Source of the DNA: Kribbella sp. ALI-6-A
Lineage (GTDB): Bacteria > Actinomycetota > Actinomycetes > Propionibacteriales > Kribbellaceae
Length of the DNA: 64,000 nt
Reading direction: 5' to 3'
NCBI RefSeq assembly: GCF_001984195.1
Contig: NZ_MTQN01000009.1
Span: 372,001-436,000, forward strand
A model generated the notes under the pieces. The model searched no databases, was not told where the DNA came from, and worked only from the letters and a program-made list of their open reading frames with translations. A program made the translations under genes and the position numbers. Below, one piece after another: positions 1 to 64,000 of the stretch (position 1 is its first letter; the number at the start of each line of letters is the position of its first letter).

Positions 1-1
1 C

Positions 2-751
2 AGCCCGGAGTCCCTGCGCGGACGGGTGCGCGTGTGGCTGCCGGCCGGCACCTGGACCGACGTCTTCACCGGCACCGTCTACCACGGCGATCGGTCCGTC
101 GAGCTGCATCGCGACACGGCCTCCATCCCGGTGCTGCTGCGCGAAGGCGGCATCCTGCCGCTCGCGGCCACGAGTGATCTCGACGCGACCCGCAACCCGG
201 CGGCGTTCGAGGTGCTGGTCGCACCGTCGGCCGCCGGCGAGTTCGTCCTGGTGGAGGACGACGAGGACGACCGTGTGCTCGGCCCGGACGGCGGTCCCGC
301 GGCGCGCACGGTGCTGCGCTGGGATCCGGACAGCGGCCAGTTCCTGATCGCTCCGGTCGACGGGCGTGCCGATGTGGTCCCGACCGTACGCGAGTGGACC
401 TTGACGTTCCTGGCCAGGCTGCCCGGTGGTCAGGTCACCGTCGACGGCCGGCCGGTGGAGGTGACCGGCGTTGACGGCCGGTGGCGTGTCACGACCGAAG
501 GACGGTCCGACCAAGGGCTCGTCGTCCGCGTCGAGGGCGATCGGCTGCGCGTCGGAACGACTCAGGACGACGCGATCCGCGAGCTTCTCGAACGCGCCCA
601 GACCGGCAACCCGGAGAAGCTGGAGGCCTGGGACATCGTCCGCGGCGCACGCCCGGCGGCCGAGCGGATCGCGGAACTCGCGGCCGTCGACCTACCCGAC
701 GCGGTCCGCGCCGCGGTGATCGAACTGCTGGGCGCTGTCGTCGACGACTGA
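2..751 (+). CDS. Glycoside hydrolase family 31 enzyme, C-terminal part (cut by window edge)
   Basis: Only the last 249 residues are present; the frame is open from the first bases, so the start lies left of the window. The visible part is the C-terminal beta-sandwich region of GH31 alpha-glucosidases/alpha-xylosidases, recognisable by VWLPAGTWTDVFTG and the following IPVLLREGGILPLA, where a sugar-binding loop leads into the distal sandwich. The catalytic barrel is not in view, so substrate cannot be assigned. The last ~50 residues (QDDAIRELLERAQTG onward) form a helical tail. Its 3' end overlaps the 3' end of the convergent LacI gene by 60 nt. Likely an intracellular or secreted alpha-glycosidase belonging to the sugar region that follows. 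Confidence 0.85.
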   Translation, partial: SPESLRGRVRVWLPAGTWTDVFTGTVYHGDRSVELHRDTASIPVLLREGGILPLAATSDLDATRNPAAFEVLVAPSAAGEFVLVEDDEDDRVLGPDGGPAARTVLRWDPDSGQFLIAPVDGRADVVPTVREWTLTFLARLPGGQVTVDGRPVEVTGVDGRWRVTTEGRSDQGLVVRVEGDRLRVGTTQDDAIRELLERAQTGNPEKLEAWDIVRGARPAAERIAELAAVDLPDAVRAAVIELLGAVVDD

Positions 752-1762
752 ATCGGGCGCGGGGGCGCTCTCCCGGACGACGATCCGGTGCCCGACGGTG
801 ACCTGCCGGCCGGGCGTCTGGTGGTCGTCCATGCGCTCCAGCAGCAGATCCAGCGCGCGCTGAACGAGGGCGTGCGTGTCCGGCTCCACGCTGGTGATGC
901 TCGGCACCGTGCTCGCGCCGAGGTCGATCGCGTCCCAGCCGATCACGGCGACATCGCCGGGTACGTCGAACCCTCGTCTCGACAACGCACGGAGAGCACC
1001 GACGGCGGCGAGGTCGTCGCGGCAGAGCAGACCGTCGATGCTCAGCCCGGCATCGAGGGCCTCGCCGAGCGCGACCTCGGCGCCCACTGCGTCCCCCTCG
1101 CTCCGGGCGACCAGCAGCGACGCGTCGTACGGCAGACCGGCTTGTTCGAGCGCCTGGCGATAGCCCGCGATGCGCAGCTCCGACGGGCTGGAGAGTGGGC
1201 CGGTCTCGTGGCCGAGGAATCCGATCCGCCGGCGTCCGAGGCCCAGCAGGTGAGCCATCGCTTCTTCGGCAGCAGCCACGTTGTCGATGGCCACCTGGTC
1301 GGCCGTCGGCGGCCGCTGGTCCTCGCCGAGGAAGACAAGGGGGGTGTCGTGCCGGAGCAGTTCGAGCTCGGCCGCGGTCAGGGCCTGCGGGTGAAGCACC
1401 ATCCCGGCCACCACGCCGACCTCGAGATCGCGCAGTACCGCCCGCTCCCCCTCCGGGGTGCCGCCGGTCTCCTCGAGCAGCAACCGGTAGCCGCGGGCGG
1501 TGCTGACGCGGGCGAACACGTGCGCCAGCTCCGCGAAGTAGGGCCGCCGCAGATCAGGAACCGCCAGCGCGAGCAGACTCGAGCGCCCGGTCGCCAGACT
1601 GCGCCCGCTGAGGTTCGGCCGGTAGCCGAGCTCGTCGAGCGCCGCCTGCACGCGCTCACGCATCCGAGGGCTGACGTGCTTGTAGCCGCGGACCACGTTC
1701 GACACCGTTTTCATCGACACGCCGGCCCGCTCGGCAACGTCCTGCAGGGTGACCCTCTCCAC
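692..1762 (-). CDS. LacI-family transcriptional regulator
   Basis: A 356-residue sugar-responsive repressor. Residues 4-26 carry the LacI helix-turn-helix (VTLQDVAERAGVSMKTV) and hinge helix, followed by a periplasmic-binding-protein-like effector domain to about residue 335. The chosen start is GTG at 1762 (protein begins VERVTLQD), with AAGG seven bases upstream. It lies 35 nt downstream of the sugar kinase gene on the same strand, so it may be the last cistron of the ABC/GH4 operon, although its own promoter cannot be excluded. The last 20 codons are antiparallel to the GH31 gene. Its effector is unknown; the neighbouring GH31 gene or the leftward operon are the likely targets. Confidence 0.9.
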   Translation of the reverse strand: MERVTLQDVAERAGVSMKTVSNVVRGYKHVSPRMRERVQAALDELGYRPNLSGRSLATGRSSLLALAVPDLRRPYFAELAHVFARVSTARGYRLLLEETGGTPEGERAVLRDLEVGVVAGMVLHPQALTAAELELLRHDTPLVFLGEDQRPPTADQVAIDNVAAAEEAMAHLLGLGRRRIGFLGHETGPLSSPSELRIAGYRQALEQAGLPYDASLLVARSEGDAVGAEVALGEALDAGLSIDGLLCRDDLAAVGALRALSRRGFDVPGDVAVIGWDAIDLGASTVPSITSVEPDTHALVQRALDLLLERMDDHQTPGRQVTVGHRIVVRESAPAPDSVVDDSAQQFDHRGADRVG

Positions 1763-1797
1763 GGCAAAACCTTACCGGCCATAGCGCATTTCACGGC

Positions 1798-2781
1798 TCA
1801 GCGCGAAGACGGCCGCAGGTTCGCCAACGCCGCCTCGTCCAGCGGTCGCCCGGACTGGTGGGCGGCGTACAGGGCGGCGCCGATCACCGGGCGGTACAAC
1901 GGCGTCCGCAGGTCGTAGTCGTGATCGAGCCCGGCCACCGCGGCGGTGAACTCCCGCAACACTTCCGGAGCCGTGAGGACGCCGCCCGAGTACGACACCG
2001 GAACCGTCGCGGAGGAAGGGAATCCGAGGCCTTGCCGCGTCGCCTCCACCAGCCGGACGAGCTCGGCCGCGGCGTCCCGGAGGATGCCCGCCGCAGCCGT
2101 GTCACCTGCGTTCGCGGCCTCGACGACCTGCCGCGACAGCGCCGCGACCGCCCGCCGGCTGCCGTGCCAGCGATTCAGTACGACGTCGACCAGGTCGAGG
2201 TCGGACGCGAGTCCGAGATGCTCACGCAGTACGTCGAGCAGCGGTCCGGCCGGCAGCCGCCCGTCACTCATCTGCGAGAACGCCTGCAATCCCCGCACGC
2301 CGATCCAGTAGCCGGATCCCTCGTCACCGAACAGCTCTCCCCAGCCGCCGACGCGGACACCCGTCTCCCCACGGCGGCCGTAGGTCATCGACCCGGTCCC
2401 GCTGATCACGTTGATCCCGTCGGCCAGCGCGAGCGAACCGGCCCAGCCGCAGACCATGTCGTTGCCGCAGCTGTACCGGTCGTGCCCGAGCGCGGCACCG
2501 GGTGCGGCGTCGAGCTCGGGCAGGTCAGCACTCACTTCGCCGTACGCCGGAAGGCCGAAGAACGCCGAGGTGATGTCGGCCGGCTCGACCCCGGCGACGG
2601 CGCAGACTTCCGGTACGGCGTCGGCCAGCACCCGCCGGACCAGGGAGACGCCTTCGCCGTCGCTGGAGTCGAGGTAGTAGCAGCTGGGCGCCTCGGCGGT
2701 CGCCAGCAGCTCGCCGCGGCCGGAGACCAGGCACAGCGCCGTACCGGACCCGCCGCCGTCGACGCCGAGGAAGACGCTCAC
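1798..2781 (-). CDS. BadF/BadG-type sugar kinase (N-acetylhexosamine kinase-like)
   Basis: A 327-residue ATPase of the ASKHA fold resembling N-acetylglucosamine kinases. The N-terminal phosphate-1 loop is FLGVDGGGSGT; the second phosphate region is NVISGTGSMTYG followed by GWGELFGDEGSGYWIG, both typical of the BadF/BadG/BcrA/BcrD-NagK group. The GTG start at 2781 overlaps the SIS gene stop in a GTGA, so the two are translationally coupled. In this operon it probably phosphorylates the amino sugar or hexose released by the GH4 or exported glycosidase, feeding the AgaS-type enzyme encoded just upstream. Substrate is inferred from context; GlcNAc or GalNAc are the likeliest. Confidence 0.82.
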   Translation of the reverse strand: MSVFLGVDGGGSGTALCLVSGRGELLATAEAPSCYYLDSSDGEGVSLVRRVLADAVPEVCAVAGVEPADITSAFFGLPAYGEVSADLPELDAAPGAALGHDRYSCGNDMVCGWAGSLALADGINVISGTGSMTYGRRGETGVRVGGWGELFGDEGSGYWIGVRGLQAFSQMSDGRLPAGPLLDVLREHLGLASDLDLVDVVLNRWHGSRRAVAALSRQVVEAANAGDTAAAGILRDAAAELVRLVEATRQGLGFPSSATVPVSYSGGVLTAPEVLREFTAAVAGLDHDYDLRTPLYRPVIGAALYAAHQSGRPLDEAALANLRPSSR

Positions 2782-3920
2782 CGCGGCAGTGGGTGGATGG
2801 TCACGCCCTGGACGACGCGGTTGACCTCGCCGTCCGGGAACGGGTTGTCCGGCGTCCGGCCGAGCTGGATCGAGAACCGCAGCGCGAGCAGTTGCGCGAT
2901 CACCACGAACGGCAGCGCCAGGGCCGCGTCGTCGACGTCGCTCAGTCCGTCGATCCGCCAGGTCTCCGGCCCGCCGTTCGAGCTGCCGGCGCCGATCACC
3001 AGGACGTTCTCGGCGCCGATCGCCGTCCGGAGTTCCTCGGCGATGTCGAGGTCGTACTGGCGTGTGTAGGTGTCGTTGGACAGGTAGACGACCGCGAGCG
3101 TGCCCTCCTTCAGCACGGCCTTCGGTCCGTGCCGGAAGCCGAGGGCGGTGTCGTAGTAGCTGACCACCGCACCGGCGGTCAGCTCGAGCAACTTCAGAGC
3201 CGACTCCCTGGCCAATCCACCCAACGGACCGCTGCCGAGATAGACGACGCGGTCGTAGCCGCCGGCGGTGAGCCGGGTCAGCTCGTCGGACCGGGCGAGG
3301 ACCTGCTCGGCCGCCTCGGCGAGCCGTTCGGCGAGAGCCGCATCCTGCGCCGGCGCGAGCGCCAGCCACGCGGTCAGCACCATCGACGTGAAGCTGGACG
3401 TCATCGCGAAGCCGCGGTCGTTGGTTGCTGATGGCATCAACAGGACCAGGGACTCGTCGGCCTGCTGGTGCTCGCGTGCGAGCCGGCCGTCGGCGTTGCA
3501 GGTGATGACCAGCTGGTGCACCGACCGCAGGCACTGCGTGGCGAGCTGCGTCGCGGCGACACTTTCCGGACTCTCCCCGGAGCGCGCGAACGAGACCAGT
3601 AGCGTCGGCACGTCCTCGGCGAACATCTCCCGCGGATTCGAGACGATGTCCGTGGTCGCGACCGCATCGACCCGGCGGTGCAGTGCACGGGACAGCGCCG
3701 GCGCGAGGATCTCCCCGGCGAACGCCGACGTGCCGGCGCCGGTCAGGACGATCCGTAGCTCCGGCTGCGCGAGCAGCGGGTCGAGGAACTTCGCGACCTC
3801 GTCCGCCCGGTCGGCCAGCAGCCCGGCGGCCTCACGCCACACCACCGGCTGCTGCACGACCTCGCGATAGGTGGCGAGCGAACTGAGGTCCCCGGCGACG
3901 GCGGTGGAGACGTCGGTCAT
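2778..3920 (-). CDS. agaS: AgaS-type double-SIS sugar-phosphate isomerase/deaminase
   Basis: 380 residues with two SIS sugar-isomerase domains, roughly residues 40-190 (IVLTGAGTSAFAGE loop) and 210-365 (VVYLGSGPLGGLARES). Length and order match AgaS, which acts on galactosamine-6-phosphate (deaminating isomerase), rather than GlmS, since no glutaminase domain precedes it. The ATG at 3920 overlaps the GH4 stop in an ATGA, and its own stop overlaps the kinase start. A partner N-acetyl-hexosamine-6-phosphate deacetylase is not in the operon, so either the substrate arrives deacetylated or the deacetylase is encoded elsewhere. The symbol reflects family resemblance; a role in another ketose/aldose phosphate conversion remains possible. 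Confidence 0.78.
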   Translation of the reverse strand: MTDVSTAVAGDLSSLATYREVVQQPVVWREAAGLLADRADEVAKFLDPLLAQPELRIVLTGAGTSAFAGEILAPALSRALHRRVDAVATTDIVSNPREMFAEDVPTLLVSFARSGESPESVAATQLATQCLRSVHQLVITCNADGRLAREHQQADESLVLLMPSATNDRGFAMTSSFTSMVLTAWLALAPAQDAALAERLAEAAEQVLARSDELTRLTAGGYDRVVYLGSGPLGGLARESALKLLELTAGAVVSYYDTALGFRHGPKAVLKEGTLAVVYLSNDTYTRQYDLDIAEELRTAIGAENVLVIGAGSSNGGPETWRIDGLSDVDDAALALPFVVIAQLLALRFSIQLGRTPDNPFPDGEVNRVVQGVTIHPLPR

Positions 3921-5281
3921 GCGGCGGCCTCCGTCGCGGTGAACCGGCTCATCGCCGATCCGTGCGCCTCGATGGCGTCGTCGAGAATCTTGGTGGCGAC
4001 GTCGAGCCCACCGACCAGCGGGTCGAGCGTCAGCGCCTGCAACGCGAGCGAGCGATCGCCGGTCAGGGCGGCCTGGACAGTGATCTCCTGCTGGTGCGCT
4101 CGCGCGGTCAGGACCGCGGCGATCGCGTCCGGCAGGGCACCCACGCCGAGCCCGGTGATACCAGCGGCTCCCACGACGGCCGGGACCTCGACGACGGCGG
4201 TCGGCGGCAGGTTGCTGATCTTGCCCTCGTTCGGCAGATTCACCGCCAGCTCGACATGGTCGTTGCCGGTGACAAGGGCTTCGGCGATCGCCACCAGCCG
4301 CTCGGCCTCCTGGTTGTCGGTCGTGGGCAACGGCGCCTTCCCGTCGGCCTGCGCGTGCAACTGCTCCCAGAGATCGTCCTTCTCGCCGATGTACTCCATC
4401 GTCGCGTCCCGGCCACCCTGCAAGCCCCAGGGCAGGTCCTTCTCGTCGGCCGGTCCCCCGTCGACGTCCCGCAGGTAGTGGCCGAAGAACTCGGCGACGT
4501 GCCGGTCACCCGGCGCGGGGTACAGCCCGAAGGTCCGCATCAGATCCGCCGGCACCGGCAGGTGAACACCCTCGTCCCGGGTGGATGCGGCGTCGATGCC
4601 ACCCGCCCGCTCAGCGACGGCCTTGCGCAGCAGCGGGTAGAGGTCTTCGGCGCCGCGCCGCAGGTCGAGCAGCCAGCACAGGTGGTTCAGCCCCGCGAAG
4701 ACGGCGTGCACCTCGTCCGCCGGTACGCCGAGGTCGGCGGTCAGCTTGGACAGCGTGTGCATCGTGCCGTGACACAGCCCGACCGCCTTGGCCCCGGTCT
4801 GCGACGTGATCGCCCGGACGTTCGCGGTCAGCGGGTTCGAGTAGTTGATCATCTGCGCCTCGGGCGCCAGGTCGGCGACGTCGCGCGCGATCGCGACCAG
4901 CTCGGGAACGTGACGCAGCGCCCGCAGCACACCGCCCGGTCCGACGCTGTCGCCGACCGTCTGCGCGATCCCGTACCGGGCCGGCACCTCGACGTCGGTC
5001 CGCCAGCCCGCGGCGGCACCGACCGCGATCGTCGTCGTGACGAAGCGGGCGTGCGGCAGCGCGTCGCGGCGGTCGACGTGCGGCACGAACGTCAGCTCGG
5101 CGCCTTGCTCGGTGGCGATCCGCCGGCCCACCCGGGCCATCGTCTCGGCGGCCTCGCCGTTCAGGTCGACCAGGTGGACCGTCCAGCCGTCGAACGTCCG
5201 GGACGACGCCAGATCGGTCATCAGGCCCGGTGTGAACACCGTGCTGCCCGCGCCGATCAGGACGATCGAGTTCTCACTCAC
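3917..5281 (-). CDS. Glycoside hydrolase family 4 (NAD- and Mn-dependent alpha-glycosidase)
   Basis: 454 residues, the usual GH4 length. Residues 6-20 form the NAD-binding loop (IVLIGAGSTVFTPGL), NYSNP lies at 146-150, and the metal ligands are predicted as C170 of CHGT and H200 of GLNH. GH4 enzymes use a redox-assisted elimination mechanism and act in the cytosol. Most similar in overall motif layout to the alpha-galactosidase/alpha-glucosidase side of GH4 (MelA, AglA). The GTG start at 5281 has GAGAGGA upstream and sits 21 nt after the permease gene. In context it would cleave an imported alpha-galactoside or alpha-galactosaminide, phosphorylated or not; which one cannot be read from sequence. 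Confidence 0.88.
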   Translation of the reverse strand: MSENSIVLIGAGSTVFTPGLMTDLASSRTFDGWTVHLVDLNGEAAETMARVGRRIATEQGAELTFVPHVDRRDALPHARFVTTTIAVGAAAGWRTDVEVPARYGIAQTVGDSVGPGGVLRALRHVPELVAIARDVADLAPEAQMINYSNPLTANVRAITSQTGAKAVGLCHGTMHTLSKLTADLGVPADEVHAVFAGLNHLCWLLDLRRGAEDLYPLLRKAVAERAGGIDAASTRDEGVHLPVPADLMRTFGLYPAPGDRHVAEFFGHYLRDVDGGPADEKDLPWGLQGGRDATMEYIGEKDDLWEQLHAQADGKAPLPTTDNQEAERLVAIAEALVTGNDHVELAVNLPNEGKISNLPPTAVVEVPAVVGAAGITGLGVGALPDAIAAVLTARAHQQEITVQAALTGDRSLALQALTLDPLVGGLDVATKILDDAIEAHGSAMSRFTATEAAA

Positions 5282-5302
5282 TAGGGTTCCTCTCGAGAAA
5301 GT

Positions 5303-6139
5303 TCACTTGGTCGAACCGGCCAGCAGGCCGTTGACGATGTAGCGGTTGAACGCCAGGGCCAGCACCGCCGGCACGATGATCGCCAGCACCCCGGCCGCGT
5401 TCAGCAGCGTCGACGGCACCACGTGCCGGCCCTGCAGGGAGGCGATCACGACGGTCAGCGGCTGCGTCGACAGGTCGCTGGACAGCACCAGCGGGAACAG
5501 GAACTGGCCCCACGCGAACAGGAACGTGATCAGCGCGGTCGAGATGATGCCCGGACGCGCCAGCGGCAGCAGCAGGTGCCACAGCACCTGGAGCCGGTGC
5601 GCGCCGTCCACCAGCCCGGCCTCCTCGATCCCGCTCGGCAGGCTGGCGAAGTAGTTGTGCAGGATCCACGTTGCCAGCGGCAAGAACCCGGAGACGTAGA
5701 CCAGCACGATGCCGGTGTAGGTGTTCACCAGCCCGAACGTGCTCATGATCCGGTACAACGGGATCAGCGTCGTGTACGCCGGGAACGCCATCGTCGCGAT
5801 CACCGCGTAGAACAGCACGGTCTTGCCGCGGAACTGCATCCGGGCGAACGCGTACGCCGCCAGCGTCGCCAGCAGCACGGTCACCACGGTCGCGGCACCG
5901 CACTCGATCACGATGTTCAGCGTCGAGCGCCGGATCTGCGCCGGCACGTCGCCGTCTCCACTGAGCAGCGTGGCGTAGTTCTGCCAGGTCGCGTTGGTCG
6001 GCAGGTAGTGCGCGGGCTTGGCCCGGGCGTCGGCCTCGGTCTGCAGGCTGGTCTTGATCGCCCAGTAGATCGGCACCAGCGACCACAGCAGGATCATCGC
6101 CACGCCGACTCCGCGCAGCCCGCTGGTCCGCCGCTTCAC
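5303..6139 (-). CDS. Carbohydrate ABC transporter permease, MalG type
   Basis: 278 residues, six predicted membrane segments, with the EAA cytoplasmic loop EAGLVDGAHRLQVLWHLLL that contacts the shared ATPase. The GTG start at 6139 overlaps the stop of the MalF-type gene in a GTGA. A much longer upstream reading frame exists but lies inside the previous gene and is not the real N-terminus. Works with the next two gene products as a CUT1-type sugar importer; no ATP-binding subunit is encoded here, as is common in actinobacteria where a global MsiK-like ATPase serves many importers. Confidence 0.93.
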   Translation of the reverse strand: MKRRTSGLRGVGVAMILLWSLVPIYWAIKTSLQTEADARAKPAHYLPTNATWQNYATLLSGDGDVPAQIRRSTLNIVIECGAATVVTVLLATLAAYAFARMQFRGKTVLFYAVIATMAFPAYTTLIPLYRIMSTFGLVNTYTGIVLVYVSGFLPLATWILHNYFASLPSGIEEAGLVDGAHRLQVLWHLLLPLARPGIISTALITFLFAWGQFLFPLVLSSDLSTQPLTVVIASLQGRHVVPSTLLNAAGVLAIIVPAVLALAFNRYIVNGLLAGSTK

Positions 6140-7098
6140 AGCTCGACCCTGCGGTAGACCAGGCGGATCACGCCGAGCGAGATCACCAGCGTGACGAGTG
6201 TGATGAGCAGCGACAACGCGTATCCCCCACCGAAGTCGAGATCCTGGAAACTGATGAAGTAGGTCTGCATGGTCACCGAGGCGCCGGTGTTCGCGGCGCC
6301 GTTCAGCACGTACGGCTGGTCGAAGACGTTGAGCGTCGCGATCACGGCCTGCACCATCGTCACCGCGATGCCGGGCCGGGCCAGCGGCAACGTGATCCGC
6401 AGGAACGCCGACCACGGCGTACAGCCGTCGATCTGGGCGGCCTCGTACAACTCGTCCGGGATCAGCTGCAGCACGGCCAGGATCAGCAGCACCGACAGCG
6501 GCGCGATCTGCCAGACCTGGACGAGCTCGATCAGCGTGATCGTCAGCAACCGGTTCTGCCCGAGCAGGACGGCGTTGCCGTCACTGAGGTGCAGGGTCGA
6601 CAGCACGCTGTTGATCAGGCCCGCGTTCGGGTCGAAGATGCCCGTCCACAGCACACCGCCGACAGCTCCGGGCAACGCCCACGGCAGGATCAGTACGGCG
6701 ATCACGAGACTGCGGCCGCGGAACGGCTTCTGCAGGACGACGGCGGCGCCGATGCCGATGATCGTGGACAGCGCCACGCCGACCACGACGTAGAACACCG
6801 TGTTGCCGATGCTGCCGAGCAGCGCCTTGTCGCCGGCCAGCCGGACGAAGTTGCCGAAGCCGTCGAACCGGGTCGGCGGGTCGAGCGCGTCGACCCGGAA
6901 GAACGACTGCACGACGGTGGTCACCGCAGGCACCAGCGCCAGCAGCGCGATGAAGATCATCACCGGCGCGATCAGCAGGTAGGGCAGCAGATCGACCCGG
7001 GACCGGCGGACCGGCGCCGACCCGGTCGCCGGTCCGGCCGGAGGCGACGCCGGCTGCGCTGTCGCCGTCGGCTGGGCCGTCGAGGAGCTCGCGCTCAC
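6136..7098 (-). CDS. Carbohydrate ABC transporter permease, MalF type
   Basis: 320 residues with an N-terminal cytosolic Ala/Pro/Thr-rich stretch of about 35 residues, then six membrane segments starting at LLPYLLIAPVMIFIALLA. The EAA loop reads EAAQIDGCTPWSAFLRIT. GTG start at 7098 overlaps the stop of the binding-protein gene (GTGA). Inner-membrane partner of the MalG-type permease in a CUT1 importer. Confidence 0.93.
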   Translation of the reverse strand: MSASSSTAQPTATAQPASPPAGPATGSAPVRRSRVDLLPYLLIAPVMIFIALLALVPAVTTVVQSFFRVDALDPPTRFDGFGNFVRLAGDKALLGSIGNTVFYVVVGVALSTIIGIGAAVVLQKPFRGRSLVIAVLILPWALPGAVGGVLWTGIFDPNAGLINSVLSTLHLSDGNAVLLGQNRLLTITLIELVQVWQIAPLSVLLILAVLQLIPDELYEAAQIDGCTPWSAFLRITLPLARPGIAVTMVQAVIATLNVFDQPYVLNGAANTGASVTMQTYFISFQDLDFGGGYALSLLITLVTLVISLGVIRLVYRRVEL

Positions 7099-8456
7099 GA
7101 CCCGGACGCCAACTGGGTCGCGGTGTCGCTGATCGCCTTCATCGCCTGCTCGACCGACATCGAACCGGTCGCCGCGGCGTGCAGGTTGGTGTAGACGGCG
7201 TTGGAGAACTTCGGGTACCACGCGGGCGCGCCGCCCTCGAAGACCGGCTTCGAGCCCTCCAGCATCGGCTCCAGGTCAGCGCCGCCGATCAGGTTGCCCT
7301 TGGCGGTCATCTGCTTCACCGCGGACAGGTGCGACGGCAACGGGTAGCCCGGCATGGTCTTGTCCGGGCCGTTCACGCCGGAGAAGTCGGCCTGCTGCTC
7401 GGTCGCGGTGAACCACTCGATGAACTTCGCCGCCGCGTTCGGGTACTTGGCTTTCTTGGGGATGCCGATGCCGTCGGGGTTGCTGAGGTTCGCGGCCGGC
7501 CCGCTGACGCCCGGCGTCTTGATGTACTTCACCTTGCCGACCACCGACGAGGACGCCTTGATGCCGTACAGCGTCCCCACCGTGCCGGAGTAGTCGGAGA
7601 AGGTGCTCGCCACGACGCCCTTGGCCATCAGCGTCTGCTGGCCCTGGGAGTCGGTGACGTTGATGTTGCCGGGCGGCACCAGACCGGACTTCAGCGCGTC
7701 CACCATCCACTGGGCCGCCTTGTAGCCGGCCGTGTCCGGGGTCGCGAACTGGGGCTTGCCGTCCTTGTCCAGCACCGAACCGCCGAACGCGTTGGTCGCC
7801 TCGTACCAGTACGTCGACAGGCCCTCGGCCGCGGCGAACGGGATGTTCAGCGGATACTGGACGACGCCCTTGGACTTGATCGTGCGCAGCGCGTTCGTGT
7901 ACTCGTCCATCGTCTTGGGCGCGGGGTTCACGCCGGCCTTCTGGAACATCTCGGTGTTCACCGTGGTCACCATGATCGAGGCGTCGTACGGGATGCCGAC
8001 CACGTGGCCGTCGCTCTTGAACGACGCCAGCTGCGGGACGTCGGCCTCCATCGCCGCGGTGTCGACGTAGTCCTCCATCGGGAAGTACCAGCCGAGCTTG
8101 CCCAGCTGGCCGACCCGGGACCAGTCCACGTTGGTCGCGTCGGCGAAGTAGGTGTTCGCGGTGGCCGCGGCGGAGATCTTGTTCTGCAGGCTGTCCCAGT
8201 CGAGGTTCACCCAGTTGACCGTGATGCCGGTCTGCTTGGTGAACGCCTCCAGTGCCGCCTTGGGCGGCGGGTCCGAGGCGAGCGCGACGGTGATCGTCAC
8301 CCCGCTGGTCTGGGTCGAGCCGCCGCCGGCCTGGCCGTTGCCACCGTCGCCACAGCCCGCCAGCACCAGGGCCAGACCGGTGAGTCCGGCGATCAGCGCG
8401 GTGCGCCGTCGCGGCGGGGTGATTCGGGTTCCGGTCCGGCGTCTGATCCTGAGCAT
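7095..8456 (-). CDS. Sugar-binding lipoprotein of ABC importer
   Basis: 453-residue extracellular solute-binding protein, family 1. It begins MLRIRRRTGTRI, followed by a hydrophobic segment and the lipobox LVLAGC, so it is lipid-anchored outside the membrane. ATG at 8456 was chosen over an ATG further upstream because CTGGAG precedes it by five bases and it gives a normal lipoprotein signal. First gene of a leftward operon with the two permeases, GH4, AgaS-type and kinase genes. Its promoter at 8519-8547 carries TTGACC and TACGTT boxes identical to those before the Tat-exported GH36 gene. Ligand is unknown; an alpha-galactoside or galactosaminide oligomer fits the operon. Confidence 0.92.
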   Translation of the reverse strand: MLRIRRRTGTRITPPRRRTALIAGLTGLALVLAGCGDGGNGQAGGGSTQTSGVTITVALASDPPPKAALEAFTKQTGITVNWVNLDWDSLQNKISAAATANTYFADATNVDWSRVGQLGKLGWYFPMEDYVDTAAMEADVPQLASFKSDGHVVGIPYDASIMVTTVNTEMFQKAGVNPAPKTMDEYTNALRTIKSKGVVQYPLNIPFAAAEGLSTYWYEATNAFGGSVLDKDGKPQFATPDTAGYKAAQWMVDALKSGLVPPGNINVTDSQGQQTLMAKGVVASTFSDYSGTVGTLYGIKASSSVVGKVKYIKTPGVSGPAANLSNPDGIGIPKKAKYPNAAAKFIEWFTATEQQADFSGVNGPDKTMPGYPLPSHLSAVKQMTAKGNLIGGADLEPMLEGSKPVFEGGAPAWYPKFSNAVYTNLHAAATGSMSVEQAMKAISDTATQLASGS

Positions 8457-8518
8457 GGCTTCTCCAGGGGGTAGCGGTTGACGCGCATCTGCGCATCCCA
8501 GCGCTTGAATTTGACGAG

Positions 8519-8547
8519 AACGTAGTTGGATGAGCAAAACTGGTCAA
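8519..8547 (-). promoter_or_regulatory. Promoter of the ABC/GH4/AgaS operon
   Basis: Read on the minus strand: -35 TTGACC (8547-8542), exactly 17 bp spacer, -10 TACGTT (8524-8519), then a leader of about 55 nt to the lipoprotein ATG. The -35 and -10 hexamers are the same as those at 9451-9479. Sequence match only; no transcription start is known. Confidence 0.7.
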
Positions 8548-8561
8548 GGAATTCGAATACA

Positions 8562-8587
8562 TGCGCAGAATATTGATCAAGTGCGCA
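8562..8587. promoter_or_regulatory. Candidate DeoR-type operator pair (TGCGCA x2)
   Basis: Two TGCGCA palindromes at 8562-8567 and 8582-8587, 20 bp apart, between the operon promoter and the deoR-type gene. The nearer one is 14 nt upstream of the -35 box. The same 14-nt distance separates a TGCGCA from the -35 of the exported GH36 gene, which suggests binding by one protein, probably the adjacent DeoR regulator. A further TGCGCA lies in the leader at 8490-8495. Confidence 0.55.
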
Positions 8588-8614
8588 AAAGTTGCTCAGA
8601 GAGGGGTTGCTACA

Positions 8615-9379
8615 GTGCGAGTCGTGCGCAAGGCAGAGCGGCTGAGCTCGATCCTCGACCAGGTCGGCGAACGCGGGCGGGTGGACGTCACCGAGCTGGC
8701 GGCGTCGCTGGGCGTGTCCGGCGCGACGATTCGTCGCGACCTGCAGTCCCTGAGCCGCAACCAGCTCCTGGTCCGGACCCACGGCGGGGCGACCGCCAAC
8801 GCCTCCGGGGACGAGGTTCCGACCAGGGTGAAGGCGGCCCTGCACCAGCGGGAGAAACGCACCATCGGCCGCGCCGCCGCCGCGCTGATCGAGGACGGCG
8901 CCGTGGTGGGCATGACCGGCGGCACCACCGTGCTCGAGCTGGCCCGCGCCCTGTCCGAACGGCGCGGCATCACCGTGGTGACGAACGCGATCAACATCGC
9001 CGCGGAACTCACCGGCCACGCGGGCATCCGGCTGGTGGTCGTCGGCGGGATCGCGCGGCCGTCGTACGAGCTGGTCGGGCCGGCCGCGGAGGCGATGCTG
9101 TCGAACTACCATCTCGACGTGGCGTTCATCGGCGTCGACGGCCTGACCCCGGAGGAGGGCTGTACGACGTACGACGAGATGGAGGCGCAGACCGATCTGG
9201 CCTTCCTGAGCCGGGCGCGGCGCAGCGTGGTGGTTGCCGACAGCACCAAACTCGGGCGGGTCACGTTCGCCCGGATCAGCCTGCTGTCCGGCGTCACCGA
9301 CATCGTCACCGACCGGGGTGCGCTGCCCGAGCAACTGGCCGCGTTGCGGCAGGCCGGCGTCCAGGTCACCGCGGTCTGA
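8615..9379 (+). CDS. DeoR-family transcriptional regulator
   Basis: 254 residues: an N-terminal winged helix (VDVTELAASLGVSGATIRRD) and a C-terminal DeoR sensor domain related to ribose-5-phosphate isomerase (GMTGGTTVLELARAL). Such proteins respond to phosphorylated sugars. GTG at 8615 was chosen because AGAGAGGGG lies nine bases upstream and the family's N-terminus then starts a few residues before the first helix; an ATG at 8561 would add 18 unlikely residues inside the operator region. It is divergent from the ABC operon and followed by the exported glycosidase; recurrent TGCGCA palindromes on both sides are its candidate operators. Likely controls both, and possibly itself. Confidence 0.9.
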   Translation: MRVVRKAERLSSILDQVGERGRVDVTELAASLGVSGATIRRDLQSLSRNQLLVRTHGGATANASGDEVPTRVKAALHQREKRTIGRAAAALIEDGAVVGMTGGTTVLELARALSERRGITVVTNAINIAAELTGHAGIRLVVVGGIARPSYELVGPAAEAMLSNYHLDVAFIGVDGLTPEEGCTTYDEMEAQTDLAFLSRARRSVVVADSTKLGRVTFARISLLSGVTDIVTDRGALPEQLAALRQAGVQVTAV

Positions 9380-9417
9380 GTCGGTCCGCTTTCCCGGCTG
9401 CGCGGAGGTCTGCACGG

Positions 9418-9479
9418 TTGCGCAATTAGTTGCGCAAGCGTGGGATCTTCTTGACCGCTGTTGTTCACGAAGTTACGTT
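9418..9479 (+). promoter_or_regulatory. Operator pair and promoter of the exported GH36 gene
   Basis: TTGCGCAATTAGTTGCGCAA at 9418-9437 holds two TTGCGCAA palindromes 12 bp apart. It is followed 14 nt after the second TGCGCA core by -35 TTGACC (9451-9456), a 17-bp spacer and -10 TACGTT (9474-9479). The boxes and the operator-to-promoter distance match the ABC operon promoter. More GCGCA repeats follow in the leader (9491-9526). Strong sequence symmetry; function inferred. Confidence 0.68.
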
Positions 9480-9559
9480 CTGGTCCTCATCGCGCAGTTT
9501 CGCGCGAATCCCGCGCACTGTGCGCAGGCTGCTTCCACCTCCGTCCAGAGGGAGCTCAG

Positions 9560-11638
9560 ATGACCGAGATGCAACGGCGAACCGTGCTGAAAGTCGCCCT
9601 GGGAGGCGCCGGCCTGGCCGCGCTGCCCGCGCTGACCGAATCCGCCGCCGCGGCCACCACGCCGAAACCCGGGCCCGAGTTCGTCGGTGTCGGCGACCAG
9701 TCCATCACCCTGGAGTTCGACGACCGGTTGCGCAGCCGGGTCGCGGTCCAGGGCACCACCGTGACGCGCTTCGACGCGAGCGAAGCCCTGCTGCTGGGCG
9801 ATTCGGCCGTCGAGGACTTCAGCTACCGCGGGCACCGCACCCGCCCGATCCGCCACTCCCGGCACGGTGAGGGCGTCCAGGTCACCATCCAGGGCGACTC
9901 CACGTCAGGGGTGCGCAAGACGGTCGAGCTCACGTCGTACGAGCGGCTGACCGGGATGACCGTCATGCAGGTGACCTACGCGAACCTGTCGCACCGTTCG
10001 CTGACCGTCACCGGCTGGCGCAACGGAGCCCACGAGCTGCTGCACAAGCCCGGCGGCTTCTACACGTTCTCGGGCAGCACCCACGAGGACCGGCGCGACT
10101 GGGTCCAACCGGTGACCGACGACTTCGTCCAGGAGAACTCGCTGGGCATGGATTCGTCCGACTACGGCGGCGGTACGCCGTTGGCGTCGGTGTGGCGCCA
10201 GGGCGCCGGGATCTCGGTCGGGCACGTCGAGGCCCGCGCGCGGATCCTGCGGATGCCGGTGCGCAGGACCGGCAACGGCGCGAGCATCGCGATCGAGGGC
10301 GACACCCCGCGGACCTTGAAGCCCGGCGAACGGCTGACCACCGACACCACGTTCCTGACCGCGCACCCGCGCGACCACTTCGTGCCGCTGCAGCGCTACC
10401 GCGACTACATGAGCGACATCGGCCTGCGTGCCCCGCGGGTGCCCGATTCGGCGTACGAGCCGATCTGGTGCGCCTGGGGCTACGAGCGGAACTTCACCGT
10501 GGAGCAGGTGATCGGGACGCTGCCCAAGGTGCGTGAGGTCGGCCTGAAGTGGGCCGGCCTGGACGACGGCTGGCAGACCAACGAAGGCGACTGGGACCTC
10601 AACCCCCAGAAGTTCCCGCGCGGTGAGGCCGACATGCGGGCCTTCACCCGGCAGGTCAAGGAGGCCGGGCTGCGACCGCGGCTGTGGTGGGCGCCGCTGG
10701 CCGCCGACCCGGACAGCAACCTGTTCCGCGACCACCCGGACATGCTGCTGCTCGATGCCGAGGGCAACAAGCAGGAGGTGACCTGGTGGGACGCTTACAC
10801 GCTCTGCCCGGCGTACCAGCCGACTGTGGACTACTTCGTCGCGCAGGCCCGGAAGTTCATCGGCAGCTGGGGTTACGAGGGACTGAAGATCGACGGGCAG
10901 CATCTCAACGCCGTTGCCCCCTGCCACAACCCGGCGCACCGGCACGCGCGGCCCGAGGAGTCGACCGAGGGACTCGCGACGTTCTGGAAGGCGATTCACC
11001 AAGCCGCGCACCAGGCGAATCGCAACGCCGTCGTGGAACTGTGCCCGTGCGGTACGGCGTTCGCGTTCCACAACCTGCCGGCCGTCGACCAGTACCCGGC
11101 CTCCGACCCGACCTCGTCGTACCAGGTGCGGCACAAGGGCAAGACGATGAAGGCGCTGATGGGCCCGGGCAGCAGCTACGCCGGCGACCACGTGGAGCTG
11201 AGTGACGGGCGCAACGACTTCGCCTCCAGCTACGGCGTCGGTGCGGTGCTGTCCACCAAGTTCACCTATCCGAGCGACCCGCCGGGGACCCGGCCCGGCC
11301 GCGGCAACGTGCTCACCCCGGAGAACGAGGTGCTCTGGAAGAAGTGGGTGGCGCTGTACCAGCAGAACATGCTGCCCACCGGCGAGTACCGCGGCGAGTT
11401 GTACGACATCGGCTTCGACAAGCCCGAGACGCACGTCGTGGCCAAGGGCGAGACACTGCACTACGCCTTCTACGCCGACCAGTTCGACGGCACGGTCGAG
11501 CTGCGCGGTCTGGGCCGTGGCCGGTACCGCCTGACCGACCCGTTCAGCGGTGCGTCGCTGGGATCGGTGGACGCCGAGCACAACACGGTCGCGCTGAGCT
11601 TCGCGAAGTTCCAGCTGATCGTTGCCCAGCGCACCTGA
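9560..11638 (+). CDS. Tat-exported GH36-like alpha-galactosidase/alpha-N-acetylgalactosaminidase
   Basis: 692 residues. The N-terminus has a twin-arginine signal (QRRTVLKVALGGAGL) with an Ala-rich cleavage region near residue 32, so the folded enzyme is exported. The start is ATG 9560 with GAGGGAG upstream; the longer frame from 9461 runs through promoter sequence and is rejected. An N-terminal beta-sandwich is followed by a catalytic barrel with the GH36 pattern: LDDGWQTNEGDWD, the nucleophile motif LKIDGQ (D445) and a candidate acid/base aspartate D516 in YPASDP. It shares promoter architecture with the ABC/GH4/AgaS operon, so it probably releases alpha-linked galactose or GalNAc/GalN outside the cell for import. 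The exact substrate is not readable from sequence. Confidence 0.85.
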   Translation: MTEMQRRTVLKVALGGAGLAALPALTESAAAATTPKPGPEFVGVGDQSITLEFDDRLRSRVAVQGTTVTRFDASEALLLGDSAVEDFSYRGHRTRPIRHSRHGEGVQVTIQGDSTSGVRKTVELTSYERLTGMTVMQVTYANLSHRSLTVTGWRNGAHELLHKPGGFYTFSGSTHEDRRDWVQPVTDDFVQENSLGMDSSDYGGGTPLASVWRQGAGISVGHVEARARILRMPVRRTGNGASIAIEGDTPRTLKPGERLTTDTTFLTAHPRDHFVPLQRYRDYMSDIGLRAPRVPDSAYEPIWCAWGYERNFTVEQVIGTLPKVREVGLKWAGLDDGWQTNEGDWDLNPQKFPRGEADMRAFTRQVKEAGLRPRLWWAPLAADPDSNLFRDHPDMLLLDAEGNKQEVTWWDAYTLCPAYQPTVDYFVAQARKFIGSWGYEGLKIDGQHLNAVAPCHNPAHRHARPEESTEGLATFWKAIHQAAHQANRNAVVELCPCGTAFAFHNLPAVDQYPASDPTSSYQVRHKGKTMKALMGPGSSYAGDHVELSDGRNDFASSYGVGAVLSTKFTYPSDPPGTRPGRGNVLTPENEVLWKKWVALYQQNMLPTGEYRGELYDIGFDKPETHVVAKGETLHYAFYADQFDGTVELRGLGRGRYRLTDPFSGASLGSVDAEHNTVALSFAKFQLIVAQRT

Positions 11639-11645
11639 TTCCGGT

Positions 11646-11685
11646 CCCGAGCGGCTCGATCCCTGGCTGGGTCGAGCCGCTCGGG
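11646..11685. terminator. Bidirectional hairpin terminator
   Basis: A perfect 14-bp stem (11646-11659 paired with 11672-11685, arms beginning CCCGAGCGGCTCGA) with a 12-nt loop lies 8 nt after the GH36 stop and just beyond the stop of the convergent oxidoreductase gene. No T-run follows, as is common in GC-rich actinobacteria. It can serve both genes. Confidence 0.85.
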
Positions 11686-11688
11686 TCG

Positions 11689-13062
11689 CTACGAGCGGGT
11701 CAGCTCGGCGCTCGTCTCCTGCTGGCGAAGCTGCTCGTCGAGGTCCCGCAGGACGTGCATGAAGGCCTCGGAGAACGTCGGGAACGGCTGGATCACGTCG
11801 AGCAGCACGGACAGCGGCACCCGCGCGCGGATCGCCAGGGTTGCCTGCTGCAACCATTCACCGGCCTCCGGCCCGACCGCGTAGGCGCCGGTGAGCACCT
11901 TGCCGTCCGAGACGATGGTCAGGAAGCCCGGCTGGGTGTCGTAGGCGCGGGTGTACGTCGCGGTGCGAGCGACGCCGGACAGTCGCACGGTGCTCGTGAA
12001 CGGTCCGTCCGCGGCGCCGACCGACGCCGCCTGCGGATTGCAGAACACGACCCGCGGTACGGCGTCGTAGTCCGCGGTCCGCGGCCGGCCCAGGATGTTG
12101 CTCGCCACCACCCGCCCCTGGTACTCACCGACGTGGGTGAGCTGCCACAGCCCGGTGACGTCGCCGACCGCCCACAGCCCGGGACCGGCCGAGAGTCGCT
12201 CGTCGACCGGGACGCCGCGCGGATTCACCGGGATGCCGACCGTCTCCAGGCCGATGCCGTCCACCCGCGGCCGGCGGCCGGTAGCGACCAGCAGGCGGTC
12301 ACCGCGCAGCTCCGTGCCGTCGTCGAGGCGGACGACGTACTCGACGTCTTCGCGCCGGGCTTCCGCCATTCCGTGGCCGAGCCGGACGTCGACGCCGTCC
12401 GCGGCGAGCGCGGCCGCCACCGCGACACCCACCGCACGCGGCTCGCGCGGCAGGATGTGCTCGCCACGCTCGATCAGCACGACGGCCGATCCCATCCGCG
12501 CCAGCGCCTGGCTCATCTCGACACCTGTCGCGCCGCCGCCGAGCACGAGCAGCCGCTTGGGCACCTCGGTCATCCCGGTGACGTCACGATTCGTCCAGAC
12601 GCCCGGCAGCTCGCGCAGCCCCGGCACCGGTGGGATCACCGGATCGGCACCGGTCGCGATCACCACGTGCTCCGCCGTGTGGCGCTGATCGTCCACCAGG
12701 ACCGCGTTCGGCCCGTCCAGCCGCCCGGTCCCCCGCAGTACGGCGACACCGGCGCTGTCGGCCCACGCCACCTGGCCGGCGTCGTCGTAGCTGGACACCA
12801 TGAAGTCCCGCCACTCCAGCGCCGCCTGCGTGTCGACCGTTCCGGTCACAGCCTCGCGCGCGCCTGGCACCTCGCGCGCCTCGGCGAGTGCCTCACCGGG
12901 ACGCAGCAGAGTCTTGGAAGGGATGCAGGCCCAGTACGAACACTCACCGCCGAGCAGTTCGCGCTCGACGACGGCGACCTTGGCCCCACCTTTGGCCAGT
13001 GCCGCGGCGCAGTGCTCCCCCGGTGCTCCGCCGCCGAGCACGATGACGTCGAAGTCCTTCAC
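11689..13062 (-). CDS. FAD-dependent pyridine nucleotide-disulfide oxidoreductase
   Basis: 457 residues, class I flavoprotein disulfide reductase (lipoamide dehydrogenase / mercuric reductase group). FAD loop DVIVLGGGAPGEHCAA near residues 5-20, redox-active pair C41/C46 in GGECSYWACIPSK, NAD(P) loop LLVLGGGATGVEMS, second FAD motif LWAVGDVTGLW, and a C-terminal dimerisation domain from about residue 335. The usual HP active-site dyad at the C-terminus is not obvious. GTG start at 13062 overlaps the VOC gene stop (GTGA). A true lipoamide dehydrogenase role is unlikely because no 2-oxoacid dehydrogenase genes are nearby; a stand-alone quinone or disulfide reductase role is plausible. Confidence 0.86.
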   Translation of the reverse strand: MKDFDVIVLGGGAPGEHCAAALAKGGAKVAVVERELLGGECSYWACIPSKTLLRPGEALAEAREVPGAREAVTGTVDTQAALEWRDFMVSSYDDAGQVAWADSAGVAVLRGTGRLDGPNAVLVDDQRHTAEHVVIATGADPVIPPVPGLRELPGVWTNRDVTGMTEVPKRLLVLGGGATGVEMSQALARMGSAVVLIERGEHILPREPRAVGVAVAAALAADGVDVRLGHGMAEARREDVEYVVRLDDGTELRGDRLLVATGRRPRVDGIGLETVGIPVNPRGVPVDERLSAGPGLWAVGDVTGLWQLTHVGEYQGRVVASNILGRPRTADYDAVPRVVFCNPQAASVGAADGPFTSTVRLSGVARTATYTRAYDTQPGFLTIVSDGKVLTGAYAVGPEAGEWLQQATLAIRARVPLSVLLDVIQPFPTFSEAFMHVLRDLDEQLRQQETSAELTRS

Positions 13063-13676
13063 GACGGCAGCTCGGTTCCGGCCTGCTCCTTGACCATGTA
13101 GTCGGCGTACCAGTCCGGCCAGTCGGCGTCCTCCTGGCCGGTGCGCGCCTCGTGCTCGCCGTGCGCGTGGGCGGCCCGGCGCAGCGCGGCGGCGAGGTCG
13201 TCGGTCGAGGCGAACGACGTCGCCGCGGGGTCGATCCGGCCGGGCAGCCGGGTGGTGACCTCCTGCAGGATCCAGCCGTTGCCGTCCGGGTCCTCGAAGG
13301 ACAGGAACGAGCCGTAGCTGCTGCGGTCCGGGCTCGGGCCGCTGACCCGCTCGTCGGTCCCGGCGTGGTGGAAGATGCCGCCGGCGTCGTGCCACACCTC
13401 GCTCGGCTCGGCGCCCAGCCGCTTCAACTCGTCGTACGCGGCGTCGATGTCGTTGACGATCAGGTGCAGCCCCTGCGCCGTCCCCGGTTCCTGCGCGGTC
13501 ACCGACGTACCGAAGATGACCGAGGCGGGCGAGCCCGGCGGGGTGACCTGCACGACCCGGAAGGTGTCGCTGGTGGCGAGGTCGGCGTCGAGCCGCCATC
13601 CGAGCGCCGTGTAGAAGTCCTTCGACCGGTCGACATCGGCGACCGGGACGACAACGACCTCGAGCTTCATGTCCAT
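13059..13676 (-). CDS. VOC (glyoxalase/dioxygenase fold) protein
   Basis: 205 residues. The first ~130 form a vicinal-oxygen-chelate domain with the typical opening LEVVVVPVADVDRSKDFY and closing SFEDPDGNGWILQEV. The C-terminal ~60 residues are a charged tail (HAHGEHEARTGQED region) not typical of the fold. ATG at 13676 is preferred over the second ATG at 13670, since AAGGAG sits eight bases upstream. Cotranscribed with the disulfide oxidoreductase (4-nt overlap). Divergent from the MFS/SDR pair; the 178 bp between (13677-13854) must hold both promoters, but I see no clear box there. Confidence 0.85.
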   Translation of the reverse strand: MDMKLEVVVVPVADVDRSKDFYTALGWRLDADLATSDTFRVVQVTPPGSPASVIFGTSVTAQEPGTAQGLHLIVNDIDAAYDELKRLGAEPSEVWHDAGGIFHHAGTDERVSGPSPDRSSYGSFLSFEDPDGNGWILQEVTTRLPGRIDPAATSFASTDDLAAALRRAAHAHGEHEARTGQEDADWPDWYADYMVKEQAGTELPS

Positions 13677-13854
13677 GAGCTGTGCTCCTTGCACTCGTCG
13701 GGAAGCAGACGACCACAGCCTGGTCCGCGACGAGCTCCGGTCGCCCCAGGGTATGTCCCTGGCCGGGGCCGACCAGGGACATCCACGGGCGCGAACCGGG
13801 CCCCGCCGGGCGGATCGTCGGAGGCGAACCGGACGGCGCGAGAGGACGTGAGAG

Positions 13855-15342
13855 ATGACACGGGACACCACCACCGGGGACGCGCCGGCCGGTCCGGGAG
13901 CATTGCCGGCTCTGCGCAGCGGCACCGGGGTGGCCCTGGTCGCCGCGACGGTGCTCGCGTCGATGGTCGGCTTTCTGGACGCCTACATGGTCAACGTCGC
14001 CGTGCCCGCGATCGGCACCGGACTGCGGGCCGGGGTCAGCCAGGTCCAGTGGGTGCTGACCGGCTACCTGGTCACCGTCGCGTCCCTGCTGCTGCTCGCC
14101 GGTGCGCTGGCCGACCACTTCGGCCGCCGCAGGATCCTCGTCGTCGGCCTGGGCATCATGTTCGTCGCCTCGCTGTGCTGCGCGGCGGCGCCGAACGTCG
14201 AGCTGTTGATCGCCGCCCGGGCCGTCCAGGGCGTGGGCGGCGCGCTGGTCGTGCCGAGCAGCCTGGCGCTGCTCAACGGCACCCTGCGCCCGACAGATCG
14301 GGCGAAGGGAATCGGCGTCTGGGCAGGGATATCGACCCTCGGCACCACCCTCGGCCCGTACGCCGGTGGCTGGCTGGTCGACCACGGATCCTGGCGCCAC
14401 ATCTTCCTGCTGAACGTTCCGCTCATCGCGGCGGCGTACTGGGTGCTGCGCCGGGTCCCCGAGGTCGATCGCACCCGGCGGCCGCTGTCGCTCGACCTCG
14501 CCGGAGGCCTGCTCACGGTGCTCGGCCTCGGCGGCATCGTCTACGCGCTGACCGCCGGCCCGGAGTCCGGCTGGGCCAGTACGCCGGTGCTCGCGTCGGT
14601 CGCGATCGGACTCGTCAGTCTGGTCGCGCTGGTCCCGCTCGAGCAGCGCCGGGCGGCGCCGATGGTGCGGACGGCGTTGTTCCGGATCCGGCAGTTCGTC
14701 GCGATCAACGCGACCACCGTGCTGTTCTACGGCGCGATCTCGGCCGCGGCTTATCTGGTCGTGCTGCAGTGCCAGCTGCAACTGGGCTACAGCGCGACCG
14801 CGGCCGGTGCCGCACTGGTTCCCGAGTCGGTCGTGTTCCTGATCGTGTCGCCGCTCGTCGGCGGCCTGGTCGCTCGCGTCGGCACCCGCTGGCCGATGAC
14901 CGTCGGAATCCTGCTCGTGGCGGGTGGCTTCGTCTGGTTGTCGACCGCCCGGCCCGGTGACGGCTACCTGACCGCGATCCTGCCCGGCGCGATCCTGTGG
15001 GGCCTCGGCCTCGGCCTGGCGGTCGCTCCGCTGACCGCTGCTGTCCTGGCCGCCGTCGACGACTCCGACCTGGGCGAGGCCTCGGCGATCAACGACGCCG
15101 CGTCCCGCGTCGGCGGCGTGATCCTGGTGGCGCTCGTTCCCGCGCTGCTCGGCGCCGGCGGCTCGCACGATCTCGTGCAGCCGCTGGCCGGCAACTACCG
15201 GACCGCGATGCTGGTGCTGGCCGGTCTGACGATCGTGAGTGCCGTCGTCACCAGCGTGTTCGTCACGTCCGGCCGCCGGCCGTCGGCGCCGGTTCCCGCC
15301 GCGCCGCCGCGCGTGCACGGCTGTGCTGCTCCCACCCGCTGA
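13855..15342 (+). CDS. MFS efflux transporter, DHA2 (14-TMS, EmrB/QacA) type
   Basis: 495 residues with about fourteen hydrophobic segments. Motif A-like loop ADHFGRRRILVVG after segment two and the motif C-like stretch GISTLGTTLGPYAGGWLVD mark a drug:H+ antiporter. Conserved start pattern VGFLDAYMVNVAVPAIG contains the family aspartate. ATG 13855 is preceded by GAGGACGTGAGAG. The SDR-like gene follows after 42 nt and is probably cotranscribed. Role inferred: export of an organic compound or drug. Confidence 0.9.
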   Translation: MTRDTTTGDAPAGPGALPALRSGTGVALVAATVLASMVGFLDAYMVNVAVPAIGTGLRAGVSQVQWVLTGYLVTVASLLLLAGALADHFGRRRILVVGLGIMFVASLCCAAAPNVELLIAARAVQGVGGALVVPSSLALLNGTLRPTDRAKGIGVWAGISTLGTTLGPYAGGWLVDHGSWRHIFLLNVPLIAAAYWVLRRVPEVDRTRRPLSLDLAGGLLTVLGLGGIVYALTAGPESGWASTPVLASVAIGLVSLVALVPLEQRRAAPMVRTALFRIRQFVAINATTVLFYGAISAAAYLVVLQCQLQLGYSATAAGAALVPESVVFLIVSPLVGGLVARVGTRWPMTVGILLVAGGFVWLSTARPGDGYLTAILPGAILWGLGLGLAVAPLTAAVLAAVDDSDLGEASAINDAASRVGGVILVALVPALLGAGGSHDLVQPLAGNYRTAMLVLAGLTIVSAVVTSVFVTSGRRPSAPVPAAPPRVHGCAAPTR

Positions 15343-15384
15343 CCACCGACCCGGCTGCGCGTTCCCACCACCTGAGGAGAATCG

Positions 15385-16146
15385 ATGACCGAGGCAACAA
15401 CCCTGACCACCCGGACGCCGGACGGGGCGCTGGCCGGGCAGGCCGTCGTGGTGATCGGCGGCAGCTCCGGCATCGGCCTGGAGACCGCCCGTCAGGCGCA
15501 CGAGGCCGGCGCCCGGCTGTTCATCACCGGCCGCAACCGTGAGCGGCTCGGCAAGGCCGCGGACGAGGTCGGCGCGGAGAGCGCTGCCACGCTCGACCTC
15601 GGCGATCCGGTCCGGCTCGAGCGGGTTTTCGCCGGGTTGCCCCAGCAGTTCGACCACGTGCTGGTCAGCGGCGGCGGTCCGGCGTACGCGCCGATCGCGG
15701 AGATGGACTTCGACGAGGCGTTGCGGGGATTCGACGAGCACCTGATCGGTGCGCTGCGGATCGCCCGGCTGTGCATCGGCAGGATCCCGGCGGGTGGCTC
15801 GCTGACGCTGATCAGCGGAACCGGCGCACGGCGTCCCGGCCTCGGACTGAGCCTGGCCGCGATCGGCACCGCCGCGCTGCCCGCGATCGCCGCGAACGCC
15901 GCGGTCGAGCTCGCTCCGATCCGGGTCAACGCGATCGCGGCCGGCTTCGTCGACACCCCGCTGTCGGCGCGGCTGCTCGGCGGGCACCTCGAGGAGCGGC
16001 GGGCCGAGCTGCGGGACACCCTGCCGATCCGCCGTGTCGTGGGACCGGAGGATGTCGCCGCGCTCGCCGTGCACCTGATGACCAACACGGCACTGACCGG
16101 CGCGACGTACGACGTGGACGGCGGACAGCAACTGCTGTCGCGCTGA
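15385..16146 (+). CDS. SDR-family protein lacking the canonical Tyr-Lys pair
   Basis: 253 residues of short-chain dehydrogenase fold. The dinucleotide loop GGSSGIG is at residues 25-31 and TGRNRER marks the NADP-type second strand. After the catalytic-serine region (LISGTGA) the usual YxxxK is replaced: the segment reads GLGLSLAAIGTAALPAIA, with neither Tyr nor Lys. The C-terminal NAIAAGFVDTPL and DVDGGQQ motifs are conserved. So it may be a non-catalytic or mechanistically different SDR. GAGGAG precedes ATG 15385. It follows the MFS gene and converges with the LuxR gene 21 nt away. Confidence 0.87.
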   Translation: MTEATTLTTRTPDGALAGQAVVVIGGSSGIGLETARQAHEAGARLFITGRNRERLGKAADEVGAESAATLDLGDPVRLERVFAGLPQQFDHVLVSGGGPAYAPIAEMDFDEALRGFDEHLIGALRIARLCIGRIPAGGSLTLISGTGARRPGLGLSLAAIGTAALPAIAANAAVELAPIRVNAIAAGFVDTPLSARLLGGHLEERRAELRDTLPIRRVVGPEDVAALAVHLMTNTALTGATYDVDGGQQLLSR

Positions 16147-16167
16147 GGCGTGGTGAGTCCGGCGGTG

Positions 16168-18912
16168 CTAGCCCGGCAGGGACTCGTAGTCGGTGCGCTG
16201 CAGGGCGTCCCGCAGCTGCCGGCGCGAGTTGATCCCGAGCTTGTCGAAGATCTTGCGCAAGTGCCACTCGACCGTCCGCGGACTGAGGAACAGCCGGGCG
16301 CCGACCTCGGGATTCGACAGGCCGTCGCGGACCAGCAGCGCGATCTGCTGCTCCTGCGGGGTCAGCTCCGCACCGGCCGGCTGCGCGCCGGTTCGCTTGC
16401 GGACCGTCTCGCCGGTCGCCTGCAGCTCACGCCGCGCCCGCTCGGCGAACGCCTCCATCCCGATCGCCTGGAACGACTCGTGCGCGACCCGCAGCTGCGT
16501 CCGGGCGTCGACCCGGCGGTTCTGCCGGCGCAGCCACTCGCCGTACAGCAGCTGGGTGCGCGCGAGATCCGGCCGCAGCCGCGTGCCCTCCAGGTGCGCG
16601 ATCGCCTCCACGTAGCCGTCCTCGGCCTGGGAGCCTTCGCTCGCCAGGCCTCGGGCGCGGGCCGCGAGCCCCAGTCCCCAGCGCTCGTCCGTGCTCTCCG
16701 TACGCTCCCGCAGCCGCTCGAGCGCTTCGTCGGCCGCCGGCCGGTCACCGCTCCGGACCGCGGCCTCGACCCATTCGCTGAGCGACCAGGCCGAGACGAA
16801 AAGCTCTGGGGTGTCGTTGGCGGCCATCTTCGCCGCCAGCAGGGCCTCGTCGTGCCGGCCGACGGAGTTCAGCACCACCGCGCGGGCATAGTGCGCGTAC
16901 TGGACCGCGGTGCCCTGCCCCTCCGCGGAGGCGGTGCGGATGGTCGACTCGATCAGCGGGTAGGCCTCGGCTTCGCGCCCTCGCAGGGCAGACAGCACCA
17001 ACGCGCCGTACCGGGCGACCTTGGTGCCGGTGGCTTCGCGCACCGCGTCGGCTTCCGCCATCAGCGACACCGCCTCGCCGAAGTCACCTTCCAGGGCGAC
17101 GACCTGACCCAGCACGTTGACGCCGACCGCCAGCACGGCCAGAGCCCCCGTGCTTCTGGCCACCTCGACCTGACGGGTGGCCGCGCCCACGCACGCTTCG
17201 AAATCCCAGGCGGCCGCCGCGGCCGCCGTGGCGAGCCAGCCCCAGCGCATCACCTCCTCGACCGAGACCTCATTGGCGGCGAACATCCTGGCCGCCTGTT
17301 TGAGCATCGGCAGCGCCTTGGCCCGTTCGTCGGTCAGCAGCAGCGCGAACCCGTCGAGCAGCAGGTCGGCCCCCGGCATCGCGGTGTCCGGCCGCGGTGC
17401 GGTCCGGGCCGCGGTCGAGACCTTGCGCAGGTCCGCCGCCGTGGCCAGCCGGCCGGCGAACAGCGCGGCGCTCCACGCGTCGAGGTAGGTGTTCCGGGAC
17501 AGTCGTGCGTCGAGCGGCTGGAGCGTCTGCGCAGCGCGGAGCAGCAGGCCGGGTGCCTCGCCGCCGCGCTGCAAAGCGAACGCGGCCTCCGCGCGGAGCA
17601 GGTCGACCCGCGCCCGGCCGATCTCGTCGAGCCGGCCGGACTCCGCCGCGGCGAGCAGACCGCGGGCTGTCTCGAACGCGCCTGCCTGGAGAGCCGCCTG
17701 GGCCGCGGCCAGGGCCCGCGCGCTGCGGGGCTCCGGCTCCGCTGTCAGAGCGACTGCCCGCTGGAGGAAAGCAGCGGCGGCAGCGAATCCGCCGCGCGCC
17801 TGGGCCCGGTGTGCCGACTCCTCCAGCTCCACCGCCACCGCTTCGTCCGGTCCGGGCGCGGCCGCCGCCAGGTGCCAGGCGCGGCGGTCGGGGTCGACCT
17901 CCGGATCCGTCACGTGTGCCAGAGCCAGGTGTACGGCGCGCAGCTCCTCGGGGGTTGCCGAGCGGTACAACGCCGAGCGCACCAGCGGATGGCGGAAGGT
18001 GACGCGCTCGCCCACCGTGAGCAGACCGTCGATCTCGGCGAACGCCGCGGCGATGCCGAGCTCGTCGGCCGCCCGCCACACCAGCACCGGATCTCCCACC
18101 GGTTCGGCGGCCGCGAGCAGCAGCAGCTGCCGGGTGGCCGCGGGCAGTAGATCCGCGTGGCGCAGAAAGCTCTCCTCGATCCGGCCCGGCAGCATCTGCG
18201 TGCCGATCACGCCGAACCCGCTCGCCAGCTCGGTCGCCGTCAGCCCGCGCGGCAGCTCCATCAGCGCCAGCGGGTTGCCACCGGTCTCCGCGACGATCCG
18301 TTCCCGGACCGGCTCGTCGAGCAGGAACCCGACCACCGACCCGAGCAGGGCACGGGCGTCGACGTCCTGCAGACCACTGACGGTGAGCTCGGGCAGCGGG
18401 TGCAGCTCCTCGCGCACCTCACGCGCACCGAACAGCAGACCCATGGTCTCCGCCTGCACCCGCCGGGCGACGAACCCGAGCGTCTGGGCGGTCGCGGTGT
18501 CCAACCACTGTGCGTCGTCGATGACGCACAGCAACGGCTGCTCCTCGGCCGCCGCCGCCAGCAGGCTCAGGACCGCCAACCCGACCATGAACCGGTCGGG
18601 CGCCGGGCCCGGCCGCATCCCGAACACGGTCGAGAGGGCGGCCTGCTGCGGGGACGGGAGACTCGGCAGCCGGTCGAGCAGCGGGGCACAGAGCTGGTGC
18701 AGCGCGGCGAAAGCCAGCTCCCGCTCGGACTCGACACCGGCCGCGCGCAGCACGCGCATCTCCGGAGCGGCCTCCACGGCGTACTCCAGCAGGGCGGACT
18801 TGCCGACCCCCGGACCGCCCCGCACGACCAGGACCCGGCTCCGGCCCGCGCGAACCTCCGTCAGCAGGTCGTCGAGCAACGCACACTCCGACCGCCGTCC
18901 GACCAGCTTCAT
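16168..18912 (-). CDS. Large LuxR-family (LAL/MalT-like) ATPase regulator
   Basis: 914 residues, the usual LAL length. Walker A RGGPGVGKSA is at residues 31-40 and Walker B LLCVIDDAQWLD near 140. A long helical TPR-like middle region follows, and a C-terminal LuxR helix-turn-helix (LTPQEQQIALLVRDGLSNPE ... SPRTVEWHLRKIFDKL) fills the last 60 residues. ATG 18912 has GAGGGG six bases upstream; the longer frame adds 60 residues of unlikely composition. LAL proteins bind ATP and a ligand and activate catabolic or secondary-metabolism genes. No obvious target beyond the neighbouring MFS/SDR genes. Confidence 0.9.
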   Translation of the reverse strand: MKLVGRRSECALLDDLLTEVRAGRSRVLVVRGGPGVGKSALLEYAVEAAPEMRVLRAAGVESERELAFAALHQLCAPLLDRLPSLPSPQQAALSTVFGMRPGPAPDRFMVGLAVLSLLAAAAEEQPLLCVIDDAQWLDTATAQTLGFVARRVQAETMGLLFGAREVREELHPLPELTVSGLQDVDARALLGSVVGFLLDEPVRERIVAETGGNPLALMELPRGLTATELASGFGVIGTQMLPGRIEESFLRHADLLPAATRQLLLLAAAEPVGDPVLVWRAADELGIAAAFAEIDGLLTVGERVTFRHPLVRSALYRSATPEELRAVHLALAHVTDPEVDPDRRAWHLAAAAPGPDEAVAVELEESAHRAQARGGFAAAAAFLQRAVALTAEPEPRSARALAAAQAALQAGAFETARGLLAAAESGRLDEIGRARVDLLRAEAAFALQRGGEAPGLLLRAAQTLQPLDARLSRNTYLDAWSAALFAGRLATAADLRKVSTAARTAPRPDTAMPGADLLLDGFALLLTDERAKALPMLKQAARMFAANEVSVEEVMRWGWLATAAAAAAWDFEACVGAATRQVEVARSTGALAVLAVGVNVLGQVVALEGDFGEAVSLMAEADAVREATGTKVARYGALVLSALRGREAEAYPLIESTIRTASAEGQGTAVQYAHYARAVVLNSVGRHDEALLAAKMAANDTPELFVSAWSLSEWVEAAVRSGDRPAADEALERLRERTESTDERWGLGLAARARGLASEGSQAEDGYVEAIAHLEGTRLRPDLARTQLLYGEWLRRQNRRVDARTQLRVAHESFQAIGMEAFAERARRELQATGETVRKRTGAQPAGAELTPQEQQIALLVRDGLSNPEVGARLFLSPRTVEWHLRKIFDKLGINSRRQLRDALQRTDYESLPG

Positions 18913-19113
18913 GCCCAGCCCCTCGTCCCCCGCATGATTGCCTTTGGCATCGAGCACGCGGCGCACACGGTCGTGTACGGACGACAGCGGGGGCGGGCAT
19001 GCCGGTACGGGAGGAGGGTACCCGGCATGATGGCCGAGATCGACCGCACTGCCGAACCCCGGGAAAACCCGCACACCGTACGGCGCCGGCAACTGGACCG
19101 CTGACGACCTGCT

Positions 19114-19506
19114 TCAGATCCAGTGCTGGCGCTCGACGACGACTTGATCGGCTCTGACTCTCAGCTGGACGACGTCCTCGTCGACGGCCGCGATCTGGTC
19201 CGCGGCGACGTACCGGTCGTGGTCCATCAGGCCGGCGCCGGTCACCTCGAGGAAGCCCTCGCGGATCAACCGGCACGCCTCGGCCTGGCCGACGCGGGGC
19301 TCCGCCTCGGTCAGCGCGCGGGCGAAGGCCTGGTTCAGGTTCTCCTCGGCGAACGGCTTGCCGCCGGCGACCGCGGCGGCGACCGGATCCGCCGTCCGGA
19401 CCAGCTTCACCGAGCCGATCAACTTGCCCTCACTGTCCACCACCGGCATCCCCTGCCAGACCAGGTCCAGCAGGGACGCGCGGGCCAGGGACGGATGCTG
19501 CTTCAC
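19114..19506 (-). CDS. Small PRC-barrel-like (DUF2171-like) protein
   Basis: 130 residues. The N-terminal half has the PRC-like pattern GMPVVDSEGKLIGSVKLV and the C-terminal half DHDRYVAADQIAAVDEDVV, resembling small proteins that bind RNA-processing or photosynthetic partners and that in actinobacteria are often stress-associated. GTG 19506 was chosen for the GAGAGGTG six bases upstream. The rest of the longer frame upstream is Arg-rich and unlike protein. Assignment is by pattern only. The 201 bp between it and the LuxR start holds no recognisable gene. Confidence 0.6.
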   Translation of the reverse strand: MKQHPSLARASLLDLVWQGMPVVDSEGKLIGSVKLVRTADPVAAAVAGGKPFAEENLNQAFARALTEAEPRVGQAEACRLIREGFLEVTGAGLMDHDRYVAADQIAAVDEDVVQLRVRADQVVVERQHWI

Positions 19507-19615
19507 GGCAATCACCTCTCGTCGCCTCGCTGACTGCCTGTCTAGCTCATCCCCACGGCGGATTCCCCTGCTCAGCCCGAAACGACATGAGATCTCAAAG
19601 TTCCGTCCGCCGCGG

Positions 19616-20386
19616 TCAGGTGCCGGAGGTGGTGCCGAGCACCTTGGTCGCCTTGGCGACGGCGGCTCGCGTCGTACCCTCGATGTCATCGGACGCCCCG
19701 CCCATCACGGTCACCGAGACCACGACGTCCTGCACTCCGGTGGTCACCATCGTGACCTCCAGTCCCGCCGCGGGTCCCTCGATCGCGCTGAACCGGACCG
19801 CCACCGGCGTCGCGCCGGTCTTGGGTGCGGACACCTCACGCACGGTGATCGGTGAGCGGCCTTCGCCGGGGATCGAGATCGACATGCCGCGGCAGGTCCG
19901 GATCGCCTGCTGGAACGACCGCTGCAGCGCCTGGACCGCCGCCTCCGAGCCCATCGCGTCCAGGCCCTCGTCGACGAACGGGCCCTGCTCACCGGCCGCG
20001 AAGGACCGGTACGCGCTCGCCTTCGCGCCCGGGGCCTTGTCCGCGTTGGTGAGGGCGACGAGTCGCGCGCACTTGGGGTCCTTGGACGACAGCGTCACGT
20101 CGTCGCCCTCCTCACCGATGTCCGGCTCGATCGAGAAGCCGGCCGGCAGGTCGTCGAGGCCGAGCAGCGCCTTGGTCAGCTGCGCCGCGGTCCGCGCCGG
20201 AGCCGCCGGCGGGGTGGTCGGCGTCGGTGCCGGAGTCGAGGGCGCCGGTGTCGACGGAGCCGCTGTCGGCGTCGTGCTGACCGACGGTGAGGTGGTGCCG
20301 TCGGCCTCCGGCTCCCCGGAGCAAGAGGCGAGCGCGACCGTCAGGCTGGTCGCGGCGATGATGCTCAGGCGGGTCTGTCGATTCAT
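19616..20386 (-). CDS. Secreted lipoprotein with Pro/Thr linker (sensor-domain-like)
   Basis: 256 residues. A signal peptide ends in the lipobox LASC (C22). A Thr/Ser/Pro-rich linker follows (residues ~30-70, TPTAAPSTPAPSTPAP), then a compact domain with LTKALLGLDDLPAGFS and two conserved-looking cysteines (KDPKCARL, RTCRGM) that could form a disulfide. The layout resembles extracellular sensor-like lipoproteins related to the PknH sensor domain. ATG 20386 has GGGAGC upstream. The function is unknown; no operon partner. Confidence 0.72.
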   Translation of the reverse strand: MNRQTRLSIIAATSLTVALASCSGEPEADGTTSPSVSTTPTAAPSTPAPSTPAPTPTTPPAAPARTAAQLTKALLGLDDLPAGFSIEPDIGEEGDDVTLSSKDPKCARLVALTNADKAPGAKASAYRSFAAGEQGPFVDEGLDAMGSEAAVQALQRSFQQAIRTCRGMSISIPGEGRSPITVREVSAPKTGATPVAVRFSAIEGPAAGLEVTMVTTGVQDVVVSVTVMGGASDDIEGTTRAAVAKATKVLGTTSGT

Positions 20387-20466
20387 GGGTGCTCCCGGGT
20401 GAGGACATGGCCAGAGCGATCGCGCCGGCCTCAGCAGGTCGCCGGTGGCGACGACACTTGCTTTCA

Positions 20467-20528
20467 GCAACGATCAGGCAACACCCAGGTCACGACCGGC
20501 CCGCCCACCCCGGCAACGATCAGGCAAC
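20467..20528. repeat. 16-bp direct repeat GCAACGATCAGGCAAC
   Basis: Identical copies at 20467-20482 and 20513-20528, 46 bp apart, in the 133-bp gap between the lipoprotein start and the acetyltransferase 3' end; the second copy covers that gene's stop. It could be a binding site upstream of the lipoprotein gene or a small duplication. Confidence 0.6.
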
Positions 20529-21071
20529 GCCACCGACGCGGGCGGCGTCGGGCCACGCCGCGCGCAGGCACTTCGGCGTACCGACCAGGCGGGTGGGGTC
20601 TCCGCCGGGCGGCGGCACCGGCGCGACCTCCACGAACTCAGCACCGGTGGCGCGGTAGAACGCTTGCGCCGCGGTGTTCTGCTGCAGCACCCACAGGTAC
20701 ATCGCGTCGCCGCTCGCCTGGTCGATCACCGCCCGGCCGGCGCGGGTGAGCAGTTGCCGGCCGATGCCGCTGCGGTGCTCACTGGTGCGGACGTGCAGGT
20801 TGTCGACCAGGCTGCCCCACCGCGGGTCGTCGTCGAACGCGACGTGCACGAAGCCCACCAGCTGATCGTCCCGCTCCGCCAGGATGGTGGCTGTCGCGAC
20901 CGGCGCCGCGAGCCGCGCCGACCAGACAGAACGGCGGTCGGCCACGACGTCGCCGTCCAGGAACGAGTCGGCGTACGCACCCCGGTAGTGCCGGCGCCAA
21001 CTGTCCGCGTGGAGTCCGCCGACCTGTTCGGCGTCGTCCACCGTCGCCGACCGGAACCGCACCGTTGTCAT
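20520..21071 (-). CDS. GNAT-family N-acetyltransferase
   Basis: 183 residues. The acetyl-CoA pyrophosphate loop appears as SEHRSGIGRQLL, with the fold's C-terminal LQQNTAAQAFYRATGAEFVE. ATG 21071 is preceded by GGGAGG five bases away. It lies 33 nt from the next acetyltransferase on the same strand and may be cotranscribed. Substrate unknown. Confidence 0.88.
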   Translation of the reverse strand: MTTVRFRSATVDDAEQVGGLHADSWRRHYRGAYADSFLDGDVVADRRSVWSARLAAPVATATILAERDDQLVGFVHVAFDDDPRWGSLVDNLHVRTSEHRSGIGRQLLTRAGRAVIDQASGDAMYLWVLQQNTAAQAFYRATGAEFVEVAPVPPPGGDPTRLVGTPKCLRAAWPDAARVGGVA

Positions 21072-21104
21072 CGTGACCTCCCGACCGGAATCATCGCCCA
21101 CCGG

Positions 21105-21677
21105 TCAGCGCAGGTCCAGGCGCATCAGCACGCGGGGGTGACCGGCCAGGACGGACGTGGTGTCGGCGACCTTGCGGAAACCGGCGCGCTCGAAGTTCTT
21201 GCGCAGGCCGGGGTAGGCCATGGTCAGGTCGACTTTGGCGTCGCCGTTGTCGAGCGGATAGGACTCCACCACCGGCGCACCGTGGGCGCGCGCGAAGTCG
21301 ACGGCGCCGGAGATCAGGGCGTGCGAGATGCCCTGCTTGCGGTGGCCGGGGCGGACCCGGACGCACCACAGCGACCAGACCGGCAGGTCGTCGAGCCGCG
21401 GGATCTTGCGGTTGCGGGCGAACGACGTGTCCGCGCGCGGCGCGACCGCCGCCCAGCCCACCGGCGTGTCCCCGTCATAAGCCAGTACGCCGGGCGGCGG
21501 CTCGGCGCGGCACAGCTCGGCGACGTACTCGCCCCTGGCCGGGCCGCGGAGCTCGTTGTTCAGCTTCGACGGAATCCGGTAGCTGAGGCACCAGCAGACG
21601 GTGGACTGCGGCGACTTCGGACCGAGCACCGCCCGCACGTCCTCGAAGACCACCGCCGGCCGGATCTCGATCGCCAT
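21105..21677 (-). CDS. GNAT-family N-acetyltransferase
   Basis: 190 residues. The acetyl-CoA loop is VRVRPGHRKQGISHALI, followed by the C-terminal YPGLRKNFERAGFRKVAD. The N-terminal third carries STVCWCLSYRIP, a Cys-containing motif seen in a distinct actinobacterial GNAT group. No clear ribosome-binding site precedes ATG 21677, so it may be leaderless or poorly translated. Divergent from the STAS operon. Substrate unknown. Confidence 0.86.
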   Translation of the reverse strand: MAIEIRPAVVFEDVRAVLGPKSPQSTVCWCLSYRIPSKLNNELRGPARGEYVAELCRAEPPPGVLAYDGDTPVGWAAVAPRADTSFARNRKIPRLDDLPVWSLWCVRVRPGHRKQGISHALISGAVDFARAHGAPVVESYPLDNGDAKVDLTMAYPGLRKNFERAGFRKVADTTSVLAGHPRVLMRLDLR

Positions 21678-21747
21678 GACGACACGATGACACCGTTCGG
21701 GTCACCCGTCAGCGACCGCCACGACGTCCACCGCGGGCCGGTGGTAG

Positions 21748-21776
21748 TTGATCCGAACGGTGGCCGGGTGATAAAT
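21748..21776 (+). promoter_or_regulatory. Candidate promoter of the STAS/RsbU/B12 operon
   Basis: TTGATC (21748-21753), 17-bp spacer, then the AT-rich ATAAAT (21771-21776), the only such stretch in the 219-bp divergent gap. A start near 21783 would give a leader of about 110 nt. A GGGTGAT also lies here (21766-21772), loosely like an alternative-sigma -10. Weak evidence. Confidence 0.35.
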
Positions 21777-21896
21777 CTGAAGGTCGATTCGGTGGTTCCG
21801 ACCTGCAGCCGCCGTCGTCGCCCGTGGTGTCGTACCGCCGCGGGTTGTCCGACCGGCTCCCGGCACGACAGCGGGTGACGGGGTTAGGAGCCTGTC

Positions 21897-22418
21897 GTGC
21901 TCACCGACGACGCCGCCGCTTTCACCGTGGACGTCGACACCTCCGGACCCGGCCCGCTGGTTCGGGTGCACGGCGACCTCGATCTGGAGTCCGCGCCGGA
22001 GCTGACCAACACGCTCAAGGCGCTGCTCGGGCCGTACCCGCTCGTGCTCGACCTGAGCGGCGTCGAGTTCATGGACTCCTCCGGTCTGGGCGTCCTGGTC
22101 GGCGCCCACAAGGAGTCGATCGCCCATGGTGGCGCGCTGATCGTGGTCGGTCCGCAGCCCCGGGTCCGCAAGATCCTCAAGATCACCAAATTGGAGAAAG
22201 TGTTCACCGTCTACTCGTCCCTCGACGACCTCGCCCCCGAGCTCGCCCAGCAGCAGCTCTCGGCGGAGTCGGCCGCGGCCCAGCCGCCACTTCCCGGGGA
22301 CGCCACCGCGACCCCGCCACCCCAGCCTCCGCTCCCCCACCACCAGGAGCCGAGCTTCTCGCCGCCGCTCCCCCACCATCAGGCGCCGAACCTCTCGCCG
22401 CCGGGACGTGACCGCTGA
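21897..22418 (+). CDS. STAS-domain anti-sigma factor antagonist (RsbV/SpoIIAA type)
   Basis: 173 residues. The STAS domain occupies residues 8-110, with GDLDLESAPEL and the phosphorylation segment DLSGVEFMDSSGLGVLVGA (Ser61/Ser62). In partner switching the dephosphorylated form binds an anti-sigma kinase and frees a sigma factor. An unusual Pro/His-rich tail of about 55 residues follows, with a repeated PPLPHHQ. GTG 21897 is preceded by TAGGAG. Its stop overlaps the phosphatase start by one base (TGATG), so the phosphatase that would dephosphorylate it is coupled. No anti-sigma kinase is encoded in the window. Confidence 0.93.
   Translation: MLTDDAAAFTVDVDTSGPGPLVRVHGDLDLESAPELTNTLKALLGPYPLVLDLSGVEFMDSSGLGVLVGAHKESIAHGGALIVVGPQPRVRKILKITKLEKVFTVYSSLDDLAPELAQQQLSAESAAAQPPLPGDATATPPPQPPLPHHQEPSFSPPLPHHQAPNLSPPGRDR
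22329..22400 (+). repeat. Two tandem 36-bp repeats in the STAS gene tail
   Basis: Two imperfect 36-bp units (22329-22364, 22365-22400) encode consecutive 12-residue units of the form PLPHHQxPxxSP. This is in-frame duplication in the disordered tail of the STAS protein. Confidence 0.8.
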
Positions 22419-23737
22419 TGACCTCCGGCGGCACGATCCCGGACGACGTCCGGAACCCGCTCCTGGCAGACTCGGCCGCCGTCCGCGCGGAGATCGTCGA
22501 CGAGGTCGGCCTCGCCATGACCGGCTCGCTCAACCTGCGCCGCTGCGTCCTGCAGCTGCTCACCGGCGTGAAGCCGGACATCGCCGACTGGGCGGTCGTG
22601 GTCTGGGTCAACCCCCGCACCGGCGGGCTGACCCTCTGGGGCGGCGACGACCCGTCGGCGACCGCGAAGACCTCGCGCCGCTCGATCGCCGGTCAGGCGC
22701 TCGAGCGGGTGCTGGTCACCGGGCACACCGAGCTGCTGCACGTAGCGCTCGAGGACCCCGCGTCCGACGCTCTCGCCACGATGATCCCGAACGCCGGACT
22801 GCGTGAGCAGGCGGCGGCGTTGCGGCCGGTCGACGTACTCGGCCTGGGCCTGACCGCGCGCGGCGTCACGCTGGGTGCGCTGGTGATGGTCCGCGGCCAG
22901 GGACGGGGATTCTCCGAGCAGGACGTCGCCGTCGGTGAGCAGCTGGCGGCCCGGGCGTCGCTGGCGCTCGACTCGGCGCGGCTCTACGAGCAGACGAGCC
23001 GGGTCGCGGCGGCGCTGAAGGAGAGCCTGGTCCCGCCGGAGCTGCCGGCGATTCCGGGCCTCGACATCGCGGCCAGGTACCGGCCGGCGATCGAGCACCT
23101 CGACATCGGTGGCGACTTCTACGACGTCTTCACCTCCGGCGACGAGTGGCTCGCCGTTCTCGGTGACGTCTGCGGCAAGGGCGTCGACGCCGCCGTCCTG
23201 ACCGGTCGGGCGCGGCAGAGCATCCGGACGGCGGCGCACTTCGAGCGCGAACCGGGTGCGTTGCTGGCAGCGTTCAACACCGTCTTCTCGCAGGACACGT
23301 CGAACCGCTTCATCACGCTGGTCTGTTTGCGGATGCGACCGGCCGCCGACGGGTCGTCGGCCGAGGTGGACATCGCCGTGGCCGGGCATGCCGGGCCGGT
23401 GCTGGTGCGCGCCGACGGGCGAACCGAGCAGCTGCCGATCGAGGGCACGGTGGCCGGCGTCGTACCGCGGGTGGACTATCCGACGACCACGGTGCGGCTC
23501 GAGCAGGGCGACGCTCTGCTGGTCTTCACCGACGGGGTCGAAGAGGCCCGCGGCGAGAGCGGGTTCTACGGGACGGATCGGCTGATCCGCCTGCTGCGCG
23601 AGTACGCCGGTGCGGGTGCGGACGCGATGTGCGGAGCGGTCGAGCAGGACGTGGTCGAGCATCTCGACGGTCGCGCCCACGACGACATCGCCGTGCTGGC
23701 GATCAGTTGTGGAGGCACCCTCGGATGGCAGAGCTGA
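22418..23737 (+). CDS. GAF-PP2C serine phosphatase (RsbU/SpoIIE type)
   Basis: 439 residues. A GAF sensor domain covers about residues 20-195, a short coiled segment (YEQTSRVAAALKESLVPPEL) follows, and the SpoIIE/PP2C phosphatase fills the rest. Metal-binding motifs are visible: GGDFYDVF, GDVCGKGVDAA, FTDGVEEAR and HDDIAVLAI. Expected to dephosphorylate the STAS protein encoded just upstream. Starts at ATG 22418 inside the STAS stop; its end overlaps the cobalamin protein start by 13 nt. The GAF domain may sense a small ligand or redox state; no haem-ligand motif is evident. Confidence 0.93.
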   Translation: MTSGGTIPDDVRNPLLADSAAVRAEIVDEVGLAMTGSLNLRRCVLQLLTGVKPDIADWAVVVWVNPRTGGLTLWGGDDPSATAKTSRRSIAGQALERVLVTGHTELLHVALEDPASDALATMIPNAGLREQAAALRPVDVLGLGLTARGVTLGALVMVRGQGRGFSEQDVAVGEQLAARASLALDSARLYEQTSRVAAALKESLVPPELPAIPGLDIAARYRPAIEHLDIGGDFYDVFTSGDEWLAVLGDVCGKGVDAAVLTGRARQSIRTAAHFEREPGALLAAFNTVFSQDTSNRFITLVCLRMRPAADGSSAEVDIAVAGHAGPVLVRADGRTEQLPIEGTVAGVVPRVDYPTTTVRLEQGDALLVFTDGVEEARGESGFYGTDRLIRLLREYAGAGADAMCGAVEQDVVEHLDGRAHDDIAVLAISCGGTLGWQS

Positions 23738-24726
23738 CCGTTCCCGAGCTCGACGCGCTCGGCGCCTTCGAACTGGCCTTGGCCACTGTCGACACGGCGG
23801 CCGCCCTGCAGGTCGTGGAGGGACTGCTCGCGAACGGCGTACCGCCCGTCGTCGTCCTGACCGACGTCGTCGCCACCGCGCAACGCAACGTCGGGGCGCG
23901 CTGGCAGCGCGGCGACTGGACGGTGGCCGAGGAGCACGCCGCGACGGCCGTCGCCGTCGCGGCCACCGAGGCCGTCGCCCGGCACGTGCGGCAACTGCCG
24001 GTGACCCGCGGCAAGGCGCTGGTGGCCTGCGCCGAACGGGAGTGGCACGCGCTGCCCGCGATGATCATCGACTGCGCCCTGCGCGCGGACGGCTGGGACA
24101 CCACGCTGCTCGGGGCGTCGACTCCGCCGCTGCGCCTCGGGCAGTACCTGCAGGATCTCGGCCCGGACGCTCTGGCCGTGAGCTGCTCGATGCTGGGCGC
24201 CCTGCCGACGACCAGACGGTTCATCGAGGCGAGTACGACGGCCGGGATCCCGATCGTGGTGGGCGGCGCGGCGTTCGGGCCGGACGACGTACGGGCTCGG
24301 GCGCTGGGGGCGACCGCGTGGGCGGCTGACGCGCCGAGTGCCGTACAGGCCGCGCGGGAGTTGCCGACGGTCGTGCAGATGGCCGAGCCGCTTCCCGCGG
24401 ACGCGACCGCCGAACAGGCCACGCTGGAGCTCTCGCACCGTGAGCTCGCCGGGCGCCTGCAAGCGGTCTGGGAGGTGGATCCTGCTGTGGACATCGCCGA
24501 GGACGCGATCAACCAGACCCTGCATGCGGTCTGGGCCGCTCTGCTCACCGGCGACGTACGCCCGATTCCGCAGACGGCTCAGTGGATCGCTGATCTGCTG
24601 AGTGCTCGCGACGCGGACCCGCGGCATGCGGTGACACTCGGGCAGCACCTGTGTACCGAGCTTCGCGACTATCCGCTGTCCCACACGCTGCTCAGCACGT
24701 CGTGGCCCGCGGCCGTCGGGATCTGA
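23725..24726 (+). CDS. Cobalamin-binding protein with CarH-like W-x9-EH cap, no DNA-binding domain
   Basis: 333 residues. Residues ~10-92 form the four-helix B12-binding cap with W60 and E70-H71 (RWQRGDWTVAEEH), matching the W-x9-EH signature that in CarH photoreceptors caps adenosylcobalamin. Residues ~96-215 form the Rossmann B12 domain: E106-W-H108 is the lower-ligand motif E-x-H, with Pro at the usual Gly, then GWDTTLLGASTP and VSCSMLGA. The H71-H108 spacing (37) is close to CarH. Residues 215-333 are a helical domain I do not recognise. No MerR DNA-binding domain is present. ATG 23725 has GGAGG upstream and overlaps the phosphatase gene by 13 nt. Inferred to be a B12- or light-responsive sensor acting on the STAS/RsbU pair. 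Confidence 0.85.
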   Translation: MAELTVPELDALGAFELALATVDTAAALQVVEGLLANGVPPVVVLTDVVATAQRNVGARWQRGDWTVAEEHAATAVAVAATEAVARHVRQLPVTRGKALVACAEREWHALPAMIIDCALRADGWDTTLLGASTPPLRLGQYLQDLGPDALAVSCSMLGALPTTRRFIEASTTAGIPIVVGGAAFGPDDVRARALGATAWAADAPSAVQAARELPTVVQMAEPLPADATAEQATLELSHRELAGRLQAVWEVDPAVDIAEDAINQTLHAVWAALLTGDVRPIPQTAQWIADLLSARDADPRHAVTLGQHLCTELRDYPLSHTLLSTSWPAAVGI

Positions 24727-24739
24727 CGGCCCGCGGAGC

Positions 24740-25483
24740 TCATGGGCAGGTCGGCGTGATCGCCTGGGCCGCGGTGCGGTCGCCGGCGGTGATCGGCAGC
24801 GCGTACTTGCGGGCGACCTGGAGGTAGCGCAGCACGTAGGTGCAGCGGTAGGCGCGGTTCAGCGGCATCCACTCGCCCGGACCGGCGTCGTTCTTGGAGG
24901 CGTTGGCCGGGCCGTCGACCGCGAGCAGGTTGGCGGCCTGGTCGTTGGCGAAGTCGACGCGTCGTTGGGCCGACCAGCGGGCCGCGCCCATGTCCCAGGC
25001 CCGGGACAGCGGGTAGACGTGGTCGATCTGCACCTTGGACGCCGCGGCCTTGCGGAACTCGACCCGGCGGCCGGTGTAGGGCTCGGACGGCAGCAGGCCG
25101 GCCACGACGACGCAGCTCTTCGCGGTGCGGTTCTGCACCACGGTCAGCTGCGCGGCCAGTACGTCGTTACGGGTGTCGCACCCGTTGTGACCGCCCGGGC
25201 CGTTGTGGTCATCGGTCCAGGCCTGACCGAAGCGGTCGCGCTGGTAGCCCGGTACGTCCGGCCGGACCGCGACGACCCGGGCCTGCCGCAGCTCCGCGGC
25301 GATCGCCTTCGCCGTACCGGTCGCCGGCTTGGCCGGTCCCGTCGGCTTGGGCGCCGGTGACTTGGTGGCGGTGGGTTCGGTCGCGGGACGGGAAGGGGTC
25401 GGGCTGGAGCCGGCGGACGGGTAGGTGCACCCGGCGGTTGTCGCACAGACGAGCAGGACCACGGCGAAGCGAAGGCGGATCAC
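24740..25483 (-). CDS. Secreted HNH-nuclease-like lipoprotein (DUF1524/GmrSD C-terminal type)
   Basis: 247 residues. Signal peptide with lipobox TTAGC (C19), then a Pro/Thr-rich linker to residue ~55. The catalytic domain carries VQIDHVYPLSRAWDMG (the DH of the HNH motif) and later FANDQAANLLAVDGPAN and ASKNDAGPGEWMP, the pattern of the DUF1524 branch of HNH endonucleases. Cysteines at DTRNDVL and near the C-terminus may form disulfides. Exported nucleases of this type probably degrade extracellular DNA for nutrition. Convergent with the cobalamin protein gene, 13 nt apart, without a clear terminator. Confidence 0.85.
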   Translation of the reverse strand: MIRLRFAVVLLVCATTAGCTYPSAGSSPTPSRPATEPTATKSPAPKPTGPAKPATGTAKAIAAELRQARVVAVRPDVPGYQRDRFGQAWTDDHNGPGGHNGCDTRNDVLAAQLTVVQNRTAKSCVVVAGLLPSEPYTGRRVEFRKAAASKVQIDHVYPLSRAWDMGAARWSAQRRVDFANDQAANLLAVDGPANASKNDAGPGEWMPLNRAYRCTYVLRYLQVARKYALPITAGDRTAAQAITPTCP

Positions 25484-25675
25484 GCGACCGCAAACTACCG
25501 GCCTGCGAGCGGCCCGCCCGGCGTACGCGCCGACGCCGGGCGATCGACTACGTCACTCGCTCAGGACCTGGACGACGCGTCGATTTCCGCGCCCGCTCGG
25601 CGCGTCGGCGGAAGAATGAGTGCGCTTCGGCGGGGCGCCATCGGTGAGCTTGGTACCGGTTGATTGACTGGGGTC

Positions 25676-27163
25676 GTGGGTACGGGCGACAAGGTGCTGG
25701 TAGCGAAGCGATACAAGTTGGGTCCGTCCATCGGACGCGGGGGCATGGGAGAGGTTTTCCGTGCCACCGACGAGGTGCTCGGACGTACGGTGGCGGTGAA
25801 GTTGCTGCTGCCGACCGACCGCGACCCCCGAGCCGCCGAACGCTTCCACCGGGAGGCGCAGGCCGCCGCCCGGCTGAGTGATCCGCAGGTCGTGTCCGTG
25901 TACGACTTCGGCAACCACGACGACGGCTTCTTCCTGGTGATGGAACTGGTCGAGGGCGGCACGGTCGCTGACGAGCTCACCCAGCACGGCCCGCTGCCCA
26001 AGGACCGCGCGATCGACATCGTCGAACAGGCCGCCGCGGGTCTGGCGGCCGCGCACCGGGAGGACGTCGTCCATCGCGACGTGAAACCGGGCAACCTGCT
26101 GGTGGCTCCGGGCGGGGCGGTGAAGGTCGCGGACTTCGGCATCGCTCATCTGCCGGGCCAAGGGGCGACCACGCTGACGGCGACCGGTCAGATCATCGGC
26201 AGCTCGCACTACCTCGCTCCCGAGCGGGCGCGGGGTGGCCGGGCCGGCAAGGCGTCGGACGTGTACTCGCTGGGCTGCGTGCTGTACCAACTGGTGACCG
26301 GGCGTCCGCCGTTCACCGCGGAGAACCCGACCGCGATCCTCTACCAGCACGTCGACGCCGAGCCGGTACGCCCGAGCCTGGAGCGGCCGGAGCTCGCCGG
26401 GTCCTTCGAGACCGTGCTGCTGCGGATGCTCGCCAAGGACCCCGCCGACCGGCCGACGGCCGCGGAGATCGCGGACGGCGCCCTGCGGGCCCAGCAGCCG
26501 CTCGGTGACGACTGGCGCGCGGTCGCGGGAGTCCCCGCTGCCGCGGGACTCGCTGCGACCGCTCCCTCGGCTGGTGCTGCTGATGTCCCCGCAGGCGCTG
26601 ATGTCCCCGCCGGGACCAACCCGCTCGAGGTTGCACCCCGGCCGCCGCGACGCCCTTCGACGAAGATGCTGGCGGGGCTGGTCGCCGTCCTGACGACGAC
26701 AGCGGCGGTGCTGGCCGGAGTCGCGATCTACGGCAACGACCCGACGCTGCCACCGACGACCGATCTGGGTCCGCAACCGGAGCTCACGACCCCCACGCCC
26801 GGCACCACCGCCAGTACGACGGACCCGACGACCACGACTTCCACCAGCGGTCCCACCCAAGGGGCGCCCGGCGGCGAGGCGAGCCCGACGGCGACGGTCC
26901 AGCCGACCCAGAGCCCGAGCGCGCAGCAGACCCCGACGCCTGGCACCACGCCGACCGGCGGTACGACACCGTCGCCGACGACGTCACCCACGGGGTCCGT
27001 GGAGCCGACGCCTACCCCTAGCCAGCCGACCCAGACGACGCCGTCGTCGGAACCGTCGCCTTCGACCACGCCGTCGTCGGACCCGTCTCCGTCCAGCACT
27101 CCGGTGAGTACACCACCCACGCCGGATCCTGCGCGGAACACCAGCTCGCCGTCGACGGACTGA
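25676..27163 (+). CDS. Membrane Ser/Thr protein kinase with Pro/Thr-rich extracellular tail
   Basis: 495 residues. Hanks-type kinase at residues ~10-270: GRGGMGEVF glycine loop, VAVKLLL, VVHRDVKPGNLLV, DFGIAHL, activation loop GSSHYLAPERA. A juxtamembrane region and one membrane helix (MLAGLVAVLTTTAAVLAG, about residue 345-362) follow, then ~130 residues of Thr/Pro/Ser repeats facing outside. No PASTA or other sensor domain is present, so the tail may be a wall spacer. GTG 25676 is the preferred start; TTG 25664 four codons upstream is the alternative. No strong ribosome-binding site. It lies 193 bp after the divergent nuclease gene, a stretch in which I see no other feature. Confidence 0.9.
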   Translation: MGTGDKVLVAKRYKLGPSIGRGGMGEVFRATDEVLGRTVAVKLLLPTDRDPRAAERFHREAQAAARLSDPQVVSVYDFGNHDDGFFLVMELVEGGTVADELTQHGPLPKDRAIDIVEQAAAGLAAAHREDVVHRDVKPGNLLVAPGGAVKVADFGIAHLPGQGATTLTATGQIIGSSHYLAPERARGGRAGKASDVYSLGCVLYQLVTGRPPFTAENPTAILYQHVDAEPVRPSLERPELAGSFETVLLRMLAKDPADRPTAAEIADGALRAQQPLGDDWRAVAGVPAAAGLAATAPSAGAADVPAGADVPAGTNPLEVAPRPPRRPSTKMLAGLVAVLTTTAAVLAGVAIYGNDPTLPPTTDLGPQPELTTPTPGTTASTTDPTTTTSTSGPTQGAPGGEASPTATVQPTQSPSAQQTPTPGTTPTGGTTPSPTTSPTGSVEPTPTPSQPTQTTPSSEPSPSTTPSSDPSPSSTPVSTPPTPDPARNTSSPSTD

Positions 27164-27218
27164 CTCCGCGCCGGCCGGAGGGTCGACCGGATCGGCGGCT
27201 GATTGCCACAGTTAACGA

Positions 27219-28994
27219 TTACTCAGGCGAGCTGTCGACCAGCCGTTGCCGGAGACCGGTCGCGCGCAGCGCGCGGCGGCTGAGTGCGAGCCGGACGGAC
27301 TCCTCGGTGCCGACAACCCGCACCCGGCTCTCCGCGCGCGTGATCGCGGTGTAGAACAACTCCCGCGTCAGCAGCCGTGACTCCTCGTTCGGCATCAGCA
27401 CGGTGACCTCGGCGGCCTGGCTGCCCTGGGCCTTGTGGATCGTCATCGCGTGCAGCGTCTCGATGTTGCCGAGGCGGCTGGGTGCGAAGTCGCGGCGCCC
27501 GCGCGAGCTGTCGATGCACACCCGCAGCGAACCGTCCGGCCGCCGAATGGTCACCCCGACGTCACCGTTGTAGATGCCCAGCGCGTAGTCGTTGGCCGTC
27601 ACCAGCACCGGCCGTCCGACGTACCAGGTGTCCCACAGCGGGTCCTCGGTCTCCTCGGTGATCCACCGCTCGACGGTCCGGTTCCAGTGCTGCACGCCCC
27701 ACAGACCTTCCCGATGCGCGCAGAGCAGGCGATGCCGGTCGAGCGCCGCCAGCGCGGCGTCCGCATCACCGGCCTCGGCAGCTTCCCGGATCGCCAGTAC
27801 GTCGGGAAGCAGCGCGGCGCGCAAGGTCTCCCGCGGGTCGTCCTGCTCGACGAAGTGCACCCGCTCCCCACCACCCCGCAGTACGCCGAGTACGTCGTCC
27901 GCCCGGTCCTCGCGCACGGCCAACGCCAGTTCGCCGATTTCGCTGCCGAACCGGTGCGAGGTCCGCAGCTCGGCGGCCTCGATGTGCCCGCCGGACACCA
28001 GCCCGTCGACGAGATCGGCCAGCACCGCGCCCGCCTCGATCGACGCCAGCTGGTCGGGGTCGCCGACCAGCACCAGCCGGGCTCCGGGCCGGACCGCCTC
28101 GAGCAGCCGCGCCATCATCGTCAGCGACACCATCGAGGTCTCGTCGACGACGACGATGTCGTGCGGCAGCCGGTTGTCGCGGTCGTGGCGGAACCGGCTG
28201 GACGAGTCCGGCCGCCGCCCGAGCAGCATGTGCAGGGTCCGCGCGTGGAAGTCGCCCAGCCGCGCGGTGTCCTCCGGGGACAGCCGGTCGGACATCTCGC
28301 GGCGTACCGCTTCTTCGAGCCGGGCCGCGGCCTTGCCGGTCGGCGCGGTCAGCGCGATCCACGGGCGCCGCTCCCCCGCGATCTCCGCCTGCTCCGCGAG
28401 CAGCGCCAACAGCCCGGCGACGGTGGTCGTCTTGCCGGTGCCCGGGCCGCCGGTCAGCACGGTCGTCCACTGCCGGACCGCGGTCTGCGCCGCGGCGCGC
28501 TGCTCGACGTACGAGCTGCCGGGGAACAGCCGGTCCAGCCCTGCCAGCAGCACGGCTTCGTTGGCGATCCGCGGCTCCAGTCGCTGGGCGCGACGGCGAA
28601 GGTCCTGCTCGACCTGCTCCTCCTCACGCCAGTAGCGATCGAAGTACAGCAGGGTCTCTTCCAGATGCAGCGGGTACGGCGCAGCGAGCAGCGGGCTCGC
28701 CCTGAGAGCCGTCAGCCACTCGTCGAGCGCCGGCCAGTCCAGCTCGGCGCCTTCCTCACCGACCTCGTCGCGCACCAAGGCGAGGTCGAGGCAGATCGAC
28801 CCGGCCCGTACGGCGCGCGCCACCAGCGCGCAGGCGAGCGCCACTGTCTCGTCGGTCTCCCCCAGCATGGCCGTGAGCCGCGACGCGACGTGCACGTCGG
28901 CGGCCAGGAGCACGCCGGCCGTGTTGAAGTCCCGCAGGATCCCGGTCGCTCCGAGCGCCAGCGCCGAGTCGAACTCATCGACGGTCGTGGTCAT
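27219..28994 (-). CDS. recD: Exodeoxyribonuclease V alpha subunit RecD
   Basis: 591 residues. SF1B helicase with Walker A TGGPGTGKTTTVAGLL near residue 180, TAPTGKAAARL, Walker B DIVVVDETSMVS, a GDPDQLASIEAGAV motif and the C-terminal AMTIHKAQGSQ and YTAITRAE motifs. It is the fast 5'-3' motor of RecBCD for double-strand break repair. ATG 28994 overlaps the recB stop in an ATGA; 60 extra upstream codons are an antisense-type artefact. Length is close to that of E. coli RecD. Last gene of recC-recB-recD. Confidence 0.95.
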   Translation of the reverse strand: MTTTVDEFDSALALGATGILRDFNTAGVLLAADVHVASRLTAMLGETDETVALACALVARAVRAGSICLDLALVRDEVGEEGAELDWPALDEWLTALRASPLLAAPYPLHLEETLLYFDRYWREEEQVEQDLRRRAQRLEPRIANEAVLLAGLDRLFPGSSYVEQRAAAQTAVRQWTTVLTGGPGTGKTTTVAGLLALLAEQAEIAGERRPWIALTAPTGKAAARLEEAVRREMSDRLSPEDTARLGDFHARTLHMLLGRRPDSSSRFRHDRDNRLPHDIVVVDETSMVSLTMMARLLEAVRPGARLVLVGDPDQLASIEAGAVLADLVDGLVSGGHIEAAELRTSHRFGSEIGELALAVREDRADDVLGVLRGGGERVHFVEQDDPRETLRAALLPDVLAIREAAEAGDADAALAALDRHRLLCAHREGLWGVQHWNRTVERWITEETEDPLWDTWYVGRPVLVTANDYALGIYNGDVGVTIRRPDGSLRVCIDSSRGRRDFAPSRLGNIETLHAMTIHKAQGSQAAEVTVLMPNEESRLLTRELFYTAITRAESRVRVVGTEESVRLALSRRALRATGLRQRLVDSSPE

Positions 28995-31900
28995 GCCGTC
29001 CTCCCGTCGAGCAGCTCGGACAGCGCGAGAACCATTGCCGCAGGCAACGGCCAGCTGAACACCCCGGCCGGATGGCCGTCCACCACCGGAGTCTCCGGGC
29101 CGCACATCCCGCGCAGATAGAGATAGACCACTCCGCCGAGATGCGTCTCCGGGTCGTACGCCGGCAACCGCCACCGCAGATAGCGATGCAGCACGACCGA
29201 GTACAGCATCGCCTGCAACGGATAGTCGGAGTGCAGCATCGCGGCACCCAGTTCGTCCCGCCCGTACGCCGCGGACGTCGCCGGCTGCTCCGGATCGCCG
29301 AGCCGGTTCGTCTTGTAGTCGACCACCACGAACCGATGACTCTCGCCGTCCGGAACCCGCAGGACGACGTCGATCGACCCGGACAGGTAGCCACGCAGAC
29401 TCTGCCCACCGAGCAAGGGCTGTTCGAGCCGTTCGGCGTACGCGAGCAGCGGGTCGTCAGCCGGCAGATGCGCGCGCATCAGCGGCGCCAGCTCGGACAG
29501 GTGCACGTCGACAGACGCGTGGTCGCCACCGGCCAGCGGAATCTCGAAGTCCAGCTCCCGAAGCCGGTCGCGGCGGCCCAGATCGCGCAACGTCAGGCCC
29601 GGCGCCAACGGCCCGAGCGGCGTGTCGTGCATCGGCAGCATCGCCGTCGCCAACTCGTCAGGCGTCACGTCGACCCGCCAGAACGGCAGCTGGTCCCGGA
29701 TCCGCGCGGCCAGCTCGGCGTGCAGGTCCGGCGCCAGCGGGTCGGCGTCCTCCAGCACGGCATGCACCAGCGACCCGAACGTCGCGCCGACCGGCAGCCC
29801 TTCCATCGGCGACGGCAACGCGTCGGGCGGCGGGATCGTCGGCGCCGGCACCAGATCGACCGCCTCGTCCTCCAACTGGCTTTCCTCCGGCTCGCTGCCG
29901 ACACCGCCCACCTGCTGCTCCGCGGCCCGGATCAACCCCGAGTACGACGTACGCCGCCACTGGAGGTCGACCTCACGCGAGAAGCGCGCGATCGTCAGCC
30001 CACCGGGCGATTGCTCCACAAGGGGCTCGACGTGATCCGCGATCGCGGATTCCTCGACCACCGGTCCCCCGGCCTGCTGCCAGCGCCGGAGCCAGATCAG
30101 CACCTCGTCGTCGGACGTCGCCCGGTCCAGCTGGTCGGGCACGACCGCCTCGCCCTGCTTCCGGCCGCGCAGCAGCCGGGAGATTCCGCCGTTGACCTCG
30201 TCCCACGACGGCGCCCACCAGGCCACGACCTGGGACTGGGCCCGCGTCAGTGCGACGTACGTGAGCCGGATGTCGTCACCGGCGACCTCGGCCCGCCAGC
30301 GCTTCTCGTTCGCCCGGTACTCGGCCCGGCCCTTGCCGCCGATGTCGAGGCTGCGGATGCCGTTTTCGTGGAACAGCAGCAGCTCCTCCTCGTCGAAGAT
30401 GTGCCGGTTGAAGCCGAACGGGAGGTAGACGACGGGATACTGCAGTCCCTTGCTCACCCACACCGTCATGATCTGGACCGCGGCGGCGTCGCTGTCGAGC
30501 CGGCGCGTGCGCTCGGCCGTCCGGCCCCTGCCGGTGCACTCCTGCCGCAGCCAGTCGAGCAACGCGGGCAGCCCGAACTTCTCCCGGTGCGCGGTGTCGT
30601 GCAGCAGTTCGGCCAGGTGGGCGAGGTCGGTCATGTCGCGCTCGCCGCCTCGCCAGGCGAGGACCCGATCCGCCATCCCGTTCAGCTGCGCGGCCTCGAA
30701 AACCGCCGCGACGCCACGAGCCCGCAGGTGATCGGCCCAGGCCCGCAGCGTCAGACCGATCCGGTCGGTGAGCTCCTCGCCGCCGGCGTGCAGGCTGGCC
30801 GCGGTCTCGCCGAAGAACATCGTCGTCGCCGCGGCCCGGACCAGGCCGGAGCGGTGCGGCTGCTCGAACGCCTCCAGCAGACACAGCCAGTCCTGGGCCG
30901 CCTGCGACGCGAAGATGTCCAGGTCACCGGAGTAGACCGCCGGGATCCCGGCCTGGGCGAGCGCCTCGCGGCAGGCCCGTGCGTCCTTGTGCGCCTCGAC
31001 GATCACCGCGACGTCACCCGCGCGCAGCGGCCGTTCGCCGTACGTCGGACCGGCGGCGAGCAGCCGCCCGATGTCGGCCGCGAGATCCCGCGCGATGTGG
31101 TCGCGCAGCTCGTCCATCGGGATGCTCTTGCGGGACGACGAGCCGAACTGCTCGCGGCGTACGACCCGGAGCCGGAACGGCGCGTCGCACGGCGCGCCCG
31201 CGAGCCGGCTGCCCTGGTGATGGGCCGCGACGGGGTGGACGACGATGTCGGGGTGCCCGAGCCGGGCACCGCCCAGCACGACCTGCAGACAGTCGACGAG
31301 TGGCTGATCGCTGCGCCAGTTGGTCCCGAGGGTCCGTCGCTGCCCCGCGGTCGCCGCCGCCGTCAGGTACGTCGCGATGTCGCCGCCGCGGAAGGCGTAG
31401 ATCGCCTGCTTCGGGTCGCCGATCAGGACCAGCGTGCTCGAGCCGTTGAACGCGGCGTCGATCACCTTCCACTGCACCGGGTCGGTGTCCTGGAACTCGT
31501 CGACCATCACGACCGACCAGCGACGCTGCATCCGCCGCCGCGCCGGCGCGGCCGGATCCTGCAGCGCTTCGGCCAGGCGGGTCAGCAGGTCGTCGTACCC
31601 GAGCACGCCGAGCCGGCGCTTGCGGCGCTCCACCTCGTCCAGGACGGCCAGCGCGAACTCGACGCGAACCCCCTCGGGAGAGGACTCGGCGTACTTCTCT
31701 GGCACCAGTCGGGTGTGCGGGTTGCCGACCACCTTCAGGGCGAGCTCGAGTGCGGTCCCGCGCGTGATCGGCGGCTGCTCCGCCGAACCGCCGAACCGGG
31801 CGAGGTAGAGGTCGTCGACCACTTCGGCAACGAGATCGGTCAGGTCCTCGACCAAGGTGACCCCGGCGTCGGTGTCACCGGCGACGCCCAGGGACCGCAG

Positions 31901-32284
31901 GACGAGCTGGCAGAACTGGTGCGTCGTCGCGATCGTCGCCGCGTCGAAGTTGGCCAGCGCGTCCCGGAGCCGCCCATGCCGTACGGCGAGCTCGGCGGCG
32001 CTCCCGTTGACCAGATGTCCGAGGAGCCCGGGATCGCCCCGCCACGGATCGGGATCGGCCAGAGCCTGCTCGGCCTCCAGCAACTGCGAACGCACGCGTT
32101 CGCGCAGCTCCTGGCTGGCCGCGCGGCCGAAGGTGATCAGCAGCATCTCGTCGAGGCGGGCGGCGCCCTCGGCGACGTACCGGGTGACCAGGCCGGCCAG
32201 CGCATAGGTCTTGCCCGTGCCGGCGCTTGCCTCCAGCACAGTGGTTCCCGACGGCAAAGGCCCCAGGAGATCGAACCCGTCCAT
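28991..32284 (-). CDS. recB: Exodeoxyribonuclease V beta subunit RecB
   Basis: 1097 residues. UvrD-like helicase with Walker A LEASAGTGKTYALAGL at residues ~16-31, Walker B MVDEFQDTDPVQW, motif III GDPKQAIYAFRGGDI, and YVALTRAQSQVV. The C-terminal nuclease domain has VVVDYKTNRLG (D-x-K), the metal-dependent active site shared with RecB/AddAB nucleases. ATG 32284 overlaps the recC stop by one base. Complete and apparently functional. RecB is the 3'-5' motor and the nuclease of the complex. Confidence 0.95.
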   Translation of the reverse strand: MDGFDLLGPLPSGTTVLEASAGTGKTYALAGLVTRYVAEGAARLDEMLLITFGRAASQELRERVRSQLLEAEQALADPDPWRGDPGLLGHLVNGSAAELAVRHGRLRDALANFDAATIATTHQFCQLVLRSLGVAGDTDAGVTLVEDLTDLVAEVVDDLYLARFGGSAEQPPITRGTALELALKVVGNPHTRLVPEKYAESSPEGVRVEFALAVLDEVERRKRRLGVLGYDDLLTRLAEALQDPAAPARRRMQRRWSVVMVDEFQDTDPVQWKVIDAAFNGSSTLVLIGDPKQAIYAFRGGDIATYLTAAATAGQRRTLGTNWRSDQPLVDCLQVVLGGARLGHPDIVVHPVAAHHQGSRLAGAPCDAPFRLRVVRREQFGSSSRKSIPMDELRDHIARDLAADIGRLLAAGPTYGERPLRAGDVAVIVEAHKDARACREALAQAGIPAVYSGDLDIFASQAAQDWLCLLEAFEQPHRSGLVRAAATTMFFGETAASLHAGGEELTDRIGLTLRAWADHLRARGVAAVFEAAQLNGMADRVLAWRGGERDMTDLAHLAELLHDTAHREKFGLPALLDWLRQECTGRGRTAERTRRLDSDAAAVQIMTVWVSKGLQYPVVYLPFGFNRHIFDEEELLLFHENGIRSLDIGGKGRAEYRANEKRWRAEVAGDDIRLTYVALTRAQSQVVAWWAPSWDEVNGGISRLLRGRKQGEAVVPDQLDRATSDDEVLIWLRRWQQAGGPVVEESAIADHVEPLVEQSPGGLTIARFSREVDLQWRRTSYSGLIRAAEQQVGGVGSEPEESQLEDEAVDLVPAPTIPPPDALPSPMEGLPVGATFGSLVHAVLEDADPLAPDLHAELAARIRDQLPFWRVDVTPDELATAMLPMHDTPLGPLAPGLTLRDLGRRDRLRELDFEIPLAGGDHASVDVHLSELAPLMRAHLPADDPLLAYAERLEQPLLGGQSLRGYLSGSIDVVLRVPDGESHRFVVVDYKTNRLGDPEQPATSAAYGRDELGAAMLHSDYPLQAMLYSVVLHRYLRWRLPAYDPETHLGGVVYLYLRGMCGPETPVVDGHPAGVFSWPLPAAMVLALSELLDGRTA

Positions 32285-35200
32285 CAGGGCGCTCCCTGCT
32301 CGAAGCGCAGCATCGGTTCCCACAGACGCGCCGCGTAGGCGCCGAGCCGGGTGGGCTCGCCCTGCCATTCCTCACCCGGACGCGTCGGCTCGAGCAGGAC
32401 CTTGAGCGGTGCGTTCGGTCCCCACACGCGGACGTGCGCGGGGTCCGCGTTCTCACCGTCGTAGTTGGCGGGCTTCCACCGCCGCCCGGCGGCGGTCATC
32501 GGGTCGTCGTCGGTCCGGCGCGCCTGGCACCAGGCGAAGGAGGTCTTCAACGGCAGCGGCAACGGTTCGCGGCGACCGCTGTCGTAGATCGAGATCAGAT
32601 CGGCGAGGAAGCCACGCGCCTGCGGTCCGACCGGGCCGAACAGCCGGCTCGCCGGAGTGCGGCCGCTGCGGGGACGGCCGATGGCCAAGCCGGTCCAGTT
32701 GTGGTCCTCGTCGTTGGCCGACAACGCGAGCAGCTGGATCCAGGAGGTCAGCAACTGCTTGGCGTCGAGCCGCGAGTAGCTCACCGAGACCAGCCGATAC
32801 CCGTACACGCCGGGCACCGTACCGGTGAGCCGCCGGCCACCGCCGAGCTCCACATCCACGTCGAACGCCGTGGCGCCGCCCTGCCGATGGGGATGCGCGG
32901 TGATCGCCAGGCCCCGCGCGATGTCTCGGATCTCCGTTGCGGTCCGCCAGCCCAGTCGTCCCGGCGGCAGCGTCCCCCGGCGCCACTCGGCCTGCAGCGC
33001 GGCGTCCGGGTGGATGCCCGCGAGCATGTCGCGCAGCATCCGGTCCCCGACCGACCACTTCTCCAGGTTGTCGATCTCCACCGGCATCGCGTCCGAGACG
33101 CCGTCGATCTCCCACGGCAGGGTCAGGTCGAGCGCCCGGAAGAACCCCTTGACCGGGTCACGGAAGAACGCGAGCAGATCCGCGAGCGCGACGTCCTCGC
33201 CGCCGGGCAGTATCAGCGGCTCGGCCAGGAACGTCGGCCGCGGCGGCCGCGAGCCGCCGCCGACCCGCGCCGCCACCAAAGCGGTCGGGTCGAAGGTGAA
33301 CGGCCCCGGCGTACCGAGCCGGCCGGACTCCAAGTTCTTGCGGTCGAAGGGCTGCAGCGGGTGGTTGACCACCACCGCGTCACGCACCTTCGAGTCGGTC
33401 GTGCGGTCCAGGGAGTCGAGCAACTCACCCAGCGGTACGGCGGGCGGCCGCGGCTGACCCGAGTACTCGTTGGCGCCGGTGTAGGTGACGACGAGCGACT
33501 CCGTGGCGGCGAGAATCGCGTCGAGCATCAACTGCCGGTCCTCACTGCGCACGTCCCGCTCGCCAGTGACCGGACGCCGGGCCAGGACGTCGTCGCCGTC
33601 GGACAGACCGAACCGCGGGAACACGCCGTCGTCGAGCCCGAGCAGGCAGATCACCCGGTGCGGCACCGAACGCATCGGCACCATCGTGCACACCGTCAAC
33701 GTGCCGCTGCGGAAGTTCGCCCGGGTCGGGCGACCGGCCAGATGGGACGACAGCAGTGCTCGGACGTCGGCCAGGCGCAACGAAGTGGCGGTGAGCGGCC
33801 CGGCCTCGGCCGCGACCTGGGCGAACTCGCGGTGCACCTGGCCGACCTGCCAGCCGTCGTCCGGCCCGACGCGGGTCAGCCGGTCGATCCCGTCGCGCAG
33901 GGCCTCGAGCCAGGTCGCGAGCGGCTGCGTCCCGTCGAGGCGATCAGTTGCCGCACGCAACCGATCGACGTACTCCGCGAACCTCCCGGCCAGCTCGATC
34001 CGGGTGCTGCCCACGTCGTCGAGCGGCAGGGTGGTGTCGATCCAGGCGTGCGCGTCAGCCGACATCGTGACGCCCGCCAGGACCCGGTCGACGCCGAAGC
34101 GCCAGGTGTTCTGCGGGAAGTCGGCCAGGCCGAACTGGTCGCGGTCGGTCCGGTCGAACGCCCACCGGACGCCCGACTCGCGCACCCACGCGGTCACGGT
34201 GTCGAGATCGTCGTCGGTGAAGCGGAAGCGCCGGCGTACCGGATCGGTCTGCGCCAGGTCGAGCACCTGGCTGGCCGTCGCCCTGCTGCCCGCGAGATCG
34301 AGCAACTGGGACGCGACGCCGAGCAGCGGATTGGTCTGGGTCAGCGAACGGTCGGCCAGTTGCACCCGGAGCTGATGGGCCGGATGGCCGTTCTTGTGCA
34401 GGTCGCCGAGGCCGAAGCGAGCGCTGATCAGCGGCGCGTAGGTCTCGATGTCGGGGCACATCACGAGGATGTCCCGCGGCTCCAGCGTCGGGTCGGCCTG
34501 CAGCATGCCCAGCAGCACCTCACGCAGTACGTCGACCTGCCGGGCGGTGCCGTGGCAGGCGTGGACCTGAACACTGCGATCGCCAGGAGCCAGCTGTCGT
34601 CCTTCAGAGGCCACGGTGTTGTTGCGCAGATCGTGCTGCAGCCAGCCGAGAAGTGTGCCGGGCGTCGTTGGTGACGGGAGGTGGCTGTCGACGCTCGGCA
34701 CCGCCGCGAGCGACAGCTGCAGCTCGCGACTGTCCCGCCCGAGGGTCGCCAGGAGTGGGTGTGCGGCCTGCTGATGCGTCACGTCGTTGGACCGCTCTCC
34801 CGCAGTCGCACCCTGCAGCCGCTCCCAGAGCACGCCGCTGGGGTTGGGAAGCCAGAGGTGTACGTCGCGGTGCTCGGCCAGCGCCGACAGCAGCTCGATC
34901 TCCGTGACCGGCAGCCGCGTGTGGCCGAACAGCGACAGCCGCGCCGGCAGATCGAGCGACTCGGGCTTCTCACGGAGCTGCGCCACCGTCTCGGCGTGAC
35001 GGACGGTCGGTGGCGGTGCATCGATCCGCTCGGCCAGTCGCCGCCACAGCTCCGGCTGCCAGCTCAGGTCGTCGTCGATGACCCCGCCGAGGCCGTCGGT
35101 GTTCCGCCCGGCGCTCCAGTCCGCGAGCACGGCCGGCCGCTGGACGGCGTACGCCGCGAACAGCCGGGCCAGCCGCGCCGCGACGGCGTACCGGCGTCCG

Positions 35201-35592
35201 CGGCGCAGCTCGGCCTCGGAGCCGGTGTCGAAGTGGCCGAGGTGTCGCGCGACCGGCTCGCACCACGCCTCGTCGAGCGAGTCGTCCAGCACCGCGAGCA
35301 GCGGCCACGCCATGGCGTCGGCCGCCCACGGGTCGTCGTCGGTGATCCCGAGTACCGCGGACACCAGCGACCGCGGCGACGTGAACCGCACCCCGGCGCA
35401 CACGCCGTCGCCACCTCCCGGCCCGGCGCCCAGCCGGTGCGACAGCCGCTGGGACAACCACCGCTCGATCCCCTTGGCCGGCACCACCACCAGCTCCTCG
35501 GCGAACGGGTCGGCCGGCGGCACGGCGAGCAGGTCACCCAGTCCGTCGGCGAGCACGTCGGTGCGCTCGGCGCGGTGCAGGTACAGGGTCAC
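32284..35592 (-). CDS. recC: Exodeoxyribonuclease V gamma subunit RecC
   Basis: 1102 residues, the usual RecC length. It is a helicase-like scaffold without intact Walker motifs that holds the DNA fork and scans for Chi. Recognisable stretches include VPAKGIERWLSQRLSHRLG near the N-terminus, LVMCPDIETYAPLI, and VICLLGLDDGVFPR. GTG 35592 gives a normal N-terminus (VTLYLHRAERTD); no good ribosome-binding site, so possibly leaderless. First gene of the repair operon, 65 nt downstream of the Gfo/Idh oxidoreductase stop. No LexA box is visible upstream. Confidence 0.93.
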   Translation of the reverse strand: MTLYLHRAERTDVLADGLGDLLAVPPADPFAEELVVVPAKGIERWLSQRLSHRLGAGPGGGDGVCAGVRFTSPRSLVSAVLGITDDDPWAADAMAWPLLAVLDDSLDEAWCEPVARHLGHFDTGSEAELRRGRRYAVAARLARLFAAYAVQRPAVLADWSAGRNTDGLGGVIDDDLSWQPELWRRLAERIDAPPPTVRHAETVAQLREKPESLDLPARLSLFGHTRLPVTEIELLSALAEHRDVHLWLPNPSGVLWERLQGATAGERSNDVTHQQAAHPLLATLGRDSRELQLSLAAVPSVDSHLPSPTTPGTLLGWLQHDLRNNTVASEGRQLAPGDRSVQVHACHGTARQVDVLREVLLGMLQADPTLEPRDILVMCPDIETYAPLISARFGLGDLHKNGHPAHQLRVQLADRSLTQTNPLLGVASQLLDLAGSRATASQVLDLAQTDPVRRRFRFTDDDLDTVTAWVRESGVRWAFDRTDRDQFGLADFPQNTWRFGVDRVLAGVTMSADAHAWIDTTLPLDDVGSTRIELAGRFAEYVDRLRAATDRLDGTQPLATWLEALRDGIDRLTRVGPDDGWQVGQVHREFAQVAAEAGPLTATSLRLADVRALLSSHLAGRPTRANFRSGTLTVCTMVPMRSVPHRVICLLGLDDGVFPRFGLSDGDDVLARRPVTGERDVRSEDRQLMLDAILAATESLVVTYTGANEYSGQPRPPAVPLGELLDSLDRTTDSKVRDAVVVNHPLQPFDRKNLESGRLGTPGPFTFDPTALVAARVGGGSRPPRPTFLAEPLILPGGEDVALADLLAFFRDPVKGFFRALDLTLPWEIDGVSDAMPVEIDNLEKWSVGDRMLRDMLAGIHPDAALQAEWRRGTLPPGRLGWRTATEIRDIARGLAITAHPHRQGGATAFDVDVELGGGRRLTGTVPGVYGYRLVSVSYSRLDAKQLLTSWIQLLALSANDEDHNWTGLAIGRPRSGRTPASRLFGPVGPQARGFLADLISIYDSGRREPLPLPLKTSFAWCQARRTDDDPMTAAGRRWKPANYDGENADPAHVRVWGPNAPLKVLLEPTRPGEEWQGEPTRLGAYAARLWEPMLRFEQGAP

Positions 35593-35657
35593 CGAGGAAG
35601 CATGCCACGCCACCCCGGCACGCCGTCGGAGGGCAGGCCCAGGCTGTGGACGACCGG

Positions 35658-36674
35658 TCACTCGTCGGGGTAGCGAAGCCCGATCTGCGCGCGGATCTCG
35701 TCCATCGTTCGCATGATGCCGACCGACTCCTCCGGCGGCAGCAACGGGCTGCCCGCGGTCTGGCCTGCGGTGACGAGGCGTTCCATCTCGGCCGCCTGGA
35801 ACTGCATGCCGCGGCCGCTCACCGGTTCGTCGTAACGGTCGAGCACCTTGCCGCTGTTGTCCAGCAAGGTGACCGGCGCCGGCGTGTACCAGGTGTCGGC
35901 GATAGCGATCCGTCCTTCGGTCCCGAGCACGGTTGCGCTGTTCGGACCGCGGGTCTCACTGGAGGAGTACGTCGTCGAGATGGCGCCGCCCTCGTGCCCG
36001 AAGACGGTCGCCACCGAGGCGTCGACGCCCGAGTTCCGGAACGCGGCGCGGGCCTGGACCTCGACCGGCCGGCCGAGAATGTCCCACGCGAACGAGACCG
36101 GGTAGATGCCGAGGTCGAGCAGGGCACCGCCGCCGAGCTGGAGATTGTTGATCCGGTGGTCGTCGGCCTGCGGAAGGCGCTGGGTGTGGTCGGCGTGCAC
36201 CGAGCGCACCTGGCCCAGCCGGCCCGACTCGATCAGGCGGTGGACGTGGGCCATGTGCGGAAGGAACCGGGTCCACATCGCCTCCAGCACGACCAGGCCG
36301 CGCTCCCGGCCCAGGTCGGCGACGCGCTGGGCCTGGTCGCCGGTCAGCGTGAACGCCTTCTCCACCAGGACGTGCTTGCCGTGCTCGAGGGCGAGCTCGG
36401 CGTTGGCGGCGTGGAAGTTGTGCGGGGTCGCGATGTAGACGACGTCGACACCTGGGTCCGCCACGAGTTCCTCGTAGCTGCCGTGTGCCCGTGCGATGCC
36501 CAGTTCGGCGGCGAACGACTCCGCCGACGCGAGCGAACGGGAGCCCACGGCAACGACCTGGTGCCCGTGGGCCAGCAGGTCGCGGGCGAAGATCTTGGCG
36601 ATCCCACCGGTGGCCAGGATGCCCCAGCGCACGCTGCCGTCCGAGCGCGGGAACGGCTCCACCGCGGCGCTCAC
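35658..36674 (-). CDS. Gfo/Idh/MocA-family oxidoreductase
   Basis: 338 residues. NAD(P) Rossmann domain with GILATGGIAKIFARDL, then VLVEKAFTLT, the family's E-K motif (usually EKP) carrying the catalytic Lys, and a C-terminal beta-sheet domain. GTG 36674 overlaps the upstream gene stop (GTGA). It follows the MDR dehydrogenase and GH36 genes in one leftward operon, so it may oxidise a sugar or its derivative released by the alpha-galactosidase. Substrate unknown. Confidence 0.9.
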   Translation of the reverse strand: MSAAVEPFPRSDGSVRWGILATGGIAKIFARDLLAHGHQVVAVGSRSLASAESFAAELGIARAHGSYEELVADPGVDVVYIATPHNFHAANAELALEHGKHVLVEKAFTLTGDQAQRVADLGRERGLVVLEAMWTRFLPHMAHVHRLIESGRLGQVRSVHADHTQRLPQADDHRINNLQLGGGALLDLGIYPVSFAWDILGRPVEVQARAAFRNSGVDASVATVFGHEGGAISTTYSSSETRGPNSATVLGTEGRIAIADTWYTPAPVTLLDNSGKVLDRYDEPVSGRGMQFQAAEMERLVTAGQTAGSPLLPPEESVGIMRTMDEIRAQIGLRYPDE

Positions 36675-37717
36675 TGGTCGACCCCGTAGTCGAGCACGAC
36701 CTGCAGCGCCTTCTCCGGGGTGGCGTCGAGCATCTCGAAGGCAGCCGGTGCGTCTTCGGCGGCGACCACGTCGGTGATCAACTCCTGCAGTGGCAGCTTG
36801 CCGTCACGCTCCAGCTCTAGAACGGTCTGCGACATCCGCAGCTCGTCCCAGCGGTGCTGCAGGATCGGCGCGACGCCGGAGATCTGCGAGCAGATGATCG
36901 CCACCCGGTTGTGGTGGTACTCCTCTCCCAGCCGAACGGCGGTGGCGCCGCCCTGGAAGAAGCCTCCGGCCACGACCCGGGAGCTGTAGGCGACGGTCCG
37001 GACCGCCTCCTGCAGCGCCTGGTAGCTACCGCTCATCTCGATCACGACGTCGGCGCCGCGGTTGCCGGTGAGCGCACGGACCCGCTCGGCGACGCTGTCG
37101 GTCGTCGGGTCGAGTGTCAGCGACGCCCCGAGCCGTTCGGCCAGCTCACGCCGCGCCGCCACCGGGTCGACGACGATCACCCGGGCGCCGTTCAGCCGGG
37201 CCAGCTGCGCGACGATCTGTCCCGGTACGCCGGCGCCGAACACCGCCACCGTCTCGCCGACGTGGATGTCGGCGTCCAGGATCGCGTTCAGCGCGATCGC
37301 ACCGATCTTGGCGAAGATGCCGGCGATCGGCGTCGAGCCCTCCGGCAGCAGCCGGTCCTGGACCCAGTCGACCGGCTTGACCACCGACGACCGGTGTCCC
37401 CAGGTCCCCCAGACCAGGCGACCGACCAGGTCCGGATCCACGTCGTCACCGACGGACTCGACCCGGCCGACCTCCTCGTACCCCCAACCGTCGAGCGGGT
37501 AGGAGTGGGTGGAGTCGCCGGGGACGAACAACCGCCGCTCGGCGTCCCACTCGCTGTTGAGGTAGGGGTTGCTGCCCCGGTAGGCGGTGAGTTCGGTCCC
37601 GGCGGAGATCCCGGAGAACAGGGTCTGCAGGCGGACCTCCCCCGAGCCGGCCGGCTGGTCGGGGAAGTCGACGACTTCGGCCTTGCGCGGTGAAGTGAAG
37701 CGAACGAGACGTCCCAC
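36671..37717 (-). CDS. Zinc-independent MDR dehydrogenase (BchC/ADH-like)
   Basis: 348 residues with the alcohol-dehydrogenase MDR fold. The nucleotide loop VAVFGAGVPGQIVAQLARL is clear. Where zinc enzymes have a catalytic Cys (C-G-T-D) this has SGISAGTELTAY, and GHExxG reads GYEEVG. The structural-zinc cysteines are also absent. It is therefore probably a zinc-free MDR similar to BchC-like proteins. GTG 37717 is 3 nt after the GH36 stop region; the stop overlaps the next gene. Part of the GH36-MDR-Gfo operon, presumably sugar oxidation. Confidence 0.82.
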   Translation of the reverse strand: MGRLVRFTSPRKAEVVDFPDQPAGSGEVRLQTLFSGISAGTELTAYRGSNPYLNSEWDAERRLFVPGDSTHSYPLDGWGYEEVGRVESVGDDVDPDLVGRLVWGTWGHRSSVVKPVDWVQDRLLPEGSTPIAGIFAKIGAIALNAILDADIHVGETVAVFGAGVPGQIVAQLARLNGARVIVVDPVAARRELAERLGASLTLDPTTDSVAERVRALTGNRGADVVIEMSGSYQALQEAVRTVAYSSRVVAGGFFQGGATAVRLGEEYHHNRVAIICSQISGVAPILQHRWDELRMSQTVLELERDGKLPLQELITDVVAAEDAPAAFEMLDATPEKALQVVLDYGVDQ

Positions 37718-37720
37718 GGT

Positions 37721-39910
37721 CTAGATCCTGTTCTCGGTGGTCGGGTTGTTGTCAACGGCAACGAGCCGGAAGAGCAGCGCCTGCTCGGGGTACAGCATGG
37801 GTGCCTGCAGCCCGATCTCGGCCAGCAGGTGCCCGGTCACGGTGGTCGGCTCGGTCCACCACGACGGCGGGCCGGCCGCCGTACGGGTCAGGGCGGCGGC
37901 GGACAGCTCCACCGGCTCGATCCGGTACGACGTCTCGGCCTTCAGCCCGGGAATCCGGATCCTGCCCGGCCGGGCCTGGTCGGTGGTCGACATGGCGACG
38001 AAGGCGAACAGCGCCCTGTCCCCGGCCTGACTGACGACCCCGTGCGCCCAGTACGCGTCGTCGGGGTAGTCGCTGTGCACGGCCCGGCCGGAATGGATCA
38101 GCGCCCGTTCGGCCTTGTAGAGGTTCACCCAGGCGGCCAGTTCGTCGAGTTCCGCCGCGGAGGCCGTCCGGAGATCCCACTCGATGCCGAAGTGGCCGAA
38201 CAGCGCGGTCGCGGCGCGGAAGGCGAGCGAGTGGGTGCGGTGCGTGGTGTGCGCCGTCGGTGCGCCGACATGTGCGCCGACCAGCTCCGGCGGCAGCACC
38301 AAACCGGTCCACCGCTGGATCTGCTGACGCTCCAGCGCGTCGATGCAGTCACTCGCCCAGACCCGGTCGGTGTGCTGCAGGATCTCGAGGTCGACCCGGC
38401 CGCCACCCGACGAGCAGGACTCGATCTCGAGCCAGGAATGCCGACGGCGCAGCTCGTCCATCAGCCGGTAGACCGCCGCCGTCTGGGCGTGCACCCGCGG
38501 GGCACCGGTCGCGCGGTCGCCGGCTTCGGCCAGATCGCGGTTGTGGTCCCACTTCAGGTAGTCGATGTGGTGCTCGGCGACCAGCGCGCTGATCGCTTCG
38601 AGGATGTACTCGTACGCCGCCGGGACGGTCAGGTTCAGGACCTGCTGGTACCGGCCGCGGAGCGGCAGCCGGTCCCCCGGCGCGAGGATCCAGTCCGGGT
38701 GGGCACGGGCCAGGTCGGAGTCCTCGTTCACCATCTCCGGCTCGAACCAGAGCCCGAAGTCCATCCCGAGTCCGCGGACCGCGTCCACCAGCGGCGCCAG
38801 GCCGTTCGGCCAGACCTCCGGGTCCACCTGCCAGTCGCCCAGGCCCGCGCGGTCGTGGCGGCGGTGCCGGAACCACCCGTCGTCGAGCACGAACCGCTCG
38901 GCGCCGACCTTCGCGCCGTGCTCGGCCAGCTCGACCAGCGACTCGAGATCGTGGTCGAAGTACACGGCCTCCCAGGTGTTCAGCACGACCGGCCGCGGCG
39001 AGGTGGGGTGGTTGCCACGGCTCCGCAGAGTCTCGTGGAAAGCGGCCGCCACCTCGTCCAGCCCGGATCCGTACGCCGCGTACAGCCACGGTGTCGTGTA
39101 CTTCTCGCCAGGGGCCAGCAGGATCTCCCCGGGCAGCAGGAGCTCACCGCCGCCGAGCATCCGGATGCCGGCCAGGCCGAGTTCCGCGAAGGTGGTGTGG
39201 TTGCCGCTCCACGCGGTGTGGACGGCCCACACCTCGCCGCGCTGGAAGCCGAACGACGGCGATCCGGCGGCGAGCACCAGGCTCGAGTCCGAGCCGGTGC
39301 GCCCGCGACGTCCTTCGCGAACGTGCGTGCCCGCCGTGAAGGGATGCCGCTGGGGAATGCGCTCGCGCAGGTGGCGGCCGGTGAAGTCGAGCAGTTCCTG
39401 CGCTTCGGCCGGTACGGGAAGGGCCAGGCGGACGGCGTCCACGCCGTACGGGCTGGTCTCGTCGGTGTTGGTGAGTTCAGCGCGCAGACGGAGAAGACCC
39501 GAGCCCAGGAGATCGATCGTCGTGGTCAGCGCGAGCCCTGCGTCGGGGTCGACCGCGTCCGAGACCAGTGTCTGCTGTTCGCCCGGCGCGCCGGTCAGTT
39601 CCCAGCCGACCGAGTTGAATCGGCTCGAGAAGGTCGTTCCGTTGCGGTGGCCTTCGAGTCCCGGCAGCCCCATCCAGCCGGCCGATTGCTCCGGCAGGAT
39701 CGCGGGCACCCCGGCGCCGTGCAGGCCGTCGGCGCCCGACTGCAGCTCGGCCAGCGTCCGCAGGAACGCCTCGTCCGCTGGTGAGGTGGCCAGGCGGGGT
39801 CCCCAGTGCAGGACGCGGGGAACGGCGGCCGAGACGTCGACCACCACCGAGACCTGCCCGGCGGTGAGCACCACCGGGCGCACGGGCGCGGCGCCCGTCG
39901 ATTCACTCAT
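37721..39910 (-). CDS. Glycoside hydrolase family 36 alpha-galactosidase
   Basis: 729 residues, cytosolic (no signal peptide), standard GH36 length. The N-terminal beta-supersandwich is followed by the catalytic barrel: LNTWEAVYFDHDLE, FVLDDGWFRHRRHD, nucleophile D455 in YLKWDHNRD, IESCSSGGGRVD, and acid/base D521 in WASDCID. The enzyme hydrolyses terminal alpha-1,6-galactosides such as melibiose or raffinose. ATG 39910 is used; upstream codons run into the ROK intergenic region. First gene of GH36-MDR-Gfo; a TTTCATCG-type ROK operator lies 24 nt upstream of its start. Confidence 0.94.
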   Translation of the reverse strand: MSESTGAAPVRPVVLTAGQVSVVVDVSAAVPRVLHWGPRLATSPADEAFLRTLAELQSGADGLHGAGVPAILPEQSAGWMGLPGLEGHRNGTTFSSRFNSVGWELTGAPGEQQTLVSDAVDPDAGLALTTTIDLLGSGLLRLRAELTNTDETSPYGVDAVRLALPVPAEAQELLDFTGRHLRERIPQRHPFTAGTHVREGRRGRTGSDSSLVLAAGSPSFGFQRGEVWAVHTAWSGNHTTFAELGLAGIRMLGGGELLLPGEILLAPGEKYTTPWLYAAYGSGLDEVAAAFHETLRSRGNHPTSPRPVVLNTWEAVYFDHDLESLVELAEHGAKVGAERFVLDDGWFRHRRHDRAGLGDWQVDPEVWPNGLAPLVDAVRGLGMDFGLWFEPEMVNEDSDLARAHPDWILAPGDRLPLRGRYQQVLNLTVPAAYEYILEAISALVAEHHIDYLKWDHNRDLAEAGDRATGAPRVHAQTAAVYRLMDELRRRHSWLEIESCSSGGGRVDLEILQHTDRVWASDCIDALERQQIQRWTGLVLPPELVGAHVGAPTAHTTHRTHSLAFRAATALFGHFGIEWDLRTASAAELDELAAWVNLYKAERALIHSGRAVHSDYPDDAYWAHGVVSQAGDRALFAFVAMSTTDQARPGRIRIPGLKAETSYRIEPVELSAAALTRTAAGPPSWWTEPTTVTGHLLAEIGLQAPMLYPEQALLFRLVAVDNNPTTENRI

Positions 39911-39933
39911 CGGTTCGATCCTGTCGCTAATAA

Positions 39934-39947
39934 TTTCATCGTGAAAC
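39934..39947. promoter_or_regulatory. Candidate ROK operator (GH36/ROK intergenic)
   Basis: TTTCATCGTGAAAC, containing the inverted repeat TTTCA-TCG-TGAAA, lies between the divergent GH36 and ROK genes. A near-identical copy sits at 41222-41235 before the ABC importer. Likely bound by the ROK protein to control both directions. Confidence 0.6.
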
Positions 39948-39984
39948 GTGTAGGGTTCAGCATGCCACAGGATCGGGAGGTCGG

Positions 39985-41211
39985 GTGAGTGGCATCCGTT
40001 CCGGCGGCCGGCCACGGGAGAGCTGGGGGCGAGAGATGGAAGACGACGACACGGCCGGTACGGCGCCGCTGTCGGAGCTGTCACGAGCGGTCGCGGTCGA
40101 CATTCTCGTGCACGGACCACGGTCCCGCCTGCAGCTCGCCAAGAGCATGGGCCTGTCGGCGGCGACGCTGACCCGGCTGGTCAAGCCGCTGCTCGAAGCG
40201 GGCGTGCTGGCCGAGACCGAACCGGTCCGGACGCCGGGCCGGGGCCGTGCCTCGATGCCGCTGGACGTGGTCGCCGAGCAGCACCGGTTCATCGGGGTCA
40301 AGCTGACCACCGAGTCGATCTACGCGGTCGTGACCGACCTGCGCGCACGCATCCTGGACACCTGCGTGCAACCGATCCGCTCGCTGGACGTACCGGACGT
40401 GATCGCCGAGGTGGCCGAGATCGTCGCCGACTTCCGGTCCCGCGGCGGGCCGTCGATCGACGCGGTCGGCGTCACGGTCGGCGGTCTCGTCGACGCCGGC
40501 GAGATCGTTGCCGACTCACCCTTCATGCACTGGCGCGAGGTACCGCTGCGCGCCTTGCTGGCCGAGCGTCTGGGCCTGCCGGTCCAGCTGGACAACGACG
40601 TGGTGGGGCTCACGCAGGCACAGCACTGGTTCGGTGTCGGCCGGGGACACTCGGACTTCGCGCTGCTGACGGTCGGGGCCGGTATCGGTTACGGGCTGGT
40701 GCTGAACAACGCGATGATCCGGACCGAGGTGACGCCGGTCAGCCACTTCCCGATCGACCCGTACGGGCCGTTGTGCCCGCTCGGCCACCGCGGCTGCATG
40801 ACCGGGTACCTCACCTCCGGCGCGATCACCTCCGCCGTCTCCGGCGGTCTCGGCCGGCCGGTCGGTTACGACGAGGTCCTCGATCTGGCCGTCGCCGGCG
40901 ATCCCGTGGCCCGCCGGATCGTCGACGAGGCGGCCCGCGCCCTCGGCCAGGCCGCCGCCGGCGTCAGCGCGCTGACCGGCGTCCAGCGCATCATCCTGTC
41001 CGGTGAGGGCGTCCATCTGGCCGAGGTCGCCCGCGCTGCGCTCGACGAGGGCCTGCGCCGGTACGCCGGCGTCCGCGGGCCGAACACCGAAGTGGTGATC
41101 CGGTCGATGGGCTTCCTGGAATGGGCGCGCGGCGCCGCCACGATCGCGATCCAGCGGGACTTCGCCGGCGGGGTCGGGTCGGCCACCGCCGGTCTGATCG
41201 GCCCCTCTTGA
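39985..41211 (+). CDS. ROK-family transcriptional regulator
   Basis: 408 residues. N-terminal winged helix-turn-helix (RSRLQLAKSMGLSAATLTRL), then the ROK sugar-kinase-like fold with TVGGLVDAG, LLTVGAGIGYGLVL and a zinc-site variant LCPLGHRGCM, in which the usual Cys-x-Cys-Gly is altered and the following Glu is Thr. This is a regulator rather than a kinase. GTG 39985 follows GGGAGG; ATG 40036 with GCGAGAG is a possible alternative. It sits between two divergent sugar operons, and both carry TTTCATCGnGAAAC sites. Effector sugar unknown. Confidence 0.9.
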   Translation: MSGIRSGGRPRESWGREMEDDDTAGTAPLSELSRAVAVDILVHGPRSRLQLAKSMGLSAATLTRLVKPLLEAGVLAETEPVRTPGRGRASMPLDVVAEQHRFIGVKLTTESIYAVVTDLRARILDTCVQPIRSLDVPDVIAEVAEIVADFRSRGGPSIDAVGVTVGGLVDAGEIVADSPFMHWREVPLRALLAERLGLPVQLDNDVVGLTQAQHWFGVGRGHSDFALLTVGAGIGYGLVLNNAMIRTEVTPVSHFPIDPYGPLCPLGHRGCMTGYLTSGAITSAVSGGLGRPVGYDEVLDLAVAGDPVARRIVDEAARALGQAAAGVSALTGVQRIILSGEGVHLAEVARAALDEGLRRYAGVRGPNTEVVIRSMGFLEWARGAATIAIQRDFAGGVGSATAGLIGPS

Positions 41212-41236
41212 CACCTTTTCTTTTCATCGCGAAACT
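41208..41236 (+). promoter_or_regulatory. Promoter and ROK operator of the ABC importer operon
   Basis: -35 TTGACA (41208-41213) overlaps the ROK stop codon; 17 bp later is a weak -10 GAAACT (41231-41236). The TTTCATCGCGAAAC operator (41222-41235) covers the spacer and -10, consistent with repression by steric block. The untranslated leader to the lipoprotein start is about 90 nt; I saw no structured element in it. Confidence 0.55.
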
Positions 41237-41333
41237 AGATCAGCATTCTGATGGGCCGCTCAGGCCCCCGTGGTGGCAGGGCAGCACCCGCTTGCGGTCC
41301 GGGCACGGACGCACATCGAGACGAGGAATGGCC

Positions 41334-42614
41334 ATGAAACTCCGTTCAACACTGCAGGCCGCGCTCGCCGCCGCCACGTCGGTCCTCGTCGTGGCCGGCT
41401 GCACCGGCACCGGTGGTGCGGCGAGCCCCGGCACCGCCGGGGAGAGCAAGACCCTGCGGTACCTGGTCGAGCAGCCCGAGGACGCCGAGGCGCTGAAGAA
41501 GCTCGAAACCCGGCTCGCGGACTTCGAGAAGTCCTCCGGCATCGACGTGAAGCTCGAGGCGATGCCCTACGACAACATGCGCACCGTGCTGCAGACCCAG
41601 CTGCGCTCCGGCGACGGACCGGACGTGTTCAACTGGGGCTCGGGCCCGGGCTTCGGCGGGGCACTGGCCAAGGCCGGTCTGCTGTACGACCTCACCGGCG
41701 CCTACGAGCAGCACGGCTGGAAGGTCTACCCCTTCGCGAAGGACCGCGTGACCGTGGACGGCAAGACCTACGGCATTCCCGGTGAGATGGAGACCGTCGG
41801 CCTGTTCTACAACAAGGACCTGTTCGCCAAGAACGGCATCCAGGCGCCCCGCACGCTGCCGGAGCTGACCGCCGCGGCCGCGGCGCTGAAGGCCAAGAAG
41901 ATCGTCCCGATCGCCGCGAGCGACAAGGAGGGCTGGCAGGGCGGCCACCTGCTGAGCATGGCGCTGTCGAGCGCGGTCGGCTCCGAGGGCATGGACGCGC
42001 TGCTCAAGGGCGAGAAGTCCTGGAACTCGCCGGAGGTCGTCTCGGCTCTGAAGCTGTGGGAGGACTACGGCAAGGCGGGTTACCTGCCGGACTTCCCCAC
42101 CTCGCTGAGCTACGACAACGCCACGGCCCTGTTCTACTCCGGCAAGGCGGCGATGCTGCCCAACGGCAGCTGGCTGATCCGGGAGCTGGACGCCAACGCG
42201 AAGTTCCAGGTCGGCTACATCCCGTTCCCCGCCCAGAACGGACCGGGCATCTTCACCGCGGGCCTGGGCTCCGGGCCGTACGTGTCGGTCGGCACCAAGA
42301 ACCAGGACGCCGCGCTGAAGCTGGTCGACTTCCTCGCGTCCCCGGAGCACGCGCGCTGGCTGGTGCAGAACCTCGGCGTGATCCCGCCGCAGCCGGTGGA
42401 CGTCAGCGGCCTCAAGCTCTCGCCGCTGATGACCCAGACCCTGCAGGACACCTCGAAGCTCGCCAGCGACAAGAGCGATCTCGGCTACAACATCGACGTG
42501 CTGACCACCGACGTGTTCAACAAGGCGATGTGGGACGGCGTCCAGGGGCTGCTGTCGGGTCAGCGCAGTGCCGAGCAGGTCGCCGAGAGCCTCGACGCCG
42601 CGTTCAAGAAGTGA
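41334..42614 (+). CDS. Sugar-binding lipoprotein of ABC importer
   Basis: 426-residue family 1 solute-binding protein. Begins MKLRSTLQAALA, lipobox VVAGC (Cys about residue 18-20), then a mature domain with the typical ETVGLFYNKDLFAKNGI and PEHARWLVQNLGV segments. ATG 41334 is preferred since GAGG lies seven bases upstream; ATG 41328 is too close to it. Opens a rightward operon with two permeases and three catabolic enzymes under the ROK-type site. Ligand unknown. Confidence 0.91.
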   Translation: MKLRSTLQAALAAATSVLVVAGCTGTGGAASPGTAGESKTLRYLVEQPEDAEALKKLETRLADFEKSSGIDVKLEAMPYDNMRTVLQTQLRSGDGPDVFNWGSGPGFGGALAKAGLLYDLTGAYEQHGWKVYPFAKDRVTVDGKTYGIPGEMETVGLFYNKDLFAKNGIQAPRTLPELTAAAAALKAKKIVPIAASDKEGWQGGHLLSMALSSAVGSEGMDALLKGEKSWNSPEVVSALKLWEDYGKAGYLPDFPTSLSYDNATALFYSGKAAMLPNGSWLIRELDANAKFQVGYIPFPAQNGPGIFTAGLGSGPYVSVGTKNQDAALKLVDFLASPEHARWLVQNLGVIPPQPVDVSGLKLSPLMTQTLQDTSKLASDKSDLGYNIDVLTTDVFNKAMWDGVQGLLSGQRSAEQVAESLDAAFKK

Positions 42615-42627
42615 CGGCGGGTTCCCG

Positions 42628-43629
42628 ATGAATCGCACCGTCGTCGAGACGTCGCCGGCCCCCACGGCGGCCCCGTCGTCGAGCACACCCGTCAAGCCGC
42701 CCCGGCGGTCCGGCCGGCCCCGGTCCGGGACGCCGAGCGTGACCCGCAAGGCGCAGACCCGGCTGGGACTGATCCTGGTCGCGCCGCTGATGGCCATGGT
42801 GGTGGTGTTCCTGATCTTCCCGCTGGGCAACGCGCTGTACTACGCGTTCGTCGACTTCAACGGGATCAACCCCCGGCCGCCGTTCGTCGGCCTGGACAAC
42901 TTCGTCGAGCTGTTCAAGGACCCCAGTGTCTGGGCGGCCCTGAAGAACAACGTGATCTGGATCGTGCTCGGCACGGTCTCGCCGCTGGTCATCGGCCTCG
43001 GACTGGCCCTGCTGGTCTGGGGCGTCCGGCGCGGCAGCATCTTCTACCGGGTGGCGTTCTTCTTCCCCTACATCCTTCCGCAGGTGGCGGTCGGCGTGGT
43101 CTGGGGCTGGATCTACGACCCCACCCGCGGCTGGCTCAACCGTGGTCTCGAGCTGGTCGGTCTGGGCTCGCTCGGCACCGGCTGGCTGGGCAACCCCGAC
43201 ACCGCCCTGTACGCCGTATTGGGCACCGCCGTGTGGGCCACCTCGGGCTTCGTCTTCGTGATCCTGCTGTCCGCGCTGCGCAACGTCGACACCGAACTCG
43301 TGGACGCGTCGCTGCTGGACGGTGCCGGACCGCTGAGCCGGCTCTGGTACGTCGTCCTGCCGCAGATCATGCCGGTGTTCCTGATGGTCACCACGATCAC
43401 GCTGGTCGGCGGCTTCAGCGTCTTCGACATCGTCTTCATCATGACCGGCGGCGGTCCAGCCGGTGCCACCGAAGTCCTCGGCACCTACGCCTACGGCAAC
43501 GCCTTCCAGCTCAACCGGATCAGCTACGGCACGGCACTGGCCCTGGTCATCACAGTGCTGGCCATCCCGTTCGCCGTCTGGCTCAACCGGCTGCAGCGCC
43601 GGCTCTCACTGCAAGGAATGGGCGCATGA
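42628..43629 (+). CDS. Carbohydrate ABC transporter permease, MalF type
   Basis: 333 residues with a ~45-residue Pro/Arg-rich cytosolic N-terminus, then six membrane segments beginning at GLILVAPLMAMVVVFLIF. The EAA loop is degenerate (VDASLLDGAGPLSRLWYVVL). Its stop overlaps the next start (ATGA). No ATP-binding subunit in the operon. Confidence 0.92.
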   Translation: MNRTVVETSPAPTAAPSSSTPVKPPRRSGRPRSGTPSVTRKAQTRLGLILVAPLMAMVVVFLIFPLGNALYYAFVDFNGINPRPPFVGLDNFVELFKDPSVWAALKNNVIWIVLGTVSPLVIGLGLALLVWGVRRGSIFYRVAFFFPYILPQVAVGVVWGWIYDPTRGWLNRGLELVGLGSLGTGWLGNPDTALYAVLGTAVWATSGFVFVILLSALRNVDTELVDASLLDGAGPLSRLWYVVLPQIMPVFLMVTTITLVGGFSVFDIVFIMTGGGPAGATEVLGTYAYGNAFQLNRISYGTALALVITVLAIPFAVWLNRLQRRLSLQGMGA

Positions 43630-44474
43630 GCACGAGCAGTACCACTCTCCGGCCGCGGCAGGCACTGCGCGGCGGCAGGCACCTCGTGCTGGCGATGCTG
43701 TCGGTGCTGATGCTCTTCCCGCTGATCCTGGTCATCTCGACGGCGCTGAAGACCGGCGAGGACGTCCGGACCAATCCGTTCGGTCTGTTCTCCTCGGTCT
43801 CGGCGGACAACCTGGTGACGGCCTGGACGGTGGGCTCCTTCGGGGACTACGTGCTGAACAGCTTCCTGCTCTCGGTGCCGAGCACGATCCTCGTGGTCGT
43901 GCTGTCCACGCTCGGCGGGTACGCGTTCGCCCGGTTGCCGTTCCCCGGCCGCTCGATCGCCTTCTACCTGGTCGTTCTGGGCCTGCTCGTGCCGTTCTTC
44001 ACCTACATGATTCCGCTGTACTTCCAGCTGCGCGGCATGGGACTGCTGAACACGCTGGTCGGGGCCAACCTGGTGCTCGCCAGTACCGGCCTGTCGTTCG
44101 GCACGTTCTTCATCCGGGCCTTCTTCACCGACCTGCCGACAGAGATCGAGGAGGCGGCCCGGATCGACGGTGCGTCGGAGTGGCAGATCTTCCGCAGCGT
44201 GATGCTGCCGCTGGTCAGCTCGGGCGCGGGTGCGCTCGCGGTGTTCACGTTCCTGCAGAACTGGAACAACTTCCTCGTGCCGCTGCTGTACCTGCCGGGT
44301 GGCCAGTACCGGCCGCTGACGACCGGCCTCTACCTGTTCCTCGGCGGACGCTCGGTGGACATCGGTCCGCTGGCGGCCGGCACCCTGATCACGATCCTCC
44401 CGGTGATGGTGCTGTTCGTGGCCCTGCAGCGACAGGTCACCCAGGGCTTCCTCTCCGGAGCCGTCAAGGGCTGA
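43626..44474 (+). CDS. Carbohydrate ABC transporter permease, MalG type
   Basis: 282 residues, six membrane segments, with EAA loop EEAARIDGASEWQIFRSVML. ATG 43626 overlaps the MalF-type stop. It ends 44 nt before the ADP-ribosylglycohydrolase gene. Confidence 0.92.
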   Translation: MSTSSTTLRPRQALRGGRHLVLAMLSVLMLFPLILVISTALKTGEDVRTNPFGLFSSVSADNLVTAWTVGSFGDYVLNSFLLSVPSTILVVVLSTLGGYAFARLPFPGRSIAFYLVVLGLLVPFFTYMIPLYFQLRGMGLLNTLVGANLVLASTGLSFGTFFIRAFFTDLPTEIEEAARIDGASEWQIFRSVMLPLVSSGAGALAVFTFLQNWNNFLVPLLYLPGGQYRPLTTGLYLFLGGRSVDIGPLAAGTLITILPVMVLFVALQRQVTQGFLSGAVKG

Positions 44475-44518
44475 CCCACAGCCCCTCCCCTGTCCGATCC
44501 CGACCACGAGGAACCCCC

Positions 44519-45829
44519 GTGCACGACGTACTGGACCCCCGCGACATCGTTCCCGACGAAGCCGAGCAGCTGGTGCACACCGGCTATCCGGCGGAGTCCT
44601 TGGCGGCCAAGGCGCAGCAGGCAGCCCGCGAGGACGACCTTTCCGGACTCGCGCTGATCGAGAGTGAGCTCGGTCAGCTCGAGCGCTCGCCCGGCTGGGC
44701 CTTCGACGAGCCGGACGACGCCGACACCTTGCTGGCGCTTGCGGCGGCAGCGCCACGGGCCGCCGTCGACGAGGCCGCGCTGCCGGACCGGATCCGGGGC
44801 GCCTGGCTCGGCCGCACGGTCGGCAACACGCTGGGCAAGCCGGTCGAAGGACTGAGCCGCGGTGAGCTGGAGATCTATCTGCGCGCCGCGGGCCACTGGC
44901 CCCAGACCGGCTACCTGCCGTTGCTCGATCCGCTGCCGGAGGGTGTCTCCCAGCTGCATCCCTCCGCCACGACGGCGTCGGCCGGGTTGTTCGACGACGT
45001 ACCGCGGGACGACGACATCGACTGGACGATCCTCGCGCTGTACGTGCTCGAGCGGTACGGCCGTGGGGTCAGCACCGAGCAGATCGCGGCCGAGTGGCTC
45101 GACCGGGTGCCGTTCACCCAGACCTATACCGCGGAGCGCGCCGCGTACCGCAATCTGATCCACGGCCTGACGGCACCGCGGACGGCGACCCACCGCAATC
45201 CGTACCGCGAGTGGATCGGCGCCCTGATCCGCGGCGACGCGTTCGGTTATGTGAGCCCGGGCGATCCCGGCGAGGCGGCGCGGCTGGCGCTGACCGACGC
45301 CCGGCTGACCCACACCGCCAACGGCGTGTACGGCGAGCTGTGGGCAGCGGGTCTCGTCGCCGCCGCGCTGGCGGCGGACTCCGCGGCCGATGCGTTGGCC
45401 CGCGCGAGCGTTCTCGTCCCGAAGTCGTCCCGGTTGGCGGCTGCGCTGCGCGGCGTTCAGGAGCTGTTCGACCGTGGCGCCACCCACACCGACGCGCTCG
45501 ACTGGGTGGACGCCGAGTGGGGACACCTGCCGTGGGTGCACACCGTCAACAACGCCGCCCTGATCGCGATCGGCCTGACCTGGGGCAGCACCTTCATGGA
45601 CGCCGTCGGCATCACCATCTCCGGCGGCCGGGACACCGACTCCAACGCGGCCACGGTCGGCAGCGTGTACGGCGCGCTGCACGGCGCGGCCGGCGTACCG
45701 GCCGAGCTGGTCGGCACCACCCACGACCAGGTGCGCAGCGCGGTGCGCGACTTCGACCGGATCACGATCGACGAGCTCGCGGACCGTACCGTGCGACTGG
45801 CACGGGACTTCCTCGCCACCGGCTCGTGA
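44519..45829 (+). CDS. ADP-ribosylglycohydrolase-family protein
   Basis: 436 residues. Magnesium-binding motifs of the family are visible: GAWLGRTVGNTLGKPVEG, DDDIDWTILAL and GGRDTDSNAATVGSVYGA. Such enzymes cleave N- or O-ribosyl bonds. About 90 residues precede the core. GTG 44519 has GAGG seven bases upstream. In this operon, with a sugar ABC importer before and GDPD and a PfkB kinase after, it more likely releases ribose from an imported riboside than acts on ADP-ribosylated protein. Substrate inferred from context. Confidence 0.88.
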   Translation: MHDVLDPRDIVPDEAEQLVHTGYPAESLAAKAQQAAREDDLSGLALIESELGQLERSPGWAFDEPDDADTLLALAAAAPRAAVDEAALPDRIRGAWLGRTVGNTLGKPVEGLSRGELEIYLRAAGHWPQTGYLPLLDPLPEGVSQLHPSATTASAGLFDDVPRDDDIDWTILALYVLERYGRGVSTEQIAAEWLDRVPFTQTYTAERAAYRNLIHGLTAPRTATHRNPYREWIGALIRGDAFGYVSPGDPGEAARLALTDARLTHTANGVYGELWAAGLVAAALAADSAADALARASVLVPKSSRLAAALRGVQELFDRGATHTDALDWVDAEWGHLPWVHTVNNAALIAIGLTWGSTFMDAVGITISGGRDTDSNAATVGSVYGALHGAAGVPAELVGTTHDQVRSAVRDFDRITIDELADRTVRLARDFLATGS

Positions 45830-46599
45830 TCCCGCGGATCTTCCCCCGCCCGGCGACGCTGGTCGGGCACCGCGGGCTGGGCAAGGGACTGGTCCAAGGC
45901 CATCGCGAGAACACGGCCGGCTCGTTCCTGGCCGCCGTCGACGCGGGCCTTCAGTGGCTCGAGGTGGACGTTCGCCGCACCCGCGACGACGAGCTCTTCG
46001 TGGTGCACGACGCGGCGCTGGCCGACGGCACGTTCCTCGCCGAGTTGACCGGCGAGCAGGCCCGTCAGTACGGCGCTCTGCCGGTCCAGGATCTGCTGGA
46101 CCGGCTACCCCCGGAGGTCGGGGTGGTGTTCGACGTGAAGTCGTCGCTCGAGGACGCCGGCCGTGCAGCTGACGCGACCACCGCCGCGCTGCTCGGAACC
46201 CTCGCGACCGAGTCCGCGCGACGGCGCCCGACGTTGGCGCAGTCCTTCGACCCGGCGGCATTGCGCCAGCTGCGACAGGCCGCGCCGCAGGTTCCGCTTG
46301 GCCTGCTCACCTGGCTGCACTTCCCGATCGGGCAGGCCGTCGCCGCGGCGGCACACCTCGACATCCAGGTCCTGGCCGTCCATGCGGGGTCCCTGTGGCC
46401 GACGACCGCCGCCGAGCCGCAGGACGTGCCCTCGCTGGAACGCATCGTCGCCCTCGTGCACGGAGCCGAGCGCGAGCTGCTGGTGTGGTGCCCGACGGCC
46501 GAGCAGGCCGGGCACCTGGTCGCGGCGGGGGTCGACGCGATCGTCATCGACGACGTTCCGAGTCAGGTCCGCCGGCTCGCCGCGGGATGCCCGGTATGA
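45826..46599 (+). CDS. Glycerophosphodiester phosphodiesterase
   Basis: 257 residues, GDPD TIM-barrel. Family residues are visible: HRG at LVGHRGLGKG, E-N at GHRENTAGSF, E-x-D at LEVDVRRTRDDELF, and VVHD. Hydrolyses phosphodiester bonds to free glycerol-3-phosphate or related esters. No signal peptide, so cytosolic. GTG 45826 overlaps the previous stop (GTGA). Middle gene of the ADPRG-GDPD-PfkB series. Confidence 0.9.
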   Translation: MIPRIFPRPATLVGHRGLGKGLVQGHRENTAGSFLAAVDAGLQWLEVDVRRTRDDELFVVHDAALADGTFLAELTGEQARQYGALPVQDLLDRLPPEVGVVFDVKSSLEDAGRAADATTAALLGTLATESARRRPTLAQSFDPAALRQLRQAAPQVPLGLLTWLHFPIGQAVAAAAHLDIQVLAVHAGSLWPTTAAEPQDVPSLERIVALVHGAERELLVWCPTAEQAGHLVAAGVDAIVIDDVPSQVRRLAAGCPV

Positions 46600-47492
46600 C
46601 CGGCCTGTCCCCGGCCCCGGCCGTCGTGGTGGTCGGCAGCGCGAACGTCGACCTGCGGTTGACCGTCGAGGCGATGCCACGTCCCGGCGAGACAGTCCTT
46701 GCCTCCGACATCGATCGCGGCCCGGGCGGCAAGGGCGCCAACCAGGCCGCGGCAGCGGCTCGCGCCGGAGTCCCGACCGCGCTGGTGGCCGTCGTGGGCG
46801 ACGACGACGGTGGGACCCTGCTCCGGTCCGCCCTGACCGACGCCGGCGTGGACCTCCGCCTGCTACGAACGTCGTCCACCCCGACGGGCACCGCGATCAT
46901 CACCGTCGATCGCAGCGGGGAGAACGCGATCACGGTCGCCGCCTCCGCCAACGACGAACTGACGATCGACTCCGATGCCGAGCAGGCCGTCAGAACGGCG
47001 GCCGTGCTGCTGGTACAGCTCGAGATCCCGCTCCCCTCGGTCCGGGCAGCGGCCGCCGCGGGGCAGTACGTGATCCTCAACGCAGCCCCGGCGACGACCC
47101 TGGACGACAGCCTGCTGGCCCACGTCGATCTGCTCGTCGTCAACGAACACGAGGCCGCCGTCGTGGCCGGAAGGACGGACTCGGCCGGCCTTGCTCTCCT
47201 GGAGCGAGTCCCCGCGGTGGTTGTCACGCTCGGCGCCGCCGGCGCCGTACTGCTCCGCCGCGACGCCGAGCCTGTTCGCGTCAGTGGAGTCGAGGCGAAC
47301 GTCGTCGACACCACGGCAGCAGGCGACACGTTCTGCGGCGTACTGGCCGCCGCCCTTGCCACGGGCAGTCCCTTGCCCACCGCCGTCGCCCGGGCGAACG
47401 CGGCCGCCTCGCTCGCCGTGGAGAAGCACGGTGCGATCCCGTCCATCCCCGACGACGCCGCGATCACGGCCCGGTTGGCCGGCACGTCCTAG
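46596..47492 (+). CDS. PfkB/ribokinase-family sugar kinase
   Basis: 298 residues. Opening VVVVGSANVDLRL, the sugar-binding GPGGKGANQA and the C-terminal VVDTTAAGDTFCG with the catalytic Asp are ribokinase-like. ATG 46596 overlaps the GDPD stop (ATGA). The probable role is phosphorylation of the ribose or other pentose freed by the ADP-ribosylglycohydrolase. Convergent with the mannonate dehydratase gene, only 4 nt away, with no terminator visible. Confidence 0.9.
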   Translation: MTGLSPAPAVVVVGSANVDLRLTVEAMPRPGETVLASDIDRGPGGKGANQAAAAARAGVPTALVAVVGDDDGGTLLRSALTDAGVDLRLLRTSSTPTGTAIITVDRSGENAITVAASANDELTIDSDAEQAVRTAAVLLVQLEIPLPSVRAAAAAGQYVILNAAPATTLDDSLLAHVDLLVVNEHEAAVVAGRTDSAGLALLERVPAVVVTLGAAGAVLLRRDAEPVRVSGVEANVVDTTAAGDTFCGVLAAALATGSPLPTAVARANAAASLAVEKHGAIPSIPDDAAITARLAGTS

Positions 47493-47496
47493 AAGT

Positions 47497-48717
47497 TCAC
47501 CAGTCGTGGACCGTGCCGTCCTTCAACCGGTTGAACGGCAGGTACGCCGGCTGGTACGGGAATCTGGCCGCCGCCTCCTCGTCCAGCTCCACGCCGAGGC
47601 CGGGCTGGTCGCCGGGGTGGAGGTAGCCGTCCTGGAAGGTGAACGTCTGCCGGAACACCTCATTGGTCAGCGGGCCGTGCGGCATGTACTCCTGGATGCC
47701 GAAGTTGTGGATGGCGAGGTCGAGGTGCAGCGCGGCGGCCATGCCGATCGGTGAGATGTCGGTCGGGCCGTGGATGCCGGACTTGATCTGGTACTGCGCG
47801 GCGTAGTCGAGCAGCTTGCGCATCGCCGTGATGCCGCCGGTGTGGGTCACGGCGGACCGGACGTAGTCGATCAGCTGTTCGCGGATCAGCGCCTGGTAGT
47901 CCCACACGGTGTTGAAGACCTCGCCGATCGCCAGCGGCGTGACCGTGTGGTTGCGGACCAGTCGCAGCGCTTCCTGGTTCTCGGCCGGTGTGCAGTCCTC
48001 GAGCCAGAACAGGTCGTACGGTTCGAGGCTCTTGCCCAGCCGCGCCGCCTGGATCGGGGTCAGCCGGTGATGGACGTCGTGCAGCAGCGGCAGCTCCGGA
48101 CCGAATTCGTTGCGGACCGCCTCGAAGACCGTCGGGATGTGCCGCAGGTACGCGCGGCTGTCCCAGTCCTCTTCGGCCGGGAGCGGAGCGCGCTGCGCCG
48201 GTTCGTAGTGTTCGCTCGCGGCGGCCGGGGCGATCACGCCGTACACGGCGTCGATGCCCGGGACCGACGTCTGCACCCGGATGGAGCGGAAACCCTCGTC
48301 GAGATGCCGCCGAATCGAGTCGAACAACTCCTCCTGGTCGCGCCCGGACGCGTGGCCGTACGCCATGATCCCGGTCCGCGAGGCACCGCCGAGCAGCTGG
48401 TAGAGCGGCAGCCCGGCGGCCTTGGCCTTGAGGTCCCACAGCGCCACGTCGACCGCGGCGATCGCCGTCATCGTCACCGGCCCCCGCCGCCAGTACGCCG
48501 ACCGGTACAGGAACTGCCAGGTGTCCTCGATCCGGTGCGCGTCCCGGCCGATCAGCAGCGGTACGACGTGATCGGTCAGGTACGACGCGACCGACAGCTC
48601 GCGGCCGTTCAGCGTGGCGTCACCCCAGCCGGTCAGGCCGTTGTCGGTGGTCAGTTTCAGCGTGACGAAGTTCCGGTCCGGGCTCGTCACGATCACTTCG
48701 GCGGCGACGATGTTCAC
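47497..48717 (-). CDS. D-mannonate dehydratase family (enolase superfamily, ManD type)
   Basis: 406 residues. Active-site positions match the ManD family almost residue for residue: R147, Y159, metal ligands D214/E240/E266, H216 of HDVHHRLTP and H316 of GIHGPTD. ManD dehydrates D-mannonate to 2-keto-3-deoxygluconate in hexuronate catabolism; some family members act on gluconate or are slow. GTG 48717 follows AAGGAGGA nine bases upstream; that site and the start lie inside the end of the LacI gene. The LacI protein is the likely repressor. Confidence 0.88.
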
Positions 48718-49714
48718 GGGGCTGGGTCCTCCTTGGCCTGGGGGCAGTGGACTTGCGGACGACGAGTTCGGTCGGGAGTTCGCGGATCGGCTTGTTCGGC
48801 GGTGCCTCGGCGGCGAGCAGCTGCACGAGCAGCTCCACCGCCGCCCGGCCCGCGACGTCCTTGGGCAGGTCGAGGGTGGTCAGCGCGGGATCGACCATCG
48901 ACGACATCGCGATGTTGTCGATGCCGACGACGCTGATCTGCGCCGGTACGGCGACGCCGCGCTCGCGCAGCCCGCCGATCACGCCGAGCGCGACCAGGTC
49001 GTTGTAGCCGATCACCGCCGTCACGCCGGAGATCAGCACCCCCTCGGCGGCCGCGGTGCCGCCGTCGAAGGTCGGATCGAAGTTGCCGAGGGCCACGAGT
49101 TCGAGGCCGGCGCCGCGGCACTCGGCCTGAAGCGCCTTGAGCCGTCCGCGGTTGCTCCAGCTGCTGCGCGGGCCGGCGACGTACCCGATCCGCCGGTGGC
49201 CCAGATCGGCCAGGTGCCGGACGATCTGGCGCATGCCGCCGGCGTTGTCGACGGCCACGGCCGGGATCGAGCCCTCGCGCCGGTTCACGAGCACGACCGG
49301 GACCAGACTGGCCGCCTGGCGGAGCTCGGCGGGCTTCATTCGCGGTGAGCAGAGCACGATGCCGTCCACCTGCTTGGCCAGGTTGCGGACCAGGCCGAGT
49401 TCGGCCGTCGCGTCCTCGTCGGTGTCGACGACGAACACCTGGTAGTCGGCCCGGTGCGCGGCCTGCTGGATGCCCTTGACCACCGACGGGAAGAACGGGT
49501 TGGCCAGGTCGGGCAGGATCAGGCCGAAGTTGCCGGTCCGCCCGGTGATCAGTCCGCGCGCCGCGCGGTTGGGCCGATAGCCGAGATGCTCGGCGACCTT
49601 CGTCACCCGCTCCAGCGTCGCCGCCTCCACGACGTCCGGCATCGACAACGCCCGGGAGACGGTCGACGCAGACACGCCCGCGGCCTTCGCGACGTCGCGA
49701 ATGGTGACGACCAT
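48620..49714 (-). CDS. LacI-family transcriptional regulator
   Basis: 364 residues from ATG 49714 (GAGGAGG six bases upstream). [23 protein letters not shown] is at the N-terminus, then the PBP-like effector domain. A typical LacI would end shortly after [10 protein letters not shown]; instead ~35 Arg-rich residues follow, overlapping the mannonate dehydratase gene by 98 nt in another frame. It is thus possibly a late frameshift or a run-on tail. The LacI-type site TGAAACCGTTTGCA at 49757-49770 lies within its promoter, suggesting autorepression and control of the dehydratase operon. Confidence 0.88.
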
Positions 49715-49752
49715 CGCACGCCTCCTCGGTCCGGCCGGGTGAGTCGGCACCG

Positions 49753-49781
49753 AGTCTGAAACCGTTTGCAGGCCATGTCAA
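49753..49781 (-). promoter_or_regulatory. Promoter with LacI-type operator
   Basis: On the minus strand: -35 TTGACA (49781-49776), 17-bp spacer, -10 CAGACT (49758-49753). The palindromic TGCAAACGGTTTCA (49770-49757), a classic LacI-family operator, lies in the spacer and touches the -10. Confidence 0.7.
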
Positions 49782-49816
49782 CAGCTCGCTCCACCGCCTG
49801 CAATCCTTTTCAGATC

Positions 49817-51028
49817 TCAGCCGGCCCAGCGGCCGGTCAGGAAGGTCAGGGCGACGACGGTGGACAGCGGGACCGCGAGGCACAGATACGCGGTCCTGAA
49901 CCTCGGCCTGCCCTGAGCCCACAGCGCCAGACCGATCCACAACGGCCACCACAGCAGCGTCGCGCGGGGAATCGACATGTACCAGTACGACGTTCCCAGG
50001 GCCAGCAGGCTCACCCCGACGTACGCGGCTTCGCCCCAGTGACGCCGGCGCAGCAGCAAGCCGAGCAGGACCAGACCGATGACCATGGCAACGAGTTCTG
50101 CCTGGAACATGATCCCGTAACCCGTGGTCTGCAGGTGGCCGAAGGCGGACTCCCACGTCGTGGCCCAGGAGTCCCACGGGACGGTGAAGGTCCGGTACCA
50201 GCCACGCTCCTGGGCGTGCTTCCACGCCATCCAATCGCCGGTCTGCGCGTGGAGGTAGCAGAAGTACCCGATCACCGGCAGCGCCGGCACGGCCAGCCAC
50301 GGTACGGCGCGCCATCGCCGGTGGGCTCGGACGGTGACGACGAAGTGCACGGCGACCGCGACGGCCAGGAACAGTCCGGTGATGCGCACCGACGTCGCGA
50401 ACGCCGCGAGGATCGCCGCGAGTGCCCAGCTGTGCCGCCGCGCGGCCAGCCAGGCCGGAAGCGCGAACGCGAGGAACAGCGCCTCCGAGTAGCCCACGGC
50501 CAGGAAGATCGCGCAGGGCGACAAGAGGAAGAACAGCACCGCGTCCTGGTCGACGCTCGTCCCTGGCCGATACGCCCGGCCGATCCGTGCCAACGCAACG
50601 ACGGCAACCCCGCCACTGACGAAGGAGATCAACAGCCCGGACAGCGTCCAGTGCGGTACCACGGTGTGCACGGCTCGCAGCACCAGCGGAAATCCCGGGA
50701 AGAACGCCTCCCGGTTGTCCCACTTGTCCGTCCACGGGCCGGAGCTGCCGGGGAAATAGCCGACCCGGGCGATGGCGACGAAGTGGTACCAGTCCCACCG
50801 CTGGAACGCCGTACCGAACTTGGCGGGCTCGCGGGTCTCGGGGTTGCCGGGGAACAACCACAGCGCGCAGTACGCCGTCATGCCCACGGCGAGCCGGGTC
50901 AGCAAGTAGAGGTACAGCACCCTCCAGTCGGCCGGCGACAACCAATCGCGCCACACGGCTGGTGCGAAGACCCGGCGCAGGCCCGTGGTGTCGGCGGAGC
51001 GCAACGGCTCCGTCCTGGTGGTGTGCAC
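49817..51028 (-). CDS. PIG-V-like integral membrane mannosyltransferase
   Basis: 403 residues with about eight to ten membrane segments and the early conserved WDWYHFVAIARVGY, like the PIG-V family of dolichol-/polyprenyl-phosphate mannose-dependent transferases. A later YSEALFLAFALPAWLAARR and ATSVRITGLFLA fit the family. GTG 51028 has GAAGGA seven bases upstream. Divergent from ligA; its end lies 102 nt before the LacI start. Probably acts on lipid-linked or protein glycans. Acceptor unknown. Confidence 0.83.
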   Translation of the reverse strand: MHTTRTEPLRSADTTGLRRVFAPAVWRDWLSPADWRVLYLYLLTRLAVGMTAYCALWLFPGNPETREPAKFGTAFQRWDWYHFVAIARVGYFPGSSGPWTDKWDNREAFFPGFPLVLRAVHTVVPHWTLSGLLISFVSGGVAVVALARIGRAYRPGTSVDQDAVLFFLLSPCAIFLAVGYSEALFLAFALPAWLAARRHSWALAAILAAFATSVRITGLFLAVAVAVHFVVTVRAHRRWRAVPWLAVPALPVIGYFCYLHAQTGDWMAWKHAQERGWYRTFTVPWDSWATTWESAFGHLQTTGYGIMFQAELVAMVIGLVLLGLLLRRRHWGEAAYVGVSLLALGTSYWYMSIPRATLLWWPLWIGLALWAQGRPRFRTAYLCLAVPLSTVVALTFLTGRWAG

Positions 51029-51196
51029 TGTCGCATCCTTCGCGGCGCCCGGGAGGGGATCTGGGGTCGACGATCCGGTCGCACCGTCGAACGATTCACC
51101 CTGTACTTGCCCGCCGCCCCCAAATCCCTTCTCGCCGTCCTGGCCGGGGCCCGTGGTTGCAGACGTTTGTCGGTGCCGACCGGTAGCGTCCTCGGT

Positions 51197-53191
51197 GTGG
51201 ACGTTGGGGAACGCATCGAGGAACTCGCCGACCGGATCGTGCAGCTGCGCGACGCCTACTACCGAGGTGCGCCGGCCGTGGCGGACGCGGAGTACGACGC
51301 GATCGAGGACGAGCTGCGCGCGCTGATCGCGGCGAATCCGGAGCTGACACCGGATCCGAATCCGCTGGACCAGGTCGGTGCGCCCGCCGTGCTGCACGCA
51401 CCGATCCGGCACTCGCGGCCGATGCTGTCGCTGGAGAAGGCGACACGTCCGGAGCAGGTCGAGGCGTTCTTCAACCGCTTCCCCGGCCGGTCCGTGGTGG
51501 TCATGCCGAAGCTCGACGGGCTGTCGCTGGCGCTGGTCTACGAGGACGGCCGCCTGGTCCGCGCGATCACCCGCGGTGACGGCACGACCGGTGACGACGT
51601 GACTCCGCTGGTCCGCGCGCTGGCCGACGGCGTACCGCCGACTGTCGACGCTCCGGGCCGGGTCGAGGTGCGCGGGGAAGCGGTCATGCTGCGCTCCACC
51701 TTCGCGGCCTACAACGCCGCCCACCCGGACAAGCCGCTGATCAACCCGCGCAACGCCGCCGCCGGGACGCTGCGGGCGAAGGATCCGGCCACGGTCGCCG
51801 AGCGCCGCCTGCAGTTCCTCGCCTTCGACCTGCACACCGACCCCGACAGCACCGACTCAGACCTCGACCGGGCGCTGCGCACCCTCGGGTTCGCCGTCGC
51901 CGACATGCGGCACTGCGACGACGCGGCGGCGGCGCAGGCGGTGATCACCACGATCGAGCAGCAGCGCAACGAGCTGGACTACGACCTCGACGGCGCCGTC
52001 CTGCGACTGGCCGACCGGGACGCTTTCGCCGCGGCCGGGACCAGGTCGAGCTCGCCGCGGGGCGCCCTGGCGTTCAAGTTCGCCGCCGAGGAGAAGACCA
52101 CCGTGCTGGCCGACGTGGTCTGGGACGTCGGCAAAACCGGCAAGATCGCCCCGGTCGCCTGGCTCGAACCGGTGTTCGTCGGCGGTACGACGGTCACTCG
52201 CGCGACGCTGGCCAACCAGGAGGTGATCCGGGCGCGCGGCATCAAGATCGGCGACACGGTTCTGGTCCGCCGGGCCGGCGACGTGATCCCGTTCGTCGCG
52301 GGCGTGCTCGACGCCTCGAAGCGCACCGGCGCCGAGCAGGACATCGTGCCGCCCACTCACTGCCCGTCGTGCGGACAGCCGCTCACCGAGCAGGGCAACA
52401 GCCGCGAACTGTTCTGCACCAACGTCTCCTGCCCGGCCCAGACCGTACGACGCCTGATCCACTGGGCCTCCCGGGCCGCGGCCGACATCGACGCGATCGG
52501 CGGGGTCTGGATCGAGCGCCTGGCCGAGGCGGGCATCCTGGAGAACCCGTCGGACTTCTACCACCTGACCAAGGAACGGCTGCTCGAGTTCGACCGCATC
52601 GGCGAGGTCTCGGCCGCCCGGATGATCGAGTCGATCGACGCCAGCCGCCAGGTCGGCCTGCGCCGCGCGCTGATCGGTCTCGCGATCCCGATGGCCTCCG
52701 AAGGCACCGCGGCCCGGCTCTGCCGAGCGGGCTTCGGCTCGCTGGAGGAGGTCGCCGACGCGGGCGAGGATGGTCTGGTCGCCGTGGACGACATCGGCCC
52801 GAAGGTCGCCGCCTCCCTGGTCGAGCACCTCAACCGCCTCCGCCCCGAGCTCGAACGCCTGCGCGCAGCCGGTGTGTCACTCGACGTGCTCGACGAAGAC
52901 CTGCCACCCGTCGTCGCCGCTGGCGCACCGTTGGCCGGCAAAACCGTGGTCGTCACCGGCGCCATCAGCGACCCCCGCTCCGGCGAGAAGGTCCCCCGCC
53001 CCGCCTTCCAGCGCCTGTGCGAACGCGCCGGCGCCACCATCGCGTCCTCGGTCTCCGCGGGCACCGACCTGCTGATCACCGGCGCCGACGTCGGCGCCGC
53101 GAAACTCACCAAGGCCGAGAAGCTCGACGTCCAGGTCGTCGACCAGTCCGAGATCTGGTCGCAGCTGTTCGCCGCCGGCATCACGCTCTGA
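51197..53191 (+). CDS. NAD-dependent DNA ligase (LigA family, probably a paralogue)
   Basis: 664 residues. Adenylation lysine K105 in MPKLDGLSLAL, OB-fold region GKIAPVAWLEPV, a four-cysteine zinc finger (CPSCGQPL ... CTNVSC), helix-hairpin-helix repeats and a C-terminal BRCT domain (GKTVVVTGAI). The motif before the lysine reads SLEKATRPEQV rather than the usual SLDNAF, and the BRCT has an insertion (SDPRSGEKVPRP). These features suggest a diverged second ligase rather than the housekeeping copy. GTG 51197; the enormous upstream frame is antisense to the mannosyltransferase. 168-bp divergent gap upstream. Confidence 0.92.
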   Translation: MDVGERIEELADRIVQLRDAYYRGAPAVADAEYDAIEDELRALIAANPELTPDPNPLDQVGAPAVLHAPIRHSRPMLSLEKATRPEQVEAFFNRFPGRSVVVMPKLDGLSLALVYEDGRLVRAITRGDGTTGDDVTPLVRALADGVPPTVDAPGRVEVRGEAVMLRSTFAAYNAAHPDKPLINPRNAAAGTLRAKDPATVAERRLQFLAFDLHTDPDSTDSDLDRALRTLGFAVADMRHCDDAAAAQAVITTIEQQRNELDYDLDGAVLRLADRDAFAAAGTRSSSPRGALAFKFAAEEKTTVLADVVWDVGKTGKIAPVAWLEPVFVGGTTVTRATLANQEVIRARGIKIGDTVLVRRAGDVIPFVAGVLDASKRTGAEQDIVPPTHCPSCGQPLTEQGNSRELFCTNVSCPAQTVRRLIHWASRAAADIDAIGGVWIERLAEAGILENPSDFYHLTKERLLEFDRIGEVSAARMIESIDASRQVGLRRALIGLAIPMASEGTAARLCRAGFGSLEEVADAGEDGLVAVDDIGPKVAASLVEHLNRLRPELERLRAAGVSLDVLDEDLPPVVAAGAPLAGKTVVVTGAISDPRSGEKVPRPAFQRLCERAGATIASSVSAGTDLLITGADVGAAKLTKAEKLDVQVVDQSEIWSQLFAAGITL

Positions 53192-53204
53192 AATCCGTCC
53201 CCCG

Positions 53205-53283
53205 GAACTTGTGCAAGCGCGCCTCAGCCCAGGGCGCACGCCGTACAGTGGCCACTAGGCGTGCATGAATTACGCACAAGTTC
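53205..53283. repeat. Inverted repeat before the qcrB-like gene
   Basis: GAACTTGTGC (53205-53214) and its reverse complement GCACAAGTTC (53274-53283), 59 bp apart, in the 139-bp gap between ligA and the cytochrome gene. The arms are 10 bp and perfect. Could be a paired regulator site that loops DNA or a long hairpin; the second arm ends 47 nt before the start codon. Confidence 0.6.
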
Positions 53284-53330
53284 GGAGACAACACGTCGCG
53301 CTCCCCCGGCGCGATGATTGAGGGTGACCG

Positions 53331-54989
53331 ATGGCGCAGCAGCAACTTCCGGCGCCGGTGCGCTGGGCCGACGAGCGGCTCGGCATCGCCAAGCTGGGCA
53401 AGAAGAACCTGCGCAAGGTCTTTCCCGACCACTGGTCGTTCATGCTCGGGGAGATCGCGCTCTACAGCTTCATCGTCCTGATCCTGACCGGCGTGTTCCT
53501 CACGCTGTGGTTCAGGCCGTCGATGGCCGAGGTCGAGTACCAGGGCTCGTACAGCCTGCTCAAGGGGCTGGCGATGTCCGAGGCCTACGAGTCGACGCTG
53601 CGGATCTCGTTCGACATCCGCGGCGGGCTGTTGATGCGCCAGATCCACCACTGGGCCGCGATCCTGTTCGTCGCCTCGATGAGCGTGCACCTGCTGCGGA
53701 TCTTCTTCACCGGCGCCTTCCGCAAACCGCGCGAGCTGAACTGGGTGATCGGCATCCTGATGCTGTTCCTCGGGATCGTCGAGGGCTTCATCGGCTACGG
53801 TCTGCCCGACGACCTGCTGTCCGGCACCGGACTGCGGATCACCGAAGGTCTGGTGCTCGCCTCGCCGGTGGTCGGGACGTGGCTGAGCTTCTTCATCTTC
53901 GGTGGCGAGTTCCCCGGGGACGACTTCGTCTCGCGGTTCTACACCGTGCACGTCCTGCTGATCCCGGGCATCCTGCTCGCGCTGATCACCGTGCACCTGA
54001 TGCTGGTCGTCTACCACAAGCACACCCAGTTCCCCGGTCCCGGCCGGACCGAGAAGAACGTGGTCGGCTACCCCCTGCTGCCCGTGTACGCCGCGAAGGC
54101 GGGCGGCTTCTTCTTCGTCGTGTTCGGGGTGCTCGCGCTGATGGGCGCGCTGCTGCAGATCAACCCGGTCTGGCTCTACGGCCCGTACAACCCGGCCGAG
54201 GTGACGGCGGGCTCGCAGCCCGACTGGTACATGGCGTGGCTGGACGGCGCCGTCCGCCTGATGCCGGGCATCGAGTCGGAGTTCTGGGGCGTCACGATCA
54301 GCTGGAACGTCGTCGTCCCGGCGCTGCTGATGCCGCCGCTGTTCATCGGCTTCGTCGCGCTCTACCCGTTCCTCGAACAGTGGATCACCGGCGACAAACG
54401 CGAGCACCACCTGCTCGACCGGCCGCGCAACGTGCCCACCCGGACCGGCATCGGCGCCGGCATCATCACCTTCTACGGCGTCCTGTGGCTCAACAGCGGC
54501 AACGACATCGTCGCCACCCAGTTCGACCTTTCGATCAACGCGATCACGTGGGTGTGCCGGGTGCTGATCTTCCTCGGCCCAGTGGTGGCGTTCTGGATCA
54601 CCCGCCGGATCGCGATCTCACTGCAACGCGCCGATCGCGAGCGCGTGCTGCACGGTCTGGAGACAGGTGTCATCACCCGCTCCCCCGACGGCGAGTACGC
54701 CGAGAAGCACAGCCCGATCTCGCCGTACGAGGCCTACACCTTGACCGCGCGCGAGGATCAGAAACCGTTCGAGCTGGGTCCGGCGACCGACGACAACGGG
54801 GTCGTCGCACCACACCGCGGCCGGGACCGGATCCGCGCGGCACTGTCCCGGTTCTACTTCGCGCACGACGTACCGAACCCCGCGCCACGCGAACCCGAGC
54901 CGCGCAAGCTCGACCCGCGCGAGCACGAGCCACGCGAGCTCGACGTCAGCGGCTCCCGAGGCTCCGGCGGTCCACCCGAAGCGAAGTGA
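53331..54989 (+). CDS. qcrB: Cytochrome bc1 complex cytochrome b subunit (QcrB), isolated copy
   Basis: 552 residues with eight or nine membrane segments. Haem-ligating pairs HHWAAILFVASMSVH and HVLLIPGILLALITVH are intact, as is the Q-site motif PDWYMAW (actinobacterial form of PEWY). GAGGGTGACCG precedes ATG 53331. No qcrA, qcrC or cytochrome aa3 gene is next to it, unlike the usual actinobacterial cluster, so it is probably a second copy. The C-terminus ends in a charged Pro-Arg-Glu repeat tail (PREPEPRKLDPREHEPREL). Confidence 0.93.
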   Translation: MAQQQLPAPVRWADERLGIAKLGKKNLRKVFPDHWSFMLGEIALYSFIVLILTGVFLTLWFRPSMAEVEYQGSYSLLKGLAMSEAYESTLRISFDIRGGLLMRQIHHWAAILFVASMSVHLLRIFFTGAFRKPRELNWVIGILMLFLGIVEGFIGYGLPDDLLSGTGLRITEGLVLASPVVGTWLSFFIFGGEFPGDDFVSRFYTVHVLLIPGILLALITVHLMLVVYHKHTQFPGPGRTEKNVVGYPLLPVYAAKAGGFFFVVFGVLALMGALLQINPVWLYGPYNPAEVTAGSQPDWYMAWLDGAVRLMPGIESEFWGVTISWNVVVPALLMPPLFIGFVALYPFLEQWITGDKREHHLLDRPRNVPTRTGIGAGIITFYGVLWLNSGNDIVATQFDLSINAITWVCRVLIFLGPVVAFWITRRIAISLQRADRERVLHGLETGVITRSPDGEYAEKHSPISPYEAYTLTAREDQKPFELGPATDDNGVVAPHRGRDRIRAALSRFYFAHDVPNPAPREPEPRKLDPREHEPRELDVSGSRGSGGPPEAK

Positions 54990-54998
54990 GGCGTCGGC

Positions 54999-56189
54999 TC
55001 AGTCGCGGACGACTTGCAGCGCCTGCCGGGCGATTTCCCACTCCTCGTTGGTCGGAATCACCAGGACGGCGACGTCGCTGCCGTCCGCGGACACGACGCC
55101 GGTCTCCCCCGGCTCGGCGTTGCGATCAGGGTCGAGCTCGATGCCGAGGCGTTCAAGACCCTGGAGGGAGGCGGCGCGCACCTCGGCCGAGTGCTGACCG
55201 ACCCCCGCGGTGAACACGATCGCGTCGACCGTGCCCAGGACGGCGTAGTACGCGCCGACGTACTTCTTGATCCGGTGGCAGTAGACGTCGAAGGCCAGCT
55301 GGGCCCGCTCGTTGCCGGAGGCCCGCAACCGCGACAGCTCACGGAAGTCGTTCTCGCCGGCCAGGCCCTTCAGCCCGGACTTCGAGTTGAGCGCCCGATC
55401 GATCTCGTCGATCGACCAGCCGAGCTCGCGAGCCAGGTGAGCATGGATCGCCGGGTCGAGGTCACCCGAGCGAGTGCCCATCACCAGGCCTTCGAGCGGC
55501 GTCATGCCCATCGACGTTTCGACCGACTGACCACCCCGGACCGCCGACGCCGAGCACCCGTTGCCGAGGTGGAGCACGATCAGGTTCACGTCGGCGAGGT
55601 CGCGCCCGAGCCGTCGCGCGGCCTGCTCGGACACGAACGAGTGCGACGTGCCGTGGAACCCGTACCGGCGAATGCCGTGCTCCTCCAGCCACTCCGACGG
55701 TACGGCGTACGTGTAGGCGTGCGGCGGCAGCGTCTGGTGGAACGCCGTGTCGAAGACGGCAACCTGCGGCAGGTCCGGGAACAGCCGGCGCGCGACCTCG
55801 ATGCCCTCCAGATTGGCCGGGTTGTGCAGCGGCGCGAGCGGCACCAGTTCGGTGACCTCGGCGATCAGCGCGTCGTCGACCAGGCTGGGAGCGGCGAACC
55901 GGGATCCGCCGTGCACGACCCGGTGGCCGACAGCCGCAAGGTCCACGTCGTCGAGCGACGGGCCGTGGGTCTCGAACGCCTTGAGGGCGGCGCGCAGGGC
56001 GTCCTCGTGCGACGCGATCGGGTCGGAGCTCTCGGTTTCGCCGTCCGGGCCGCGGTGCTTCTGGTGACCCTCCGCCTCGCCGATGCGTTCGATCAGCCCG
56101 TCGGCGGCCGCCTCGCCCGAACCGGCGTCCATCAGGCTGTACTTCAGCGAGGACGAGCCCGCATTGATCACCAGCACGTGGTCACTCAC
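54999..56189 (-). CDS. ackA: Acetate kinase
   Basis: 396 residues, full length. Signature VLVINAGSSSLKYSLM at the N-terminus, GHRVVHGG, and the phosphate-binding FHGTSHSFVSEQAARRLG. Interconverts acetyl-phosphate + ADP and acetate + ATP. GTG 56189 overlaps the pta stop (GTGA), so the pair is translationally coupled. Confidence 0.96.
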   Translation of the reverse strand: MSDHVLVINAGSSSLKYSLMDAGSGEAAADGLIERIGEAEGHQKHRGPDGETESSDPIASHEDALRAALKAFETHGPSLDDVDLAAVGHRVVHGGSRFAAPSLVDDALIAEVTELVPLAPLHNPANLEGIEVARRLFPDLPQVAVFDTAFHQTLPPHAYTYAVPSEWLEEHGIRRYGFHGTSHSFVSEQAARRLGRDLADVNLIVLHLGNGCSASAVRGGQSVETSMGMTPLEGLVMGTRSGDLDPAIHAHLARELGWSIDEIDRALNSKSGLKGLAGENDFRELSRLRASGNERAQLAFDVYCHRIKKYVGAYYAVLGTVDAIVFTAGVGQHSAEVRAASLQGLERLGIELDPDRNAEPGETGVVSADGSDVAVLVIPTNEEWEIARQALQVVRD

Positions 56190-58273
56190 CAGCTACCGCC
56201 TTCGCTTTGCTGTGCCTGCAGCGCGGTGATCGCGACGGTGTTCACGATGTCCCGCACGGTCGCGCCCCGGGACAGGTCGTTCACCGGTTTGCGCAGTCCC
56301 TGCAGGACCGGCCCGACCGCCACCGCGTTCGCGGACCGCTGCACCGCCTTGTACGTGTTGTTGCCGGTGTTCAGGTCGGGAAAGATGAACACCGTCGCGC
56401 GACCGGCCACCGGCGAGTCCGGCAACTTGGTCCTCGCGACGGCGGCGTCGATCGCCGCGTCGTACTGGATCGGGCCCTCGACCAGCAGCTCGGGCGCGCG
56501 GTCGCGGACGATGGCGGTGGCCTTCGACACCTTTTCGACGTCGGTGCCGGTGCCGGACGTGCCGGTCGAGTACGACAGCATCGCGACCCGCGGCTCGATG
56601 CCGAAGGCAACCGCCGTCGCGGCCGACGAGATGCCGATGTCGGCGAGCTGCTCGGCGGTCGGGTCCGGGTTGACCGCGCAGTCGCCGTAGACCAGGACCT
56701 GGTGCTGCAGGCACATGAAGAACACCGAGGACACCACCGACACCCCCGGCACGGTCTTGACGATCTCCAGCGCCGGCCGGATCGTGTGCGCGGTGGTGTG
56801 GATCGAGCCGGACACCATGCCGTCGGCCAGGCCGAGCTGGACCATCATCGTGCCGAAGTACGAAACGTCCTTGACCAGCTCGCGGGCCCGGTCCAGGTCG
56901 ACGCCGCGGTGCTGCCGTAGCCGGTGCAGCTCGGCAGCGAACTGCTCCGCCAGTGGGTCGTTCTCCGGATCGACGACCTGTGCCGCGGACAGGTCGAGCC
57001 CCAGCCCGGCCGTCTTGGCGCTGATCGCGACCGGGTCGCCGAGCAGCGTCAGGTCGGCCACCCCGCGCCGCAGCAGGACGTCGGCCGCGCGGAGGATCCG
57101 CTCCTCCTCGCCCTCCGGCAGCACGATGTGCTTGCGGTCGGCAACCGCCGCGTCGATCAGCTGGTGCTCGAACATCAACGGCGTCACCGCGCTGCTGCGC
57201 GCCACCGCGAGCTGGTCCAGCAACGCCTGGCTGTCGACGTGCTGCTCGAACAACGCCAGCGCCGTGTCGATCTTGCGCGGCGAGTCCTTGGTCAGCCGCC
57301 CGCGGACCGCGGTCAGCGCCGCCGACGCCGCCTGGGTGTCCAGATCCGTCTCCAGGATCGGCAGCGTGACCGCGAGCCCCTCGATCAGCCGCTGCACCTG
57401 GGGCGGCAACGTGAACCCGCCGTTGAGCACGATCGTGGAGATCTGCGGGAAGGTGCGCGAGGCGTGCGCCATCAGTACGCCGAGCACGACCTCCGGCCGG
57501 TCCGCCGCCGTGATCACCGCGGCGCCGTCGAACAGCCGGTCGAGCACGTTCGGCATCGTCATCCCGGCCACCACCAGCCCGGTGACCTCGCGCGACAGCA
57601 GCTCGGGATCACCGCTCAGCATCCGCCCGGCGATCGGTTCGAGCAGGTCCGCCGGAGTCGGCTGGCTCAGCACCGGTTCCTCCGGCAACGCGTACGCCGG
57701 TACGCCGACGCCGCCCAGCGCGTCGACGACCCGGTCGAGGTCCTCGGGCCCGACCCGGTTGGCCACCACCGCGGCGAGAGCCCCGTGGTTGGCGGCCAGT
57801 TCGGCGATGGACAGATCCGCGATCGCCCGGAGGTCGTCCGTACTCCGCCGGAAACCGTTGAGCACCAGCAGCACCGGCGTACCGAGGTTGGCCGCGATCT
57901 TCGCGTTGTAGGAGAACTCCGTCGGCGTACCGACATCGGTGTAGTCGCTGCCGACCACCAGCACGGCGTCGGCCCGCTCGGCCACGGCGTGGTACCGCCG
58001 GACGATCACGTCCAGCGCCGCCTCGGGATCGTCGTGCACCTCGTCGTAGGTGACCCCGACACAGTCCTCGTACGCCAGGTCCACCGCGTCGTGCGCGATC
58101 AGCAGGTCGAGCACGTAGTCGCGCCCACCGTGCCGATCGGTGTCCGGCCGCACGATCGGGCGAAACACCGCGACCCGGCCCACCCGCCGCGACAACTGCT
58201 GCAACACCCCGAGTGCCACCGTCGACTTCCCGGTGGACCCCTCCACGGACGCGACGTACACGCTGCTCCCCAT
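56186..58273 (-). CDS. pta: Phosphate acetyltransferase (long form)
   Basis: 695 residues: an N-terminal P-loop/DRTGG regulatory half (SVYVASVEGSTGKSTVALGV, Walker-like) and the C-terminal catalytic PTA_PTB domain (LPEGEEERILRAADVLLRRG; FPDLNTGNNTYKAVQ). Converts acetyl-CoA and phosphate to acetyl-phosphate, feeding ackA. ATG 58273. Length and architecture match actinobacterial/enterobacterial Pta. Confidence 0.96.
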   Translation of the reverse strand: MGSSVYVASVEGSTGKSTVALGVLQQLSRRVGRVAVFRPIVRPDTDRHGGRDYVLDLLIAHDAVDLAYEDCVGVTYDEVHDDPEAALDVIVRRYHAVAERADAVLVVGSDYTDVGTPTEFSYNAKIAANLGTPVLLVLNGFRRSTDDLRAIADLSIAELAANHGALAAVVANRVGPEDLDRVVDALGGVGVPAYALPEEPVLSQPTPADLLEPIAGRMLSGDPELLSREVTGLVVAGMTMPNVLDRLFDGAAVITAADRPEVVLGVLMAHASRTFPQISTIVLNGGFTLPPQVQRLIEGLAVTLPILETDLDTQAASAALTAVRGRLTKDSPRKIDTALALFEQHVDSQALLDQLAVARSSAVTPLMFEHQLIDAAVADRKHIVLPEGEEERILRAADVLLRRGVADLTLLGDPVAISAKTAGLGLDLSAAQVVDPENDPLAEQFAAELHRLRQHRGVDLDRARELVKDVSYFGTMMVQLGLADGMVSGSIHTTAHTIRPALEIVKTVPGVSVVSSVFFMCLQHQVLVYGDCAVNPDPTAEQLADIGISSAATAVAFGIEPRVAMLSYSTGTSGTGTDVEKVSKATAIVRDRAPELLVEGPIQYDAAIDAAVARTKLPDSPVAGRATVFIFPDLNTGNNTYKAVQRSANAVAVGPVLQGLRKPVNDLSRGATVRDIVNTVAITALQAQQSEGGSW

Positions 58274-58376
58274 GCCAGAACCCTAGCCTGTCGGCAGGCG
58301 TCCTTCGAGCGTGCACGGAGGGGCAGGATCACCAGTACTCGGGGCGCTCCGGTCGTGAAGGAAGGTGCTCATGGCA

Positions 58377-58412
58377 ACGTCGTACGCCGGGACGCTGCCC
58401 GGCGTACGACGT
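58377..58412 (-). terminator. Hairpin terminator after the small membrane protein
   Basis: Perfect 15-bp stem (58377-58391 with 58398-58412) and a 6-nt loop, 7 nt beyond the stop of the leftward DUF6458-like gene. No T-run. Confidence 0.8.
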
Positions 58413-58419
58413 GTTCGGC

Positions 58420-58644
58420 TCAGAGCCGCGGGTCGCGCGGGTCCTCCAGGCGCTCCTCGCGAACCACCGCGTGACTCGTCCGGCTCCGGCTGGACAGGAA
58501 GATCGCCAGCACCAAGCCGAGCGCACCCGCGCCCATCAGGATGTAGCCGACCGCCGTCAGGTCGACCCCGCTGATCCGGTCCGAGACCGCGAAGGCCAGG
58601 ATCCCGCCCAGCGCGAGCAGGAAGATTCCGGCACCGATACCCAT
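58420..58644 (-). CDS. Small two-helix membrane protein (DUF6458-like)
   Basis: 74 residues: two membrane helices (GAGIFLLALGGILAFAV and VGYILMGAGALGLVLAIFL) separated by SDRISGVDLTA, plus a charged cytosolic tail. This pattern is common in actinobacterial DUF6458 proteins of unknown function. Start ATG 58644 follows GAGGAGG six bases upstream. Confidence 0.78.
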   Translation of the reverse strand: MGIGAGIFLLALGGILAFAVSDRISGVDLTAVGYILMGAGALGLVLAIFLSSRSRTSHAVVREERLEDPRDPRL

Positions 58645-58799
58645 CGCACGCCTCCTCGAGTGTGCTCTTGCCCGGGCGCGTTCCGGCGAACGCCGTTACG
58701 TCGTCCCTGCTGTCTCGTGCCCGTCCGGTCGCACGGTGAAACGGTACGCACCTGCTCGCACCGGCCTGACCGCCTGGAAAACCGCCGTTGGCACCCGGC

Positions 58800-58910
58800 G
58801 CTCAGCCGGGCCCGGGTCTCCGCGTTGATCTCGACCACCTTGTCGCCGATCGCGTCGATGCCGACGAAGAACATGCCATCGGCCACGAGCCGGGCGCCGA
58901 TCGCCGATCG
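58800..58910 (-). pseudogene. Decayed glutathione-synthetase-like ATP-grasp fragment
   Basis: The minus strand encodes LVADGMFFVGIDAIGDK then VVEIN, closely like the late ATP-grasp segment of glutathione synthetase (FVGLDIIGD...TEIN in GshB). Upstream and downstream the frame breaks: the expected glycine-rich end after EIN is replaced by ETRARLSAGCQRR. No start and no complete ATP-grasp domain are present. It lies in a 387-bp gap (58645-59031) that otherwise holds no recognisable feature. Confidence 0.6.
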
Positions 58911-59031
58911 CCGACCGCCTAGACGATGCCGCGTTCCACCGCAACCGATCTCGACGTCGTACAGCTTCGGCGGACCAGATCGGGCTCAGCGGGCGCAGTG
59001 TCCGTCGCCTTCCAGTCTTTTCCCTTGCTGG

Positions 59032-62000
59032 TCAGCGGAAGTCGCGGGATTTGGTCTTGGCCGCCAGGGGCAACGGTTCCAGATGTTCGGCGTTCAGGTT
59101 GACGACCTGGCCGGTGCGTTGGACCCGGCCGCGGACGATCACCGCGGCGGCGGTGCGGGCGACCTTGGCATGCGCGTTCCAGGCACCGACCGACAGCACG
59201 ATGTTGGCCATGCCGGTCTCGTCCTCGAGGTTCATGAACGTGACGCCGGAGGCGGTGGCGGGGCGTTGACGATGGGTGATCACCCCGGCGACCCGGACCC
59301 GGGCGCCGTCACGGGCTTCGCGGAGCTCGGCGGCAGACAGGATCGCGGCGGCCCGCAGCTCGGCGCGCATCCGCTGCACCGGGTGACTGGTCGGGGTGAT
59401 GCTGGTCGACCACAGGTCGGCCATGTCGGTCTCGACCTCGCTCATGCCGGGCAGCATCGGCGGAGGTCCGGCCGCGGTGATGCCGGGAAGACGGTCGGGG
59501 CGTTCCTCGGCGGCGGCGCCGGCCTGCCACAGCGCTTGCCGGCGGTCGAGACCGAAGCAGTCGAACGCCCCGGCGGTCGCCAGCGCGTCGACCTGCTTCG
59601 CCGTGATCCCGGTACGCCGGACAAGATCGGCCATCGACTCGAACCGGCCGTTCGCCTCGCGCTCGGCGACGATCCGCTCGGCGTCCTTCGATCCGACCGA
59701 GCGCACGCCGGCCAGACCGAGCCGTACGGCGTACGCGCCGTCGCGCCGGTGCCTGACGGTGTCGGCCGGCGCATCCGGGTCGAACGGCCCGACGACGGGT
59801 TGCGGGTCGACCAGGCAGGCCGGATCGCCGGTCGGGCCGGTGATCTCCTGCCCGTCGACGAGCGGCTCCAGCCCCGCCTCGGCGCCGGACAGGTGCAGAT
59901 CGGGACGGCGTACCTCGACACCGTGCCGGCGGGCGTCGGCGACCAGCGACTGCGGTGAGTAGAACCCCATCGGCTGCGCCCGCAGCAGCGCGGCCAGGAA
60001 CGCCGCCGGATAATGCAGGCGGAACCAGGTCGAGGTGTAGACCAGCAGCCCGAAGCTGATCGAGTGCGACTCGGCGAACCCGAAGTTCGCGAACGCCTCG
60101 ATCTTGTCGTAGATCTCGTCGGCCAGCTGCCCGGTGATCCCGTTCGTGGCCATCCCGTCGTACAGCTTGGTCTTCAGCGAGCTGATCTTCTCCACCCCGC
60201 GCTTGGAGCCCATCGCCCGGCGCAGCAGGTCGGCCTCGTCGGCGTCGATCTCGCCGACGGCCATCGCCATCTGCATCAACTGCTCCTGGAACAGCGGCAC
60301 CCCCAGCGTCCGCTCGAGCACCGGCTTCAGCTTCGGATGCAGGTAGCTGATCGGCTCCTCGCCGGTCCGGCGCCGGATGTACGGATGCACCGCGCCACCC
60401 TGGATCGGGCCGGGCCGGATCAGCGCGATCTCGCAGACCAGGTCGTAGAACCGGCGTGGCAGCAACCGCGGCAACGTCGCCATCTGCGCGCGCGACTCGA
60501 CCTGGAACACACCGACCGAGTCGGCCCGGCAGAGCTGGTCGTAGACGCCGGCCTCCTCCTTCGGGATCGTGTGCAGCGACCAGTGCTCGCCGGTGTGCTC
60601 GCGGATCAGGTCGATCACGTACTGCAGCGCGGCGAGCATGCCGAGCCCGAGCAGATCGAACTTCACCAGCCCCATCCACGCGCAGTCGTCCTTGTCCCAC
60701 TGCAGCACGGTCCGGTCCTTCATCCGGGCGTTCTCGATCGGCACGACCTGCCCGACCGGCCGCTCGGTGAGCACCATGCCGCCGGAGTGGATGCCCAGGT
60801 GCCGGGGGAACTTCAGCAGCTCGGTCGCCAGGTTCACCACCCGCTGCGGGATCTCGCCCGCCTCGATCTCCGGCGACCAGCCGTCGACGTGCTTGGACCA
60901 CGCGTCCTGCTGACCGACCGAGTACCCGAGGGCCTTGGCCGCGTCCCGTACGGCGGACTTCGGGCGGTAGCTGATCACGTTCGCGACCTGGGCGGCGTTG
61001 CGGCGGCCGTACTTGCCGTAGACGTACTGGATCACCTCCTCGCGCCGGTCGGAGTCGAAGTCCACGTCGATGTCCGGTTCCTCGGTCCGGGTCGAGGCCA
61101 GGAACCGGGCGAACGGCAACCCGTACAGGATCGAGTCGACGGCGGTGATCTCCAGCGCGTAGCAGACCGCCGAGTTCGCCGCCGATCCCCTGCCCTGGTA
61201 GAGAATTCCCTTCGTTCGGGCGAAGCGGCAGATGTCGTACACGATCAGGAAGTAGCCCGGGAAACCCTTCTGCTCGATCACGTCCAGCTCCCGCGCCAGC
61301 CGCCGGTACGCGTCCGGGCGCTGCTCGCGCGTGCCGTAGCGCAGCTTCGCGCCGGCGTAGGTGAGGTGCCGCAGCCACGACATCGGCGTGTGCCCTTCCG
61401 GGACGTCGCGCAGCGGCAGCCGCGGCTTGGCCCGGCGCAGGTCGAACCCGAGCTGGTCGGCCAGCCGCACCGAATGCTCCACCGCGCCCGGGTAGCGGCG
61501 GAACAGCTGCCGCATCTCCTCCCCCGACCGCAGGAACGCCGTACCGGCCGGGGGCAGCCAGCCGTCCATCGCGTCCAGATCACGCCGGGCCCGGACCGCG
61601 GCCAGCGCCGAGGCGAGCCGGTGGTCGCGTGGCTGCGCGTAGTGCACGTTGTTGGTCGCCACCACCGGCAGGCCTCGCGCCGCGGCCAGATCGGCGAGAA
61701 TCCGGTTGCGCGACGAGTCGGTCGGCAACTGGTGATCGGTCAGCTCGACCACCACCCGATCGGCGCCGAACAGCGCGACCAGCCGGTCCAGCTCGCGCCC
61801 CGCGGCCGCCGGACCGTAGGCGTGTCCGCCCGCCTCCAGCGCCCGGCGGACAAGACCTTTGCGGCAGCCGGTCAGCACCACCCACTGGTCGCGGCCCTGC
61901 GCGGCCAGCTCCTCCAGGTCGTACACCGGCCGGCCCTTCTCCCCGCCGGCCAGCTGCGCCTCGGTGATCGCCCCCGACAGCCGGTGATACCCCTCCTGGC

Positions 62001-62469
62001 CCTCGGCCAGCACCAGCAGATGGCTGCCCTCCGGATCGGCCACCCCGTTCTGCGGGCCGGACAGGTCCAGCGACAACTCCGCGCCGAACACCGTCGGCAC
62101 CCCGAACGCCGTGGCCGCCTCCGCGAACCGCGCCGCGCCGTAGAACCCGTCGTGATCGGTCAGCGCCAGGCCGTGCAGCCCGAGCTCGGCCGCGGTCTCC
62201 ACCAGCCACTCCGGCTGCGACGCACCGTCGAGGAACGAGAACGTCGAGTGCACGTGCAACTCGGCGTACGGTACGGCGGCGGCGCGGGCCCGCCCGGCGG
62301 CGGCCACCTTGTCCTGCCCCGGCACGTACGGCCCGCGGTGCTGCGACCACGCCGGGCTGTCACCGCCGTCACCGGCCGGGGGGCGGCCGCCGTCGCTGCC
62401 CGGCCGCGCCCGGTCCGACAGCCGGCGCTCCAGCTCCGACCACTTCACCGGCGGATTGTTGTAGCCCAT
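59032..62469 (-). CDS. dnaE2: Error-prone DNA polymerase DnaE2
   Basis: 1145 residues. N-terminal PHP domain (AELHVHSTFSFLDGASQPE), polymerase core with catalytic PDIDVDFDSDRRE, the second-Asp region and GSKRGVEKI; OB-fold at the C-terminus. Lacks the tau-binding extension of DnaE1, as expected. ATG 62469 has GGGAGGA seven bases upstream. A LexA box 27 nt upstream indicates SOS control. The usual imuA'/imuB partners are not in the window. Confidence 0.94.
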   Translation of the reverse strand: MGYNNPPVKWSELERRLSDRARPGSDGGRPPAGDGGDSPAWSQHRGPYVPGQDKVAAAGRARAAAVPYAELHVHSTFSFLDGASQPEWLVETAAELGLHGLALTDHDGFYGAARFAEAATAFGVPTVFGAELSLDLSGPQNGVADPEGSHLLVLAEGQEGYHRLSGAITEAQLAGGEKGRPVYDLEELAAQGRDQWVVLTGCRKGLVRRALEAGGHAYGPAAAGRELDRLVALFGADRVVVELTDHQLPTDSSRNRILADLAAARGLPVVATNNVHYAQPRDHRLASALAAVRARRDLDAMDGWLPPAGTAFLRSGEEMRQLFRRYPGAVEHSVRLADQLGFDLRRAKPRLPLRDVPEGHTPMSWLRHLTYAGAKLRYGTREQRPDAYRRLARELDVIEQKGFPGYFLIVYDICRFARTKGILYQGRGSAANSAVCYALEITAVDSILYGLPFARFLASTRTEEPDIDVDFDSDRREEVIQYVYGKYGRRNAAQVANVISYRPKSAVRDAAKALGYSVGQQDAWSKHVDGWSPEIEAGEIPQRVVNLATELLKFPRHLGIHSGGMVLTERPVGQVVPIENARMKDRTVLQWDKDDCAWMGLVKFDLLGLGMLAALQYVIDLIREHTGEHWSLHTIPKEEAGVYDQLCRADSVGVFQVESRAQMATLPRLLPRRFYDLVCEIALIRPGPIQGGAVHPYIRRRTGEEPISYLHPKLKPVLERTLGVPLFQEQLMQMAMAVGEIDADEADLLRRAMGSKRGVEKISSLKTKLYDGMATNGITGQLADEIYDKIEAFANFGFAESHSISFGLLVYTSTWFRLHYPAAFLAALLRAQPMGFYSPQSLVADARRHGVEVRRPDLHLSGAEAGLEPLVDGQEITGPTGDPACLVDPQPVVGPFDPDAPADTVRHRRDGAYAVRLGLAGVRSVGSKDAERIVAEREANGRFESMADLVRRTGITAKQVDALATAGAFDCFGLDRRQALWQAGAAAEERPDRLPGITAAGPPPMLPGMSEVETDMADLWSTSITPTSHPVQRMRAELRAAAILSAAELREARDGARVRVAGVITHRQRPATASGVTFMNLEDETGMANIVLSVGAWNAHAKVARTAAAVIVRGRVQRTGQVVNLNAEHLEPLPLAAKTKSRDFR

Positions 62470-62496
62470 CGTCGTGTCCTCCCGTGACCCCCAGAG

Positions 62497-62512
62497 TAGA
62501 ACATATGTTCGA
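62497..62512. promoter_or_regulatory. LexA (SOS) box
   Basis: TAGAACATATGTTCGA matches the actinobacterial SOS box (TCGAAC-N4-GTTCGA) in both half-sites, with one arm imperfect. It lies between dnaE2 and a divergent small gene and could control both. Confidence 0.82.
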
Positions 62513-62533
62513 AGCTGGGGTACGGTGATCCAC

Positions 62534-62881
62534 ATGCTTGGACGGTTCACGGTGCGACCGTCGAACGACGGGGACGGCACCTACGGAGTATGGGACGGCG
62601 CGGTCAACGGCTGGCGCTCCCAAGGCCTGAGCGCGGAGGCCGCGGAGCACGCCAAGACCGAGCTCGACGTGCAGTTCGACGCGCACGGCCCGCGCTCGGC
62701 CGACGCCGTTCGCCGGGTCAATCCGGCCCAGCCGGTCGAGCACGCCGAGTGGGAGCCCGGCGAGCTGGACATCTGGATCCGCGACGGCGACCAGTGGCTC
62801 GGCCGCGTCCGCGACCGCGACGGCCGGCTGGCCTGGGTCCCGGCCGTCGATCTGCGCCCGGCGGCCCAGGACACCACCTGA
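62534..62881 (+). CDS. Small hypothetical protein next to dnaE2, possibly SOS-controlled
   Basis: 115 residues. No family recognised. It opens FTVRPSNDGDGTYGVWDGA and contains a Trp-rich beta-strand pattern (AEWEPGELDIWIRDGDQWLG). ATG 62534 has no ribosome-binding site; TACGGT at 62521-62526 sits where a -10 would put the transcript start at the ATG, so the mRNA may be leaderless. The dnaE2 LexA box is 21 nt upstream. Confidence 0.65.
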   Translation: MLGRFTVRPSNDGDGTYGVWDGAVNGWRSQGLSAEAAEHAKTELDVQFDAHGPRSADAVRRVNPAQPVEHAEWEPGELDIWIRDGDQWLGRVRDRDGRLAWVPAVDLRPAAQDTT

Positions 62882-62942
62882 GCCGCGCCGAGCCGCGAAA
62901 ATCCGTCGACGGCCCACGGACACCGTGCCTTAAGGTGACCGG

Positions 62943-63368
62943 ATGAGTTTGCGGATCGGTGCGGTGATCGTCGACTCCCGGGACCCCGGCCGGCTGGCCA
63001 GGTTCTGGGCCGAGGCGCTGGATTGGGTGATCAGCCAGGACGAGGATCCGGAGTGGGTCGTCGAGCCACCCGAGGGCAGCCGCGAGGACTGCGTGGTGCC
63101 CGACCTGCTGTTCATCAAGGTGCCGGAGGCCAAGGCCAGCAAGAACCGCTTGCACTTCGACGTTCGGCCCGAGGACCAAGCGGCCGAGGTCGCTCGCCTG
63201 GAAGCGCTGGGAGCCACCCGCGTCGAGGTCGGCCAGGGCGACGACCGGGCCTGGATCGTGATGGCCGATCCCGAAGGCAACGAGTTCTGCGTCCAGCCCG
63301 CTTACCCGCCGCACATCCGGTCCGAGTGGCTGCGACGGTACGAGGCCTACCAGCCCGCTGCGCGCTGA
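62943..63368 (+). CDS. VOC-family (glyoxalase-like) protein
   Basis: 141 residues. One VOC domain of the glyoxalase-like type with DSRDPGRLARFWAEALDW, NRLHFDVRPEDQ and DPEGNEFCVQPAY. ATG 62943 has AAGGTG five bases upstream. Convergent with the following reductase gene. Likely a dioxygenase, lyase or resistance-type enzyme; substrate unknown. Confidence 0.88.
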   Translation: MSLRIGAVIVDSRDPGRLARFWAEALDWVISQDEDPEWVVEPPEGSREDCVVPDLLFIKVPEAKASKNRLHFDVRPEDQAAEVARLEALGATRVEVGQGDDRAWIVMADPEGNEFCVQPAYPPHIRSEWLRRYEAYQPAAR

Positions 63369-63370
63369 CC

Positions 63371-63949
63371 TCAGCCGCGCCGGGTCGGCCGGTAGACGAG
63401 CTCCTGGGTGTGACCGTCGAGGGTGCGGCTCTCGATCAGCTCGAGGTCGAAGTCGGCGGCGCCCTGGAAGATCGGCTCGGCTCCGGTCCGGCCGGTGATC
63501 ACCGGGAAGATCGTCAGCTGGACACGATCGACCAGTCCGGCCGCCAGCAGGGCCCGGTTCATCGACAGACTGCCGTTCGAACGCAACGGCACGTCGGACT
63601 CGTCCTTCAGCCGGGCGACGACGTCGACCGCGTCGCCGCCGGCGAGAGTCGCGTCCGGCCAGTCGAGCGGACCTTCGAGCGTCGTCGACACGACCGTCGC
63701 CGGCAGGCTCCGCATCCGGCCGTTCACCGGGTCGATCGTGGACTCGTCGGCGCCGGAGCCGAGCAGCTCGACCATCTGCCGGAACGTGTTCGCGCCGAAC
63801 ACCATCCGCTGCTGTTCGCCGTACAGGGCGAGGCGGCGGTCGAGGAACTCGGGGCCTTGCTTGCCCCAGTAACCACCCCAGTCACCACCGTCGTACGACG
63901 CGAAGCCGTCGAGCGTGGAGAAGATGTCGAACGTGTAGACAGCAGTCAT
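63371..63949 (-). CDS. RibD-C/dihydrofolate-reductase-like protein
   Basis: 192 residues of the DHFR-like reductase fold found in the RibD C-terminal family. It opens TFDIFSTLDGFASYDG, with VFGANTFRQMVELL, PLRSNGSLSMNRALLAAGLV and LTIFPVITGRTGAEPIF. GGGGGAG sits four bases before ATG 63949. A general NADPH-dependent reductase of unknown substrate; true dihydrofolate reductase activity is unlikely. Confidence 0.88.
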   Translation of the reverse strand: MTAVYTFDIFSTLDGFASYDGGDWGGYWGKQGPEFLDRRLALYGEQQRMVFGANTFRQMVELLGSGADESTIDPVNGRMRSLPATVVSTTLEGPLDWPDATLAGGDAVDVVARLKDESDVPLRSNGSLSMNRALLAAGLVDRVQLTIFPVITGRTGAEPIFQGAADFDLELIESRTLDGHTQELVYRPTRRG

Positions 63950-64000
63950 CGGACTCCCCCTTCGGGTACGGCCGCTCTCGTTGGCGCCCGTTCACTCCTG

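Follow-up and report, generated by a model that had tools for sequence, protein, structure and literature searches.

A photocobilin-type B12 receptor encoded with a STAS antagonist and a GAF-PP2C phosphatase in Kribbella sp. ALI-6-A: a predicted input to partner switching

Introduction

Photoglobins, described as a family by Schneider et al. in 2022, are reportedly B12-coupled non-heme globins found in signalling contexts, and the receptor treated here appears to be like them. CarH/LitR proteins are light-dependent MerR-B12 repressors with a W-x9-EH motif and an ExH motif in their cobalamin site. In the partner switching of sigma-B/F by RsbU-RsbV-RsbW, a STAS antagonist and a SpoIIE-type phosphatase are likewise encoded in one operon. 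The closest described systems are the photocobilins, for which crystal structures and enzyme assays have shown that light can exert control via protein contact (Zhang et al., 2024; PMC10979010). That paper describes standalone photocobilins as exerting their effect on an enzyme in trans and calls their function less clear; for SasPcob, which is standalone and comes from Saccharothrix syringae, it proposes a connection with STAS and SpoIIE/PP2C proteins as a prediction only.

The locus described here lies in a window of 64,000 nucleotides from the genome of the soil bacterium Kribbella sp. ALI-6-A, the whole stretch of DNA that was analysed. A first-pass annotation had seen novelty in B12 photochemistry acting upstream of protein contacts rather than DNA binding, but this was already published (PMC10979010), and the headline idea of a B12 light sensor tied to partner switching is largely known. 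That paper is the only one bearing on a link between B12 and STAS/SpoIIE proteins in the literature searched, which lay outside most subscription papers and supplements. New here are the counts for the pairing of PP2C phosphatase and receptor, the kinase and sigma factor found in relatives, and a lineage without the biliverdin clamp.

A three-gene operon

The operon comprises the following features.

21897 to 22418, forward strand: STAS-domain anti-sigma factor antagonist, 173 aa, GTG start, Pro-rich tail (Pfam, NCBIfam, 1sbo)
22074 to 22091, forward strand: DSSGLG motif, STAS residues 60-65, with the likely phospho-acceptor serine (sequence position; role by analogy)
22418 to 23737, forward strand: GAF-PP2C (SpoIIE/RsbU-type) serine phosphatase, 439 aa (Pfam SpoIIE, 3KE6, motif positions)
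23725 to 24726, forward strand: photocobilin-type receptor, 333 aa, ATG start (Pfam, PDB sequence search, AlphaFold2 model, Foldseek)

The open reading frames overlap by 1 nt (STAS/GAF-PP2C) and 13 nt (GAF-PP2C/receptor), and these coordinates, together with the Pfam domains, bear out the earlier description of three coupled genes; Pfam matches also support its reading of the first two as a STAS antagonist and a GAF-PP2C phosphatase of a partner-switching operon. The first product matches Pfam STAS (E 1.6e-22) and NCBIfam ant_ant_sig (86 bits, above the cut-off of 53), and its nearest solved structure is TM1442 (1sbo, E 2.9e-12). It is an antagonist in which the phospho-acceptor motif is present; we take the serine of DSSGLG to be the likely acceptor, after SpoIIAA/RsbV, and phosphorylation is predicted. 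The second product is a SpoIIE-type phosphatase (Pfam SpoIIE over residues 241-430, E 1.5e-42; Rv1364c phosphatase 3KE6, E 8.6e-18) with a GAF_2 match slightly below cut-off (27.0 vs 28.6 bits). The motifs GGDFYDV, GDVCGKG, TDGVEE and HDDIAVL, presumably catalytic, are all intact and activity is predicted. Compared with RsbU-RsbV-RsbW, the input here is a B12-photoglobin protein, and this operon lacks kinase and sigma factor.

An Rfam search of positions 20400-26000 (E up to 1) gave no match to a cobalamin riboswitch. A promoter and terminator scan of 21600-25000, a kind of scan that is uninformative in GC-rich DNA, found none. Beyond the operon, an HNH-type gene on the opposite strand lies before a downstream Ser/Thr kinase gene.

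The receptor combines a B12 domain with a photoglobin

Within the receptor gene, four features are needed for what follows.

23773 to 23970, forward strand: helical cap, residues 17-82, with W60 and E70-H71 (Pfam B12-binding_2; conservation)
24010 to 24345, forward strand: Rossmann B12-binding domain, residues 96-207, with E106-x-H108 as lower ligand and R137 (Pfam B12-binding; alignment)
24364 to 24723, forward strand: photoglobin domain as modelled, residues 214-333 (pLDDT 89.7; Foldseek; VIA-align)
24505 to 24525, forward strand: residues 261-267, running from A261, which aligns with SasPcob Asp270, to H267, a lineage-specific His (alignment columns)

Pfam and the AlphaFold2 model give a four-helix cap (B12-binding_2, E 4.4e-10), a Rossmann B12 domain (B12-binding, E 1.3e-16) and then a photoglobin. 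There is no Pfam match to a MerR DNA-binding domain, as had been noted before, and the protein begins with the B12 cap. W60, E70-H71 and E106-x-H108 were found at the positions given by the first-pass annotation. Among 79 aligned relatives the W is kept in 78, the E in 79, the H in 77 and the lower-ligand H in 77, while W60, E70, H71 and H108 are kept in all 18 sequences of the window protein's lineage. These residues and the Pfam domains support a CarH-type cobalamin site, for which binding is predicted. A single PP2C-linked relative, L116, has neither W61 nor H108, and therefore B12 binding is not essential at every PP2C-linked locus.

The likeness to CarH holds for the site and not for the whole protein: in a PDB sequence search the receptor matched SasPcob (8J2W) at E 2e-44, AbDPcob (8J2Y) at 2e-40 and a MerR-family B12 protein of C. 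thermophilum (8JBS) at 1.7e-19, against 2e-6 for T. thermophilus CarH (5C8A). CarH/LitR carries a MerR domain, whereas the receptor has a photoglobin instead. The AlphaFold2 model superposes on 8J2X, 8J2W and 8J2Y with TM ~0.8 (Foldseek); for SasPcob the fold comparison gives TM 0.8 at 33% identity. With the photoglobin domain alone, photocobilins rank first in both Foldseek (E 0.023, prob 1.00) and VIA-align (Z 12.7 over 117 residues, where Z below ~13 is weak for helical folds). The C-terminus of about 120 residues, earlier called helical and unassigned, is this photoglobin. Judged from sequence and model, the third gene product is a photocobilin-type B12-photoglobin receptor with a predicted adenosylcobalamin site. 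AbDPcob also joins a B12 domain to a photoglobin; its output is a fused diguanylate cyclase, whereas the probable output of the receptor, the PP2C phosphatase, is encoded by a separate adjoining gene.

The receptor shares two Pfam domains with the corrinoid methyl carriers of methyltransferase systems and matches corrinoid proteins weakly (E 1e-6 in NCBIfam and between 2e-4 and 5e-9 against the PDB), which would fit a carrier unrelated to signalling. The photocobilin match is far stronger, and in NCBIfam CarH stands above the carriers (3.3e-11), all scores being far below curated cut-offs (28 vs 215 bits for TIGR02370, 25 vs 350 for MtbC, 19 vs 370 for MtgC_2). Moreover, a photoglobin and a PP2C neighbour are present and no methyltransferase was seen among the seven window neighbours scanned. 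A methyl carrier is thus extremely improbable and was rejected on match strength and gene context.

A lineage apparently without the usual biliverdin site

SasPcob and the receptor agree in full-length match, fold and adenosylcobalamin residues. SasPcob, however, holds its biliverdin through His137 and Asp270, whereas the alignment places Arg137 and Ala261 there in the receptor, whose chromophores are predicted. It is because these two equivalents are missing that the protein is labelled only photocobilin-type, a variant and not a proven two-chromophore photocobilin. Neither residue is kept in any of the 18 lineage sequences, in which Arg137 and His267 are invariant and Trp249 nearly so in the globin pocket. 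The equivalent of SasPcob Trp296, W287, and the globin fold are kept in all 18. Aligned sequences suggest that the lineage is without the usual site for a second pigment. The two residues are not strictly defining, since the named photocobilin AbPcob lacks both, having Ala at position 137 in the alignment and His at 270 (PMC10979010); AbDPcob also has His in place of Asp270.

A true two-chromophore receptor, sensing red and green light, would hold biliverdin by Arg137 (to a propionate), Trp287 and His267. The conserved globin fold and W287 speak for this, as does AbPcob, which without Asp270 still takes up some biliverdin (~20%) and responds to red light (PMC10979010). The joint absence of Asp270 and His137 throughout the lineage speaks against it, as does the own genome, which has no PF01126 heme oxygenase, although two genomes of the lineage (G020 and G286) have one and a third (G206) a weak match. 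Such a receptor is considered unlikely. Among control genomes the enzyme is present in 3/14. A strong PF01126 match occurs in 1/9 genomes with only the window's lineage, 23/41 with only the His137/Asp270 type and 1/3 with both (Fisher p 0.024, confounded by kinship). Heme oxygenase was rejected as a predictor of the biliverdin site, given this kinship and the 18/41 SasPcob-type genomes without a strong match.

In the tree, a single change (99/90) lies between the 47 His137/Asp270 sequences and those with Arg137 and no Asp, and the CarH-like outgroup joins by a very long branch on the side of the window lineage (97/99). The data included both biliverdin columns (137 and 270) and, with that long branch, loss of the site and its primitive absence look alike. 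Tentatively, and at somewhat below even odds, the window protein may belong to a separate lineage that lost or never gained the clamp and re-made its globin pocket, a one-chromophore or differently liganded receptor with a dedicated output PP2C, whose B12 photochemistry would set a SigB/F-type sigma factor via dephosphorylation.

Receptor and phosphatase occur together

A search for W-x9-EH cap proteins next to SpoIIE phosphatases had been suggested; in 66 of 75 loci the gene immediately upstream of the receptor, with the same orientation, encodes a PP2C phosphatase. At a threshold of at least 300 bits, PP2C was found in 67/76 receptor loci and 0/40 control windows, a comparison that favours the cases, as the case loci themselves supplied the PP2C and STAS profiles and the control places were picked by the analyst, not at random. 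Scoring was limited to five candidates per genome, and further copies may be missed. The loci do not count as independent cases, L006 and L007 being almost the same; L003 and L004, copies of L075 and L078, were dropped from both sets, and L010, a partial gene, from the 75. Fully divergent family members (9/75) had no PP2C neighbour. A phylum sample of 296 gave relatives of the receptor (E up to 1e-60) in 2, one being the own genome. Within the genus, 5 of 38 genomes have the receptor and exactly these have the phosphatase too; the distances of the two proteins are correlated (r 0.92, 68 pairs; 0/2000 permutations as high), partly through shared ancestry. The STAS gene was rejected as a strict unit with the pair, as relatives of it occur in 3/38 genus genomes without the pair; around these, no kinase or phosphatase match was found within the stretches of ~10 kb taken.

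The kinase and the sigma factor

None of the 32 HATPase_c_2 matches in the own genome (E up to 0.001) falls in the window, in agreement with the earlier remark that it holds no anti-sigma kinase; candidate HATPase kinases and sigma factors lie elsewhere in the genome. In some relatives the missing kinase is supplied beside the pair: a HATPase kinase adjoins it in 14/75 loci, all four tested being above the Pfam cut-off, and 61/75 show none under the limits used. For three Kribbella relatives (L162-L164), further sequence taken upstream yielded no kinase. In one locus (L083) the row reads sigma factor, STAS, kinase, phosphatase, receptor, STAS. This sigma factor is above the SigBFG cut-off and the only one in such a row; sigma factors of at least 80 bits are not commoner at receptor loci (1/76) than at controls (1/40).

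Could the Ser/Thr protein kinase encoded at 25664-27163, about 0.9 kb downstream of the operon, replace an RsbW-type kinase as partner of the STAS protein? It has a Pkinase domain and is near, but such a gene (phmmer E up to 1e-15) is found in only 3/76 receptor loci, the window included, and 0/40 controls. The HNH-type gene on the other strand intervenes, and relatives have HATPase kinases instead. This assignment is very doubtful, and the gene was rejected as part of the module on its conservation in 3/76 loci only.

Proposed mechanism

We give a probability of roughly 70% to a light- or B12-input partner-switching module in which the photocobilin-type receptor, with B12 as its main chromophore, acts by contact on the GAF-PP2C phosphatase and thereby on STAS protein, kinase and SigB/F-type sigma factor. 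In the dark, the receptor would form a head-to-tail dimer with adenosylcobalamin bound via H108. Light would break the Co-C bond, the adenosyl group would leave the W60/E70/H71 pocket and the dimer would open. This change of state would, through protein contact, make the GAF-PP2C phosphatase of the gene directly upstream more or less active, and that phosphatase would dephosphorylate the STAS protein. Dephosphorylated STAS protein would bind an RsbW-type kinase whose gene lies elsewhere in the genome, freeing a SigB/F-type sigma factor. The light response, the sign of the effect, the contact with the PP2C phosphatase and the identity of kinase and sigma factor are the parts that we infer. As the biliverdin clamp is missing in the lineage, the sensor is expected to respond mainly via B12 (green and shorter wavelengths), and its globin may be a structural or contact domain or hold another ligand. 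The partners proposed for SasPcob resemble the window operon (PMC10979010).

The receptor could instead report adenosylcobalamin supply to the phosphatase, its light sensitivity being incidental. The enzyme activity of AbDPcob differs among apo, dark and lit forms (PMC10979010), so a change from apo to holo can also switch, and the window neighbours scanned beside the operon included no gene for pigment or light response. The residues of the photolabile adenosyl pocket are, however, all kept in the lineage, as in demonstrated light receptors, which makes a pure supply sensor improbable. The most likely reading is a B12 sensor for green light that binds bilin weakly or not at all and modulates how the GAF-PP2C phosphatase acts on the STAS protein. 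Of the B12- or light-gated anti-sigma input first suggested, the likely input to the phosphatase stands, given the conserved PP2C pair and the kept adenosylcobalamin residues; the identity then given to the protein was wrong or incomplete.

The co-occurrence of receptor and phosphatase and the kinase and sigma factor rows in relatives name a testable target of standalone photocobilins, and the lineage without the clamp provides a natural experiment on the globin's contribution. If the proposed module is true, visible light and vitamin B12 would be tied to stress-type sigma factors in actinomycetes.

Operon and Domain Assignment

Three overlapping open reading frames (ORFs) in the window, which comes from a genome of 8.1 Mb, were re-read and their arrangement is as the first-pass annotation had claimed:

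21897-22418, + strand, STAS protein (ORF; Pfam STAS)
22418-23737, + strand, GAF-PP2C phosphatase (ORF; Pfam SpoIIE, with GAF_2 just below the cut-off)
23725-24726, + strand, cobalamin protein (ORF; Pfam B12-binding_2 and B12-binding)

The motifs reported for the cobalamin protein, W60-x9-E70H71 and E106-x-H108, are likewise right. Its C-terminus had been called unassigned and can now be assigned. In a sequence search of solved structures, the protein matched SasPcob (8J2X/8J2W; E 2e-44, residues 17-319) and AbPcob (8J2Y; E 2e-40), which are photocobilins, receptors that use both B12 and biliverdin (Zhang et al., 2024, PMC10979010). These were followed by the MerR-family B12 protein of C. thermophilum (8JBS; 1.7e-19) and T. 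thermophilus CarH (2e-6). An AlphaFold2 model (pLDDT 87, pTM 0.81) was built on an eight-sequence alignment; its best five Foldseek matches were the five photocobilin chains (TM 0.79-0.82), and MerR-type B12 domains ranked next (TMq ~0.5). Residues 214-333 were also modelled on their own (pLDDT 89.7), and photocobilins ranked first and phycobiliproteins second in both Foldseek and VIA. VIA gave Z 12.7 to 8J2X across 117 residues (phycobiliproteins, Z 10-11.7), while the Foldseek match to photocobilins reached just E 0.023 (prob 1.00). Because of the full-length photocobilin match, which is the main basis, and these model matches, the C-terminus is assigned as a photoglobin.

Elsewhere in the window, 24740-25483 (-) encodes a protein that starts like a lipoprotein and matches the GmrSD_C and HNH domains, and adjacent RecD-like and RecB-like helicase/nuclease genes, arranged as in a RecBCD locus, lie at 27219-32368 (-). 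The same genome also encodes a second protein in which W-x9-EH and ExH motifs occur:

L002 (a stretch of this genome) 1420-2424, - strand in L002; G000:C6 near 1191781-1192245; MerR-B12 (CarH/LitR-like) protein

Two kinds of B12 sensor therefore co-exist in this genome.

The Receptor-Phosphatase Gene Pair

With the own genome counted, receptor relatives were found in 5 of 38 genus genomes at E up to 1e-20 and, at E up to 1e-25, in 61 of the 394 genomes sampled from the class. The identical five genus genomes carry phosphatase relatives (E up to 1e-60), and STAS relatives occur in those five and three further ones. In 66 of 75 loci, a same-strand PP2C gene lies directly upstream of the receptor. 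Receptor-profile scores are low in every one of the nine loci without it (L121, L125, L133, L137-L142). Counted by sequence, the figure is 66 of 77, and two of the eleven misses are second copies in tandem pairs.

Receptor loci were also compared with 40 control windows, hand-picked from other places in 40 of the genomes. With PP2C and STAS profiles derived from the case loci themselves, PP2C (at least 300 bits) was found in 67/76 receptor loci versus 0/40 controls and STAS (at least 60 bits) in 46/76 versus 1/40. The corresponding counts were 21/76 versus 4/40 for the kinase (at least 60 bits) and 1/76 versus 1/40 for the sigma factor (at least 80 bits). Moreover, receptor and phosphatase distances correlate across 68 pairs (r 0.92; 0 of 2000 permutations equally high), a correlation that partly reflects shared ancestry.

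In L099 (G053) and L104 (G198), one PP2C gene is followed by two tandem receptor genes and then STAS. Genomes G040, G286, and G327 (L081/L108, L083/L106, and L084/L119) contain a receptor of each lineage, and every one of these receptors has a PP2C gene to itself.

The Biliverdin Site

In SasPcob, Asp270 holds biliverdin rings A-C and His137 from the other monomer contacts a propionate (PMC10979010). Among 79 aligned sequences, Asp270 is present in 49 and His137 in 48; both occur in 47, and these 47 were picked as a set by the two residues. The window's lineage was taken as 18 distinct, near-complete sequences, namely the window protein and those at least 51% identical to it; the nearest sequence outside has at most 43%. 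In all 18, position 137 is Arg and position 276 (His267 in the window protein) is His, and the alignment retains Trp296, W61, E71, H72, and H108. Position 270 varies, with Ala in 7, Val in 6, Thr in 3, and Ile and Ser in 1 each, in a register counted back without gaps from Trp296; the window protein has an Asp one residue before it, and a one-residue shift would matter for single sequences. Two more distant sequences, L125 and L130, share the combination of Arg137 and no Asp270. A single change on the tree parts the two residue states (support 99/90), with root and direction not fixed by the tree. Judged from these residues, the window's lineage appears to lack the SasPcob-type biliverdin clamp.

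No heme oxygenase (PF01126) was found in the own genome. It occurs in 1/9 genomes with the window's lineage only, 23/41 with the His137/Asp270 type only, and 1/3 with both, a weak association uncorrected for kinship (Fisher p 0.024).

In the PP2C-linked relative L116 (G108), Arg takes the place of W61, H108, and W296. H72 has been lost from L137 and L139, neither of which stands next to a PP2C gene, and L139 lacks H108 too. CarH-style B12 binding may have been lost in these three receptors.

Kinase and Sigma Factor

As the first-pass annotation had noted, no anti-sigma kinase was found in the window by a HATPase search of the genome. A same-strand HATPase kinase lies within 2.5 kb upstream in 7 of 75 loci (L083, L088, L089, L091, L100, L128, L130) and a divergent one within 3.5 kb in another 7 (L006-L009, L095, L109, L118); within these limits the other 61 have none. 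All four kinases tested (L083, L088, L089, L006) passed the HATPase_c_2 Pfam cut-off. In L088, STAS, kinase, and PP2C each overlap by 4 nt at candidate starts. In a single locus, L083, a sigma factor joins them on one strand: it scores above the SigB/F/G cut-off (253 bits against 234) and stands first, ~0.5 kb ahead of a STAS gene, after which come kinase, PP2C, receptor, and a second STAS. The L083 receptor is a member of the window's lineage. Additional RsbW-type and SigBFG-type genes lie outside the window in the own genome, where L144 (G000:C5:744000-757000), with STAS, PP2C-HATPase, and more STAS and HATPase genes, is a candidate source of partner kinases.

Proposed Mechanism and Relation to Known Photocobilins

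In the favoured reading, the receptor would be an AdoCbl-bound dimer in the dark. Light would remove the adenosyl group and open the dimer, altering contact with the GAF-PP2C protein, then STAS dephosphorylation, and then release of a sigma factor from its kinase; the effect could have either sign. The anatomy and its conservation are the part of this mechanism shown here. A pure cobalamin-level sensor is a less likely alternative.

For the light-driven mechanism, precedents come from PMC10979010. SasPcob loses its adenosyl group in light and passes from dimer to monomer, and full-length AbDPcob expands and is still a dimer. The diguanylate cyclase fused in AbDPcob is activated more than ten-fold by light. 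Standalone photocobilin domains also affect the cyclase in trans, an effect of opposite sign for SasPcob without biliverdin. The same paper names STAS, SpoIIE, and PP2C proteins as potential SasPcob interactors, and the central idea was therefore already published there as a prediction. The observation in the first-pass annotation stands, and its interpretation stands in part. The receptor-operon is of a known kind, with lineage-level variation in its second chromophore site, and the gene-context support for a PP2C output is stronger here than in the available part of PMC10979010.
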